From Carya illinoinensis (lineage: Eukaryota; Streptophyta; Magnoliopsida; Fagales; Juglandaceae), in NCBI RefSeq assembly GCF_018687715.1, contig NC_056758.1, positions 29,452,967 to 29,516,966 on the forward strand: DNA of 64,000 nucleotides, read 5' to 3'. Of the stretch, positions 1 to 64,000 are shown piece after piece (the stretch's first letter is position 1; each line of letters begins with the position of its first letter). The position numbers and the translations under genes are program-made. Below the pieces are notes generated by a model, which was not told where the DNA came from, searched no databases, and worked only from the letters and a program-made list of their open reading frames with translations.

Positions 1-3000
1 TAAGTAGGAGGCAAGCATATAAGGATAGATTACAACAAGGAATTTTCAGTTCTGACAATATTGAAGCCTCATTTGACAGTTTTCCATATTACTTGAGGTA
101 TAAAAATTTACTTTTATTTTATAATTAGGTTGTACGTCATTTGAAACTTATTTTAATCATTGCATATGCTTTATTTGGCAATGTGTTGCACATTCCATGC
201 CTAGGAAACTACACAAAGAAAGAAAAAGAAAAAGGCATATCGTTCCTGTACTTCCTTGTTTGATCCAGGCTGATAGCCTGATATTGCCCGTACATGTTAC
301 ATATCCTGCTGTACATTGGAGACTTATCTTCTTTGAATTATGTGTGATGTGGCAGTGATACTACCAGGGATGTTTTGATTGCTTCAACGCATGTTCATTT
401 GAAATGTAATAAATTTGTGAAGTATGCCTCAGACCTACCTACTGTGTCCCCACGTATATTACTCTCTGGTCCTGCAGGTAATCTGCCATTTCTGTGTTGA
501 TGTGATTCCTATGTTGTGCGTGTTGAAGTTTTTCTACTCCTAATCCTGGATGAGACATTGTCAATGGAATTTTATAGGTTCAGAGATATATCAGGAGACT
601 TTGGTAAAGGCGCTTGCCAAACATTTTGGCGCTAGACTGCTAATCGTTGATTCTCTTCTGTTGCCTGGTGTAAGCTTCCTTGATGTCTTTATATAATTTT
701 CTCTTTCATTTTTGAAATTTACCTCCTCTGTGTTGTAACGATTTTATTACTGTCTTTTAAGCTGCAATTTTCTGTTAACAAAAGCTGTTCTACATTATTG
801 TAATATAAGCTTTTGGTTGGACCAAATAATTATCAGTTTGCATGCATCTTACCTTTTTTTTGCACCCTTGCAAATAATTTTAGGGACCACCACCAAAAGA
901 TTCTGATTCTGTGAAAGAAGCTTTGAGGCCTGACCGAGCATCAATTTTTGTTAAACGAGCTGCGCAGGCTGCTGGGTTTCAGTTTAAGAAACCAGCTTCT
1001 AGCGTTGAGGCTGATATTACAGGTGGATCCACATTAAGTTCTCAGGCTATGCCGAAGCAGGAGGCATCCACTGCATCATCAAAAAGCACTACACTCAAAG
1101 CAGGCATGCTATTCCTCTGCTCTCTTCTGTAACTATAATATATGGATGATTGATTATCCATGTGCTTGGTTACTATGCTATGAATGGTTGTATCATTATT
1201 TATTTAGTATACACATAATTTATTGCTGCATCATGTAAAATTTACAGGTGATAGAGTAAAATTTGTCGGTACAATACCTTCTGGAGTTCCTCCATTGCCT
1301 AATTGTCCGCTAAGGTATTCTTTTTGCATGCTATAAACCGCATACCATTTATTATCATATAAGGATTGATTGGGGATTGGGGTTTTATTTTGTGTATCAG
1401 GATCTGGTACTAATTCTTTGTATTGAGGGAATGATTAGTGATCTTTTGTATTAATTTCTTTGATGCAAAATTAAAGGTATTTTGTGTAAAACACCTATGT
1501 TGTTGCAAATTTATTTATTTGTATTTAGTTCATCCCTAAGCAGGGGACCAACAGTTGGTTGTCGTGGCAAAGTTGTTCTTGCTTTTGAAGAAAATGGTAA
1601 TTCAAAAATTGGGGTTAGATTTGATAAATCAATTCCAGATGGCAACAATCTCGGTGGCCTTTGTGAAGATGACCATGGTTTCTTTTGTTCGGGTGATTCC
1701 TTTGATCCAGATCTCCTCTATTTTCTTCATTTTGAATCCTGGCTTTCTATTTGTTGCAGTTTTCTGTTGTCTTGTGTGACTTATTGATACTTTACTCTGC
1801 AGCCAATAGTTTACAACGCTTAGATGGTTTTGGAGGTGATGATATTGACAAGCTTGCTATTAATGAGCTCTTTGAGGTAGTTCCACTCTTTACTGGTCTA
1901 AGTGGTGGTGGTGGTGGTGTTTTGGAATCAAGATTGAGATGTCTCGTGTTTGTAGGTTACTGCTAAAGAAAGTAATGTTGGTCCATTAATATTGTTCATC
2001 AAAGACATAGAAAAGGCTATGGTGGGTAGCTCGGATTCATATACGGTCTTAAAGAGTAAGCTCGAAAATTTACCAGAGAATGTTGTTATAATTGGCTCCC
2101 ATACCCAGATGGACAGTCGTAAGGAGAAGGTAAGAAATTGCTTGTTTTCCTCTGTTGGGTTGTTTGCAAATGTAGGTACTGACATTCTTGTCCAAGATTT
2201 GTATTTAGCCTGCTGAAATACTGTTCCTACTTAATGTTTATGACTCCCATTTTTCCAGTGCCATCCTGGTGGGCTTCTGTTCACTAAGTTTGGAAGCAAC
2301 CAGACAGCTTTGCTTGATCTTGCTTTTCCGGTATGCTGACCTCTGCCATTTCTCTTTTCCCTTCTGCCCTTTCTGCTTTTGAAGTAATTGTAGCACTTGG
2401 GTGCATGTGTGCATCCATATGTATTTGTTTGGGTGTCTTAGCTCTGTTCTCTAGCCTATAAAGATTGTCACTAACTTATATATGTAGATGATTCTAACTA
2501 GTGTCTCAATTTGTTATCGTGTATATACACTGCATGCAATACCTAACATCTCCTTAGTGGCATAGTTTTTCAGAGTTGTCATTTTCGTATATATGTTTGG
2601 GAAACTTGAAATATCTCTTGCAATTGCACATTTGCTGATGTCACGCTGTTTTACTTGTTTTTTTTTTCCTTCCCCCATCTAGTTAGTTTAGCTCATGGTA
2701 GATAATTGTCCAACAATGATAGATGACATGCGTGAAATTCAGCATGTTAAGAAATGAGCTATGCAGTCCTCTGACTACAGTTCTATTATGTAGCATAAAG
2801 GCAACCAAAGCAGATCTAGCACCAGTATTTTCCTTCCCCCTCTAGTTAGTTTAGCTCATGGTAGATAATTGTCGAACAATGATAGATGACATGCACGATA
2901 TTCAGCATGTTAAGAAATTAGCTATGTGGTCCTCTGACTACAGTTCTATTATGTAGCATAAAGGCAACCAAAGCAGATCAAGCACATGTCTATGGATTAT

Positions 3001-6000
3001 TCTCAAATTGGTCCACTTGAGATGATCCTCACAGATCCTGTATTAATTAGTTGAGATGGCTACAGAAAATGAGTCTTATTTTGCAGATGAATGACTAAAG
3101 GATAATGGTGGTTGTGAAGGATGAGAAGAACCTGCAAAATCACAGCTACAGTTTTTAAAATAATCAGTGATCACCGTGTATTAGGTGTGGTTTGGGCAAT
3201 TCTAGAAAAGACAAATTGAACTAATTTGTTGATAATCATTGACTGTTTGCCTTAAAAATAGCAAGGCCCTGACTTGAAAACTCTAACCTGGGAATTGATC
3301 AGATTATGATTATTTATGAAGAATTAAGGATAAGAATCACATGAAATAAATCCTCGCATGACTATGCCTTAGGATCTCTTCCGCACTTTTTTCTTTACTT
3401 TCACCTCTATCAATTGCCATTATGTGTTATAAATTTTGGAAAATATTAATCTCTGTTAAGGTTTAATATTTCTTTGGAGCTAAATTATTCAAATAACCTT
3501 GAAGGGAAGTAAGCTCCATTTCCTAAGTTTTTCAGATAGCCTTGGAAAGAAGTAAGCCCCATTTTCTAGGTTTCATCCGGGTAGCCTTCATCAATCTTGT
3601 TTTAATTAGATTTTCTTCTTTGGCCAAAAAGCTGAAAGGTGTATTCTTACTTTTCCACATGTCAATTCTGCTTGGTTTGTATTATGGTATTGCATGGCTA
3701 TTTGGGGACCATGATTATATAGGACTGTGGAACTTGACATGGTTCTCTTCATGAAATGGAAGTTGGATCATTTAAGATTTTGGGTCTGTTGGTGGCATTA
3801 AAAAATAACCTATCAAGGCTTGTGTGATTCCTCTTCCTCTAGGATAGAGTTGAAATTGGCCTTCAGGACGAGGAATGGTTGGCTTTTAACACTGATAGCA
3901 TTACCTTTGCTTTGAGTGCCATGATGGCAAGGCAGCCACCAATCTGATTTCTGGTCACTACTCTGTTTATGGAATACAATCTTGTCTACTGCACATAAAA
4001 TTTGCTATTGGATAGAAAGTTTATTATACGATCTCTCTCCCTCTTTCAATGCAAACAGAGATAGACATGCACTCACACATATGCACAATGGTCGATGTTG
4101 ATCTAAATGATATGGTTACTACTTTAATTTCAGGATAATTTTGGTAGATTGCATGATAGGAGCAAAGAAATCCCAAAAGCAATGAAGCAACTCGCTCGAC
4201 TTTTCCCTAACAAAGTGATGGTACAACTGCCTCAGGTATGGGGCCCACCTTCATCTATACTGCCATGATGATGCTGTTATTTTCTGAAAATATTTCATAT
4301 TTCATAATTCTGTTATTCTTGACAGGATGAAACTTTACTTTCAGACTGGAAGCAGCAGTTGGAGCGTGATATTGAAACTTTGAAAGCTCAGTCTAATATT
4401 GTCAGCATTCGCTTGGTGAGTAGCACCTGATCCTATTGTTTGGGGATCTTACTTTCACTCTCCACGTTCCTCTATGCTGATAGCTATTTCTTTTTTTGAT
4501 AAGTAAATAAATTATATTATCAAAGAATAGGCAAATGCCCAGTACAAAGTATAGTTTCCATCGCTAGGTATGGGCGATGGACATCAACAAATCATGTAGC
4601 TCTAAGCCATTAAAATCAACCGCCATGGTCCAAATACAAAGAGTTCTAATAAAGAAAACTTTCAATTCCTCCATCGATCTCTCTGTCTTTGAAGGTCCTT
4701 GCATTGCGTTCTTGCCTTAAACACCACATGATGCATATGGGTATCATTTTCCACATCTCTTTTATCTGTTGGTTGCCTCTCAAATTTGTCCAGCTAGCCA
4801 CTACTCCTACCACATTCTCAGGCATAACCCAAGCCAAGTCAATTCTGCCCAGCACCTCATTCCATAACCCTCTCGCTATCTCGCAATGTATTAAGAGATG
4901 GTCCACCGATTCGCCCCCCTTCCTACACATGCAACACCAATCTGCGATGATCACCCTACGCTTCCTTTTTTTGATAAATAAATAATTTTATTGATCAAAA
5001 AATGACAACGCTTGAATTACAACTTTGATGTACCACCTAGGTGGGCACAAGGCAATAAAATCTCGAAGGGCCATGTCATTAAAATCTACAGCTATGGGCT
5101 ATCTACAAAGAGTTCTAAAAAATAACAGTTTAAGCTCCTCTAAAGATCTTTCCTGGTCTTTGAAAGTCCTCTCATTGCGCTCCCGCCACAAACTCCACAA
5201 GATGCAAATAGGGATCATCTTCAACATAGCTTTAATCGGTTGCCTGCCTCTTATGGTTGGCCAACTGGCCAAAGCTGCCTCAACCGTTTTTGGCATCACC
5301 CAGACCATTGCCGAACGAGCGAATACCTCATTCCATAAAGTCCTTGCCACATCACAATATAACAGAAGATGATCTACCTACTCTCCCCCTCCTTTGCACA
5401 TACAACACCAGTCTGCGATAATGATCCTTCTTTTCCTTAGATTATCAATGGTAAGAATCTTACCCAAGGATGCTGTCCAGACAAAGAATGAGGCTTTTGG
5501 AGGTGACACCCTACGCTTCCTCAGATTATCAGTAGTAAGAATCTTGCCTAAGGATGCTGTCCACACAAAGAACGCAGCTTTGGGAGGTGCCTTATGTCTC
5601 CATAACTTTCTCCAAGGGAACTGGGCAGGTGTCTCTTGAGTAAGAGACTTATAAAAAGAGTGCATCGAGAAAGTGCCTTTGGCTGCCGGTATCCACCATA
5701 GACATTTCTGCCTAGAAAAAGAATCCATTGGCTCATTCTTCTTGGCTTTTATAGAACCATTTGACATTATGGCAGTGGTAGTGCATTAGTGCTTGTACAT
5801 TTGTCCCATATTTGGGGCCTAGTGGGAATTAGATATCCATTCATGAATAATATCTGAGGTTGAATAGTATGATCTCTCTCTCTCTCTCTCACGCACGTGC
5901 ATGTGCAGACGCAGGACAAATGCATTCATAGACTATGTCTCATCAGCTTCAGGAATCCTTAATATTTGTATTTCTTTGAAATTTATTTTTGTTATGATAG

Positions 6001-9000
6001 TCAGATTGTTTAGTTTTTGTTGACTTTGTGCTATTGTTGGATGTTAACAAAATAAGTTTTGGTTTCAGGTTCTAAACCGAATTGGCTTGGATTGTCCTGA
6101 CCTTGAAACTTTGTTTATTAAAGATCAAGCCCTTACTACTGAAAGTATGTATTCTTTGTCTCAACCTTTGTTTCTTCAATTTATGCGGGGATCTTCACTG
6201 TGATATCATTTTTCCTTTACTTATTCTTATGCTAGGTGTTGAGAAAATAATAGGATGGGCTCTAAGTAACCACTTTATGCATCATACTGAAGCGTCAGTC
6301 AAAGATGCTAAACTTGTGATTTCTGCTGAAAGGTAGTACAATTCTTTTGAGTTGTGGTCATCATTGTTTTGGAAATTCATAATCAAATAGTTAAAAAATG
6401 GTTTACCTCTCTGTTTCCCCATGTTAACATTGCTCATGACTGTTAATTTGCAGCATTAAGTATGGGCTGAACATTCTGCAGAGCATTCAAAATGAAAGCA
6501 AAAACTTGAAGAAATCACTTAAGGTAAAGTTAACATCTACTTATTGGTGGTTCTCACAGATTCAATTGTCACCTCTCCCATTCCTTTCTGGGAATGAAAT
6601 GTACTCCCCCGATTTGTTTGTACTTTATATTCTGTTTAAGCTCAAAATTTTTCAGGATGTGGTTACTGAGAATGAATTTGAGAAGAAACTTCTTGCTGAT
6701 GTTATTCCACCAAGTGACATTGGGGTTACTTTTGATAATATTGGGGCTTTAGAAAATGTAAAGGATACTTTGAAGGAATTGGTGATGCTTCCTCTTCAGA
6801 GGCCTGAATTATTTTGTAGAGGGCAGCTGACTAAGGTGAGAGGATCTATATATGTGTTTTCACTAGTTTCTCCTACCTATATTTGGCTAAGAAACTATGC
6901 TTTATTTTCCCATGTACACCTATTTTGGATCTCTCTTTTGGGGGGTGGGGGACTGTGATTCACCTTCTTAATATAATTACTCATGTGACAGCCATGCAAG
7001 GGAATATTGCTCTTTGGGCCTCCTGGTACTGGGAAAACAATGCTTGCAAAGGCTGTTGCAACTGAGGCCGGAGCAAATTTTATCAATATATCAATGTCGA
7101 GCATTACTTCAAAGGTATTTATGGATATGAAAAGGTTGTCTGCACTCTATTCTGTTGCTTCTTCTGAACTTCTAGTGATGTCTCTCTATTGCTTGCAGTG
7201 GTTTGGTGAAGGGGAGAAGTATGTCAAAGCAGTTTTTTCTTTAGCTAGTAAAATTGCTCCTAGTGTTGTCTTTGTTGATGAGGTAAGTTTAATGCATCGG
7301 TTTTTATTTATTTATTTATTGATAGATCAGTTTGATCCAAACCTTGCCCCACCTTTTTGTTTTTTTTTTTTTTGGGGGGGGGGGGGGGGGTTCACCACAG
7401 CCCTCATATAAGCTTCTCCCTCCTCTCTAACAGAGAAAAAACTGTTCACTTCAATTATTTTTACAGGTCGATAGCATGCTAGGAAGAAGGGAAAATCCAG
7501 GAGAGCATGAGGCTATGCGTAAAATGAAAAATGAGTTTATGGTGAATTGGGATGGTCTGCGAACAAAGGATAAGGAGCGAGTGCTGGTACTTGCTGCTAC
7601 CAATAGGCCTTTTGATCTTGATGAGGCTGTTATTAGGAGGCTTCCCCGGAGGTAAAGTAATCGCTTCATACTTGTCATCACTTCGTTCCATTACTATTTG
7701 GCACAAAACAAGTTTCATATGCTTTCTGCATGCAATTGTTGTGTACAGACTGATGGTCAATCTGCCAGATGCACCAAATAGAGAAAAAATTCTGAGAGTT
7801 ATTTTAGCCAAAGAAGAGTTGTCACCTGATGTTGATTTGGAAGCAATTGCAAATATGACTGATGGATATTCTGGGAGTGACCTAAAGGTTCCCATTACTT
7901 CTTTTTTTTTTTTTAATCTGCTCTCCTTCAGCTAGATAATTTATCTCTTTATTGCATTTTGGGTTCATCTAATTACTTTTTTGGTTGTAGAATCTCTGTG
8001 TGACTGCGGCACATTGTCCGATTAGAGAAATTTTGGAGAAGGAAAAGAAGGTGAGTTTGACGTTTTTAGTTCAAGGATGTGTTTCTTTTTGGTTTGCTAT
8101 CTTGGAATATGAATGAAAATTTGCTTTATCTTTTAATGAGGGCATAATAAGCTTAGCCTGACACACCTGTTTGGTCAAGTTTTATCTATATGTTTGGTGC
8201 TAATTGTATTCTAAGCTTGGCCACATCCTTTGTCAACAATGTGACGAAAAGCATGCTTCCTCCCTCTCTAGATTCTGTTATATATGCTAGGAATAAACAA
8301 TAAGATTGGTGATCCATTGCTTTATATTTTGCTTTTGCATTGATTTGCGCTGCGACCTTTTACTTATTCTTACACGTAATCAAATTACTGCCTCGAAAGT
8401 ACAATATCTTGCAAATATATCTTCTATTTGAAGAAGAGCCTATTTTAAGGTCCCCATTTTAACATATATTATGACTTGGGTCTAGGAGCTTATGAAGATG
8501 GTGTCCCAATTGGGACTGTAGGAATTCCTAGAATTGGCTATACCAACATCATATGACATATCTGTGCTATTGATGGTATGATAATTTAGCTTCCTAACTT
8601 ATTAAGGATATTTGCTAGGATTAGGAATAACTTTTTTGATAAGCGGGATCTTTGAATAGTGATCCTCGATCCTCCTAAAGTCCATGATTTGGATACATGG
8701 CAGGCCTGTTTCATTGCTAGTGGTCTAGATGGAGAAAATAGTGGAAGAGGAGTTGGCAGTAGGGTGTTTAATGGGTACAAAATCAGGCCAACATGAAAAC
8801 TCATTGCTTTGCATTGGAGCTTTGGTCCAAGATGGACAGAAAGATATGATGGGCTGCACAGAAGCTATTCCACTGGAGTCCAAAGGGGTGTCATCGCCAA
8901 CGAAGGAATCTCTGAAAGGAGAAGGCTCTTGAGAGCCTTGTACTAAGGTGGGTCCAGAGTTTTCAGTTTCATTTCTCGATGGTAATAAGGATGCCTTACG

Positions 9001-12000
9001 GATGCTGGTAGCTACTAATAAGGATCAAGATTGGGAGTGCAGATCTCTCTTTCTTGAGGGAGAGATGGGGGACTTGATGGAATTGCAATGAGCCACAAGG
9101 GAAGGAACTGAGATGGAAGATGAACCTGTTCCTTTAAATTATTTGCCTCCATGTTAGCTTAGCTTACTTTGATTGGGTGATACCAAAGGTGAAGGAGATC
9201 CAAGGCTGTGTAGGGGTTGTGTGTGAGGGCTTTGAGGAACAATTTATGGCATTGCTCACTGCCATTGTAGTAGCCGTAGGTCATGCTTAGATTAAGAAGT
9301 CAGGTTCCAAAGGGAGGGTGCATTCAACTTCTTTTTGAAGCCTAAGATTGCATCTTGGAATGTCCTGGAGCTTAATGTGGCTAATAAGCATCTTCAGATA
9401 AAAAATTTGCTTTGTGAATGGACGGTGGACATTGTTTGCTTGCAGGAAATTGTGATGGAAGTTATTTCCAGAAGTATTGTTCGAAGCTTGTGGATTTGTC
9501 CATATGTTGGTTGCATAGCTGGTGGGACTTGACATGGTGCATCGATGGTGATTTTAATGTTATTAGATTCCCAAGCTAGAGATCGGGGCAGAGTGGGCTT
9601 CGGCCTGCAATGATGGAGTTCTTGGAGTTTATATTTGATTTGGGCTTAGTGGATATTCCTCTAATGGGTGGAACATGCACATGGTCAAACAATCAAATAT
9701 GGTCTAGATTGGACAAATTTTTAGTTTTCTCGGATTGGGAAACTCATTATACGAAGTTATGTTAGAAAAGATTACATCTCCTCTGTTCGGATCTTGTTGG
9801 ATTGCGGAGGTATTCAAAGGGGCGTAGGTACTTCAAGTTTGAGAATATGTGGCTTAAAATTGAAGATTTTGTGGAGAGGGTCAGATAATGGTGGTCCTCC
9901 TTCTATCAGATCCATGCTCTAAAAAATTATTTGAAGATATGGAATGAACAATCTTTTGGTGATATAGATGATCAGAAGAAGTCTTTGTTGGAGAAGCTAC
10001 AAGAGGTAGAGAGTGAAGAGGAGGATAGGGGATTATCTCTAGAAGAACTCTCTTGGAAGACACAGCTAGTTTCAGAACTTTAGAGGGTCACCTTATTGGA
10101 GGAGATTTCATGGCGTCCAAAATCTTGGGCTCTATGGTTAAAAGAGGGGGATCGAAGTATGAAGTTTTTCCAAAGAGTGGCCAATTCACATAGGAGGACT
10201 ACTACCATTGAGATGTTGAACATCAATGAAGTTTTTCCTTTCTGTGATTAAGGAGAATGTTGCTGGTTTTTATGAATAGTTGTTCATCGAGCTGATGTCT
10301 TGGATGATGGGTTAGCTTTTGAGACCATTGAGCATTAGAGTGATTCTTGATTGGAGAGGTCTTTAGATGAGGTAGGGGTCTAGTAACTGGTGCGGAGGAT
10401 AGTCAAAGATCAAGCACTTGATCCAAACGGTTTTTGTATGGGTTTTTTCCAATCCTGTTGGTAAGTGGTGAAGGATGATATGATGAAGGTCATCCAGAAA
10501 TTTTTCGCATTTGGGAAGTTTGAGAAAAGCCTCAATGTCACTTTTATTGCGCTTATTCCCAAGAAGGTTGGGGCAATGAACGTAAAGGATTTTCGACCTT
10601 TAATCTTATGAATGTGGTGTATAAGATTATCTCCAAGGTTCGAGCAAACTGATCGGGGGATGTCTTGGGAAGGATTATATTGAGGCCCCAAAACGCATTT
10701 ATAAGGGGAAGACAAATATTGGATCTGTTATTAATTACCAATGAACGTTTGAAGAGTAGATTAAAATCGGGCGTATCGGGGTATTTTATGCAAGTTGGAT
10801 ATGGAGAAGGCTTATAATCACATTAATTGGGACTTCCTAATATACTTGCTTGGGAGATGTGGTTTTGGGGAACGGTGGTGCTCATGGATTAGGCATTGCA
10901 TCTGCACAATAAGGTTCTCAGTTTTGGTGAATGGCAGTCTAGTTGATTTCTTTAATAGTTCTCGAGGGCTAAAGTAGGGGGATCCTTTGTCCCATTTTCT
11001 TTTTGTCATTGTTATGGAGGCACCTAACAGAATGATGCTTGCTATGGTTGGAAGTGCCTTTTTTGATTGGTGAAACTAATCGCGGTACTCTTGACATTTC
11101 TCATTTGCTGTTTGCAGATGATACTTTGAATTTTTTTTTTTTTTTTGGAAGAACAAAGTCAAATTCGTCCTTTACAGTCACTCCTACTTTGCTTTGAAGC
11201 TGTGTCTGGTTTGAAAGTGAACTTTTACAAGTTGGAGTTGGTTTTAGTTGGAAACGTTTGCAAGCTTTGGATGTAGGCTAAAACTTTGGGGTGCAAGGTA
11301 TCCTCCTTTCCCATGAAATACTTTGGCCTTCCTTCGGTTGCCTCTTTTCGGGTTAAATCAATATGGGATGAAGTAATAGAGAAGATCGAACGAAGATTTG
11401 CAGGTTGGAAGATGTTGTATTTGTCGAAAGGTGGGGAGTACCACTTTAATCAATAGCATTTTGTCCAATATGCCAACCTATTTCTTATCTTTGTTCCCAC
11501 TTCTAGCCTATGTGGCGAATTGTATTGAGAAGCTCCAACGTGACTTCCTTTGGAGCGGGTAGGTGATGAATTAAGTTTCACCTGGTCAAGTGAGGAAGCT
11601 CTGCTCTCCAATCTGTTTTGGTGGGTTGGGGATTAGAAATTTGAAGGTAACAAGCTCTTATTGGGAAATGGTTGTGGCGGTATAACGTTGAGAGGGAGGT
11701 TTTGTGGAAGTTGGTGATTGATTGTAAGTATGTGGGTATGTTGGGGGAGGAGGGGTGGACCACTACGGTGGTAGAAGGGGTTGGAATCTGGAAGCCTATT
11801 AGAAGAGGTTGGAGATTTTTTTTGACATACTAGAATTGTGATGGGATACGGATCTAAAATCAAATTATGGCGTGATAGATTGTGTAGAGATAGAGCTCTC
11901 AAGGACACATCCCATTCTCACATCGAGGGATCCGTCAAACTAGTGACATTCTCAACCCTACCAACCAAAAGCAATTAAGATTTAGCTAAGTTGATCTTTA

Positions 12001-15000
12001 AATCACTAACTACCTTTTTTTTTTTATTTTATTTTTATTTTTTTTATAGGTAAAAAGTACAGGAATAAACAGCTTAGCTTTTGGAAATGGTCATGACTCA
12101 CCTCACAAAATGTTGGTGTCATTTGTGAAAAGTAGATGGGAAATACTGAGATCCATCCCATTCCCAACATGCACTTAAAAGCCTGATATCAAACTTCTCT
12201 GCACGGTGACATTAGTCATCCCTCTCAAAGGAAGACACAGTCAGAGGTTCACAATATTGCCGTCCCTTGTAATTACCTATTGCACTTAAGGGGGATCTTA
12301 ATTCCACAAGCATCCATTGAAGACATAGCGACAGCCTTTCATTTGCTCAGGTTACCCCCACATTTTCCTCCAATGGCAATAATAGAAGGAAGGAAAAATG
12401 AGAAGAGTAATCAGATTCCTTCTAACCTTTTCTTGTTACTAAAACTGAATTGGAGTGCTTGCACCCTGAAATAATGGTTGTTAGTTCTGGGCTCAGCTCT
12501 AGGACCATCATCATGTCTCCCTATGCAAAGGGGATGCTCAATAGATTTTCCCCAAGGGTCCCATAGTCCATAACCCTTTCCCACAATCTCTATGCATAAA
12601 AAAGGGATAATGGTGTTTGAAATCTGTACTTGATAGGTGTTGGTAGACATGTTGTCAGACTATGCCTCCTCCATTGGGTCTCCTCTCGATGATTTTCTAC
12701 AAAAGCAAAGTGAGTTTCATCCTTCTTTGGGGCCTATAGGACTACAATAGTGCTTGGAGTAGGCCACAATTGTTCATCCCACTCAAGTGCTTCTTTTGGT
12801 GTGTTTGGTTGTTGAACCCAATTCAACTCATTTGAAACCAATCATTGATGAGACCCACTACTTTTTCAACTTTTCATAAAAAAATTAAACTTATCTCAAC
12901 CTATTTCATATATTTCAACCTAAAAAGTTAAACCCATCTCAATGGGACCTATAAAATACTACTATTCACAACTCAATTCAACTTACCTCAACATCCAAAC
13001 GTAGCTTGTACTGTTTCAGTAGGTCAAAATTCAAAGGTTGAGTTTGACCTACTGTTTCAGTAGGTCAAAATTCAAAGGTTGAGGTCCTTGAGGATGATGG
13101 TTTGAGGGCTTTGGCCTTCGTTTTAATCCACTATTGAGTGGGCTGGTTTAGTTGAACATTGACCTGCCCTTTTTTGGTTTCATCCTTAGTGTTCATGACT
13201 GAGCCTACAATTTTCAAACCATTTGGATTGCAATGTTGAGAGCTATGTTGGACGTATTTGATGTTGCATGATGATAATGCCCTTTGCCTCTGCAATACCT
13301 CTATAAACTTTTTTTGTAATGACAGCTTCTTTAGAGAATATCCTCATTAGGAAAACTTAAGGAAACACCAGAATCAGGAGAGTTGGGTTAATATGGGTGA
13401 TGTTCATAAGGGTGGTTGTTCTTGCAAATTGGAGAAGATTATAAGGCAATCCCCAAGTCATAGCAGTATGACAGATGGCCCACATGCTCACTATGATGTA
13501 TTTAAAGGGAAATAAATTATCGGAATTCCATATGTTATGAACAGTTTTTTAATCGGTAAACAAGATTTTATTGATCATTAGAATAAGCAAAGACCAAAGT
13601 ATACATGACATATACAAGAGCATCGCCCAAGCATGCCAGCTTAGTGATACAAGAAGTTCATGAAAACTTATTCTGATAAAATCAATTACAACCAACCAAT
13701 GGAGTAGAGTATTGAAAAACAAATTTTCTAAGCTCATCCATTGACTGCCCTCGATCTTGGAAGCCTTTTTTGTTTCCTCTCCCTCTAAATGCACATAGGC
13801 ATGTTGGGACCATCTTCTATATTGTTGCAATATGAGAGTTACCTTCGAAGTCCTCTCTAAGAAGCTAGGAGATCGATCACCCTTCTCGGCATCACCTAAG
13901 TTAGTCCCACCCGAGTGAAGAGTTCATTCCATAAGGGCAATAGCTTGGAGATCTTGAACAGTCATTGGATGACTTTAGAAATCTCTTCATCAATACCTTG
14001 TTTTTATGAGCAATAGCTAAAGATTTCAATGGGCTAAGTTTCAGTGATTTTCTTGTATCTATTTCTAGTCCTTAGATAGGTGCTTTCTTTGTATACATAC
14101 CGTGCCCTTAGGCTAAGCCTATTTTTTTACCTATTTAATAAAAAAACACTTCCACAAATCTGGCCATGATATGATTTTTGCCATTAAGTTCGACGCAAGT
14201 CATTTTGGCATTAAAAAAAAGGTTGAGGTGATTAATAGTCTTAGGGCCTGTTTGGACACTGAGATGAAACACAAATTGTCTTGAGTGTGTTTGGTATAGA
14301 TAGACAACCTTTGGTATCCAAATATAAATCCAAGTGTATCTCATCTCATCCCAATCAGTCTCTCATCATCTCAACACTATACACTAACACAAAATACAGA
14401 TGCACAATCCCAAGCCTCTGCCTAGAATGGCTCCTCTCTCATCCCATGTTACCCTAAGGATTCTTCTACTTTCTTTTGCCATTCCTTCCTCTGTTTCACA
14501 AGGCCTAGAAAGTAAAATCCTACTTCCCACCTGTGCCTGCACCATTCTCACTTTGTTTACATAGAGACACTCACATCTCAAATACTTTGGTACGAAGAGC
14601 ATTACTGTTGGGGGCCTTGGTCAAGCCCTCACACACTAAGGGGTCTATCCTCTCCTCGTTGCTCCTTGATTGATCAAATGGATTCCTATGCTTGGTCTTG
14701 ATCACGTGTAGCCCAATATGGAAGCTTCGGTGAATGGTGGCTAGTGTTTAAGGGTGGGAATAATGGTGGTGTATGGGCTATGGTGATCTCGGGTATGGTG
14801 GTAATGGGCCACAACAAGGTCTCTCTTGGGTGCTACATGCCACTTGAGTAATTTAGGGTTGGAAGATGGGTGAATGAGGCTAGGGTTGGATGTGTGTTTT
14901 GGCCAAGGGTAGTGATGGGTTTCGGCTAGGGCTTAGATGGATGGTGATCTCCTAAATTATTGGGATTGGAATTTGAATTTGAATTTGGAATGGGTTGGCC

Positions 15001-18000
15001 GAATATAGGGATAAAAGATAGGGCTGAATTTGATTTGGTTGGGGATGAGATTTGATTGAGTCAATTAAGAGATAATGACTAATCAAATAACATATGGAAA
15101 GATAAGGTGGGGGTAATATGGGAAGTAGGGTTTCGGTCAAGCCACTTAGGCTATGGCCGAATGGCTCAATATGGTAATTAGGGTTTTGAGTGATGGTCGG
15201 CTATGGAAAGTGGTGGGGCTACGTTTGGCTGAATATGGTCTTTGGTAAATGGGATCTTCAAGAAACTTAAAGGAAAACTTATGAATTTCCAAGAAATACA
15301 TGAACACAAGAAGAACTTGAACTTCAATCACAAATCCGAAAAGCACAATGCCCCTCCAATCAACAACACTCCACAACAATAACAAAGATAAATTCCAAAG
15401 AAAAAAGATAACCAATCAACTTTGATTCATGAATTGCACAAAGATTGAAAGGAAACCTCAAATGATAAATAAAGATAAATAGAATCACACCTATTCCCGA
15501 ATTGCAAAATGTGATTTTTCTCCTTGGGGATTCACAAATTGCACCCCAAGAAGCCTAAGTGCTAAGCACTGAATAGAGAATCCTAGGCACAATGGCCGGC
15601 CACACAAGGCAAAATGTCTAATGTTCAAAAGCTCCAAATGAAATGACTAAGGGTCCTATTTGTAGAGCTTACAAATTAGAAACCCCCAAAAGGTCCCTAG
15701 CTAATTATTAAATTAAATAAATAAAGCTAATAATAAAATAAATATAATGGATAAAAGGCCCTATGGTGGCCGTGGCATGCAAGGCCTATGGTGGGCAAGG
15801 ATGGTGCATGGCCCACGGTTGGGCTAGTCCTAGTCGGTCCGATGGCTGGTTGCATGGCATGGCATGGCATAGCATAGTGCCATGCGTTGGTCTGGTGGTG
15901 GGCACGGAATGGCGTTTTGCATGGCTTGTTGATGGTGGGCATGCCTAGGCTTGATGGTGGGCACAATGTGGTGTTGTGCTGCTGTTGTGAGGCCCAGTCA
16001 AGTGGCTTGGGTGCCGGTCCTGCATGGCCTGGGAGATGGGCATGCATGGCCCAAGCTGACGGTCTGGGTGCTAGGGCTGCAAGGAACGGCCTGGAGCCTT
16101 GCGTTGGATGGCATGCCTGGTGGGCATTCCACTAGCCTTGCCTACCAAGGTACGGGCTGGAGCTGTGCCCTGGATGGCGTGTCTGCGAGGCCATGCCACT
16201 AACCTTGCTGAGTGGTGCTAGGGCGCGCATGCGCATGGGCAAGGGAATGCATAGGCTTGCACACAGGGACTGCACTCGGCCAGTAGCCTCCATGGGCACC
16301 TACTGCATGTCTGGGCCTGAATCAAGGCATGTATGCAGGCTAGCCATGTGATTGTCTTGACTCTCCAAGAGCTATGTCGAGGTGTGGTCTTGGGCAATCC
16401 TCCTAGGGGTTGTGACAATTACACTGCCGAAGTGGTTGCTTTGTTTTCAGGTTGGTAAAACAGAGGTTGTTTGACTGCTTCGGTGGTGCAACTACAGTGG
16501 TTCATGGGGAGGGTGTTACAGAGGCTTCATTGATTGGTTTCCCAAGGTGCGTTTTGATGCCGTGCGGGATGTCGGTGGCAGCTGGCAGTTTATTGGCTGA
16601 GGCGTCGTGGTTCTATGCAACGGTGTCTTGGCTTGATGCTTCCATCGTTGGTTTTTTCAGTGGTGCAACTGGCTGTGGGAGATGGAGCTTGGATGTGGGC
16701 TGCAGCTGCTATTGGATGTGTAGGAATCCCTCAGTGCAGGAGACAGCGGCTGTGTTTTTATGGAGGGGTGGCTCTCGATTGGGTTGGTGGCGGTGCATCT
16801 GGTGTTTGGGCTGATGTTGTACTTGGGTTTGCTTCCGTCGGTGACCAATCCTTGGCAGCAGTTTCTTGGTCTCATGGTGGAGAAGAGAGAAGTTGAGAGA
16901 GAGGGACACCGAGAGAGCTTCTAAAAAATAGAGAGAAACCGAGGAGAGAAATTTTCCGTTAATAAGATTCATCAATATTAATCGTTAAAAACAGTCTAAT
17001 AATTGGAATTTGGGGACCCATCACTTTTTCAAACTTCCATAAAAAGTTAAAACCATCTCATCTCAATTCTACATCCAAACATTTTTGACAATGGGACCCA
17101 CGCTTTTACAAAACCATTTCAAACATCTTAACTCAAACCATCTCACCACTATTCATAGATTTCTCATCTCATCTGATCTCAATTCCCAAATGAGCCCTTA
17201 GCATCCATGATAGTTGTTCAAAACCTAACAGTAGCAAGCAAGCCAATCAAATTAATTAGTGGTAATACCTTGAATTTCCCAACCAACCAAATAATTGTAC
17301 AAACACATGGTGGTAGCAAAACCATACACTAATATTAACAAGCAAAATTAGTGGTAATAACTTGAATTTCCCAACCAACCAAATAATTGCCCAAAGGCTG
17401 CCAACCAGACCAAACAGAAAGTGCGCTCAGTAGGAACTATTGAAATGAGAGAATAAAGCTAAACTGGAACAAAAAAAGTACAAAAGCCAATCTTAGTATA
17501 GTTTTAAACAGATGACACTGTGCATTAGGCATCGGAATCTCATTCAAAGGAACTCATGTTTGAAATAGCCCAAATAGCATGGATTCAATTGAATTGGCAG
17601 GAAAACCCACCTGAATTGAATGGAATTTTACATAATTGATTAATTATCAAAAAAAAAAAAAAAATTGGCAGAATTGATCGGTTTCAATCATGATTGGGAG
17701 TGTAGGTTGGTATAATTACAAGGATAAAATCTGCAGATCGAGCTTTACAGTTTTCAAACCTTGTTTTCAGGCCTGTTGCTCCATACCGATGGGCCAACAT
17801 CCACCATAGTCACAATGAAAGCAATCACCAAAATATAACCACTAAAATCAATTATAGTTGAGATTGATGATTCTCAACACAGACATGCCCACACCATCAC
17901 ACAGATGACCAATAACCCCAGCAATTACATTAGTAATCACCACTTAATTGAACAAACATTATTTTCCATCACCGCCAACATCCTTGAATCGATAAGCTTA

Positions 18001-21000
18001 TTGAGGGATTATTTATTTTTGACGAGTAGCTTTTTTGAGGGAAAATAACCTCCTCAACAGCGACCATCTAGATCTGTTGTCTACCACGTAGATGAGAAGC
18101 GATGCAATGGAAAAAATGACATCCCTCCATTTGTGGCAATGATGACAAAGCCATCCACCTCCATGGGCTTCGGTTATGTCCCAAGCCCATTGGTGAGTAT
18201 TGTTTGAGAACTAGGGAGAACAAAATGCGAAACAAGAACATTACAAAGAAAAATGGTTGGGAAGAGAGAGAAGTGTTTCGAGAAAGGGAGAAAAATGCTG
18301 AATCCTAGGATCTTGCTCTGATACCATGTCAACTCTAGAGCGGCACAAAATGAGAGGAAGTCATGCTTTCTCCCTCTCAATCTTTTACTAAATGTAGTGG
18401 GAATGATGAATGAATTGACTAGTACACCTTTGGATTGTATATTTATATTTTATTACATGGGTGCCCTCAAACATTTATTACGAGAATGTTCTTTCCTGAA
18501 CACTCTTAAATGGGAAAATGATTCTCTTCTACGCCTATAGATGCTTTAGGAAGTTGATATACGTCCTGTGCACTTGGCCTACATTCTTGTTTTTAATAAA
18601 ATGTTTTATTATAAACCAAAATTAGAAGCCTTGATTCATGGAGCTTTCCTATTGAGTGGGTAATAGGGTACCTTGGCCATAACACTTCATGTAGTGAAAT
18701 TGTTTGTATACTAATAATGTAGGCCCAAGTCGCACCTGAGCCTATACTACTAAGGACTAGTCAATAATATAATTGAAGCTGCATTGGAACTATTATAAAG
18801 AACAAGAACTTCCAAAAGGACTAGTTAATCATATAATTGGAGCCTCATTGGAACCATTATAAAGAGCAAGAACTTTTCCTTTCCAAGCAATGTAGGATCC
18901 CATACCCCACCTATCATTATCATTTAGTATGGGGTATCATAAATAAGATTTTATTATTGTATCTAATCATCATGTTATCTTCTTGGCTTTTTCTCCGCTG
19001 AACTTTGGCTATTTTTTGTGGAATTTCAAGGAATTAGTTTAAATTTGCAATTACGTCGCGTCTCCTAGTTTGTGTCCACCTCTGTTGTTATTCTCTTTAC
19101 ACCTATGTGCTAGCTAGTGATATTCATAACAGGTCTATTTTGGTTTAAAGAAAACCCCCCCTTGTGTATATTCCAGGAAAAGAATGCAGCGCTGGCAGAG
19201 AATAGGGCTTTACCATCATTGCATAGCAGTGCTGATGTTCGTTCTCTGAAGATGGAGGATTTCAAATATGCGCATGAGCAGGTATGATGCATTGTTTAAG
19301 AAAAAAAATTTGAGAAGTTAGTTTTGAACCCTTGAAAATATAGGTCGCGTGGTTTTAAGACAGCAATTTTAAGTATTTTTTCCCAGCATGAATCACATTG
19401 CACCATTTAGCTACAAAGGTATCGTGTTAAAAATAGCATTCGTATTTCGTTAATAGTTTTGTTTTAGCCAATGTTGGGTAATTGATATCTCTCTTTGTTT
19501 GATTTTTGGATTGTATTTCTTGGAATCAATCACTCTTTTTTTAGGGAACAAATTAGGTCCTTTTTCTTTTCTTGTGGTCTTTATGATTACGAGTATTGTA
19601 TTTGGTTGTGTAATAGAGTTTAAACATGTCTTTAAATTTATGTCATGGTGTAATTCTTTACTTCATCATAGGTGGAGTCAAACTTCATAAAGTAGCTGCT
19701 GGGATTTAAAAACTTATGGAATATGCTAAATTTGAATATATGGGGATTTGTTGGGAGTTATGTCAACAAAGATCTCTAGCAATATAATATAGGATGGTAT
19801 GTGTGATTTATTTATTATTATTATTTTTTTAATAAAAGTTGGAAGGGGTCACTATTGGACATGTGACCTCGGCTCTTTGAAAAAAATTAAAAGAAGGTAT
19901 GTGTGATTTTTTAGTTTGGGAGTACAGATCCCGCATGTGTTTTAGTTTTAGGTGTAGATTTTTTCTCCACTTGGTGCCTGTGGCACATCTTTTCAGCGAT
20001 TAGGGGTCCAACTTAGGCAAGCCAGCCCAGACCAACTCAAGCCTGAAGTTCTAGCTCCGGTTGGAATTTTTCAAGCCCATGGTGGGCTTGGGTTGAAAAC
20101 TCACTTTCAATTAAAGAGTAAAAATACACATTGCATGCTTAAACTATCACCCGTTTAACAATGCGACGCAAACCAGCCCAGACCAACTCAAGCCTAAAGT
20201 TCTAGCTCCGGTTGGAATTTTTCAAAGCCCATGGTGGGCTTGGGTTGAAAACTCTCACTTTCAATTAAAGAGGAAAAATACACATTGCATGCTTAAACTA
20301 TCACCCGTTCAACAATGTGACGCAAACTATTACTTTTGACACTTTTCATCCCTAAACTACAACTTTGTTTCAAATAACACATTCCGTCAAATTGTTGATG
20401 GTCAATTAACTGATTGTGCACATTACTACTTTTTGGTAGTTGTTCAAACCCAACTTGTAACCCTAACATGTAGATTAAGATACCAAACCAAATATTTGGA
20501 AATAATTACATAATATTTCTAATAAATGTAAACTAAATGTTGATTTCTAGTCGCTGTCCTAAATTTTAAATTGATAGTTAATTTAATATTTTATGAAAAT
20601 GCAAAAGATCGCCCTGGTACAAAGAAATTGTACAAGAAGAACACCCAGCTAGAAATAGAAAAGGTGACAAAAAAAATAATGGAAATTCAGCCTATTAAAG
20701 TCTATAGATGTTGCCAAAGGAACAGAGTATTATGAATAAATTTATAGGCTCCTCTATTATTCACTCACAAAATTTCTATCATTCTTTCCCACCAAATAAA
20801 CCATACAAAACAGATAAGAACAACCTTCCCCAATGTGGCAATTTTGGTAATTATTTTATACACCCCATTGTTTATGGTGATAATCATCAACTTGCCCTAT
20901 TTTTTACAAATGATGTTGTGAAGGTGGCAATAAGGCTTTTTTCAAACTTACTATTGGTATGAAACTTCTTGATTACGCACATGGGGCGTTCTTTAATCAG

Positions 21001-22170
21001 ATCCCAGCAAGCTCAAAAGAAAGTCATTGTACAACCATCCTTGTCTGGTGCTTCATCATTGATTGTACCTTTTACAACTTTATGAGCCTTACTTTCAAGC
21101 CACATAGCCATCTCTTGCGCTACGGACTCAAGTGCTTATCCGGCAGGTTTGTGCCTCCTAGCAACCACTCAACAGCATCATCTGATAAGAGAGGTTGAGT
21201 CATCGACTAGAAGCATTTCAATAGCATCGTTTCTCCTATCCGAGAGTCACTTGAGGCAAAAACCTTTGTATATCAATCTCCTTTTAACAGTAGAGCTCTT
21301 ATTTTGCCTCCAAGACTCCTCTAGTAAAGTGATTCTTTCTAGATCAATGCTTGCTTTGTTTTTTCTTAGTTTTTCTTCAGATAATGCTCTCTTCTCTTCT
21401 GCACCATCCAAACTCTGTCATTCCTCCAATAGATATTACGATGCCCTCATTACTGAAGACTTGCTCATTCCATACCCTTAAGCTGTCAGATATGCATGCT
21501 TATTTGACTTCAATTGACCCATGTTTTTAATATCTGTGGCTTTTAACTTTCATATTTAGTTATATATTGATTTTGAGAAATACTTGGTCTACAACTTACA
21601 AAGGAAGCTTACAAACTTACATGATTTAATATGGTACATTATATTATAAAGCTCTTTAATTGTGAAGTCATGCGACGTATAGCATTAGGACAAGCCAGGT
21701 TGCAAAACTTTTTATAAAATCTCTTTGTAGACCTAGTACTGATTTTTGTTGTAATGTCAATTGGTTCTTATTTTGAGGTGTATTTATTTTTGTTTTATAT
21801 TTTTGCAGCCGTGGTATTATTATCATTCTAGTTTTTATTTCCTATTGATGCATCACATTATATCTTATTTCTTAATTGGGAGTTAAGTACCATATTAAAT
21901 TTTATTTGTACAAATTGAAGTAGGAGTTTGGTTTTGTTGGGACCTAAGGTTTGAAAACTTTTAACTAGCCGCCAGGTTGCTCCCCTATCAATGATATTCT
22001 CCATATTTATGGGACTTGAAGACTACTACTTCATTGAATCATTCGTCTTAATGCAGGTGTGTGCAAGTGTGTCATCAGAGTCGACAAATATGAACGAACT
22101 CTTGCAGTGGAATGACCTTTATGGAGAAGGTGGATCAAGGAAGAAGAGATCTCTAAGCTATTTCATGTAG
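1..22170 (+). CDS. AAA-type ATPase (FIGL/spastin/ATAD1-like clade), 3' part of gene, 22 coding exons
   Basis: I join exons 1-97, 356-477, 578-669, 884-1103, 1248-1314, 1544-1692, 1803-1876, 1956-2129, 2259-2330, 4134-4235, 4326-4415, 6069-6144, 6236-6332, 6454-6523, 6656-6835, 6992-7114, 7199-7282, 7467-7651, 7749-7887, 7991-8050, 19177-19281 and 22057-22170. Phases agree throughout, giving about 829 C-terminal residues; the N-terminus lies left of the window. The AAA module shows Walker A GPPGTGKT (exon 16), Walker B VVFVDEVDS across exons 17-18, sensor LAATNRP and arginine-rich RRLPRR, then the AAA lid [14 protein letters not shown]. The long pre-AAA region resembles plant proteins such as Arabidopsis At4g02480 and At1g02890, which carry an FHA domain further upstream (known for the family, outside this window). 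Expected role: ATP-driven remodelling of protein complexes or membrane proteins; the exact substrate is unknown. No internal stop was seen, so the gene looks functional despite its repeat-laden introns. Confidence 0.93.
1104..1247 (+). other. GC-AG intron in the AAA-ATPase gene
   Basis: The exon ending at 1103 is followed by GCATGC rather than GT; the acceptor is TTTACAG before 1248. Joining at 1103/1248 restores a conserved glycine (AG-D-R-V-K-F-V-G) and keeps the frame. GC-AG introns are a known minor class with U2-type splicing, and the donor context CAG|GCATG fits that class. Confidence 0.8.
2668..2985. repeat. Two-copy tandem duplication (period about 164 bp) in an AAA-gene intron
   Basis: The stretch from CCTTCCCCC through CAAGCAC occurs twice, at 2668-2822 and 2832-2985, with only a few substitutions. 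It lies in the 1.8 kb intron 2331-4133. The rest of that intron shows no gene or recognisable element. Confidence 0.9.
4491..5775 (-). mobile_element. 5'-truncated L1-type LINE (ORF2 C-terminal end), antisense in intron
   Basis: A T-run at 4491 is the poly(A) tail of an element inserted antisense to the host gene. The - strand encodes the ORF2 C-terminal zinc-binding region: [16 protein letters not shown], then [16 protein letters not shown], with the upstream part [17 protein letters not shown] at about 5530-5590. It is the same family as the near full-length copy at the right edge of the window. The element is split by a second LINE at 4967-5506. The right limit is approximate and I did not find a target duplication for this outer copy. 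Confidence 0.85.
4967..5506 (-). mobile_element. LINE fragment nested inside another LINE, with 15-bp target duplication
   Basis: A second poly-T start at 4966-4972 is followed by another copy of the ORF2 C-terminal region ([10 protein letters not shown] at about 5380-5420). The 15 bases caccctacgcttcct occur exactly at 4952-4966 and again at 5507-5521. Removing 4967-5521 rejoins the outer LINE reading. This is target-primed insertion of a 5'-truncated LINE into a sister copy. Confidence 0.93.
7358..7391. repeat. Poly(T)-poly(G) homopolymer junction in intron
   Basis: About 14 T are followed directly by about 18 G within the intron between Walker B and the next AAA exon. Similar C-run/A-run junctions occur at 39537-39564 and 57078-57118. 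Confidence 0.9.
8640..11925 (+). mobile_element. Degenerate L1-type LINE (ORF1 tail plus ORF2 up to the post-RT region), sense in the large intron
   Basis: The + strand carries recognisable but broken pieces of the family whose intact copy lies at 59180-64000. ORF1 tail: [11 protein letters not shown] then [13 protein letters not shown] near 9190-9270. ORF2 starts at about 9335 with KPKIASWNV and IVCLQEI. RT pieces follow near 10,790-11,130: [14 protein letters not shown] at 10,790-10,830, a stop-interrupted GDP motif at 10,975, and FADDT at 11,115. Stops and frameshifts are frequent. The copy stops near 11925 ([11 protein letters not shown]) without its zinc-finger end or poly(A). Confidence 0.85.
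11926..12797. other. Unassigned intronic sequence with a T-rich stretch
   Basis: After the truncated LINE comes anonymous sequence with a T-rich tract at 12016-12050, which could be the poly(A) end of a minus-strand retroelement. No domain was recognised. A 79-codon minus-strand frame at 12411-12650 resembles nothing I know. Confidence 0.5.
12798..13006. mobile_element. MITE of the GTTTGGaTGTTGA family
   Basis: Imperfect terminal inverted repeats of about 30 bp: GTGTTTGGTTGTTGAAC at 12801 and its counterpart GTTCAACATCCAAAC-like at 12980-13000. The interior is non-coding with the phrase gagacccacta, also seen in the arms of the 14.2-17.2 kb element. Ends are approximate. Confidence 0.7.
13011..13083. 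repeat. 41-bp period tandem duplication
   Basis: The 32-base segment beginning ctgtttcagtaggtcaaaat is found at 13011 and again at 13052, directly after the MITE. Apart from this, 13084-13544 shows nothing I can assign. Confidence 0.9.
13545..13965 (-). mobile_element. LINE 3' fragment, antisense, in the large intron
   Basis: A T-rich start at 13546 followed by the LINE 3' signature (aagattttattgatca) is followed on the - strand by [18 protein letters not shown] and HELLVSLS, matching the ORF2 extreme C-terminus of the full-length copy (LFFRTLCSWAIAVDF, HDFLVSN). Further up, a broken LWNE/TRVGLTYVMP-like stretch lies near 13,880-13,940. It is more diverged than the copies at 4.5-5.8 kb. Confidence 0.75.
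14241..17200. mobile_element. Harbinger-like MITE arms flanking 2.6 kb of unclassified sequence
   Basis: TTA + GGGCCTGTTTGGACACTGAG at 14241 mirrors the right end ...CAAATGAGCCC + TTA at 17200, about 17 of 24 terminal bases matching. A 3-bp TTA duplication fits PIF/Harbinger. The arms (14244-14380 and 16975-17197) have the simple TCTCATCTCA style of a small MITE. The middle, 14380-16970, has a different base composition and no transposase, so it is either a later insertion or captured DNA. Confidence 0.6.
14600..16970. other. Unclassified insert within the Harbinger-like arms; part G-rich with CATGG repeats
   Basis: The left part (14600-15730) looks like the edge of a retroelement (long A-rich leader-like stretches, no domain). 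The right part (15760-16900) is markedly GC-rich for this window and contains short catgg iterations near 15850-15880. Several overlapping frames are open in both directions (for example 120 codons at 16452-16814), which is expected of GC-rich DNA and gives no recognisable protein. Confidence 0.5.
17255..17390. repeat. 92-bp period direct duplication
   Basis: The segment attagtggtaatacctt...aaataattg at 17255 recurs at 17347 with one or two changes. The remainder of 17201-18717 holds an A-run at 17650 and nothing else I can identify. Confidence 0.8.
18718..18939 (-). mobile_element. TRIM solo LTR with internal 66-bp duplication
   Basis: Read on the - strand it runs TGATACCCCATAC... to ...GGGCCTACA, matching the LTRs of the TRIM at 54811-55528 (shared GGGATCC(C/T)ACATTGCTTGG and GACTAGTCCTT). 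The segment around GACTAGTCCTT is duplicated with a 66-bp period, so this LTR is longer than the 171-bp copies. No clear 5-bp duplication was found. Confidence 0.8.
20022..20327. repeat. Two-copy tandem duplication (period 151 bp) in the last AAA intron
   Basis: CCAGCCCAGACCAACTCAAG begins copies at 20022 and 20173; each copy ends with GACGCAAAC. The copies are nearly identical, so the duplication is recent. It lies in the 2.8 kb intron 19282-22056. Confidence 0.9.
20690..21480 (-). mobile_element. Degenerate LINE ORF2 fragment, antisense, in the last AAA intron
   Basis: Translating the - strand across frameshifts gives [16 protein letters not shown], then NDAIEML and later [18 protein letters not shown]. 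These align in order with the linker and early RT part of the full-length ORF2 ([40 protein letters not shown]). Apparent + strand frames here are shadows. Limits are approximate. Confidence 0.7.
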
Positions 22171-23420
22171 GGTGGATGTATCTTTTGTATAGCATTTCTT
22201 TAGGTCATTCTTCGTCACGCTTAAGTGTAGCGAGATGAGATTAGGGACCTCAATTTGTGGAAATTCCTTTGCAGGTCCTTAACCCCCATTGTATTATATA
22301 TAGGGTTTTCCCCTTTTATTGTTTTTTTTTTATTATTTTAAATTTCTTTAACCTTTTTGTTAGGAAAATTACAAGTGCCCGAGCAGTAAATTTAACTGTA
22401 GCATCTTTTTAATCCAATCTATTTCTTCTCTAAAACAAATTGTAAGTTCAGGATAATAAGTTGCAGAAAGTGTATATCGATCATGCTGATGATTCTTTTG
22501 TTCACAACCTGTCATCTCTCCCTCTCTCTGCTTCACAATTGTGATTGCCTCAATGGTTATCCAATCTCTCTCTTTTTTTCAAAAAAATTACTAATATATT
22601 AGAAAAATACTGTTTGCAAGTAGGTGTAGAGCTTACTTTATAATTGTAAATCAAAGATGATAAATAATATTGTTTATTTTTCTAATTGATCAAAGAAGGG
22701 TATTGCTTATATATCACTGTCCTTGACATATCATCTGAACTCAAACACCTTTCCAGTGAAGAAGGAATAGAAACTAAAATGGAAAGCAAAAAATGAAGAG
22801 CTCCATTGGAAGAGTTGCCTGCTGGATTATTTCTTTCCATTAGACCCCAGATGTTTTTAGGGACCCAGATGTTCAAATGACTGAAACTTTGGACTTGTCT
22901 ATTTTCAAGCTGTCACTTAAAATAGCTACCATCTGATATGGATGATCAGGATTCAGGAACAAGATAGGTGCATGGCTTTTGTCAGGCTAACCAATCACCA
23001 AATTTGCTCAGCATATCCATGGGATTTACAAGAAAGCATCAGTCAATGTGCTTAATCTACAATTGAAGCAGCAGGCTGCCTTGATCAACATATTCTCTTC
23101 ACAAAGCAATCATTCCTTGGGCCTTTTTTGTCATATATTCTCGAAGAGCAGCTTCTCTCATTTGGCTTCAGAATTAATTAGGAGAAGCCACTACAAAAGA
23201 CAACTTAGGTTCAATTTTTCCAGAAACTTGTAGCATGTGTCGATATCAACTCTGAAACGTATTGGTATGCACTGAGAGTTTGTGCTTTGTGGCCGTCTCT
23301 TTCACGCAATGCCGTCGGTTCTCCTAAAATGGCCTTGTGCACGGCCCATTTTTCAACCCTTCAAGTGCCACATGCACCATTTGTAAATCAATAATTCTAT
23401 AACCAACAGCCAATTTTGTT

Positions 23421-24710
23421 TTATTGTCTTTTTGCGTGACGTGGTGTTTTATTTTGTTTAACAGAAACTCTATATACAATCTATATGTGTGCAGTCGGCA
23501 TACAGTTGCTTGACAGATAGGTCCACTTTTTAAAATATATACACGTTTTATTTGAAAGGACGAAGAAGACGCAGCTCATGTAGAAGAAGAAGACCCCCTG
23601 ATTATGAAAGGATTTTTCTCTCCATTCAGATTTCGTAAAAGGTTTTTTTCTCTTAGTTTTTGTTATTAAAATATTAGTAGTGGGTTCAATAAATTTTAAT
23701 TAAAATTTAATTAAAAAATTTATTTTTATAAATTTTAACTAATCATTTTTTACAATACTAAATAATAGACTCAACAAATCTTTCACTATTTTATTAAAAT
23801 ATTAATTTTAAACTTTTTATATATTTTAATTTTAATTGTAATTTAAATATAATTATATTAAAATTATGATTGTATTAAAGCTTATTATTATATTAAAATT
23901 TATAGTTATATCATTACTGTATTAAAATTTATAATTATATTATTGTTATATTAAAATTTATGATTGAATTAAAGTTTATGATTATATATACTCCAGTCAA
24001 TCCACAACAAAAACCCAAATTGGGCAACACTTCCTACATAATAATCCAACATTGGCCAAACCGTGTTAGGTAAAAAGCTAAATCCTTGAGTTTGCACAAA
24101 TACTAACTGGTGTTTAATATTTTACTCTAAAAATAACATTAGCCTAGTCTCTTTGGCTCAATAAATTGACCAGTTAAATGATTGATAGCTAAATTTATTG
24201 TAGATTTATTGAATCCATTGCAGCATTTTATTTCATATTTTAGCTATTCTTCAGTTATAATTTAGCTTTGTTAAATCCATTACTAATACTTTTAATAATG
24301 CTACGTATAACTTTTAAATATAAGTATAGGTAATTTTATTTTTAATTTTTTTTTATTTATTAAAATATTCCTCTTAATAAAGACATGCACATTTCGCCCA
24401 GTTTGGTTTCCAGATCTTCTTTAATTCACTTCATTTCATCATTACACATTTTTTAAATTTTCATACACATTTTTAAATTTTTATATAAAATATAATAAAA
24501 AATTAACTTTTCTAAATCCTAACATATTTATAATATTTAAAATTAATATTTTAATAATATTTTATTCAACTCAATCCAACATCTAAACTCAATCTAAGTG
24601 AAGATTGTAAATAAAATTACTCTCATTGGGTCGAAGTCTGTTTCCTGCTTAGTTTTTTTTAATATATAATTAAATAAAATAAAATACCACGTCACACAAA
24701 AAGACAAAAG
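23421..24710. repeat. 40-bp inverted repeats bounding 1.29 kb of AT-rich DNA
   Basis: 23421-23460 (core gtctttttgcgtgacgtggt) matches the reverse complement of 24671-24710 at about 35 of 40 positions. The interior is AT-rich with degenerate ttatattaaaattta iterations and no coding potential. It may be a non-autonomous DNA transposon, but no target duplication was established. Confidence 0.55.
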
Positions 24711-24740
24711 AGGCCCGCTCAGGGGACGCATTTTTCCAAC

Positions 24741-24945
24741 GAGAAATACTTTTTGCAGTCGGCAGATGCAGTCGGCGTGCAGTCGGTTGTAAAAAAGTGA
24801 ATTAATACAAGACTTATATAAAAAAAAATTATTTTTATAACTTTTTTTTATTCATGTAGGTCCCCCTGAATATAAAAAAAAAATTTATAATTTTTTTTAT
24901 TCATTCCGTATAGCCGACTGCACGCTGACTGTATTTATTACCGAG
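24741..24945. mobile_element. Small MITE with CAGTCGG-containing ends
   Basis: The left end has three CAGTCGG words (24755-24790), and the right end has the inverse CCGACTGCACGCTGACTG at 24914. Between them is AT-rich filler with a palindromic character. A related fragment, gtgcagtcggcatacagt, occurs at about 23490. Confidence 0.6.
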
Positions 24946-25392
24946 GGTATATAGCAAACCCCTTTTCCAACTAATTGGATTGGGGTGTACCCACCCTTTG
25001 GTTGTCCAAGTCAACCATTAAGCTGTGTTTCATGCTAATTAATATATATTTTTATAAAATAATAATTTTTAAAAATAATATTACTTTATATATATATCTC
25101 TTTATTTTAAAAAATAATTATATAAAAAAAATAATGCGTGTATTTTTATTCTTTTTTAGAATTCTAAATGAATGCCAATTATGAAAAATTCTATATTGTA
25201 TAAAATATGTATAGTTGATGAATTATTATTATGAGCCCGGCAGCCATTATAGACCGCGGTCCCACGTTACCCCTCATGACACGTCATCATCTTCTATAAC
25301 GGCAGGGCCTTCAGTCTTCCCCTCTATATCTCTCTCTGTCTTTCCTTGTATCTGTGAAATTAGTCTGCGTACCAAAAACGCGCACGTTAGCG

Positions 25393-28300
25393 ATGGACGT
25401 CATGTCTCATTCTTCGGCCTTCCTTTTGCCCAAAATCCCGCCCGACCACCGCCCCTCTCTAACGTACGCGCTTGTCGTGCTTAACCAACACATCCCGAAA
25501 TTTACTCCCTTGCTCTGGGAGCACGGTACTTTTCTTGCACCTTTCTTCCCGCTCTGTTTCTTGTTTGCATTCATAGGGTTTTAATCGGTGATTTTTGGCT
25601 CTCTGAGAAATAATACGGTGCGTGCATGCGCTTGTGTAGAGCAGCACAACTCCGTCTCTGTGCTGATGGAGGCGCGAACCGCTTGTATGATGAAATGCCT
25701 CTGCTCTTTCCTCGCGAGGAAGCTGTCCATGTTCGAAACAGGTTTGAATTTCTTTTGTAGCTTTAATCTAGGGTATGTGCTTGTTTTGCTGTTTTTTTTT
25801 TTTTTAATTTGAATTTTTCTTTTTATGTTTATCGTTTCTTTGAATTCGTACTCGATGCAGAAATCTTTTTTCAGTTAAAGTGGTTGTACTTTAAGTTTTG
25901 ATTTTGACGAGATCGGTTTGTGCGTGCGCGGGGACGTAATTTTCAGTATGGAAAAGACAATTTTTTGGCCTTTTAAGCTTTAGGAATAGTTCCAGTTTGT
26001 GTCGGTACATGGAAAGTTGATAGGATTAAATTTTTTTTTTTTTTTTTTTGGGTGGTAAACGATTGAACAATTGCTTAACCTGTGCGAAAGAAGCCCCTAT
26101 ACGGATTTAGAGAGGCATGAGGAACCGCTGCCAATTTGAAGTCAATTAAAAACTGCCGAAGTTTAATAACAGATACGTGCTATTGCTACTACCAAGAAAT
26201 AGCTGAAATTTAACACGTTTTGTGGTTTCCATTTCTTTATCGTTAGTTCCGAGTATCATTTTGCCAATCATTTGGAACATGGCGGAGAACTGCTAAGATA
26301 GTTTCTTACTTTAGTTTATGTTAGCTACAACAATTTAGGGCTCATTGTTTGGCTGCCTGTTTTTGGATCATGGCATCATGAAGCTTCCCGTTACTTCACT
26401 AAAAAGAAAATTGAGCATCCTGTTTTACCAACTGAAATGGATGCATATAAGCTTGAATTTTTCTTAGATCTGGCATTAACTACTTCAGCGTTTATGTTTC
26501 ATAATTCCATCATTCACGCCTTCTGTCTCTCGTGATGAAAGGCTGTTTCTGCTGTTCCCTGATGCTCTTTCAAATGAGACAGTTTAAAAAAAAAAAAAAA
26601 AAAAAAAAAATTCTATGCACACTTTCTTTTTAACCCAAAATCTCTCCCTCCATCCCATTCTTTTGGAGGAGGATCTCATTTGACCTAGAATTCATTGGCA
26701 GTATTTGTGCTACTTTGGCTTTTAACTAAATCAATTTTGCTCCTCTAGATGCAAACCTGCCAAGTGCCTCTGTGTGCATCTGAAGCCACCATGTTAGACT
26801 GCACAAGATAGAGCTTGAGTGGTTATCGAGTTGGTTGTATTGTCTTGTTCTGAAAGCTATATAGATGCTGGATTTTGGTTTAGTTCATTACAGCGTGGTT
26901 TCTAAAATAAAGCTGGTATGTTAAGTAACACTTACTTCTGATATTTGTGCAGGTACAAGCCGGATGTTATCAAAGGTGACATGGATTCAATTCGAACAGA
27001 AGTACTGGACTTTTATGCAAACCTGGTAACTAGGTTCATTTTCTCTGGAAAACCCTTCAGCTATCCTGTTGTGGAGTCTTGACTCTAGAACTTGTGACCT
27101 GACTTTACAAGGATGATTTTATACCTGGAGCTAGCATCTAAAGACCATTATATATGCATCCAAGTTTACAAGTTTCATATATATTATGTTATTATGGGGG
27201 TGTTTCTGTTTGGTTTTAACATTTTCAGTGCTCTGGAACGATTCTTAGTATGTCTATATTTGTTTACTGAATTCAGGGAACCGAGACATTGGATGAATCT
27301 CAGGACCAGGACACAACAGATCTACATAAGTGTATAGCATATTTGCGTGATTTCACACCAGACATTGATAAGTCAAATGTAAGTCAAGTATGGTCATCAT
27401 AGAATCTCTTTATGTGAAACTGCCAGTGTTAGCTTGAATCTGTCTGGTTCTGTATTCCAAATTGTGATTATGCAATTCTATTTGCATCTGTTCTTGCACC
27501 TCCTGATTAGATACTGGTTGTTTTTTCTTTTTTAGTGTGCCAGACACTCTGATTCTGCTGAATTAGTCACCAGCATGCATGCTCCGTTTGGCATTGTTAT
27601 TCATTTTTGTTCTTGATTTAAATGCCAGTTATGTATTCTTGTCGCCGGAGCACTTGGTGGGCGGTTTGACCACGAGATTGGAAACATCAATGTTCTTTGC
27701 CGCTTTTCAAGCATGCGAATAATTCTTTTATCTGATGATTGTCTCATTCACCTTCTTCCAAAAACTCATCATCATGAGATCCATATCCAGTCCTCTGTTG
27801 AGGGTCCGCATTGTGGACTCATTCCTATTGGTATGCCATCTGGAAGCACTACAACCACTGGACTCCAGTGGGATCTGAGTAAGTATAACCACAATCCAAC
27901 ACTTACTATCTGAGTTCTTGCTTTCATTTACCAAGCTTTAATGGGAAGAAATCCTTTCTTGGCTTTGATGGTCGGATCACCAATCATTGCCTTCAAATCG
28001 TGCGTAAAGATATGCCCAAATTGGTGGCAACGGCTGATTTATTAGGCACTGAGTAATGGTGCTGGTTCTCCAATGAGTGATGCAAGTCCTCTAGTGGTTG
28101 ACCCCTCCATCCATTATTCATCCAAATGCGGATGGTTGGTGGGAAACCGATTAAATATTCACATATTGGGGTTAGGCGATAGTGCTATAGGCGTGTTGTT
28201 GTGGTGCTGATGGTCCTGATGGTCTTTTACGTTTTGTTCTTGTTATCTTTCCTCTTTCACTACCTGATTTGATACCATGTCTGATATACTTTGATTTTTG

Positions 28301-28436
28301 TGTTCTTTCTATTCCAGTTGACATGGAGATGAAGTTTGGTGGTTTAATAAGCACATCAAATATTGTAAAAGAAGAAAAAATAACAGTACGATCCGATTCA
28401 GATCTTCTTTGGACGATCTCTATTAAGAAGTCATAA
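25393..28436 (+). CDS. TPK1: Thiamine pyrophosphokinase, complete, six exons
   Basis: Exons 25393-25525, 25645-25741, 26953-27025, 27277-27378, 27629-27878 and 28318-28436 give 257 residues, the usual plant length (about 265). The enzyme moves pyrophosphate from ATP to thiamine, making thiamine diphosphate in the cytosol. Seen: CADGGANRLYDE (exon 2), KGDMDSIR spanning exons 2-3, the acidic QDQDTTDLHKC (exon 4), GALGGRFDHEIGN (exon 5, active-site Asp/His), and the thiamine-binding half CGLIPIG then TTGLQWDL and GGLISTSN. The start ATG at 25393 (MDVMSHSSAFLLP) matches the Arabidopsis TPK N-terminus. An upstream in-frame GTG extension is not used. Intron 2 (25742-26952) holds an A-run at about 26585-26611. 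No stop or frameshift was seen, so it is probably functional and single-copy. Confidence 0.96.
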
Positions 28437-28770
28437 TCAATATTACTTTTTAGAGTGGCGCGCACACACTAGTTTTCACAATTTCTTATAACCTTCGTAA
28501 ATTGTCAGGATCACCTTTAAATTATTGAAGTTAAGGTGAATGTCTCCTGAACTCTTGTTGGATTTTAGTATTTGTAATTAATTGGGGATTTAGTATCTCT
28601 TTTTCTTCAAGCATTTCATTTTATGATGCTCCTTTTCAAATTTTGGGGATGATTTATTGGGCATTCTGTCATATTTTCAAGAACAATAAGTGTTCTTGAG
28701 AATTCTAAAGAAGTTCTGAGTTAGGCTTCCATTAAGTGAAAAAGTTATTGGATATGTCCTGTTAATTAAA

Positions 28771-29370
28771 TGAGAGTTTTGCTACATACAAACACAGTTG
28801 TGCACTAATCTGTGTACCAATACTGATTTATTCATACTTAAAATTTAAATTAAAACTGTTTTCAATAAAATCTACTTTTTGACTAATCATATCATATTGA
28901 TGCACAGATTAGTGTATAATTATGCTTGCAATTATATTTTTCCATTAAATGAACAAATGAGATTGATTGTGGTTAGGAAAAAAGAATGATCTCACTTGGA
29001 CACATCTAATGAATTTTTTGCACCAGATGTAGGCCCAAATCAAGATTGGAAACATTTGAACATCTTTTCCCCTTGACAATCACTTTTATTAGGGTTCTGG
29101 ATCCCTTAAAATCCGGTAACCATGGGTGAGCTTTGGGGCATTGTGGGGTTGGCACCATGTATATGCCTTCGAACTCTAAATGTACAAAGAGATTTTTCTT
29201 TTATGAGTTTTACTAGATATAAATAAAATCGTGTATTAATCTACATATTAATATTGATTCTTTTATATTCAAAATTTAAACTAATATTGTTTTTAATAAA
29301 ATCTATTCTTTAACCAATTACATTAGATTGATGTATATATTAATACGTGGTTATGCTTGTAATTAGATTT
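28771..29370. mobile_element. Two related MITE copies (28771-28941 and 29205-29370)
   Basis: Each copy reads gagttttRctaRata... at the left and ends in ...ttatgcttgtaatta at the right, with GTGCACTAATCTGTG facing its inverse GCACAGATTAGTGT in the first copy. The second is the same sequence, more diverged. Both lie downstream of the TPK gene. Confidence 0.7.
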
Positions 29371-29617
29371 TTCCTTTACCAAATTGACACTTTTATGAAT
29401 CTTCGGCCTTCTCCATTTTGGCAAAATGCATGAGGTGATTATTATTGACAGATGACGAGGAGTCCATGTCTTTTTTGTTTTTTTATAAGTAGACTGTACA
29501 CTCGAGTCAATTTCCCTTCCCAAAATGGGTTCATCGGATGGGCTTCTGCATGCCTAGGCATGGAGAAGACTTCTGTCCTCATGGAATACAAAAGTCTATT
29601 TTGACAACATTAAAGCT

Positions 29618-29966
29618 CAGGGCGGGTTTGGGGTTTCAATGAAATATAAAATTTTTATCTAATTTTATTTTATTTTATTTTTAAATATAATTTAAATATA
29701 AAATTTTCTAAATAATCATTATAATTTTTTTAAATAAATTATTATAATTTTGTCAACTTTTAAAAAATAATTTCAACTTTTTTTAAAATTTTTAAATAAA
29801 AACAATATTATAAAATTATATTTTTACAATATTTTAATTTTATAATATTTTTTATTTTATTTTATTTTATCATTTTAAAAATACTTAACTTAAATTATCT
29901 CACTAGTATTTATAAATTATTTCATTACTATTTACAAAATTTTTAAATCTTCAAACCAGCTCTTAG
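29618..29966. mobile_element. AT-rich MITE with GGGTTTG ends
   Basis: The left end AGGGCGGGTTTGGGGTTTCA pairs with the inverse of the right end TTCAAACCAGCTCTTAG. The interior is almost pure A/T with ttatttta iterations. Same style as the elements at 30560-30900 and 38283-38455. Confidence 0.6.
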
Positions 29967-31301
29967 ATGTTATTCCACGGAGGAAGTGCCAGGCAACCTT
30001 CTGCCTTTTTAATGTCTGAAAATGGATGTCCACGCAAAAAAAAAACAAAAAGAAAAAGTTTTATTAATAAATAATACTTTTTTATAATTTTTTAAAGTAA
30101 AGTTTAATTTTTTATAAAGATTTATATAGAATTTATCTATTTAAAATTTATACAATTTATTTTTAAAAATAAAAAAGACAAGGATAATGATGGCCTCGTG
30201 GCAATCTTGGAGGCTTCGTATAAATATTCTCACTAGACTCTCGCGGCCATTTGTATACTTCAAAATGTATAGTAATAAAATTGTTTAAATTCAAATATTT
30301 TATTGAATTTTAAGAGATGTGAGAAAAAAAATTAAATAAAAAAAATTATGAAGTTAAAAAATTGTTTGAATAGAATTTTTGTTTTAAAATTTGAAAAAGT
30401 GGTATTCTTTTTTATATTTTGTTTGAGAGTTTCAAAAAATTGTAATTATTAGGTAAATTGTTATATGAAAAAGTTGAAAACTTGAAATTGAGAAGTAGTT
30501 GTGTTTTAGTGATATTTAAAAATGAACTATATAAAAATACTTGAAAGTAATTGTGTTGCCAAACAGACTCTTGAAGATACCTTTGATTTGGCAAATGAGA
30601 TAGAAATTTTAAAATAATAATAAATTCCGTAATTATTTTTCCAAACGTCACTCAAATAATTTTTTTATTTTTTATTTTTTTCATCTAATTATTATTTTAT
30701 CATTACAATTTTTACAACTTTACAATAAAACACTCAAACTTCATAACAAAAATGCATTAAATTGTTTATCTCATTTCCTAAAAATAGTATTAAACCATTT
30801 CTCTATTATTTTTTAAAACTCAATAAAATATTTTAATTCAAATTATTTGATTTCTATTCATAAAATTATGAAATATTTCAAGTGTCCAACAAGCCTAAAA
30901 GCTCATCTAAATATTTTCATAAAATTATGAAAATATTTTGAAATATTACATTTTATATTAGAATAATGTTAGATAGCTCATCATGTTCAAGCCTGATGCA
31001 AACTTCTTAAAAAAAATTAGGACCTAACAAAAAAAAAAAGTAGAATTGAAGTTTGTTCGGATCTACATAAATAATTATCCTTTTATTAATTCTTAATAAA
31101 TAATAGGTCGAATTCTAGTTGGAATTGCCCGAATGCAAGATGAAAACATTTGCAAAAGTTCGGAAGAAAAAAGATGATACCTTTTAATGATCTTTCCATA
31201 AGTATACATCGTCATGTGGTTTATATCTAATTCATTTCAGAACTTCTTGTTCTAAATGATTTAGTGACAATTACCCTTGGCTCTCAACTTACACTGATTT
31301 A
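29967..31301. other. AT-rich intergenic stretch with MITE remnants
   Basis: Non-coding, very A/T-rich. A MITE-like block at about 30564-30900 begins acagactcttgaag and ends aagtgtccaacaagc; its termini are diverged. No gene was recognised up to the copia element. Confidence 0.5.
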
Positions 31302-32088
31302 TGTTAGTGAAATACACTATAATAAAATAAAAAATTACAATGAAATGAAAAATACAAACGAAATCAAATTGGATTGAGGCACGGAAATGTCACTCTCTTT
31401 AATGATATTCAAGCCATCTGCGATATGTAAAGTTTCAATTAAACTGGTGCAACAGATTCCCTCTTAGATTGTCTCCTCCAGGATACAACAGCCCAACTGA
31501 TCGTCGTATAGCTTGAATAAATTCTGCACAAGTTATTGAGCTTAAAACTCCTCTAAAAATAACACCTCTCTTTTGTCTAGAAATTCTCAATATCTCAAAA
31601 CACTATCTTGCTTTCACCACACGTATAGTGATGAAGAAATGAATTTCTTCTGTGTGATTCTACGTACTACCCCAGCCACCTATTTATAGAGTTTTAAAAG
31701 CCATAAACTGAATGTTGGTGACTTGGTCTTATAAAAACATATTTGACATGTGCTTCCTAAAATATCGAAAGCATCCCAACAGCATCACATAGCCTAGCTC
31801 TCACATAGCCGTTAAAAGCAAATAAAATAAGATTTTATTAGAAAAGTCGATTGTTGACTAGGTAGTAAAGAAAGCTGAAAAACAACCAAATAAATCTTAA
31901 CGGGAAAAGTTTATGGCTAAATAGATTTTGTGGAAACCTCCCTCAAATGATTTTGTGGGTAGTAAATAAATAAATCTTAACGGGTAGTAAATGATTTTGT
32001 GGAAACCTCCCTCAACAGATTTTGAAGAGTTCAATGTCAAGCTAAATAAAATTTACTCAAATAGAATATATTAAAAAAAATACCAACA
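31302..32088 (-). repeat. 3' LTR of the copia element
   Basis: 787 bp, the left copy on the map. It is about 83 bp longer than the other LTR because a segment around ttttgtggaaacctccctcaa (31920-32030) is duplicated. Otherwise the LTRs are clearly alike but carry many single differences, so the insertion is not recent. Confidence 0.93.
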
Positions 32089-32671
32089 ATCCCCCACTAT
32101 TTTTTAATAATAATAATAATAATAAAAGATACTTCGAAACAAAGAAGGATTATTATGCATCATGAAAGTATGCTCTGCATTGAACTCTCACTTAGTGAAA
32201 TAATAATTTTTACTCCAGAATTAGTAGTAGTCTCAGACTTGAACTATAACTTCTAAAGAAAAATAAAAAATTATTGTTCACACATAACAGTCCAGGTGTT
32301 GACATGAACTTTATTAGCCAGCACATTACGCCCTTATGCTATTCTTGGTTTCATGAGTGTATTTGAGAATAAGTCTAATTCTCATAGAGAGTGGCCCCAC
32401 TTTCACATTCACATAGGTGAAATCTGTCAAGGGTACTCTTGTAATTCTAACACCCTACTCATAAGAGCTATAGAATTTCATTAAGAGTTTCTTTAAAAAA
32501 AAAAAAAAACTCATCCTCCATCATTACAGGATTAATGCACTTACACCATAGGAATGAAGAAAACTCTAAAAAAAATAGTGCATTTCTTACGACCACCAAA
32601 TGATTCGTTCTTCCCATTGAACCCAGTTCTTAGGATCTCTGATCTTTGGGTTAGGTATCCTCATCTGTGGT

Positions 32672-33052
32672 TCATGATTGTATAGAATTTAATCCCATTC
32701 TCCTCAATGTATTCCAAACCTTTTCTCTTGTCAAAGCCTTGGTTAGTGAATCTACTAAATTATCACAAGATTTAATATAATCCATGTTAATGGCACCATT
32801 GCTCAAATAAGATCTCACAGCACTGTGTTTTCTTCTTATGGATCTGGATTTACCATTATAATAACGGTTTTGTACCCTACAAATAGTAGCAGTACTATCA
32901 CAATGAATTAATATGGGTGGAACTAGTTTTTCCCACAATGGAATCTCATGTAGTAGATCTCTCAACTAGTTTGCTTCCTCACTTGCTGAAGCTAAAGCTA
33001 TAAGCTCAGCTTTTATAGTTGAGTTAGCAATAATAGTTTATTTTTTAGACTT
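32672..33052 (-). pseudogene. copia RNase H end of pol
   Basis: The - strand carries ILIHCDSTATICRVQN and RKHSAVRSYLSNGAI, the usual copia RNase H tail (DS.A, then H..VR), ending LTREKVWNTLRRMGL. A short interrupted stretch separates it from the RT. Confidence 0.85.
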
Positions 33053-34240
33053 TCAACATACAGCACCACCACCCAATGTAAAAGTATAACCAGTAGTTGA
33101 AAGAGAATCACCTGACAAGGTATTCCAATTGGCATCACTGAAGCCTTCGAGTACAGCAGGATATTTTTTATAAAACAAGCCATAATTTTTTGTATCGGAT
33201 AAATATTTCATTATCCGATCCATTGCAAACCAATTGTCTCTTCCAGGCTTGATAGTAAATCTACTAAGTACTACTATTGCATAAGCAACGTCAGATCTAG
33301 TACAATCAGTTACATAACATAAACTACCAATCATGCTAGCATATTCCTTTTGATTAATCACATCATCATCATTTTCAATAGAAAATAAATGAACACTAGG
33401 ATCAAAAGGATTAACAACATGCTTGCATCCAACATAATTACATTTATTTAATAATTTTTCTATGTAATGCAATTGATCTAGAAAAATACCATCACATATA
33501 TTGGTGATTTTTATTCCCAAAATAAAATTAGCCTCACCAAGATCTTTCATATCAAAATGATTGCTAAGCATGCTTTTTGTTTCATCTATAACATGCAAAT
33601 TAGAGCCAAAAATCAATAAATCATCAACATAAAAGCTAATAATAACATGAAAATTTTTTCAAGATTTATAATAAATACATTTATCACTTTCATTTAACTT
33701 ATAGCCATTCTCAACCATGCAAGAGTCAAATTTCTCATGCCACTGTTTAGGGGCCTGTTTTAAACCATATAGGGATTTTGTCAACTTACACACTTTTCTT
33801 TCATAGCCAGGCCCTACAAAGCTTTCGGGTTGATCCATATAAATTTCTTCACCTAGGTCCCCATTCAAAAATACTGTTTTAACATTCATCTGATGAATTT
33901 TTAAATTATATATTGCTGCAATGGCAATCAATAATCTAATAGATGTTATTCTTGTAACCGGAGAAAAGGTGTCGAAAAAATCAAGGTCAGCTTTTTGTTT
34001 AAAACCTTTTGTGATGAGTCTAGCCTTGAATTTTTCAACGGTTCTATCTGGTCTAAATTTTTTCCTAAGGACCCATTTACTCCCTATGGTTTTGCAACCC
34101 GGTGGTAACTCAACTAATTCTCAAGTTCTATTAGAAATTAGTGAATCCATCTCATCATTTATAGCATCTTTCCAAAACACTGAATCAGGTGATGCTAAAG
34201 CTTCTTGTAGAGTATTTGGATTTTCCTTAATATTATAAAT
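33053..34240 (-). pseudogene. copia reverse transcriptase, broken
   Basis: The - strand has FDTFSPVTRITSIRLL, NVKTVFLNGDLGEEIYMDQP, LTKSLYGLKQAPKQWH, and the catalytic YVDD near 33630. Stops include TGA at 34121-34123 and another just before the YVDD segment (about 33658-33661). Confidence 0.9.
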
Positions 34241-34372
34241 ATAATAGTTGGGACCAAAATCTTTTTCAATTCTAGCTCTCTTACTCCTTCTTAATTCAAA
34301 ATTTTCTTCATATTCTAAAGGAATAGAAGAACTAGTTTCAGAAAAAAAAAAAAAAAAAAAAAGTTTAAATTC

Positions 34373-35461
34373 TTAACCCCCACTATTTTTGGATTTAAAA
34401 AGAAATTTTTCTTTATGGAAAATTGTATTGCCTGAATAAAAAATCACTTTATTCTCAGTATCAAAAAACGTATAGGCTTTGCTATTTTTTGCATAACCAA
34501 GAAAGACACAAGTGGTAGTTCTAACACCTAATTTTTGCCTTTTAGGATCTGTTAGCCTTACAAATGCCAAATAACCCCAAACTTTAAAATATCCCAAACT
34601 TGGCTTATACCCTCTCCATAATTCAAAAGGAGTAGTTTTTGAATTTTTATAAGGCACCTTATTTAAAACATGACAAATAGTCAAAATTGCTTCACCTCAA
34701 AAACTTGATGGAGCACCTGAATAAATCAGCATGGCATTTGTCAATTCAATTAACGTTTTATTTTTTCTTTCAGTCACATCATTAGAAGCAGGTGAGTATG
34801 GTGTGGTAGTTTCATGGATAGTTCCCAATGACTGAATAAAATAATTAAACTCATTTGAATCATACTCTCAGCCTCTATCACTTCTAAATCTTTTAATCTT
34901 TCTACCAAATTGATTTTCAACTTCATGGAGGAATTCTTTGAATTTTTTAAAAGCATCACTTTTATTTTTTAATAAATAAACATATGTATATTTTGAAAAA
35001 TCATCTATAAAAGAGATAAAATATCTATTTTCTCCATGAGTTAAAATTCCTTCAAATTCACAAAGATCACTGTGAATTAAATCTAACAATTTGGTGTTTT
35101 TCTCAACATTTTTACGGGGCCTTTTTGTAATTTTTGCTTGACTACAAATTTCACATTTTTGAAAATCATTTTTCAATTTGGGAATTAATCCTAAACTACT
35201 CATGATTCCAACATATCTACTATTAATACGACATAAACGTGCATGCCAAAAATTTAAAGAAGAAAGCATATAAACAGAAACATCCAATGCTTTATTATCA
35301 ACGTTCAATTTAAACATTCCATCACAAACATAGCCCTTGCCCACAAAAACTCCATTTTTAGTAATAACATATTGATCAGATTCCATAGTTTGCTTGAAGC
35401 CAGCTTTGTTCAGAAGAAAACTTGACATCAAATTCTTCCTCATTGAGGGTGTATAGCACAT
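34373..35461 (-). pseudogene. copia integrase, broken by TGA codons
   Basis: Reading down the - strand: the GAG-pre-integrase stretch with LNFWHARL, the zinc-binding end CEICSQAKITKRP, and the catalytic-core pieces LIHSDLCEF and FIDDFSKYTY. The frame is cut by TGA at 34868-34870 and 34697-34699. The C-terminal part follows (LWRGYKPSLGYFKVWG). Confidence 0.88.
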
Positions 35462-35494
35462 CTTTAAGCGTCAATATACGTCCAAATGTGAATT

Positions 35495-36600
35495 TCAGTT
35501 TGACCTCACCATTCCCAAGGACCTTAGTTTTGCTTGAATCACCAAGTATAATAAATTTCTCTTCTTCAAAGGGAGTATACTTTTTGAACCAATTTTTTCA
35601 TAGCAGACGTGCCTATTGGCACCAGAATCTGCCCACCACCCTTCAACAAAATGAACCATGTTAATGTCTGTAATCATTGCTATAAATTGCTCCTCGATTA
35701 CATTCACTTGAGGATTATTTCCTCGCTTTCGAAATTTACAAATTCGAGCAAAATGCCCACTTTTGCCACAGACAAAACAGGCTTAATTTTGTGAAGAGGG
35801 TCCTTGGTTCTTGTCCTTTTGGTTGGAAAAACCTTTTTTGTGAGGTCTACTAAATTTTTTGAAAATTTTTCTTTGCAGCTTCAAATGACTATCTTTAGAA
35901 ATCTGACCTTTGGGAAAGACACCATTTTTCAAAAATTAAATGTACCTTCGTCATGGAATTCTCATTTCCATTTTGAACCATCAGCGCATCTTGGCCTCTA
36001 GCTTCTTCTTCTACCCAAATACATGTAATTAAGGTCTCCAAGGACGTCTCTTTTTGTTTGTGACGCATCGACTTTTGAAACTCTCTTCATGAAGGTGGTA
36101 GCTTGTCAATGACACTGCAGACGATTAGGTTGTCTCCAATTTTGATGTCTTTAGATTGAACTTTTGCTACAACCATTTGGAAATCTTGCGCTTGTTTAGC
36201 GATGGACTTTCCATCTACCATTTGATATCGAAAGAAATGACTTGCTGCATACTTATTTGCTCCAGCTTCTTCCGTATCATATTTATTCTATAAGGATTTT
36301 CAAATCTTCTTTGCAGAGGAGTAAGTGGTATTGTAGAAATCATAAAATTGATCAGCAAGACAATTTAAAAGGTAACATCTATAGTTATACTCATCTCTTG
36401 TATATTTCTCAATTTTTTCTTCATGAGCTTTGACTTGTGCTTCGATCATGTTCTTGGTAGTGAACTTGTTTGGATTCTTCTCAATGAGAACATATGAGAC
36501 GTTGAGAAGGCTTAGATAGAAGAGCACATTGCACTTCTATCTCTTGAAATGGGCTCCCTTGAAGTGGAAGGGCTTGTTGAGATCTCAAACATTTTTCGTA
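35495..36600 (-). pseudogene. copia gag and protease, broken
   Basis: The gag part is spread over several frames with stops. Near 35730-35775 the - strand has a CCHC zinc knuckle (CFVCGKSGHFARIC), typical of copia nucleocapsid. Just after, WWADSGANRHVC at about 35610 carries the protease DSGA motif. Frameshifts separate the pieces. Confidence 0.85.
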
Positions 36601-36642
36601 GATTTTTTGTTTGTAAGCTCCACGGTTGAATCTCCTCAAACT

Positions 36643-37346
36643 TGTTAGTGAAATACACTATAATAAAATAAAAATTATAATGAAATGAAAAATACAAACG
36701 AAATCAAATTGGATTGAGGCACGAAAATGTCGCTCTCTTTAAGGAGATTCAAACCCTTTGCGGTATGTAAAGTTTCAATTGAACCGGTGCAGTAGACTCC
36801 TTTTTAACTTGTTTTCTCTAAGATACAACAGCACAACTGATTGTCATATAACTCGAATAAACTCTACACAAGTTATTGAGCTTAAAACTCCTCTAAAAAT
36901 AACACCTCTCTTTTATCTAGAAATTCTCAATATCTCAAAACACTATCTTGTTTTCACCACACGTATAATGATGAAGAAATGAATTTCTTTTGTGTGATTC
37001 TACGTACTAACCTAGCCACCTATTTATAGAGTTTTAAAAGCCTAAACTGAACGTTGGTGACTTGATCTTCTAAAAACATATCTGATACGTGCTTCCTAAA
37101 ATATCGAAAGCATCCCAACAGCATCACATAGCCTAGCTATCATATAGCCCTTAAAAGCAAATAAAATAAGATTTTATTAGAAAAGTCAGTTGTTGACTAG
37201 GTAGTAAAGAAAGCTGAAAAACAACCAAATAAATCTTAACGGGAAAAGAAATGATTTTTGGAAACCTCCCTCAACAGATTTTGAAGAGTTCAACGTCAAG
37301 CTAAATAAAATTTACTCAAATATAATCTATTAAAAAAATACCAACA
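36643..37346 (-). repeat. 5' LTR of the copia element
   Basis: 704 bp, starting on the - strand at 37346 with TGTTGGTATT and ending with ...TTTCACTAACA at 36643. A promoter is expected here by analogy, but I did not identify a TATA box with certainty. Confidence 0.93.
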
Positions 37347-37805
37347 ATTTACATAATTGAGGAACTAATGTAATTTATCCTTCTTTAAACATCATTTTTT
37401 GACATTATAGTAAATAATTTATAGATAAGTAAAATCCAATAGTTAAAAGAATGATTAATAGAATTTTTTTTTTACTTTATTTTCTATAGTATATTATGAA
37501 AAATGATGTCATTTATGAGTTATTTTCACAACCAAAACGAAAGTAACTTGGTGACGAAGATAACTTATTTTAATCAATAGTTGTGAATTATCAATCTATA
37601 TTTTAAGCCATTTGTTTTTTTTTTTTAAATATCAAGACTAATTAATTATTAAGTGATCTTAAAGAACGAACATAGGATATTCTTATCTTATTAATTTTAT
37701 ATCTATAAGGACTAATTATTATATAAATAATTATAATGCTATAAATTGCTTGACTCAAAATTCAACAGATGTGTTCTCCCTTTGTTGTAATAAATGAGAG
37801 ATTAG

Positions 37806-38282
37806 GGATGTTTAGTGCATGTTTAGGATTGCGGTGAAAAGTATAACTGTAGCATTTATAGCTTATAACTTAAGTAATAAATTTCACTATTAAAAAGTTA
37901 TTTACTGTTTGGTAGTAATCTGTTTAAAATATTTTCAAATATATTATGTTTGTTTGAAAACGAATTAAAAATATATATTTTTTGAGATAGAAATAACGAT
38001 TATTTGAATTTTTAAAAATTATGATCATATCTTTTAAAATTTGAAAGTTATAATTATCTTAAAGTTGTATAGATATTTTCATCCATTAACAGTCTTTTTA
38101 AAATTCAAATTATGTCTCGCATTATTCTGAAAAGCACGTTTGAAAACTTACTTTTTAACTTATTTGAAATTAAAAGTACTTTAATATGTAACATTCAAAC
38201 AATCTAACTTTTTTATTAAAGAGCTTTTAAAGTTATTTAAGTATTTTTTAAGACTCCTACCATAACCCGCCCTTAGATATCA
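37806..38282. mobile_element. MITE-like element, 0.48 kb
   Basis: Left end gtgcatgtttaggattgcgg, right end cctaccataacccgccctta: these are loosely inverted. The interior is AT-rich with no coding potential. Ends are uncertain. Confidence 0.45.
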
Positions 38283-38455
38283 AACTTATATCAACTTATC
38301 TCATTTAATCATTTTAAGTTTTTCAAATTCTCAAACAAAATACAATAAATAATTCAAAATTTTCAAATCTCAAAATAAAAATAATATTAAAAAATAATAT
38401 TTTATTCAACTTTTAAATTTTATCTCAACTCACTGTCCGAAGACCTCCTAAGATC
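38283..38455. mobile_element. AT-rich MITE fragment next to the Mutator-like element
   Basis: Has the same atatcaaacttatatcaact...caactcactgtccgaag style as other short elements in the window. It directly precedes the flank of the large element that begins at 38558. Confidence 0.45.
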
Positions 38456-38557
38456 ATATGTTATAATTTGGACGTAAGAGTCCTTTTTGTAGAAACAAAA
38501 AAAAAATATGGACATTGAATCTGACTGTCGAAGTCGTGATCATACGTTTTTAATATA

Positions 38558-38795
38558 GAGAAAAGCTCAAGGTCGGATGGGTGGTTTTTACATTTTTACA
38601 CCCACCAATGACCATAAACCACGTTGGAGTTGTAGCTTGTGAAATTCTACATCTGCATGCATGATAAAAATGTGAATAATCCCTCCGTTGCACAGCAATC
38701 TTTCCTCTTTTCCCTCCCTTGTGAAATTTTTTTTCACATCAACTGAACACTTTCCCTCCCTCGCATAGCGATTTTCTCTCCCCACGATAGAATGG
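38558..38795 (+). repeat. Left terminal inverted repeat of the Mutator-like element
   Basis: About 238 bp, starting GAGAAAAGCTCAAGGTCGGA. It diverges from the right TIR by scattered substitutions and small indels. Confidence 0.92.
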
Positions 38796-39536
38796 TTTGA
38801 TTTAATGTGTTTTACAGTTCATTATTATAGAAAATCAATGATAGAGTAGTTGGTTTAATGTGTTTTCCTTTTTTCTTTTTCTTTTTTTAGGGATATGGTT
38901 GATTTGGAAGTTTGTATCGGACTGTCACTAACAACAGTTTTACATACAAACTTTCCAAGGAACACTACGGCAACCAACCCACAATTTAGGAAGTAAAGAA
39001 ACAAATCCACAATCACAAGTACGAACCGATGGTATTTATTGGATAAAAAAAAAAATTTTGATTCCAACACCAACCTTAAAACTTAAAAATGCAAAGGAAA
39101 ATTAAGGTTGCAGAGAGAAAAAGAAATAGAGAGCATATGGTTCCTATAGCTTGGTATTGTCGTCTATTTCAAACTTCTTCTGGCACCCAGTGATTGGGTT
39201 TGCAGTGTTGAAATTCATTCCCTATGGACTCGCCGCTATGGCCGCTGATGCGAAAAAATGCCGCCACTTGCTCTTCCTCCACCGGGGGGCTCCTGTTGGC
39301 TCTTTAGATTTTTGGGTGTGGAGAAGAGACTTATATATTTGCACGTGTTTTTCAGTTAGTTGTGTTGTTTTTGCATTGGGTTGCGTTTTCTTTTTGAGAA
39401 AATCTATTCTAAGGCCAGTCCACGCGCATACACCCCACACTGTGACATGGCGAACCCGGTCTGACCGCCATGTCACGATTTCCATTTACACGGTTTGCAG
39501 TTTGGGTCTGAAGGCCATCTCTCCCATCTCTCCTTC

Positions 39537-39564
39537 CCCCCCCCCCCCCCCCCCAAAAAAAAAA
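39537..39564. repeat. Poly(C)-poly(A) junction
   Basis: A run of about 18 C and then 10 A inside the presumed leader region of the GRF gene. The mirror form of the T/G junction at 7358. Confidence 0.9.
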
Positions 39565-40309
39565 CGAGAAGTGCTATCTGCTGATTCCCCTAACTTCGAT
39601 TGATCTCCCTCAAGCACGATCTGCTCCTCTGAAAATTCAGAGGTCTGCAGCACCCCTTCCCCCCCTTCCTCGAAACCAAGCAACACAATTCCCCCAATCG
39701 AAGTTGCGTTTCCCTCAAACCCACAGAAAACCCTAGAAATTTAAAATCACAGAAAACCTAGATCTTACAAACCCTTCCTCCACTCACGTCTGAATCGCCC
39801 GGTCTCTTCATCTCCTTCGTAAGCCTCAAATATCTTCCACTCCACGACAGTAAGGTAATCTCTTTTTTCACTTTGGTTGGTTTTTTTTGTTTTAATTTTT
39901 TTTTAGTTTATTAATGCTTGGAGATATGGTTTCTAAGGTTGTGATTTTACTCTTGAAAGTTGGATTTTACTCCCTCATTTTGTATTTGTTGTGGGAAAAA
40001 TCTTGATGGAGTTTTGATATTAAATAAAACGTATATGTTGATGGGTTTTTTGTGTTGTGGTTTCGGAGGTTGTGTTTTTGCTCTTGAAGTTGGGTCCAAG
40101 GATGGTTGGGGTGGTCTATATTCCACTGGGAACTTAGAAGAGCTTGAGGTTTTGTTTGCTAACTTTTTCACTTTTTGTTGCTTTCAAGGATGTGTCTATT
40201 GTGTTCTCCTTGTAGATCCTTATTTCTATTTTGTCCACACGTGCTATTTGTCGATATTGGAAATGGGTGAAACATGCTCATTGAATGCTTGACCTCCAGG
40301 GTAGTACGT

Positions 40310-40639
40310 ACATACATACATGTGTGTGTATATATATATTTATTTATGTAGCACACGCACACATTTTAAGTACCTGGAAAAAGTAGAATTTTATAATTGG
40401 GCTTATGGTAACTTGGATGAAAATGATTTGCTTGTCTATGTAGTGTTTGAAAGGCTTAAGTTCTCCATAATATCCAAATTCATTACCATTTGCCCAAATA
40501 TTGTTTATAGAAAAGAGCAGATTTCTTATGCTTTGAAAGAATGATAAGTGAAATGATAAGTAAGGGCTTGGCTTGACCCTATGTTCTTCAACTTCTAGGC
40601 AGATCATCCTGGTTTTCTCATACGCTGTGTATACATACA

Positions 40640-40672
<33 letters not shown>

Positions 40673-40962
40673 GTATTTATTTATGTAGCACACGCACACA
40701 TTTTAAGTACCTGGAAAAAGTAGAACTTTATAATTGGGCTTATGGTAACTTGGATGAAAATGATTTGCTTGTCTATGTAGTGTTTGAAAGGCTTAAGTTC
40801 TCCATAATATCTAAATTCATTACCATTTGCCCAAATATTTTTTATAGAAAAGAACAGATTTCTTATGCTCTGAAAGAATGATAAGTGAAATGATAAATAA
40901 GGGCTTGGCTTGACCCTTGTTCTTCAACTTCTGGGCAGATCATCCTGGTTTTCTCATACGTT
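40310..40962. repeat. Two-copy tandem duplication (period 337 bp)
   Basis: GCACACGCACACATTTTAAG occurs at 40351 and 40688, and the 300-odd bases around it are repeated almost exactly, including the (TG)n(TA)n stretch before and gatcatcctggttttctcatacg at the end of each copy. A second (AT)n run sits at 41048-41072. Open frames of about 75-100 codons here are low-complexity by-products. Confidence 0.9.
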
Positions 40963-41737
40963 GTTTTATTGTCTCTTCTCCTGGTTTACACTGTAGTACT
41001 GTCCATATTATGATTATTACATCACTTTCTTTTTCCTTGGGAAGGAATATATATATATATATATATATATAGGATATTGCCTTAAAGGTTGATGTTCTCT
41101 GTAATGCATTCCCTTTTCATGATCTGCAGGTGTTTATGAGAAAGGATATAATCTCATCACTTCTCATAAGTAAAAAGATAATAATAATAATTTTATAACT
41201 CTTCAATTATTTTAAGACTAGTCTATTCAACCTGATATGGAGGAGGGGAGTTAATTAGAATTGAAGTTATGTTAAGAATTTATTTGAAATTATAAGCTAG
41301 CCATAACGTACGATGGAACGGGAATGTTGTACCCTTCTAAATGTGGTAAGTAGTTAATTAAGTTAATTAAGGTGAGTAAATAAAGAAATCAATTCAGTAT
41401 TATTCACATTCTATAACCAAAAATGGCCACATTTGGATTGTGGAGATCATTAGTGATTAAATTTCAGTTATGACTGTGTACTTCTTGGGAAAGAAATTCT
41501 ACTTGCTCTAGAGTTCATTGGCTGCAATTGCCTGTCAAATTGCTTATCTTGTTGTGGTGTTAAGAATTCCTCAATAAATTTTAACATTACTTATAAATTT
41601 AGCAGTTACTAATTTGTTTAGTTGGAGTTCCATTTAACGTCATATTTTAACAACTTCTTGAACATCACAAATGGTCATTCTACTTACTTTCCTAAAATGG
41701 TTTAAAATTTTTCTTCACTGTTTGAGATAGATAACCT

Positions 41738-42254
41738 ATGGCATTGAGCGCATCATCATGTGTGGTTGATGATTTTTTCGAATCACCAACCTGTTGGTAT
41801 GGCTTGAAAGCCCCATTAACGACCTCCAAAACTAACAAAAATCCTGGAAGAAAGTTTTACACATGCCCAAAGTACAACACGGTAAAACATAGTTTTTTGG
41901 TCATATTTTGTATTACTTTTTAACATGTCATATTCATACTTAGTTCAAATATACCTTTTGCACTGCAGGAAGAAACAAAGTGCCAATTCTTCTTATGGGC
42001 AAATATATTTCAATTGGTAGATGAAAAAATTCGCACAAGAGAGAATGCAGTTTGAAAAAGGGAGGACGATGTATTGCTCCGTGAGTATAAAGTTCAGGAA
42101 AAAAAAAGATAAACTACTTGAAAGAGAGGATGTTCTTTACAATCAAGATGAGCAAATTGTGAAGCAGGTCGTACAAAATAGATGTATTTGCATCTCTTTG
42201 TGTATGTATTGGGTGGTATCAATTGTAATAATTTTTGGTTGGCTTGGACCATAA
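41738..42254 (+). CDS. GRF-type zinc-finger protein, two or three parts, frame-disrupted cargo gene
   Basis: Exon 1 (41738-41881) gives 48 residues with a GRF-type motif: SPTCWYGLKAPL and then GRKFYTCPKYN, followed after a GT-AG intron (acceptor at 41968) by EETKCQFFLWAN. The family normally has CxCG at the first site; here the second Cys is Tyr (CWYG), so a zinc ligand is missing. Read straight on, the frame stops at 42055 (77 residues). A different frame from 42021 continues as a charged coiled coil and a hydrophobic C-terminal segment (CMYWVVSIVIIFGWL), the expected tail of plant GRF proteins, so a frameshift near 42020 is likely. GRF zinc fingers bind nucleic acid in other proteins. Its position inside the Mutator-like TIRs suggests cargo or accessory status. 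Confidence 0.75.
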
Positions 42255-42522
42255 ATGTATTTTGGTCGAAGTTAGACGGAAATGGATAGTTCGGATTAAA
42301 ATATTTAAGCGTATTTTTCTTTTTATTGTGAAGGGAGATATCAAGTGTTAGTAGTTTGTAAACTTTTGGTATGTAAAATGGATGGGTTGCTAGATGTTTA
42401 ACATGGCCCGATTGTAATTTGAAGAACCGGTTGTAAACTTTTGATATGTAAAATAGATGGTTCCTGAATGTTGAACATGTCGTAGATATTCACCTAATTT
42501 GTTGAATATGGCGTAGATATTC

Positions 42523-43985
42523 ACCTTAGTATAATTCACCTGATATTATACCAAATAACCAAATAAATCACAACCTGCCAAATAACCAAATAATATCCCA
42601 ACCTGATATTACAAATTGCTTAATCTCTTATGAATCTTATTACACCCATAAATATGCCAATATACATCACGATATGGCAAACCTTAGTATAATTCACTTG
42701 ATAGATATTACACCAATTAAATCACAACCTGCCAAATAATCAAATAATATCCCAATCTGATATTACAAATTGTTTAATCTCTTATGAATCTTATTACACC
42801 CGTAAATATGCCAAAATACATCACGATATGGCAAACCTTAGTATAATTCTCCTGATAGATATTACACCAATAGGGGTGTAAGAAAAAACCGGCAAACCGG
42901 AAAACCGGCCCGGACCAAACCGGACCGGACCGGTTGTGCCGATTTTGGAACGGTTCGGTCCGGAACCGGTTTTCATAAATGAAAAACCGGCCGGAACCGG
43001 TCCGGTTTCGGTTTCGCTTAGTTTTGGACCGGACCGGACCGGTACTATTTATATATTAATATTATATATAATATATTTTATATTATATATAATTTTTAAT
43101 CACATAAAAAATAATCACATATATACTAATACTAATATTCTAATATAGATTATAGTTATACTCGTACTAATATAGTTATACTAAATCATCAAAACTAACA
43201 CTAACATATAGTTATACTAATAGTCTAGTATTAATACTATTATATTGTCTAATATATTATATAGTTATAACTAATACTAATATATATATACTAATACTAA
43301 TCGTCTAATATAGGATTATAGCAGACTTTTTTTTACACTAGATTTCTTATTTTAGTTTTTGTTTTATAACAGTTTTTTATATAGTGAATTTTGTTTATAT
43401 AACAGATTTTTTTTATAAAGCAGATGTTTTATATCAGAATTTTTTACATAGCAGATTTATTTTTTTATAAACCAGATTTTTGATAGCAGAATTTTTTTAC
43501 ATAGCAGATTTTTTTTTACAAAGCAGATTTTTGTAAATGGTAAACAGAATTTTTTAAATCAGTTTTTTCTTTTAAACAGAATTTTTATAAAAAATTTGTA
43601 TTTTATTAAAACCGGACCAAACCGGACCGGAAACCGGTAAAACCGGAATACCGGTTTAGGAGGAAAATCGGTGCGTAATTGATTTTGAAAAATGTAAAAC
43701 CGGTGCCTACCGGTTCGGTCCTAGATTTTGTACAAAACCAGACCGAACCGGACCGGTTACACCCCTATACACCAATTAAATCACAACCTGCCAAATAACC
43801 AAATAATATCCCAACCTGATATTACAAATTGCTTAATCTCTTATGAATCTTATTACGCCAATAAATATGCCAAAATACATCACGATATGGCAAACCTTAG
43901 TATAATTCATTTGATAGATATTACACCAATTAAATCATAACCTGCCAAATAACCAAATAATATCCCAACCTGATATTACAAATAA
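42523..43985. repeat. Tandem repeat, about 156-bp unit, 3.5 copies, split by a hAT element
   Basis: ACCTTAGTATAATTCA starts copies near 42523, 42681, 42835 and 43894. Each unit contains aacctgccaaataac, cctgatattacaaatt and catcacgatatggcaaa. Ignoring the hAT insert, spacing stays at 154-158 bp. Units are 90-odd percent alike by eye. They are non-coding and lie between the GRF gene and the transposase gene. Confidence 0.92.
42871..43767. mobile_element. hAT-type non-autonomous element rich in CCGG words (897 bp)
   Basis: Perfect 11-bp terminal inverted repeats TAGGGGTGTAA / TTACACCCCTA and an 8-bp duplication TACACCAA at 42863-42870 and 43768-43775. Both features are diagnostic of hAT elements. 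Sub-terminal regions are packed with accggaccgg words, in inverted orientation at the two ends. The middle (43325-43590) is a degenerate iteration of cagattttttta. No transposase is encoded. Confidence 0.95.
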
Positions 43986-46936
43986 GGTGTAGAATAAATT
44001 GAGTAAATACCCATAAATAAGGACACATATTTCTTTGAAAAAAAAAATGCAAAAACCTATCACAAGCATCTAAAAACTTCAATTACATCACAACAACCAT
44101 TAACGCATCAAAATCTAACCTCGCTTTGACCAAAATACATCAAAATACACCACAACCATCTAATTATTCTCAATTACATCACAACGACCAAAATATTTCA
44201 AAATACATCAGAACCATAACATCACGAAACCCTTCCTCTCATCAAATACTAATTTGCAACCATAACGTCATTTCTCCTCATTAACTGATGGCGGTGGCTG
44301 TGTGACAGTATTTTATTGTGTTAAAACAACAAAATCATCCTGGCAACCATTGAGTACCTAAAAATTTGAAAAAAGCACATATACAACCCAATTACTAAAA
44401 AATTCTGAATTCTGACTCAAGCAAAATGGAACTAATGCACGTAAGGGAAACCTATTACCTTATCAGTTTCTGGAGCTTCCGATACCTCACCATCCTGTGA
44501 TGCATCATCAAATATTTTCCTACAAATCTAAATGAATTGAAAGATAAAAAAAAATACACATCTATTAGAAACAATTATAGAGTGCATTCTTAAGCAATCA
44601 ATAATTAACACTATAATATTTGATGTTTTACCGGTTTCTTCTTTTCCTTTGTTGCAGCTTTCTCCACAGGCAGAACATTCCTTTTCGTTGGTGGCCTTCC
44701 TTTCCCTCGAACAATGTGGGAGCTTAAGATTTTCTTACCCTTTTCTGTGACCATAGTTTCTTTTACCTTGCTTGAACCAGACTCAAGTGTTAATCCTTTA
44801 AATTTATTCTCAAATTCATCCAAGTGGGAAATGAATGCAGAAACATGGTCATCACTTGGACAAACACGAGTTGCCCAAGTGAGGCACCGTTTAACCACGA
44901 ACTCATACCTTCCTGAGTCCGCACTCTGTCGCAAGTCATCATAGCTACTTTTTACCACCGTATATCTCCTCTTTAAATCCTTCCTCCATCGATCCAAGAT
45001 ATACTTATCTGGCAATGCATGAATCTTATTCATATGGCAAACGTTCAATGCATGCCTATAGAGAATTCCCCTAATCTCAAATAAAGCACGTGTGCATTTA
45101 ACATCAACTTCCTCCTGGTTAAAGTAAACTGTGTACTTCACACTCTTGACATGGTCACCATTAGTGGTAATTTCATCCAAAACATCATAGGTTGAAATGC
45201 AACCATCCTTGCTGATAAATATGCAATTATATAAAATCATTCCCCACACCTCTCTTTGGACCTCTTTAAATTTTACACTCGTATACACCGATTGAAATTG
45301 CTTCTCAATGCGGAATGCCAATGAATATGGGATGGTTTGGTTGGAGGAATTGAAATCAGCTGTCGTCTTAAGCTGCACCTTTTTCCTGAGCGCATTGTCA
45401 AATTGATTGACAAAATCTTTTAACGTGGTACCAGAATGCACAAACCCATCAAAAAAAGCATTCATACTTTCAGATCTCTGAATTGTGCTCATGCCAGCCC
45501 AAAATACTCCCTTAAGGTACACCGGGACCCAGAACAACCTCTCATTGTACAACCTTTGCAACCATACATTATCACCGAGTCCATACTTTTGAATAAGTTG
45601 CCCCCACTTCATCTCAAATTCTGCACATGTCTGTTAATCATATAGGGCACTTTGGATGGAAGTCTTCAACTCTGTATTGTACATTGTGTGAGATCCCAAT
45701 TTTTCTGACAATTTTCACATTATATGCCATAGACAATATTTATGATGTGTGTCTGGGAATATTAGAGCAATAACACTCTTCATTGCTCAATCTTGGTCAG
45801 TAATGATCGCTTTTGGAACACTAACATTCATGCATTCTAACCATGCTCGAAACAACCACACGAAAGTACTTGTGTCCTAGCTTGAAAGCAATCCAGCCCC
45901 TAACAGTATAAACTGCCCATGGTGATTTATCCCAACAAATGGAGCAAATAGCATACTGTATCTATTGGTTAGGCATGTCGTATCGGATGTGATCACATTT
46001 CCAAAATACTCATATGCTGCTCGACTACGTGCATCAGCTCAAAACACATTCCTCAATCTCAACTCCTTATCCACAACAATCATATATGTAAAACCATCAT
46101 TCTGCAACCTCATATTCTTGAAGTACTCAGTAAGTGCTTCTCCACCCCCTTTACCCAACCTTAATTTCCTGGTTTTGTCAATAAAATTTCGACAGTCTTT
46201 TTCTTGAAAATCAAGATTCTCAAACCCCCTGCATCAACAACAAGTGCATTAAAATTCTTGTTCATTCTAATACCTGCTCTGTCGTTCAAATCAAGCATCC
46301 TCTAACTGTATTCGTCTAAATACTTGTGCGATCTAAAGAATATAGATTTTTGGGGGCTGACAGTGCTATAATTATGAGCATTCTCAACAGTGGTCACCTC
46401 CCAAGTACCATTCACTAAGTGAGCATTTATCCTTGCCTTATAATCCGTTTTAATAGTTGGTCGTGGCCTTGAGATATTACTATGGCTAGGTTGGTACTTG
46501 CCACCTCGAGCACACCCAATCGTCAAATACCTCACCCTCCCATCTACCTCTCTCTTCGTCCGTTGTGTTATAACATCAAAACCTTTTTGCTTGGCATATC
46601 GCTTATAATTTGCCATAAGCTCATGTTTAGTGGCAAACTCCATACCAGGTTTGGGATTCTCCTCAACTTGGTCATTATCAGAATATTCTTCATTTATTTC
46701 ATCGGCTTCTTCATTCTATTCATTTAAAAGAGATGTATCTCTAACATCTGTTTCACTTTCAGATATAAATGTCGCAGTAGTCGATGGATTTGTTGTAGAA
46801 TTTTCTAAGCTTCTCAACTCCTCTCTGACACTCGATGGAGGGCGTGGCGGTGGGGGCTGTAATCAGGTAGATGAACTAATACATTACGAGTAACAATCCA
46901 CTAAATCACAAAAATACAAAGTCAAAATGTAGTTAC

Positions 46937-49442
46937 CTGGTTCATTTGTTGAACATGACTGGACTCCTCCGTATTAGTTGATGGAGGGTAGATGAAGGTT
47001 GTTAGAAAGGGTGGCATTGGAGGGGGCTGTAATCAAGCACGATATTAGAATGCGTAACAACATAAGGGAAAAAAATTATACGCAAAATTAAGAACTTGGT
47101 TCGTTTGTTGAACATGGACCGACTCCTTTGCATTAGTCAAGGAAGGGTAGATGAACATTGTCGGAAAATGTGGCATTGGAGGGGGCTGATGGCAAGCATG
47201 ATATTAGAACGGGTAACAAAATTTGTAAAAAAAGATGCGCAAAAATTCTAACCTAGTTAGGTTGCTAAACATGGCCCGACTCCTCTACATTAGTCGAGGG
47301 AGGGTAGATGAACTGACTGTTGGAAGAGGTGGCCTTGGTGGGGGCTGTAGTAAATAAGATATTAGAATGCGTAACAACGTGAGGGAAAAAATAATTATAC
47401 GCAAAAATTATAACCTGGTTAGCTTGTTCAACATGGCCCAACTCTTTCTCATTAGTCGAGGGAGGGTAGATGAACGTTGTTGGATGAGATATTTCTCTTT
47501 TGAGAATCGATGGGATATTTCTCGCTTGACTAGTTTAGTGGGCCATCAGAAAGCTTTTGAGTTCTATGATTTTTTGGCCAGACGTAAGGAGGCTCAAGAT
47601 GTGCTTGTTTGGTTGAAGGATAAGGATGGTCACTTTACTACTAAGAGTGCCTGGGATTGTATTAGGATTAGGGCGCCTCTTTTACCTTGGGCTTAGTGGA
47701 TCTGGCACCTTAATCTTCCTAAGAATATTTCCATTATGATGTGGAAGGCGATTAATAATTGTTTAAATGTTGATGATAAGATTCAGATAGTGGGTATTCC
47801 GATAGTTTCCAAATGTAATTGCTGCCAAGAGGGTCATACTGAGGACTTGAATCATGTTCTTTGCACGAGGGAGTTCGCTAGACACGTTTGGCATTTAGCG
47901 GCTAGTCATTTAGGGGTTCATATGGCTTCTTTTTACACTTGGACAGAACAAATAAATTTTTGGTTTCGTCGTGCGAGTAATTCCTCTTAGGTGCGTATTA
48001 TCTTTGGTATTCTTCCTTCTATTATATCCTGGAAACTTTGGGAGAGGCGTTGTAAAGCCCGATATGAAGATAAGGCCAATACGGTTGAGTCAGTTTGGCA
48101 CGCTATTAAATTATGGCTCCGTCGTGTTGTGGATCAGGTTATGAAAGTCTCTTCTGTTTCTACTCAGGATATTGATATTTTGAATAGATTGGATATCCCG
48201 GTTTTGAATCCTAAACCTAAGAGAGTTCGTGTGGTTAGATGGACTCGACCTCGCCAAGGCTGGGTTAAACTTAACATTGATGGCAGTAGTCTAAAAATCC
48301 TGGCCATTCTGGTGCAGGGGGTGTAATTAGGAATGATACTGGCAGACTGATAGTGGCTTACTCTGTCTCCCTGGGTCATGGTACTAATAATTTTGCTGAA
48401 TTTCAAAGTTTATTAGAAGGAGTTAGCAGGTGTCATACTCTTGGTTTTTCTCGTGTTCAAATTGAGACTGACTCTCAACTTTTGGTTAATTGGATCACCA
48501 AGGATGCTTGCCCCAACTGGTATCTAGAAGAATTTTGGGAAGAACTACATGCTTTTCTTACTTGTATGGATTATACTGTGACTCATATTTTTCGTGAAGG
48601 TAATGCAGTTTCTGATTTTTTAGCAAAGAGTGGTGCTGAGGGTTTGAACTCTGATTGGTCTGGTGATCAGACGTTGCCCAGTCTTTTAAGAGGTCTTATT
48701 CGCATGGATAAATTGGGCCTTCCTTACTTAAGGGTTTCGTAAGGTTTGTGATTGGTCAGTTTTTTCTATTTGTTTTGTTTATATGCTCCATTTTTGTTTG
48801 CTTGTTTTTTTTTTTTGCAGGTTGTCTTATCCTCGGTTGGTTTTGAGTTAGGTTCATGTTTTTTCTATTGACATTGTATTTGAATGTTTTGGTTATTAAG
48901 GTTTTTTTACGCATGGGTTTTGGCTTTTTGTATCCCCCATGTACCAATTTGTAACCACGATTTTCCTCCGCCACAAGTGAGGGTTTTTTAATAAAATTGG
49001 GGTACCGTCCTCTTTTTTAAAAAAATAAAAAATAAAAAATAAAAATAAGAAGAAGAAGAAGAAGAAAGATGAACGTTGTTGGAAGATGTGGTATTGGTGG
49101 GGGCTATAATCAAGCAGGGCGTTAGAACGGGTAATAAATAAACAATTTAAGCCAAAAAATTGAAAGGTAAGGCATATAATTCACCTGGGTCGTTTGTTGA
49201 AGACAACCCAAACCCTCTACATTAGTCGACGGATGGTAGATTAACGTTGTCAAAAAAGGTGGCATTGGTGGGAGTTGTAATCAGACACGATGTTATAACA
49301 GGAAATAAACAACTCGTATCAAAAAACTAAAAGGTTAGAAAGCTATGTACCTGGATCGTTTGTTGAAGACGGCTTGATTCCTCTACATTAGTCAATGGAG
49401 GGTATATGAACGTTGTTGAAAAATGTGACATTGGTGGGGCCT
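46937..49442 (-). repeat. Tandem array of a duplicated 30-codon exon plus its intron (about 160-bp unit)
   Basis: On the - strand each unit has an acceptor, an exon starting PPPMP, and a donor. Exon 47026-46937 is exactly 90 nt (PPPMPPFLTTFIYPP, ending HVQQMNQ). Exon 47185-47096 is again 90 nt. The unit at 47344-47253 has a 2-nt insertion. The next is split by the LINE (49103-49067 plus 47484-47413). Two further units lie near 49184-49275 and 49350-49442. Period is 159-167 bp once the LINE is removed. One unit has lost its acceptor AG (about 49273). Confidence 0.85.
47485..49066 (+). mobile_element. 5'-truncated LINE with C-terminal RNase H, 17-bp target duplication
   Basis: The target duplication agatgaacgttgttgga is exact at 47468-47484 and 49067-49083. 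The + strand encodes a zinc-binding module (CNCCQEGHTEDLNHVLCTREFARHVW) split by single stops (47696, 47988), then an RNase H domain: LNIDGSS, NNFAEFQSLLEG, IETDSQLLVNWI, HIFREGNAVSDFLAKSG. A 3' UTR ends in an A-rich tail (about 49016-49066, with gaa iterations). This is a different LINE group from the L1-type copies elsewhere in the window, which lack RNase H. Confidence 0.94.
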
Positions 49443-49876
49443 GTAATCAGGCACGGTGTTAGAATGGGTAAGAATGAACTCAAGGAAGATAAAATTTGAA
49501 AGTTTAGAAAGATATGTACCTGGCTACCCCATGCATATGTATATGAATTCAGATACGTATTTGGATGCATCATAAATGGCAGGTAGTAGGCATTTCCTGA
49601 ACCATAATATTCCTACAATACACAAATAAAAATACATTAACTAATTGAAATCGAACCCAGACACATTCCTTTTATGAAAGACATTAATGTATCATATCTG
49701 AGTCGGTGGAATTGGTGTAGAAGGTTTGGGTGACTTTTTATCTTCTTCTTTGTCTATCATGCTATTTCTATTGAATTTATAGAATGCAGTAACAAGAAAT
49801 AAATTATGTTAATTCAAATTTCTTCAAACTAACTACAATTACATTTGACACTCAAAGTTTAACAAGTTTAAAGAGA

Positions 49877-50284
49877 TGATCACCATAAAGTTGATATTTA
49901 TTATTTTTAAATTATGTAACAAGAGTACTTCATTATTCAAAAGTATAAAATAAAATTATTATAACACATGTTTAAAACTCTTCTCTTATTTATAAAATAT
50001 ATTCGTTTATCATAAGAGAAGATTATCAATAAAATTAAGGTTACCGCCTCTCATTTTACAAAAAATTACAAATCTTGACATGATCACCATAAAGTTCTTA
50101 TTTATTATTTTTAAATTTTGTAACAAGAGTATTTCATTATTCAAAAGTATAAAATAAAATTATTATAACACTTGTTTAACACTCTTCTCTTATTTATAAA
50201 ATGTATTCCTTTATCCTAAGAGAAGATTATCAATAAAATTAAGGATGTCGCCTCTAATTTTACAAAAAATTATAGATCTTGAAC
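49877..50284. repeat. Two-copy tandem duplication (period 204 bp)
   Basis: TGATCACCATAAAGTT starts copies at 49877 and 50081; both end with acaaaaaattayaratcttga. AT-rich, non-coding, upstream of the transposase gene. The remaining 50285-51082 is AT-rich leader or promoter-like DNA apart from the GC-rich patch at 50677. Confidence 0.9.
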
Positions 50285-50676
50285 GCCAAAATTATTTTGT
50301 GAAATACACTACTTAAACCCCTTAATGCCTTACCCTAACTAGATTTAAAATTAAGAAATAATCTTTACAATTTTTACCAATTCAATCGCATATTCTTTTT
50401 TACAAAATAAATAAATTTGGTGCATCAAAAGTTCTCAAAAACATTCTCAAACCCAGGACTCGCAAAATGCTCAAACCCATTCTGCTCGGGACATGTAAAA
50501 TAAATAACAAAATGTTTTTCTTTAAATAAAAAAATAATTCTATAGCATATATCAAGAAGAAGCAGTGAGTGTATAGTTTCTCTGGGACTTCTTCCGACAG
50601 ACCTCACTTAGGCCAAAATTTCATATCTAAATAGAATGAGACTGTACTATATCTCGTATTTCAACTGTGTCCTTGA

Positions 50677-50841
50677 ATGGAGACGCCGGTGGACAAGACG
50701 ATAGGTGGTGGCTGGACGGGAAGGGTAGCGGCAGCCGAGGAAAGGAAACCGAGTGGGAGCTCCGGCAAAGCTGGAGGGAGAAACGGGACTTCAAATTCGA
50801 AGATCAAATTTGGGGGAAATAAAATCAGGACTAAAGTTTGA
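50677..50841 (+). other. GC-rich patch with a 54-codon open frame, unknown
   Basis: An island of higher GC in the AT-rich right part of the Mutator-like element. The + strand frame METPVDKTIGGGWTG... runs 54 codons, rich in Gly, Lys and Ser. No family was recognised. It could be part of the transposase gene leader (antisense) or a captured host fragment. Confidence 0.35.
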
Positions 50842-51082
50842 GTAAAATGCTGCGTTTACTGTAGCAATTTTAAAAAAAAAAAATTCTAGATCAGCGGTGT
50901 GTGGTGTATGCCACTGTAGCGGCTTAAGTATAGCACTTCTCTTTGTTTTTTCTTGCTGGGTTGTTTATTTTGCATCCATCCCCTGCGTATCAATATACCC
51001 ATTTCATCCATCCCCGCATACCAATTTCAATATGCTAAGTCTTTTTCATTACCAATATCATATGTGAAATGCATATCTTCAT

Positions 51083-51348
51083 CCATTTTTGTCATTGGGG
51101 ACAGGAAATTGATTATGGGAGAGGAAGGAGGAAAATGTGTTTAGCTGTTATGAAAAAAATTTTCACGAGGGAGAGGGGAAGAGGAAATATTGCTGTCCGA
51201 GGGAGAGATTTTTGCTAGTGATATTTCTGGTCACATTTTTATCATACATAAGGATGTAGAATGTTACAAGCTGTAACTCAAATGTGGCTTATTGTCATTA
51301 GTGGGTGTAAAAATGTGATAACCACCCGTTCGGCCTGTAACTTCACTC
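51083..51348 (-). repeat. Right terminal inverted repeat of the Mutator-like element
   Basis: About 266 bp. Read inward on the - strand it starts GAGTGAAGTTACAGGCCGAA, the counterpart of the left end. It probably contains promoter sequence for the - strand transposase gene, as in other Mutator elements (inference). Confidence 0.92.
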
Positions 51349-51415
51349 TTTAATATATTGTCGTAAAATTATAAGTACTATTTGACAAATAAAAAAAATT
51401 ATAAGAAAATAAGCT

Positions 51416-52945
51416 CGAGTTTTGCTATTTTTTATTCTTATATTTCACATATTATATTTATTTTTTAATTTTATTCTTCTTAAATTAATTAAATTCTTAT
51501 AATCATTATCTATATATTATATATTTGATCAAATAAAAAATAAATAAAAATAAATGTGATATATAATGTGTGAGAATGATAAAAAGAATTTGTTGAACCC
51601 AAGATTTCAAGTTTTGTGTAATTATATATTTACACATGGATTTTGATGATAACAAATGAATTCAAAGAATAAAGAAGTCTCAAACTCAAGTTGTCTACAC
51701 AATGGAATCAAGCACATCAAGGAAACAAGCATGAGCAAGAAGGGAACAAGTTCACATTAAAATTATAGAGTAATGTTGTAAATCTCTTCAAAATTCGAAA
51801 TTAGGATTAATGCTTAAAATTAATATTTTATCATAAAACATTAAAATACATTTTCCATATGTGCATGAATATTTTTGAAAATTAAATTTGAAAATTTTGA
51901 AAGATGATTGATTGTCATCTTTTACATGTGCATGCCTTGATTAAAGGGTTGAACTTTGAAAATATTAAAGATGATTGATTGTCATCTTTCACATGTGCAT
52001 GTTTTATTTGAATATTTTCAAAAGTGATTGATGCTTTTTTAGACTTATACAAAAGGTAGATGATTTTGTTTGAAAAATTTGAAAAGTAAAGTGTGCTCAT
52101 TTTGTCATATACAAAAAGTAAAAGATTAGGTTTGAATTTTTTGAAAAGGAAAGTGTGCTCATTTTGTCATTTGCCAAAAGTAAAATATTAGGTTTGATTT
52201 TTTAAAAAAAGTGAATGATGTTGTCTTTGACAATTGAAAAGGAAGAACCTTTTATTTGAATTTGTTGAAAAAGTGAATGATGTTGTCTTTGACATGTGAA
52301 TCTTTTTAAATTTGAATATGAAGTCTCATATGCCTATAAATAGATAATTTGAGAACTTCACATTTACTACACCAAGAGCATACAACATTCATTCAAAGCT
52401 TTCATTCTCTCTTCTCTAAGCATTGAGCCTTAATCCTTGTTTATTTTGAGAGATATAGTTTTGCGCTGTATTGTTCTTATTTCACTCATTGAGGAGTGTT
52501 TTCTGATAACCTACCCACTATCAGCTCTTGTATCATAAAAAAGGTGTGTATAACCCTTGTGTGTGTAGAAAGTATTCTACACGGGGAATAGTTGAATCAC
52601 CACGTGTAAGGTGATTGCAAGTGTAGAGGGTGTTCTACACGGATCCTTTGTAGCGGTGTTGTTCAAAGGTGTAATAGGTTTCTATCTCCACCTGAAGGAG
52701 GTTGAATAGTGAATTTGGAAATCCTCAAGGGGTAGCTTGAGGCGAGGACGTAGGCAGTGAGGCCGAACCTCGTTAACATACTGAGTTTGCTTCTCTCTTA
52801 CCCTTACTTTTTATATTTATTGTTATTTCATATTTTGTTTATATTTTATATTATATATTTAATTTATAATTGTTATTTTTTTTTTAATACAAATCAATTC
52901 ACCCTCTATTGTGTTAGTCATTTGGACAACAGAATTTTTCAATAA
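51416..52945. mobile_element. AT-rich MITE split by the SIRE-like solo LTR
   Basis: 51420-51465 (ttgctattttttattcttat...) faces the inverse of 51545-51590 (ataatgtgtgagaatgataaaaagaat), an imperfect inverted repeat of about 45 bp. The solo LTR sits exactly at its right end. Boundaries are approximate. Confidence 0.5.
51591..52931 (+). mobile_element. Solo LTR, copia SIRE/Maximus-like (1,341 bp)
   Basis: Starts TGTTGAACCCAAGATTTCAA and ends ATTTGGACAACA, with GAATT directly duplicated at 51586-51590 and 52932-52936. Contains the SIRE-type phrases GAGGCGAGGACGTAGGCAG and gtgtagagggtgttctacac (orientation taken from these). The front half holds imperfect iterations of gatgattgattgtcatctttcacatgtgcatg. 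Left after recombination between the two LTRs of a full element. Confidence 0.9.
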
Positions 52946-53099
52946 AATCACGTGATAAGATGGGATTATTATTTCATTCGAATAATTTAATAATCAATGC
53001 CAATAAAAATAAATTCTTCGTTTGTCAAAACTCAAGAGCGGTAAAGAAAAAGAAACCCTTTAGGACTTTGGTTCCCAAACAGTAGCTTATGCGTACTCG

Positions 53100-53482
53100 C
53101 CCAAAAAAATAACACCTTAAAAACCCGCTCGATTCGTCGGTAAACTCTCTCTGTTTCGCCTTCCGGCTGCGATCGGAGCATCGCACTTTAGGGTTTCAAA
53201 GCTAATACGTAGCCAAAGAAAAAGGTTCTCATTGCCAAAGCAATTCATCTTCTGTGTACACGCAATCTCTCTCTGCCTGTAAGAGCGCAATCAGTAACTT
53301 TGTTTTTTTCTTCTTCTTCTTCTTCTTTTTTATTTTATTTTTAGGTTAGCATTTTGAACTCTATTTTTTCATATATTGCTTGATCTAGCAAAAAGCTTAG
53401 TTCTGTATTTTCAAAAGCATTAGATTTTGACTATGACTTTTTGTTGCAGGTTTTGTTGGGCCTGCTTTCTGTGCCCTAAAAT
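53100..53482 (+). promoter_or_regulatory. LSM4 5' leader: non-coding exon, intron and start-codon exon
   Basis: A leader exon with TTTCGCCTTCCGG and tagggtttca ends at 53278 before GTAAGAG. A CT-rich intron 53279-53449 ends TTGTTGCAG. The next exon, 53450-53485, is only 36 nt and ends with the ATG. The transcription start is not defined. Confidence 0.7.
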
Positions 53483-56400
53483 ATGGTATGTTCCGAACAA
53501 GGTTTTTACCTTCTGTTTGTTTGCTGAGGAAATAGAGGGAAAAAACGCGAAACCGAAACTTTGGTTCCGAGAACGTTCTCTCCCACCGTTTTGGTTTTTA
53601 TTTAAACAGAGCACAAAAATGAAGCTGAACTGAAACGAGCCGATTGCTTGTACTGATTTCAATTAAGTTGCCTTTTTTTGCCCTCGAAATTCATGAATAA
53701 TATGAAATGTTTCAAGTTTATTAGTTCAGTTTATTCTCTTTTCTATGACTTTCCCGCGACCAAACCGAGAATTCGGGTTGATATTGATTTTAATTTAATC
53801 TTGAAACGAACCTTTTCTACTCACTTTTTTTTTTTCTTTTTGTAGCTTCCACTTTCTCTACTTAAGAGTGCCCAAGGGCATCCGATGGTGAGAGTTTCAT
53901 CTCCTTGATGAAGTTATTATACGTTTTTAATAAACATCAGTCTGTAAAGCTTCCTAGGCATTTTGTTATGTTTATGGATTCATATTGTGAAGTTATCATG
54001 CGTTGTAACAGCTGGTGGAACTGAAAAATGGGGAGACCTACAACGGGCATTTGGTCAACTGTGATACTTGGATGAACATTCATCTCCGTGAAGTCATCTG
54101 TACCTCTAAAGTAATTATATTGCCTTTGGCTGGCCCCTATGATGTTTTGTAAAAGAATTTTCTTTTGTTCTCCTAAGAGTTTGTTCTTGATAATATGAAT
54201 ATTGCATTCTGATTAAGATTATGACCACATGCTATTGGAATCATAATGTAGGATGGAGATAGGTTTTGGCGAATGCCTGAATGCTACATCCGGGGGAATA
54301 CAATCAAATACCTTCGAGTTCCTGATGAGGTACATTAGAATATTTTTAAAATTATCTGCAGATAATAGAGAAGTAATATGGCAGTCTTTTGTTCTTTTAG
54401 TGTCACTCTTTTCATTGGCTAATGCATCTTCTAGGCATAATGAGATTCTTAATTTGATCTGTCACCCTTTCTACTCCTATTGTTAGTTATTAGTTTCTTC
54501 CGGCAGCATTAAGTGAGGGCTGACTAGAGTTTGTGTTATACTTTGTGAATGGCACTATCACTACTTTTTATTGATTTATTTTCTTTGAAGCTATTTGCAT
54601 CTGATTAATTCTTCTATTTAATGAATATTAAAGATGCTTGGCTTTTTATTTGGATTAATAGTCAGCTTCACTTTTTGCATTGGGTTCCACCTACTAGGTC
54701 CCCCCCACCTTTATTTCAAATACATGGCTGTTACTTTTTCAATTTTTTTTTTTTTCCTGATTGGGTCAAGATGAGCATAAAACACAACTGTTTTGGTTGA
54801 ATGACTCTATGTAATACCCCATATGATAAGGATAAGGATAGGTGGTATATGGGATCCCACATTGCTTGGGAAGGTAAAGTTCTTGCTATTTGTAAGGTTC
54901 CAATTAGGTTCTAATTGTATCATTGACTAGTCCTTTTAGAGTATAGGCTATGTGGTTTGGGCTTTACATTGGGGCGTTACAAATGGTATTAGAGCATATC
55001 TCAACAAAAAATGCGAGACATGAGCTGTGCCACATATGATAGACTAGCCTGACGAGGACGTCGGGAATTTAAGGAGGGTAGAGTGTAATACGCCATATGA
55101 TAAGGATAAGGATAGGTGGTATATGGGATCCCACATTGCTTGGGAAGGTGAAGTTCTTGTTATTTGTAAGGTTCCAATTGGGTTCTAATTATATCATTGA
55201 CTAGTCCTTTTAGAGTATAGGCTATGTGGTTTGGGCTTTCCATTGGGGCGTTACAAATAGTATTAGAACCTATCTCAACAAAAAATGCGAGACTTGAGTT
55301 GTGCCACATATGATAGACTAGCCTGACGAGGACGTCGGGAATTTAAGGGGGGTAGATTGTAATACCCCATATGATAAGAATAAGGATAGGTGGTATATGG
55401 GATCCCACATTGCTTGGGAAGGTGAAGTTCCTGCTCTTTGTAAGGTTCCAATGGGGCTCTAATTTTATCATTGACTAGTCTTTTTAGAGTATTGGTCATG
55501 TGGTTGGACCTTCCATTGGGGTGTGACACTCCAGGATCCAATATTGTTGTGAATGAATTGATGTCGACTGTTAGCTTACACATTTTGAAATTTGGATGCC
55601 GTGATTCTGTTATCATTTGCTTTGGCTAGTTTTTTCTTATTTCTTTTGGTTGTTTTAGTGTTGTATTTCACTGATCAGATGTTTTTCTGTCGTGTTATTA
55701 GGTGATAGATAAGGTTCAGGAAGACAAGAGCCGCTCAGGTATAAACTTTTTCATCAGAGACATCTAGGTTATTTGTTCTGATACTCACTTCTGCAATGAG
55801 GGGATAGTTTAAATAGATATGCATTCAGATAGGTGCATCTTGCATTCTTGAATCTGTGAAATCAGGTTGTAACCTGCTGCTGGATGCATCACTTACTTTA
55901 CACAAATTTAGGGTTATAAGGATTCATTCTTGTCAGGATTGGCAAAATTTACTGTAAATGCCATATTTTGACGAATATGATTTTGTTTATCCCAATCATG
56001 ATCCTGCTTTGAGTTCCTTTTAGGCTTTCCCCTCCAATGGGGTAATATAAAGCCTTTTATATCAGAAAAGTGGAAATTACTTTAAATTTAGCTTCTTATT
56101 TTATCAATTGTGTTTTCCAGATAGGAGACCACCTGGTGTTGGGCGTGGAAGAGGAAGGGGTAGAGAGGATGGTCCTGGTGGACGCCAACCAAAAGGAATC
56201 GGGCGTGGTTTGGAAGATGGAGGTGCTAAGGGTTCAGGTGGAGGCCGAGGCAGAGGTGGATCTGGTGGAAAAGCAGGTGGAAGCAGAGGTGAACTTATCT
56301 AAACCCATATATATTGCTTAGTGATTTCTATTCTTGTTGATTTGAATGCAAGTGTGCTTACGATGAATTCCATCTTACAAGTATGCGCAGTGGTAGTTAT

Positions 56401-56802
56401 ATGCTTTTGTAGTCACATCATACAAGGTGCTGATAGACATTTAATCTATGTTTATGTCAAAAGTAAAAGTGGCTTACTCATTGACTATTCTTGCCCTTTC
56501 TGTGGTGTCACATCTGGTTAGAACTATCAGCACAATGACCAAAATCTATGCACTGATTTAAAAAGAGTATTGCATGACATTATATGTTTTCATGCTATTT
56601 CTGCTTAATGCTGGTGACCAACGAGCTCCAACTCAAAAGGGATTTCCTTCCCCATAAGTTGTGGGTACAATACCCACTAGTGCAGTGTGACTTACCATTC
56701 AATACACACACACACAGAGATTATTAGAGATTAATGTGAATCCATAATAAGCCATAATGTTCGTACTTTTCTTGACAGGTGCAGGGCGTGGCCGTGGTTG
56801 AT
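53483..56802 (+). CDS. LSM4: Sm-like protein LSM4, complete
   Basis: Coding exons 53483-53485 (ATG only), 53846-53887, 54012-54110, 54252-54329, 55702-55738, 56121-56288 and 56780-56802 give 149 residues. Residues 2-75 are the Sm fold: [34 protein letters not shown] (Sm1) and [15 protein letters not shown] (Sm2). From about 90 on, it is a Gly-Arg rich tail ([20 protein letters not shown], ending GAGRGRG), the usual plant LSM4 layout. LSM4 belongs to the nuclear LSM2-8 ring on U6 snRNA and the cytoplasmic LSM1-7 ring that promotes decapping; the RG tail is a methylation target in known homologues. All introns are GT-AG with correct phases. A TRIM element lies in the fifth intron but does not touch exons. 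Confidence 0.96.
54811..55528 (+). mobile_element. TRIM retrotransposon with three LTRs (LTR-internal-LTR-internal-LTR)
   Basis: LTRs at 54811-54981, 55084-55255 and 55358-55528 (TGTAATACCCC...GTTACA, 171-172 bp). After the first LTR comes a primer-binding site TGGTATTAGAGC (initiator Met tRNA type, 54984-54995). Before the second and third LTRs are purine tracts (aaggagggtagag, aaggggggtaga). The internal parts are only about 102 bp, with no coding capacity. Flanking 5-mers ctcta and ctcca differ by one base, an eroded target duplication. Confidence 0.92.
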
Positions 56803-57077
56803 TCATGTTATGGCAAAACAACTTCGGTGGGTGGGTTGAAGGTGCATTGGGTCCAAAGTCATATGTGCTGTCTGGGTGGTTAGATTTTTCTGGAAACGTC
56901 CAGGTGTTCAGTTGCTCCAGTGCTTACCTCTTAGGATTAATCCAGTTGGAATTGATTAATTTTGAGTAGTTAATGTAGGTGTATTATCTCAGAATTAAGT
57001 GACAAGCTTGTACCGTTGTTTTTCTTTTTATTGAGAAGCCCTATATTACTGAATCTTACAAGTTATAAAATCACCCC

Positions 57078-57118
57078 CTCCACCCCCCCCCCCCCCCCCC
57101 CCGCCCCCCAAAAAAAAA
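57078..57118. repeat. Poly(C)-poly(A) junction downstream of LSM4
   Basis: A run of about 22 C broken by one G, then about 9 A. Third homopolymer junction of this type in the window. Confidence 0.9.
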
Positions 57119-57361
57119 GAAAAAAAAAGCAAAATAGGGGGAAAAAAATACTCAACATCTGGTATTCGTGTCTTTTCCTACTAATTATATCAATGAGAGC
57201 GTACTAATATACTATTATGTATTTCTTTTTCCAACTCCTTTTCTGTAAGCTGATATGTTACGTGATTGGTTTGCTCGTTCAGGAATCATTGCTATTTGTT
57301 TCTACTAACCACTTTTTACTTGTCAAAAACAAAAGAATCATTGCTATTTGTCTCAACAGTG

Positions 57362-57544
57362 CTTCTACGGGCAGGGAACTTGGTGCAGGCTGGGCGCACG
57401 TACGAGTTGGGATTGCCACGTCAACTATTAAGTAAAGAAAAGAAAATAGAAGATAACTAATGGGCAATTGCCCACGAATGGAACTGGAAGGCTGAAATGC
57501 ACAAAACATGAATAGAGGCCTTCGTCGTTCCCTGCCCGTAGAAG
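57362..57544. repeat. 18-bp perfect inverted repeat
   Basis: cttctacgggcagggaac at 57362-57379 is matched exactly by its reverse complement at 57527-57544, with 147 bases between. Possibly the trace of a small element or an inverted duplication. Confidence 0.85.
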
Positions 57545-57925
57545 AACTGCAACCCGTTTTCGTCTCTCATTTGTGTTCATCTCAAAATCACTGATTTTTG
57601 CAACCCATTTTCAAAATCTATTCAAGTTTGTTGTTCCTTCGCGACCTGTTCCTCGATTGGGCTGTATTGCACTCCTCTGCCAACCACCCCACAAATAGCT
57701 TCTACCAATAATTTTTTTGATATGTTTGGACATGGGTTTGCACCAAAATTGCTGTTTGATACAGTCAGCATTCATTTATGCTTGCTTACGCATTTCTGGA
57801 ATCAAGAACAGAATATAAGTGAATTCTAGATTGAACATGAATCTGGATTGGGTTTAAACAATATTAAATTGAATTTGAATGCTCAACAAAATTGGACTGA
57901 AGAAATTAAAGAGCTGACCAAGTAC

Positions 57926-58057
57926 CTTCTCAAAGACAGCTAGAGAGCTTGAGGCATAACAAGTGCCATGCTGGAAACTACAAGAAGTCCCGGATAGAGT
58001 TCCAAAACTTGCAAATTTAATTGCAGAAATGAACTGCCTGCCTTCAGTCAAGAACAA
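57926..58057 (-). pseudogene. Isolated exon-like fragment of a beta-galactosidase SUEL lectin domain
   Basis: The - strand reads EGRQFISAIKFASFG, SFQHGTCYASSSLAVFEK and then a GT donor (GAGAAG|GTACTT at 57926/57925). This matches the C-terminal SUEL/galactose-binding lectin domain of plant beta-galactosidases (IKFASFG.P.G.C..F..G.CH....L). The Cys pattern is partly lost. No neighbouring beta-galactosidase exons were found, so it is a stray copy. Confidence 0.65.
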
Positions 58058-59179
58058 AATGAAATCAAATTTAGCGAGAGAGAGAGTACCTTAACTGTTG
58101 AAATCAACTAAAGACATTGAGATTAAAATGGGAGTTTGTGGCTGTTGAACGTTTTCGCAATGTCCAGGAAACCCATCTTGGGTCTTGGTTGTGCTTTGGA
58201 GATGGAGGATAGTGAGAATGGAGGAGATGAAGGATGTTCAAAAACCCATCTTGGGGTTGGGAAAGCTTCGGAGATGGAAAATGTTCAAAAACCATCTTAG
58301 GTCTTGGCTGCGAATGGATTGTGAGAATGGAGGAGATGGACAACAATGAGAATGGAGGAGGAAGAAGGAAGAGGGAATCTGAATAGATCTTCCGTGCAAA
58401 ATGCACCGTATCATTTTTTACGTAAAATTTGTGCGCAATCTTTGCGCCAAGTCCCGTGCAGGTATTATTTTCCTTGTCTCAACTGCGGGATTTTTATCTT
58501 AATCAAAAAACTGAAAAGATGTGATAGTTTATGCAGATCTATCACGTACCCTCTTATTTTCTTGTTATCCCAATCGCAAGGAACGGTACAGTTGGGAACA
58601 AGATTCAAATAGTAAAATTTTATTTAAATCTTTTATAAAAAAATAAGTTTTATTAATAAAGAATAATTTATTATTATTTTTTTACATATTTTTTTAAGTG
58701 AGGTCTACTCTTTTAGAATAGCTTGTATAAGAATTATTTATTTGAGACTTGTACAGATTATTTCTACTGCAGTAAATTCAGGTCGTTTACATTTATCGAT
58801 TATAATATGCTTCCCTCTTTTTTGGTTGTTTGATCAAAATTTTAGATTTTGCTCCCAGTCGCCATTTTGCAGTTTTGGGGAAGTGATAAGTGCACTTCAA
58901 CCCGTGCATTACCATTTCAACTCACATTTTATGAGTTCTTTCTTTGGTCTCGTAATTTTTATGGGTTTCAACTTATATTCTTTATGTAATTTTTCAGTTC
59001 ATAAATATGTATATATATATATATATATATATTGCTAATTTTGAAATAGTATATCAGTACACGGTTAATAAAAATATTGTGTCAGCACAATCAGGAATGG
59101 AATTTGAAACTTTTGATTAAATGAAAATTCTCTTTAAACAAACGTGAAAAAACACTTTTTCTTTACATTAGCAAGATAA
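58058..59179. other. Spacer with short repeats
   Basis: 58169-58345 repeats aaacccatcttggg and gagaatggaggagatg about three times. 58610-58740 is an AT-rich MITE-like stretch. An (AT)n run lies at 59009-59032. No gene was recognised. Confidence 0.55.
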
Positions 59180-59251
59180 TTTTTTTTGATGAATAAATAA
59201 ATATATTGATCCAAGAAAAGCAAAGCCAGTTACACTAGTCTAATGCCCTAA

Positions 59252-62200
59252 CTAGGTAGGCACATTAGAGACAAGAAAATCATGAAAAACCATGCCATTA
59301 AAATCCACAGCTATAGCCCAACTACAAAGAGTTCTGAAAAATAAAACTTTTAGTTCCTCTAAGGATCTTTCTCGGTCTTCAAAAGTCCTCTCATTGCGCT
59401 CCTGCCATAAGCACCACATAATGCATAGAGGAATCATCTTCCACATTGCTTTGATTGGTTGCCTTCCTCTTAAATTTGGCCAACTCGCCAAAGCTGTCTT
59501 CACCGTCTTCGGCATAACCCATGCCAGGTCTAGTCGAGTAAATACCTCATTCCATAGTATTCCGGCTGTATCACAATGCAGGAGAAGGTGATCTACCGAC
59601 TCTCCCCCTCCTTTACACATACAACACCACTCTGTAATGATAATCTTCCTTTTCCTCAAGTTATCAATTGTGAGAATCTTTCCCCGAGAAGCTGTCCAGA
59701 CAAAGAAGGAGACTTTGGGTGGTGCTTTGTGTCTCCAAATCTTTTTCCAAGGAAACTGAGCATTTGGCTCCATAGTAAGAGCCTTATAGAATGAGCGAAC
59801 AGTGAAAGAGCCTTTAGCTGTCGGCTTCCACCACATAACATCTTCAAGCTGCCTGTTTGGTCTGATGGCATATAATAGGCTATAGAAATCAGCAAAGCAA
59901 CTTATTTCCCAATCTTGGGCCGCCCTACTAAAGGTAACGTTCCAGTGAATGTGTCCCCCCGATGTCTCCACAACATTTGCCACTGAAACGTCCTTTGCGC
60001 TTGCTATCTGGAAGAGAGAGGGAAATAGATCTTGCAATGCCCTATTATCACACCAAACATCACTCCAAAATTTTATCCTTAAGCCCACACCCAGCTGTAA
60101 CTTAACAAAGCAATTAAACACCCCCCATCCCTTTCTTATGTTTTTCCACAACCCAACACCATAGGCCCCCCTTACTTCTCTAGAGCACCAATCCCCCCAT
60201 AGAGCACCATATTTCTTTTCAATCACCATTTTCCATAAGGATTCTGGTTCTGTCGCATATCTCCATAGCCATTTTCCTAGTAAAGCTCGATTGAACACCC
60301 TTAGGTTTCTAATCCCCAACCCTCCACCCGAGATAGGACGACAAACCTCTGCCCACTTAACCAGATGAAACTTAAACTCCTCCCTCATCCCCCCCCCCCA
60401 CAGGAAGTCACGTTGGAGTTTCTCAATACGGGCTGCTACACTCGCTGGTATTGGGAAAAGAGATAAAAAGTAAGTTGGTAGGTTAGAGAGTGTACTCTTT
60501 ATTAGAGTAATCCTACCACCTTTAGACAAATACATTCTCTTCCATCCCGCCAATCTTCTCTCAACTTTCTCAATCACAGTATTCCAAACCGATAACGCCC
60601 TTGAGGCGCTTCCCAGAGGAAGTCCCAAATAAGTCATGGGTAATGACGTTAACTTGCACCCCAACAATCTAGCTAGCTGGCGCTTGTTAGGCACTACCCC
60701 GATTGGCACCAATTCTGACTTCTCAAGATTCACCTTCAACCCGGACACTGCCTCGAAACAAAGGAATAAAGCCTTCAGTGCTTGCATCTGGTTCTGTTCC
60801 GCTCCACACATGATAAGTGTATCATCTGCAAACAATAGGTGAGAAATATTAATAATGCCCATCTCCGGAGTTCCAATCTTAAAGCCCTCAATGAAGCCAT
60901 TCGTAACCAAGGCCGTGATCATCCTGCTTAAAGCTTCCATGACTATAACAAACAACAAAGGTGACAACGGATCCCCTTGTCTCAACCCACGTGAACTATT
61001 AAAAAAGCCCACTGCTCCGCCATTTACCAACGCTGAAAACTTCGCCGTCGATATGCACCAATGGATCCATTTCCCCCATCTCTCCCCAAAACCGCATCTC
61101 CTTAGCAAATTGAGAAGAAATTCCCAATTGACATGATCATATGCCTTTTCCATGTCTAATTTACACAAGAACCCAGAATTTTCAGTCTTCAATCTACTAT
61201 CAAGGCATTCATTTGCAATAAGCGCAGCATCTAGAATCTGTCTTCCTTTTACAAAAGCATTCTGCGGATTTGAAACAATCTTCCCCACCACCTCACTCAG
61301 TCTGTTCGCAAGAACTTTTGAGATTATCTTATATACCCCATTCACTAGACTAATAGGTCGATATTCCATGATTTCCAAAGCCCCTACCTTCTTCGGTATC
61401 AGTGCAAGGAAAGTAGTGTTTAGACTTTTTTCAAATTTTCCAACCATATAAAACTCTTGGAACACCTTCATCAGGTCCTCCTTTATTACTTCCCAACAAT
61501 CCTGAAAGAATCCCATTGAGAACCCATCCGGTCCTGGAGCTTTGTCCCTATTCATTTTCTTCACTACCTCAAGAACCTCTAACTCCTGGAACTCCCTCTC
61601 CAATCTCAACACATCACTTTGCTCAAGAGTATCAAAAACCATCCCATTCAAAGGAGGCCGCCATCCCGCTTGCTCTGTAAGTAAGTTCTCATAAAAGTCA
61701 ACTATATGATTGTGAATCGTCTGTTCATCTCTACACTCCACCCCTTCAATTTTCAACATCTCAATATTATTGTTTCTTCTATGTGAGTTTGCAATCCTGT
61801 GGAAAAACCTTGTGCTTCTATCTCCTTCCCGCAACCATAATGCCCTAGACTTTTGACGCCATGACACTTCTTCTAGAAGTATCAACCTCTCAACATCTGC
61901 AATCAGCTCAGCCTTCCGACCTAATTCTTCCTGTGAAAGTGGATGCATCCCTTGAAGCCTCTCGATCTCTTGAATTTCCAGCAACTTTATTTTTCTGTTT
62001 TCTCCTACATTTCCGAAAGACTCCGTGTTCCATACTCTTAAATCTCTTTTGAGTGCTTTCAACTTGCCAGCAAAAATGAAACTGGGCGTACCTTGGAACT
62101 GGTAGGAAGACCAACACTGTTTAACCCTCTCCACAAAACCTTCAGATTTAAGCCACATATTTTCGAATTTGAAAGGCCGCTGGCCACTACTTAACCCTCC

Positions 62201-62893
62201 GCAATCCAACAAAACGGGCCAATGGTCTGAACCTATCCGGGGCAGTCGCTTTTGCCATACATCCGAAAAATGGCTTTCCCATTCTGGGGAGATTAGGAAA
62301 CGATCCAGTCGAGACCATGACTGATTGTTAGACCAAGTTGCGGTACCTCCGGCTAGTGGCAAATCTACCAAATTCAGATCAGAAATACATTCCGAGAACT
62401 CCTCCATGGCTGGCCTCATTCTTCTACTTCCATCCACTTCACTACAGAATCTTGCAACGTTAAAATCTCCTCCAATGCACCATGGAATATCCCACCAAGT
62501 ATACACCCCGGCTAATTCTTCCCACAGTAACCTTCTATCCATGTCTACATTGGGGCCATAAACACCCGCAAAAGCCCATAAAAAGTCATCGGACACACCC
62601 TTAAACGAACAAGCTATCATGTATTGTCCAATAAACTCATCTATCTTTTCCACCACCCTCCTATCCCACAACACCAACACCCCACCCGACGCCCCGTTAG
62701 ATGCCAAGTATGCCCAATCCACATGTACTCCACTCCATAAACTCCTCACAATCCTCCTATCGATCGTCTTCAATTTTGTCTCTTGCAAACATACTATATC
62801 CACTTTCCACTCCCGAAGCATATTCCTAATCCGTAGGCGCTTATTAATCTCATTAAACCCACGGACATTCCAAGAAACAATTTTAGGCTTCAT
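59252..62893 (-). CDS. LINE ORF2: endonuclease-reverse transcriptase, intact 1213 residues
   Basis: One uninterrupted frame. Residues 1-230 form an APE-type endonuclease (SWNVRGFN at 7, QETK at 37-40, GGDFN near 141, GSDHWP at 221). The RT covers roughly 455-770 (KAPGPDGFS at 451, ALIPKK near 497, YRPISL at 511, RGLRQGDPLSP at 635, catalytic FADD at 688). A C-terminal zinc-binding domain ([19 protein letters not shown]) follows. No RNase H domain. It nicks target DNA and copies its own RNA there. Start ATG 62893 lies inside the ORF1 stop region (ATGA). Key residues are present, so the enzyme could be active. Confidence 0.95.
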   Translation of the reverse strand: MKPKIVSWNVRGFNEINKRLRIRNMLREWKVDIVCLQETKLKTIDRRIVRSLWSGVHVDWAYLASNGASGGVLVLWDRRVVEKIDEFIGQYMIACSFKGVSDDFLWAFAGVYGPNVDMDRRLLWEELAGVYTWWDIPWCIGGDFNVARFCSEVDGSRRMRPAMEEFSECISDLNLVDLPLAGGTATWSNNQSWSRLDRFLISPEWESHFSDVWQKRLPRIGSDHWPVLLDCGGLSSGQRPFKFENMWLKSEGFVERVKQCWSSYQFQGTPSFIFAGKLKALKRDLRVWNTESFGNVGENRKIKLLEIQEIERLQGMHPLSQEELGRKAELIADVERLILLEEVSWRQKSRALWLREGDRSTRFFHRIANSHRRNNNIEMLKIEGVECRDEQTIHNHIVDFYENLLTEQAGWRPPLNGMVFDTLEQSDVLRLEREFQELEVLEVVKKMNRDKAPGPDGFSMGFFQDCWEVIKEDLMKVFQEFYMVGKFEKSLNTTFLALIPKKVGALEIMEYRPISLVNGVYKIISKVLANRLSEVVGKIVSNPQNAFVKGRQILDAALIANECLDSRLKTENSGFLCKLDMEKAYDHVNWEFLLNLLRRCGFGERWGKWIHWCISTAKFSALVNGGAVGFFNSSRGLRQGDPLSPLLFVIVMEALSRMITALVTNGFIEGFKIGTPEMGIINISHLLFADDTLIMCGAEQNQMQALKALFLCFEAVSGLKVNLEKSELVPIGVVPNKRQLARLLGCKLTSLPMTYLGLPLGSASRALSVWNTVIEKVERRLAGWKRMYLSKGGRITLIKSTLSNLPTYFLSLFPIPASVAARIEKLQRDFLWGGGMREEFKFHLVKWAEVCRPISGGGLGIRNLRVFNRALLGKWLWRYATEPESLWKMVIEKKYGALWGDWCSREVRGAYGVGLWKNIRKGWGVFNCFVKLQLGVGLRIKFWSDVWCDNRALQDLFPSLFQIASAKDVSVANVVETSGGHIHWNVTFSRAAQDWEISCFADFYSLLYAIRPNRQLEDVMWWKPTAKGSFTVRSFYKALTMEPNAQFPWKKIWRHKAPPKVSFFVWTASRGKILTIDNLRKRKIIITEWCCMCKGGGESVDHLLLHCDTAGILWNEVFTRLDLAWVMPKTVKTALASWPNLRGRQPIKAMWKMIPLCIMWCLWQERNERTFEDRERSLEELKVLFFRTLCSWAIAVDFNGMVFHDFLVSNVPT

Positions 62894-64000
62894 TGGGGAC
62901 CAGCCAGCCCCTTACCTTTCACTCTACCCCTTCTAGAGCTGCCTTCCATATTCATAGACCATGTCAATCTTCTCAGTTCCCGCTGTTTCTTCGATTGGCC
63001 TTTGTTTTTTTGATTATGCCCCTCCTCGATCGCTGTGAGCAATGCCATAAATTGCTCCTCGTATCCATCACATTCTATCCCCACAAATTTTTGGATCTCT
63101 TTCACCTTATGAAAGACCCATTCAGACACTTTCGATTGATCTGAAAAATAAAAATTCAAAGGAACAGGATCCTCCCTCCTACAGTTCTGGAAACCGTGTA
63201 TATCATCTTCAAAAGAGATATTTTCCAACCCCAACTGACCACTGACATCAGGAAACAACAAATCCCCATCCACCGACAGCCTCAAATCCTCAGATCCATC
63301 TCCCTCTTCCTCGCCTGAATCCGATTCCCTCACGACTCTACCCTGATCTTCCATCAACACTAAACCCATCTCTTTCATGCATACCGTCGGGACCCCATCA
63401 GAATGCTCCATCGCCGTCATCGGCGTCATCTGTGAGCTCGCCTCCCTTCTCTCCACCGTCGGCGAGCTTTGCGGCATCATCTCTATTACACTCAGCCTCG
63501 GAGCTGCCGGAATCTCGTCGACGGTCTCCAGTACCACTGTCGGCGAGTTCTGTGGTGTCTCAACCTCTTTAGAGGATACGCCTATAACTGGGTCTTCCGA
63601 ATTGGACCTGGGCTGAGGAGGCCCAGGCCCGACACGAGGCCCTCCACTCGTGGAAGCCTTAGTCCCGTACACAATAAGAGGGGGACTTACCATGGTATTT
63701 GGGCTACAGGCCCCCAGCTCCAGGCCCACCGTTCCAGACCTCCCCTTTTCATCCTCCATTTTCCTTCCTGTTTCCTGAATCAGCCCGACACATTTTCTGA
63801 CTTCTTCCATGTCCTTCTGCAACTTCCTCAACTGGCCCTGTAGCTCCAACAGACGTTTGCTGGATACCCACATCTCCTATCCAACTACCCTGCCCGACTC
63901 TGCATTTTGAAGATGGCGTGGGGCTCGATCCCCCCCAGCTACATGGCTTGCACCTCCGGCCTGCACGTACACCGATCCCGACGTGAGGACCTCCTTAAAG
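62890..64000 (-). CDS. LINE ORF1 (partial), in-frame TAG near the window edge
   Basis: The frame from ATG 63873 to TGA 62890 gives 327 residues: a short coiled-coil-like start (LLELQGQLRKLQKDMEEV), a Pro/Ser/Thr/Glu-rich middle, and a basic tail (SKKQRELRRL, RRGRVKGKG). The same frame is open upstream of the ATG to the edge (KEVLTSGSVYVQAGG) except for a TAG at 63877-63879, so ORF1 is probably longer and interrupted. ORF1 proteins normally bind the LINE RNA; the usual DUF4283 and CCHC parts would lie outside the window. Confidence 0.8.

Follow-up and report, generated by a model that had tools for sequence, protein, structure and literature searches.

A decayed Mutator-like element (MULE) in the pecan genome (Carya illinoinensis) encloses, between its terminal inverted repeats (TIRs), both a FAR1-type transposase gene and a gene for a protein with a GRF zinc ribbon. 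The preferred reading, to which we give a probability of roughly 0.55, is that the GRF gene belongs, as a resident second gene, to a Juglandaceae lineage of FAR1-type MULEs and is not a fresh capture; a lineage-specific accessory gene is favoured over chance capture, and we infer that other copies carry the same pair. If this is true, transposons would have a helper of a new kind in the resident GRF gene, with its zinc ribbon and membrane-like tail, and a class of zinc-finger genes annotated in plants would have to be reassigned to mobile elements. A wider reading is tentative: that the GRF product, with its coiled coil and hydrophobic tail, is a true accessory protein of a FAR1-type MULE lineage and has stayed with the transposase since before the split of Carya and Juglans, about 60 million years ago (PMC6027890), and that many of the GRF genes now called uncharacterized or "At4g04775-like" in the walnut family, and perhaps in other eudicots, belong to elements and not to the host.

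Boundaries and anatomy of the element

The window, the whole stretch of 64,000 nucleotides that was analysed (contig NC_056758.1, positions 29,452,967 to 29,516,966), contains the element at 38558-51348, a total of 12,791 bp. Alignment of its two ends to each other defines a left TIR (38558..38784, +) and a right TIR (51096..51348, -), which match at 73.4% over 241 columns (E 9e-38), and both are directly flanked by an exact 9-bp target site duplication (TSD), TTTAATATA, at 38549..38557 on the left and 51349..51357 on the right. Chance TIRs are ruled out by a control in which 300 pairs of 350-bp stretches were drawn at random with the real spacing: the real pair scored 79, the best pair not overlapping the real ends 18.5, and three random pairs that did overlap them 60.5, 56, and 18. 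Identical 9-mer pairs at the TSD spacing occur at 8 of 51,191 positions, a count that includes the real one. Because of the 9-bp TSD, the outer unit is a single insertion that entered once, in one piece. The long TIRs and exact duplication claimed in the initial annotation are thus borne out, as are its two convergent genes: Pfam domains and strands confirm a FAR1-like transposase (-) and a GRF gene (+) inside the TIRs, with their 3' ends facing each other. A search of the window with seven proteins and the two TIRs found neither the TIRs nor the GRF gene nor the transposase a second time. Plant light-signalling factors derive from FAR1-type MULE transposases. A domesticated host gene of the FAR1 type was considered here as well; it is ruled out by the TIRs, the TSD, and the stops in both genes.

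The same annotation called the 12.8 kb element complete, which holds for its ends and not for its contents, since both genes are broken and two nested insertions lie inside. That these two insertions came later into the Mutator-like element is certain. The first, of 897 bp (42871..43767), has the exact 8-bp TSD TACACCAA on both sides and the ends TAGGGGTGTAA, and is presumably hAT-like, a label that we take from the 8-bp TSD and the end motif. The second is a 5'-truncated LINE of 1582 bp with an RNase H domain (47485..49066, +) and a 17-bp TSD. Together they add about 2.5 kb, and subtracting both insertions and one copy of each TSD from 12,791 bp leaves 10,287 bp, a figure from arithmetic and not from reconstruction; the original unit was about 10.3 kb.

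Other mobile sequences and a probable host gene part are found elsewhere in the window. An uninterrupted 1219-aa frame at 59252-62911 (-) has endonuclease, reverse transcriptase, and zf-RVT domains and is a seemingly whole LINE ORF2; its start is overlapped by a 328-aa frame (62890-63876) with no Pfam match. Pieces of a Copia-type pol (RVT_2, gag_pre-integrs, and rve) lie in separate frames at 33053-35470 (-). An AAA ATPase domain (PF00004) in a 140-aa frame at 6989-7411 (+) is probably part of a host gene.

The GRF gene and its relatives

The GRF gene has two coding exons separated by an 87-bp intron. Exon 1 (41738..41881, +), identified by tblastn, Pfam, and alignment, contains the start codon and the GRF zinc ribbon, in which the second zinc cysteine has become tyrosine, while exon 2 (41969..42254, +), identified by tblastn, contains the remainder of the zinc ribbon, the coiled coil, and the hydrophobic tail. 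The tblastn queries were P0001-P0004, and the exon edges and stop were read by eye with the homologues as a guide. The zinc ribbon (PF06839) is recognized by Pfam at E 9.8e-11, with 42 bits against a cut-off of 25.9, and three of the four zinc cysteines are kept. In exon 2 the reading frame is interrupted by a TGA at 42053 and shifts near 42100, bringing the damage to one stop, one frameshift, and one lost zinc ligand. The start codon is about 3 kb from the left TIR. Upstream of it, a stretch of about 300-350 bp, read by eye, is present twice in tandem (40290-40940).

All seven matches in a single-sequence search with the GRF protein are from pecan or walnut and are 62-72% identical. In the profile search, 30 of 40 matches are Juglandaceae by name, including the profile's own four rows and P0151 (23% of the query covered); there are also four matches without a name (best 1.1e-17) and six others (best 2.5e-5, a bacterial MAG record). 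The best named plant match outside Juglandaceae in this search is from Cuscuta (8.5e-5), and GRF proteins from Populus, Rhododendron, and Anisodus are also among its rows. The alignment comprises 17 of the 30 Juglandaceae sequences, picked for length, the 13 omitted being mostly shorter or odd gene models; P0006 is in a different frame over 28 residues. The four zinc cysteines are invariant in all 17 aligned homologues, and a hydrophobic 19-mer ends at most two residues from the C-terminus in every one of them and at most four in the window copy. In the AlphaFold model of P0001, residues 60-142 form one helix with high confidence, and the zinc part is not confident (pTM 0.34). The pecan gene model P0007 reads past exon 1, and 41 codons of its continuation, across the intron and exon 2, agree with the window at 83% in another frame; therefore the intron DNA is also common to both.

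The transposase gene

Homologues and Pfam matches place the transposase gene, with several exons and with FAR1 and MULE domains, at 44271..49760 (-); the start (about 49760) was set by eye from likeness to walnut P0010. A FAR1 domain (PF03101, E 2.2e-11) is found at the N-terminus and a MULE domain (PF10551, E 4.7e-28) on the read-through of the gene. The best homologue among the matches listed is P0008 from pecan (89%), relative to which the window copy has eight in-frame stops and one frameshift. The Asp, Asp, and Glu of WADARSR, ITD, and SESMN, which we take to be the catalytic three, are invariant in 13 homologues and kept in the window frames. A SWIM zinc finger (PF04434), a domain that FAR1/Jittery-type transposases have towards the C-terminus, is present in P0008; the window copy has no Pfam match to it and two cysteines changed relative to P0008. 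In the N-terminal part of the gene (46935..47484, -), a unit of about 159 bp that contains a short proline-rich exon is repeated in tandem, and walnut P0009 has repeated peptides like those of these exon units. More broadly, the N-terminal part at 46934-49446 (-) is a tandem array of exon plus intron, with the nested LINE inside one unit. A 204-bp unit is also tandemly duplicated at 49876-50282, in the interval from the transposase start to the right TIR. Viral contigs scanned with the pecan transposase, a 13-row alignment of transposases, and the GRF alignment yielded no relative.

Decay of both genes

The window copy is decayed, with both genes broken, and as a dead copy it therefore says nothing about present function. 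Codons for Gln, Trp, and Arg can become stops by C-to-T or G-to-A change, and five of the eight transposase stops, as well as the one GRF stop, are at positions where the family has one of these residues. Stops at such positions fit the decay of a silenced, methylated element, as judged from family residues and not from family codons. The annotations of pecan and walnut contain longer relatives of both genes that lack these breaks.

Origin of the GRF gene

The initial annotation proposed that the GRF protein is an accessory of this lineage and not a chance capture, and this part of it stands with qualification. In favour of residence, the TIRs and TSD enclose both genes, the convergent layout is as in MuDR, the zinc cysteines and the tail are conserved in homologues, the genera and trees of the two genes agree, the intron DNA is shared with P0007, and a mobile FAR1 repeat of similar size is known from Juglans (PMC6027890); against it, a single element with both genes was seen, that element is dead, and the predicted structure shows no confident zinc ribbon.

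Among the matches listed, the closest transposases are from Carya and Juglans, two genera in which relatives of the GRF protein also occur. In the GRF tree (18 rows), the window copy groups with P0001 and P0003 from Carya (83/84), with walnut P0002 beside them (93/92), so that support beside the window copy is moderate and not strong; two further groups are well supported and each contains both genera. Genus labels do not cluster clearly over this tree, 97 of 500 shuffles being as good. The transposase tree has 41 rows, namely 38 Juglandaceae (from the 120 listed of 914 matches), Shorea, Corylus, and the window copy, which pairs with pecan P0008 (100/100); both are in a Carya group (94/91), next to which stand walnut P0012 and P0025. 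In these trees, both genes show the same genus-level history, Carya and then Juglans. Such agreement is predicted by joint residence, but it would also arise from two unlinked families inherited in parallel.

Shared pecan chromosomes were also considered as a proxy for linkage. The Carya-group transposases, among the 120 of 914 matches listed, are on chromosomes 4, 5, 7, 13, and 14, and the seven GRF genes most like that of the window are on chromosomes 3, 5, 7, 11, 13, and 14, with P0005, P0006, P0007, P0131, and P0138 placed by eye, outside the tree. Four of the five are shared, a weak overlap judged post hoc (hypergeometric, about 0.04) that is not counted as evidence; on chromosome 14, the transposase and GRF tags from one assembly are far apart.

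The way the gene sits in the element bears on whether it was simply picked up from the host. It is whole, with its intron, its own start, and the full C-terminal tail, and it faces the transposase, whereas captured gene pieces are often fragments. If it had been picked up, the GRF genes would be a multicopy host family of Juglandaceae, caught by one or a few elements and without a role in transposition, which we consider rather unlikely. Uptake of host gene pieces by MULEs is known (PMC6446971), RefSeq annotates some GRF genes of Juglandaceae as ordinary genes, and the presence of GRF proteins in other plants makes a host origin likely at some point, but the close GRF clade is found only in the same two genera as the close transposase clade, among the matches listed. 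It is very improbable that the gene arrived after the element had formed, as an insertion of its own or as part of one, which would make the pairing an accident of nesting. The hAT-like and LINE insertions certainly entered the element in this manner, and clear ends would be missing if the carrier were a Helitron or had eroded. Apart from AT-rich matches, no further pair of long inverted repeats was found to flank the GRF gene, which speaks against a later arrival only weakly, because that search (at least 25 bp) also missed the short ends of the hAT-like element.

If the GRF gene is resident, a division of labour between the two products can be sketched by analogy. The transposase gene would be read from the right side, and its product, to judge from its family, would cut the long inverted ends and join them. 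The GRF gene would be read from the left side, towards the transposase; its product combines the zinc ribbon with an extended helical segment and a hydrophobic tail at the C-terminus, and it is most likely a helper. The zinc ribbon would bind nucleic acid and the coiled coil would assemble the protein, while the tail, a candidate membrane segment, would anchor the protein in a membrane such as the nuclear envelope. The helper would then aid integration or expression of the element, as is thought for MURB and VANC. Each of these functional steps is conjectural, and the detailed mechanism is unlikely to be right as a whole.

Comparison with known systems

The long TIRs, the 9-bp TSD, and a MULE transposase domain with DDE residues identify the element as a MULE, a group with TSDs of 8-11 bp, mostly 9. 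It is not a Pack-MULE, since it has its own, broken, transposase gene; it differs from the single-ORF form of FAR1/Jittery-type elements in having a second gene inside the TIRs, and it has the MuDR-like layout of two convergent genes, one from each TIR side. Maize MuDR, with mudrA and mudrB, similarly has long TIRs, a 9-bp TSD, and two facing genes. A GRF zinc finger is not known from VANDAL elements or from MURB; a GRF zinc ribbon is the only Pfam domain in the window GRF query. In the portion of PMC3276141 considered, mudrB is reported only in Zea.

The catalogued elements most similar in type are those of the dicot and monocot sub-group of the Jittery clade (group 36, PMC6446971), which share the N-terminal FAR1 domain and have listed TIRs of 39-292 bp, a range that includes those of the window element. 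Unlike it, they are listed with one ORF and no GRF gene, and their TSD is listed as 8 bp or not indicated, as opposed to 9 bp here. None of the plant FAR1/Jittery elements in the catalogue portion of that paper has a second ORF, and the term "GRF" is absent from its main text; groups on the MuDR side often have a plant mobile domain in antisense (PMC6446971). Abermu of barley and its relatives is likewise a large MULE with a second, unrelated ORF of unknown role on the reverse strand, but its transposases are in the MuDR-side clade, with Jittery elsewhere, and in the sections of PMC9168764 covered ORFR is not reported as GRF. According to its authors, the reverse-strand ORF of Abermu may be unimportant for transposition (PMC9168764), which, like the lack of a second ORF in the catalogued FAR1/Jittery elements, counts against residence of the GRF gene. 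Arabidopsis VANDAL elements are also MULEs with accessory proteins, including VANC with anti-silencing activity (PMC10398659).

No description of a FAR1 transposase paired with a GRF gene was found in the literature searched, most subscription papers and RepBase being beyond its scope, in agreement with the initial annotation, which knew of none. A term search of PMC8599713 gave no occurrence of GRF, and in the parts of the other papers covered, GRF-type domains are mentioned solely in a list of expanded zinc fingers (PMC10359422) and GRF solely for methylated peanut genes (PMC6293580). A mobile FAR1 repeat of about 10 kb has been reported from walnuts: its lineage-specific insertions occupy three loci in Juglans regia, where one lies between PPO1 and PPO2, and a single locus in J. 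sigillata (PMC6027890). The paper names no TIRs and its text does not contain GRF, and the repeat is compared here by description; like the window element, it is from Juglandaceae, bears FAR1, is mobile, and has a size near 10,287 bp (PMC6027890).
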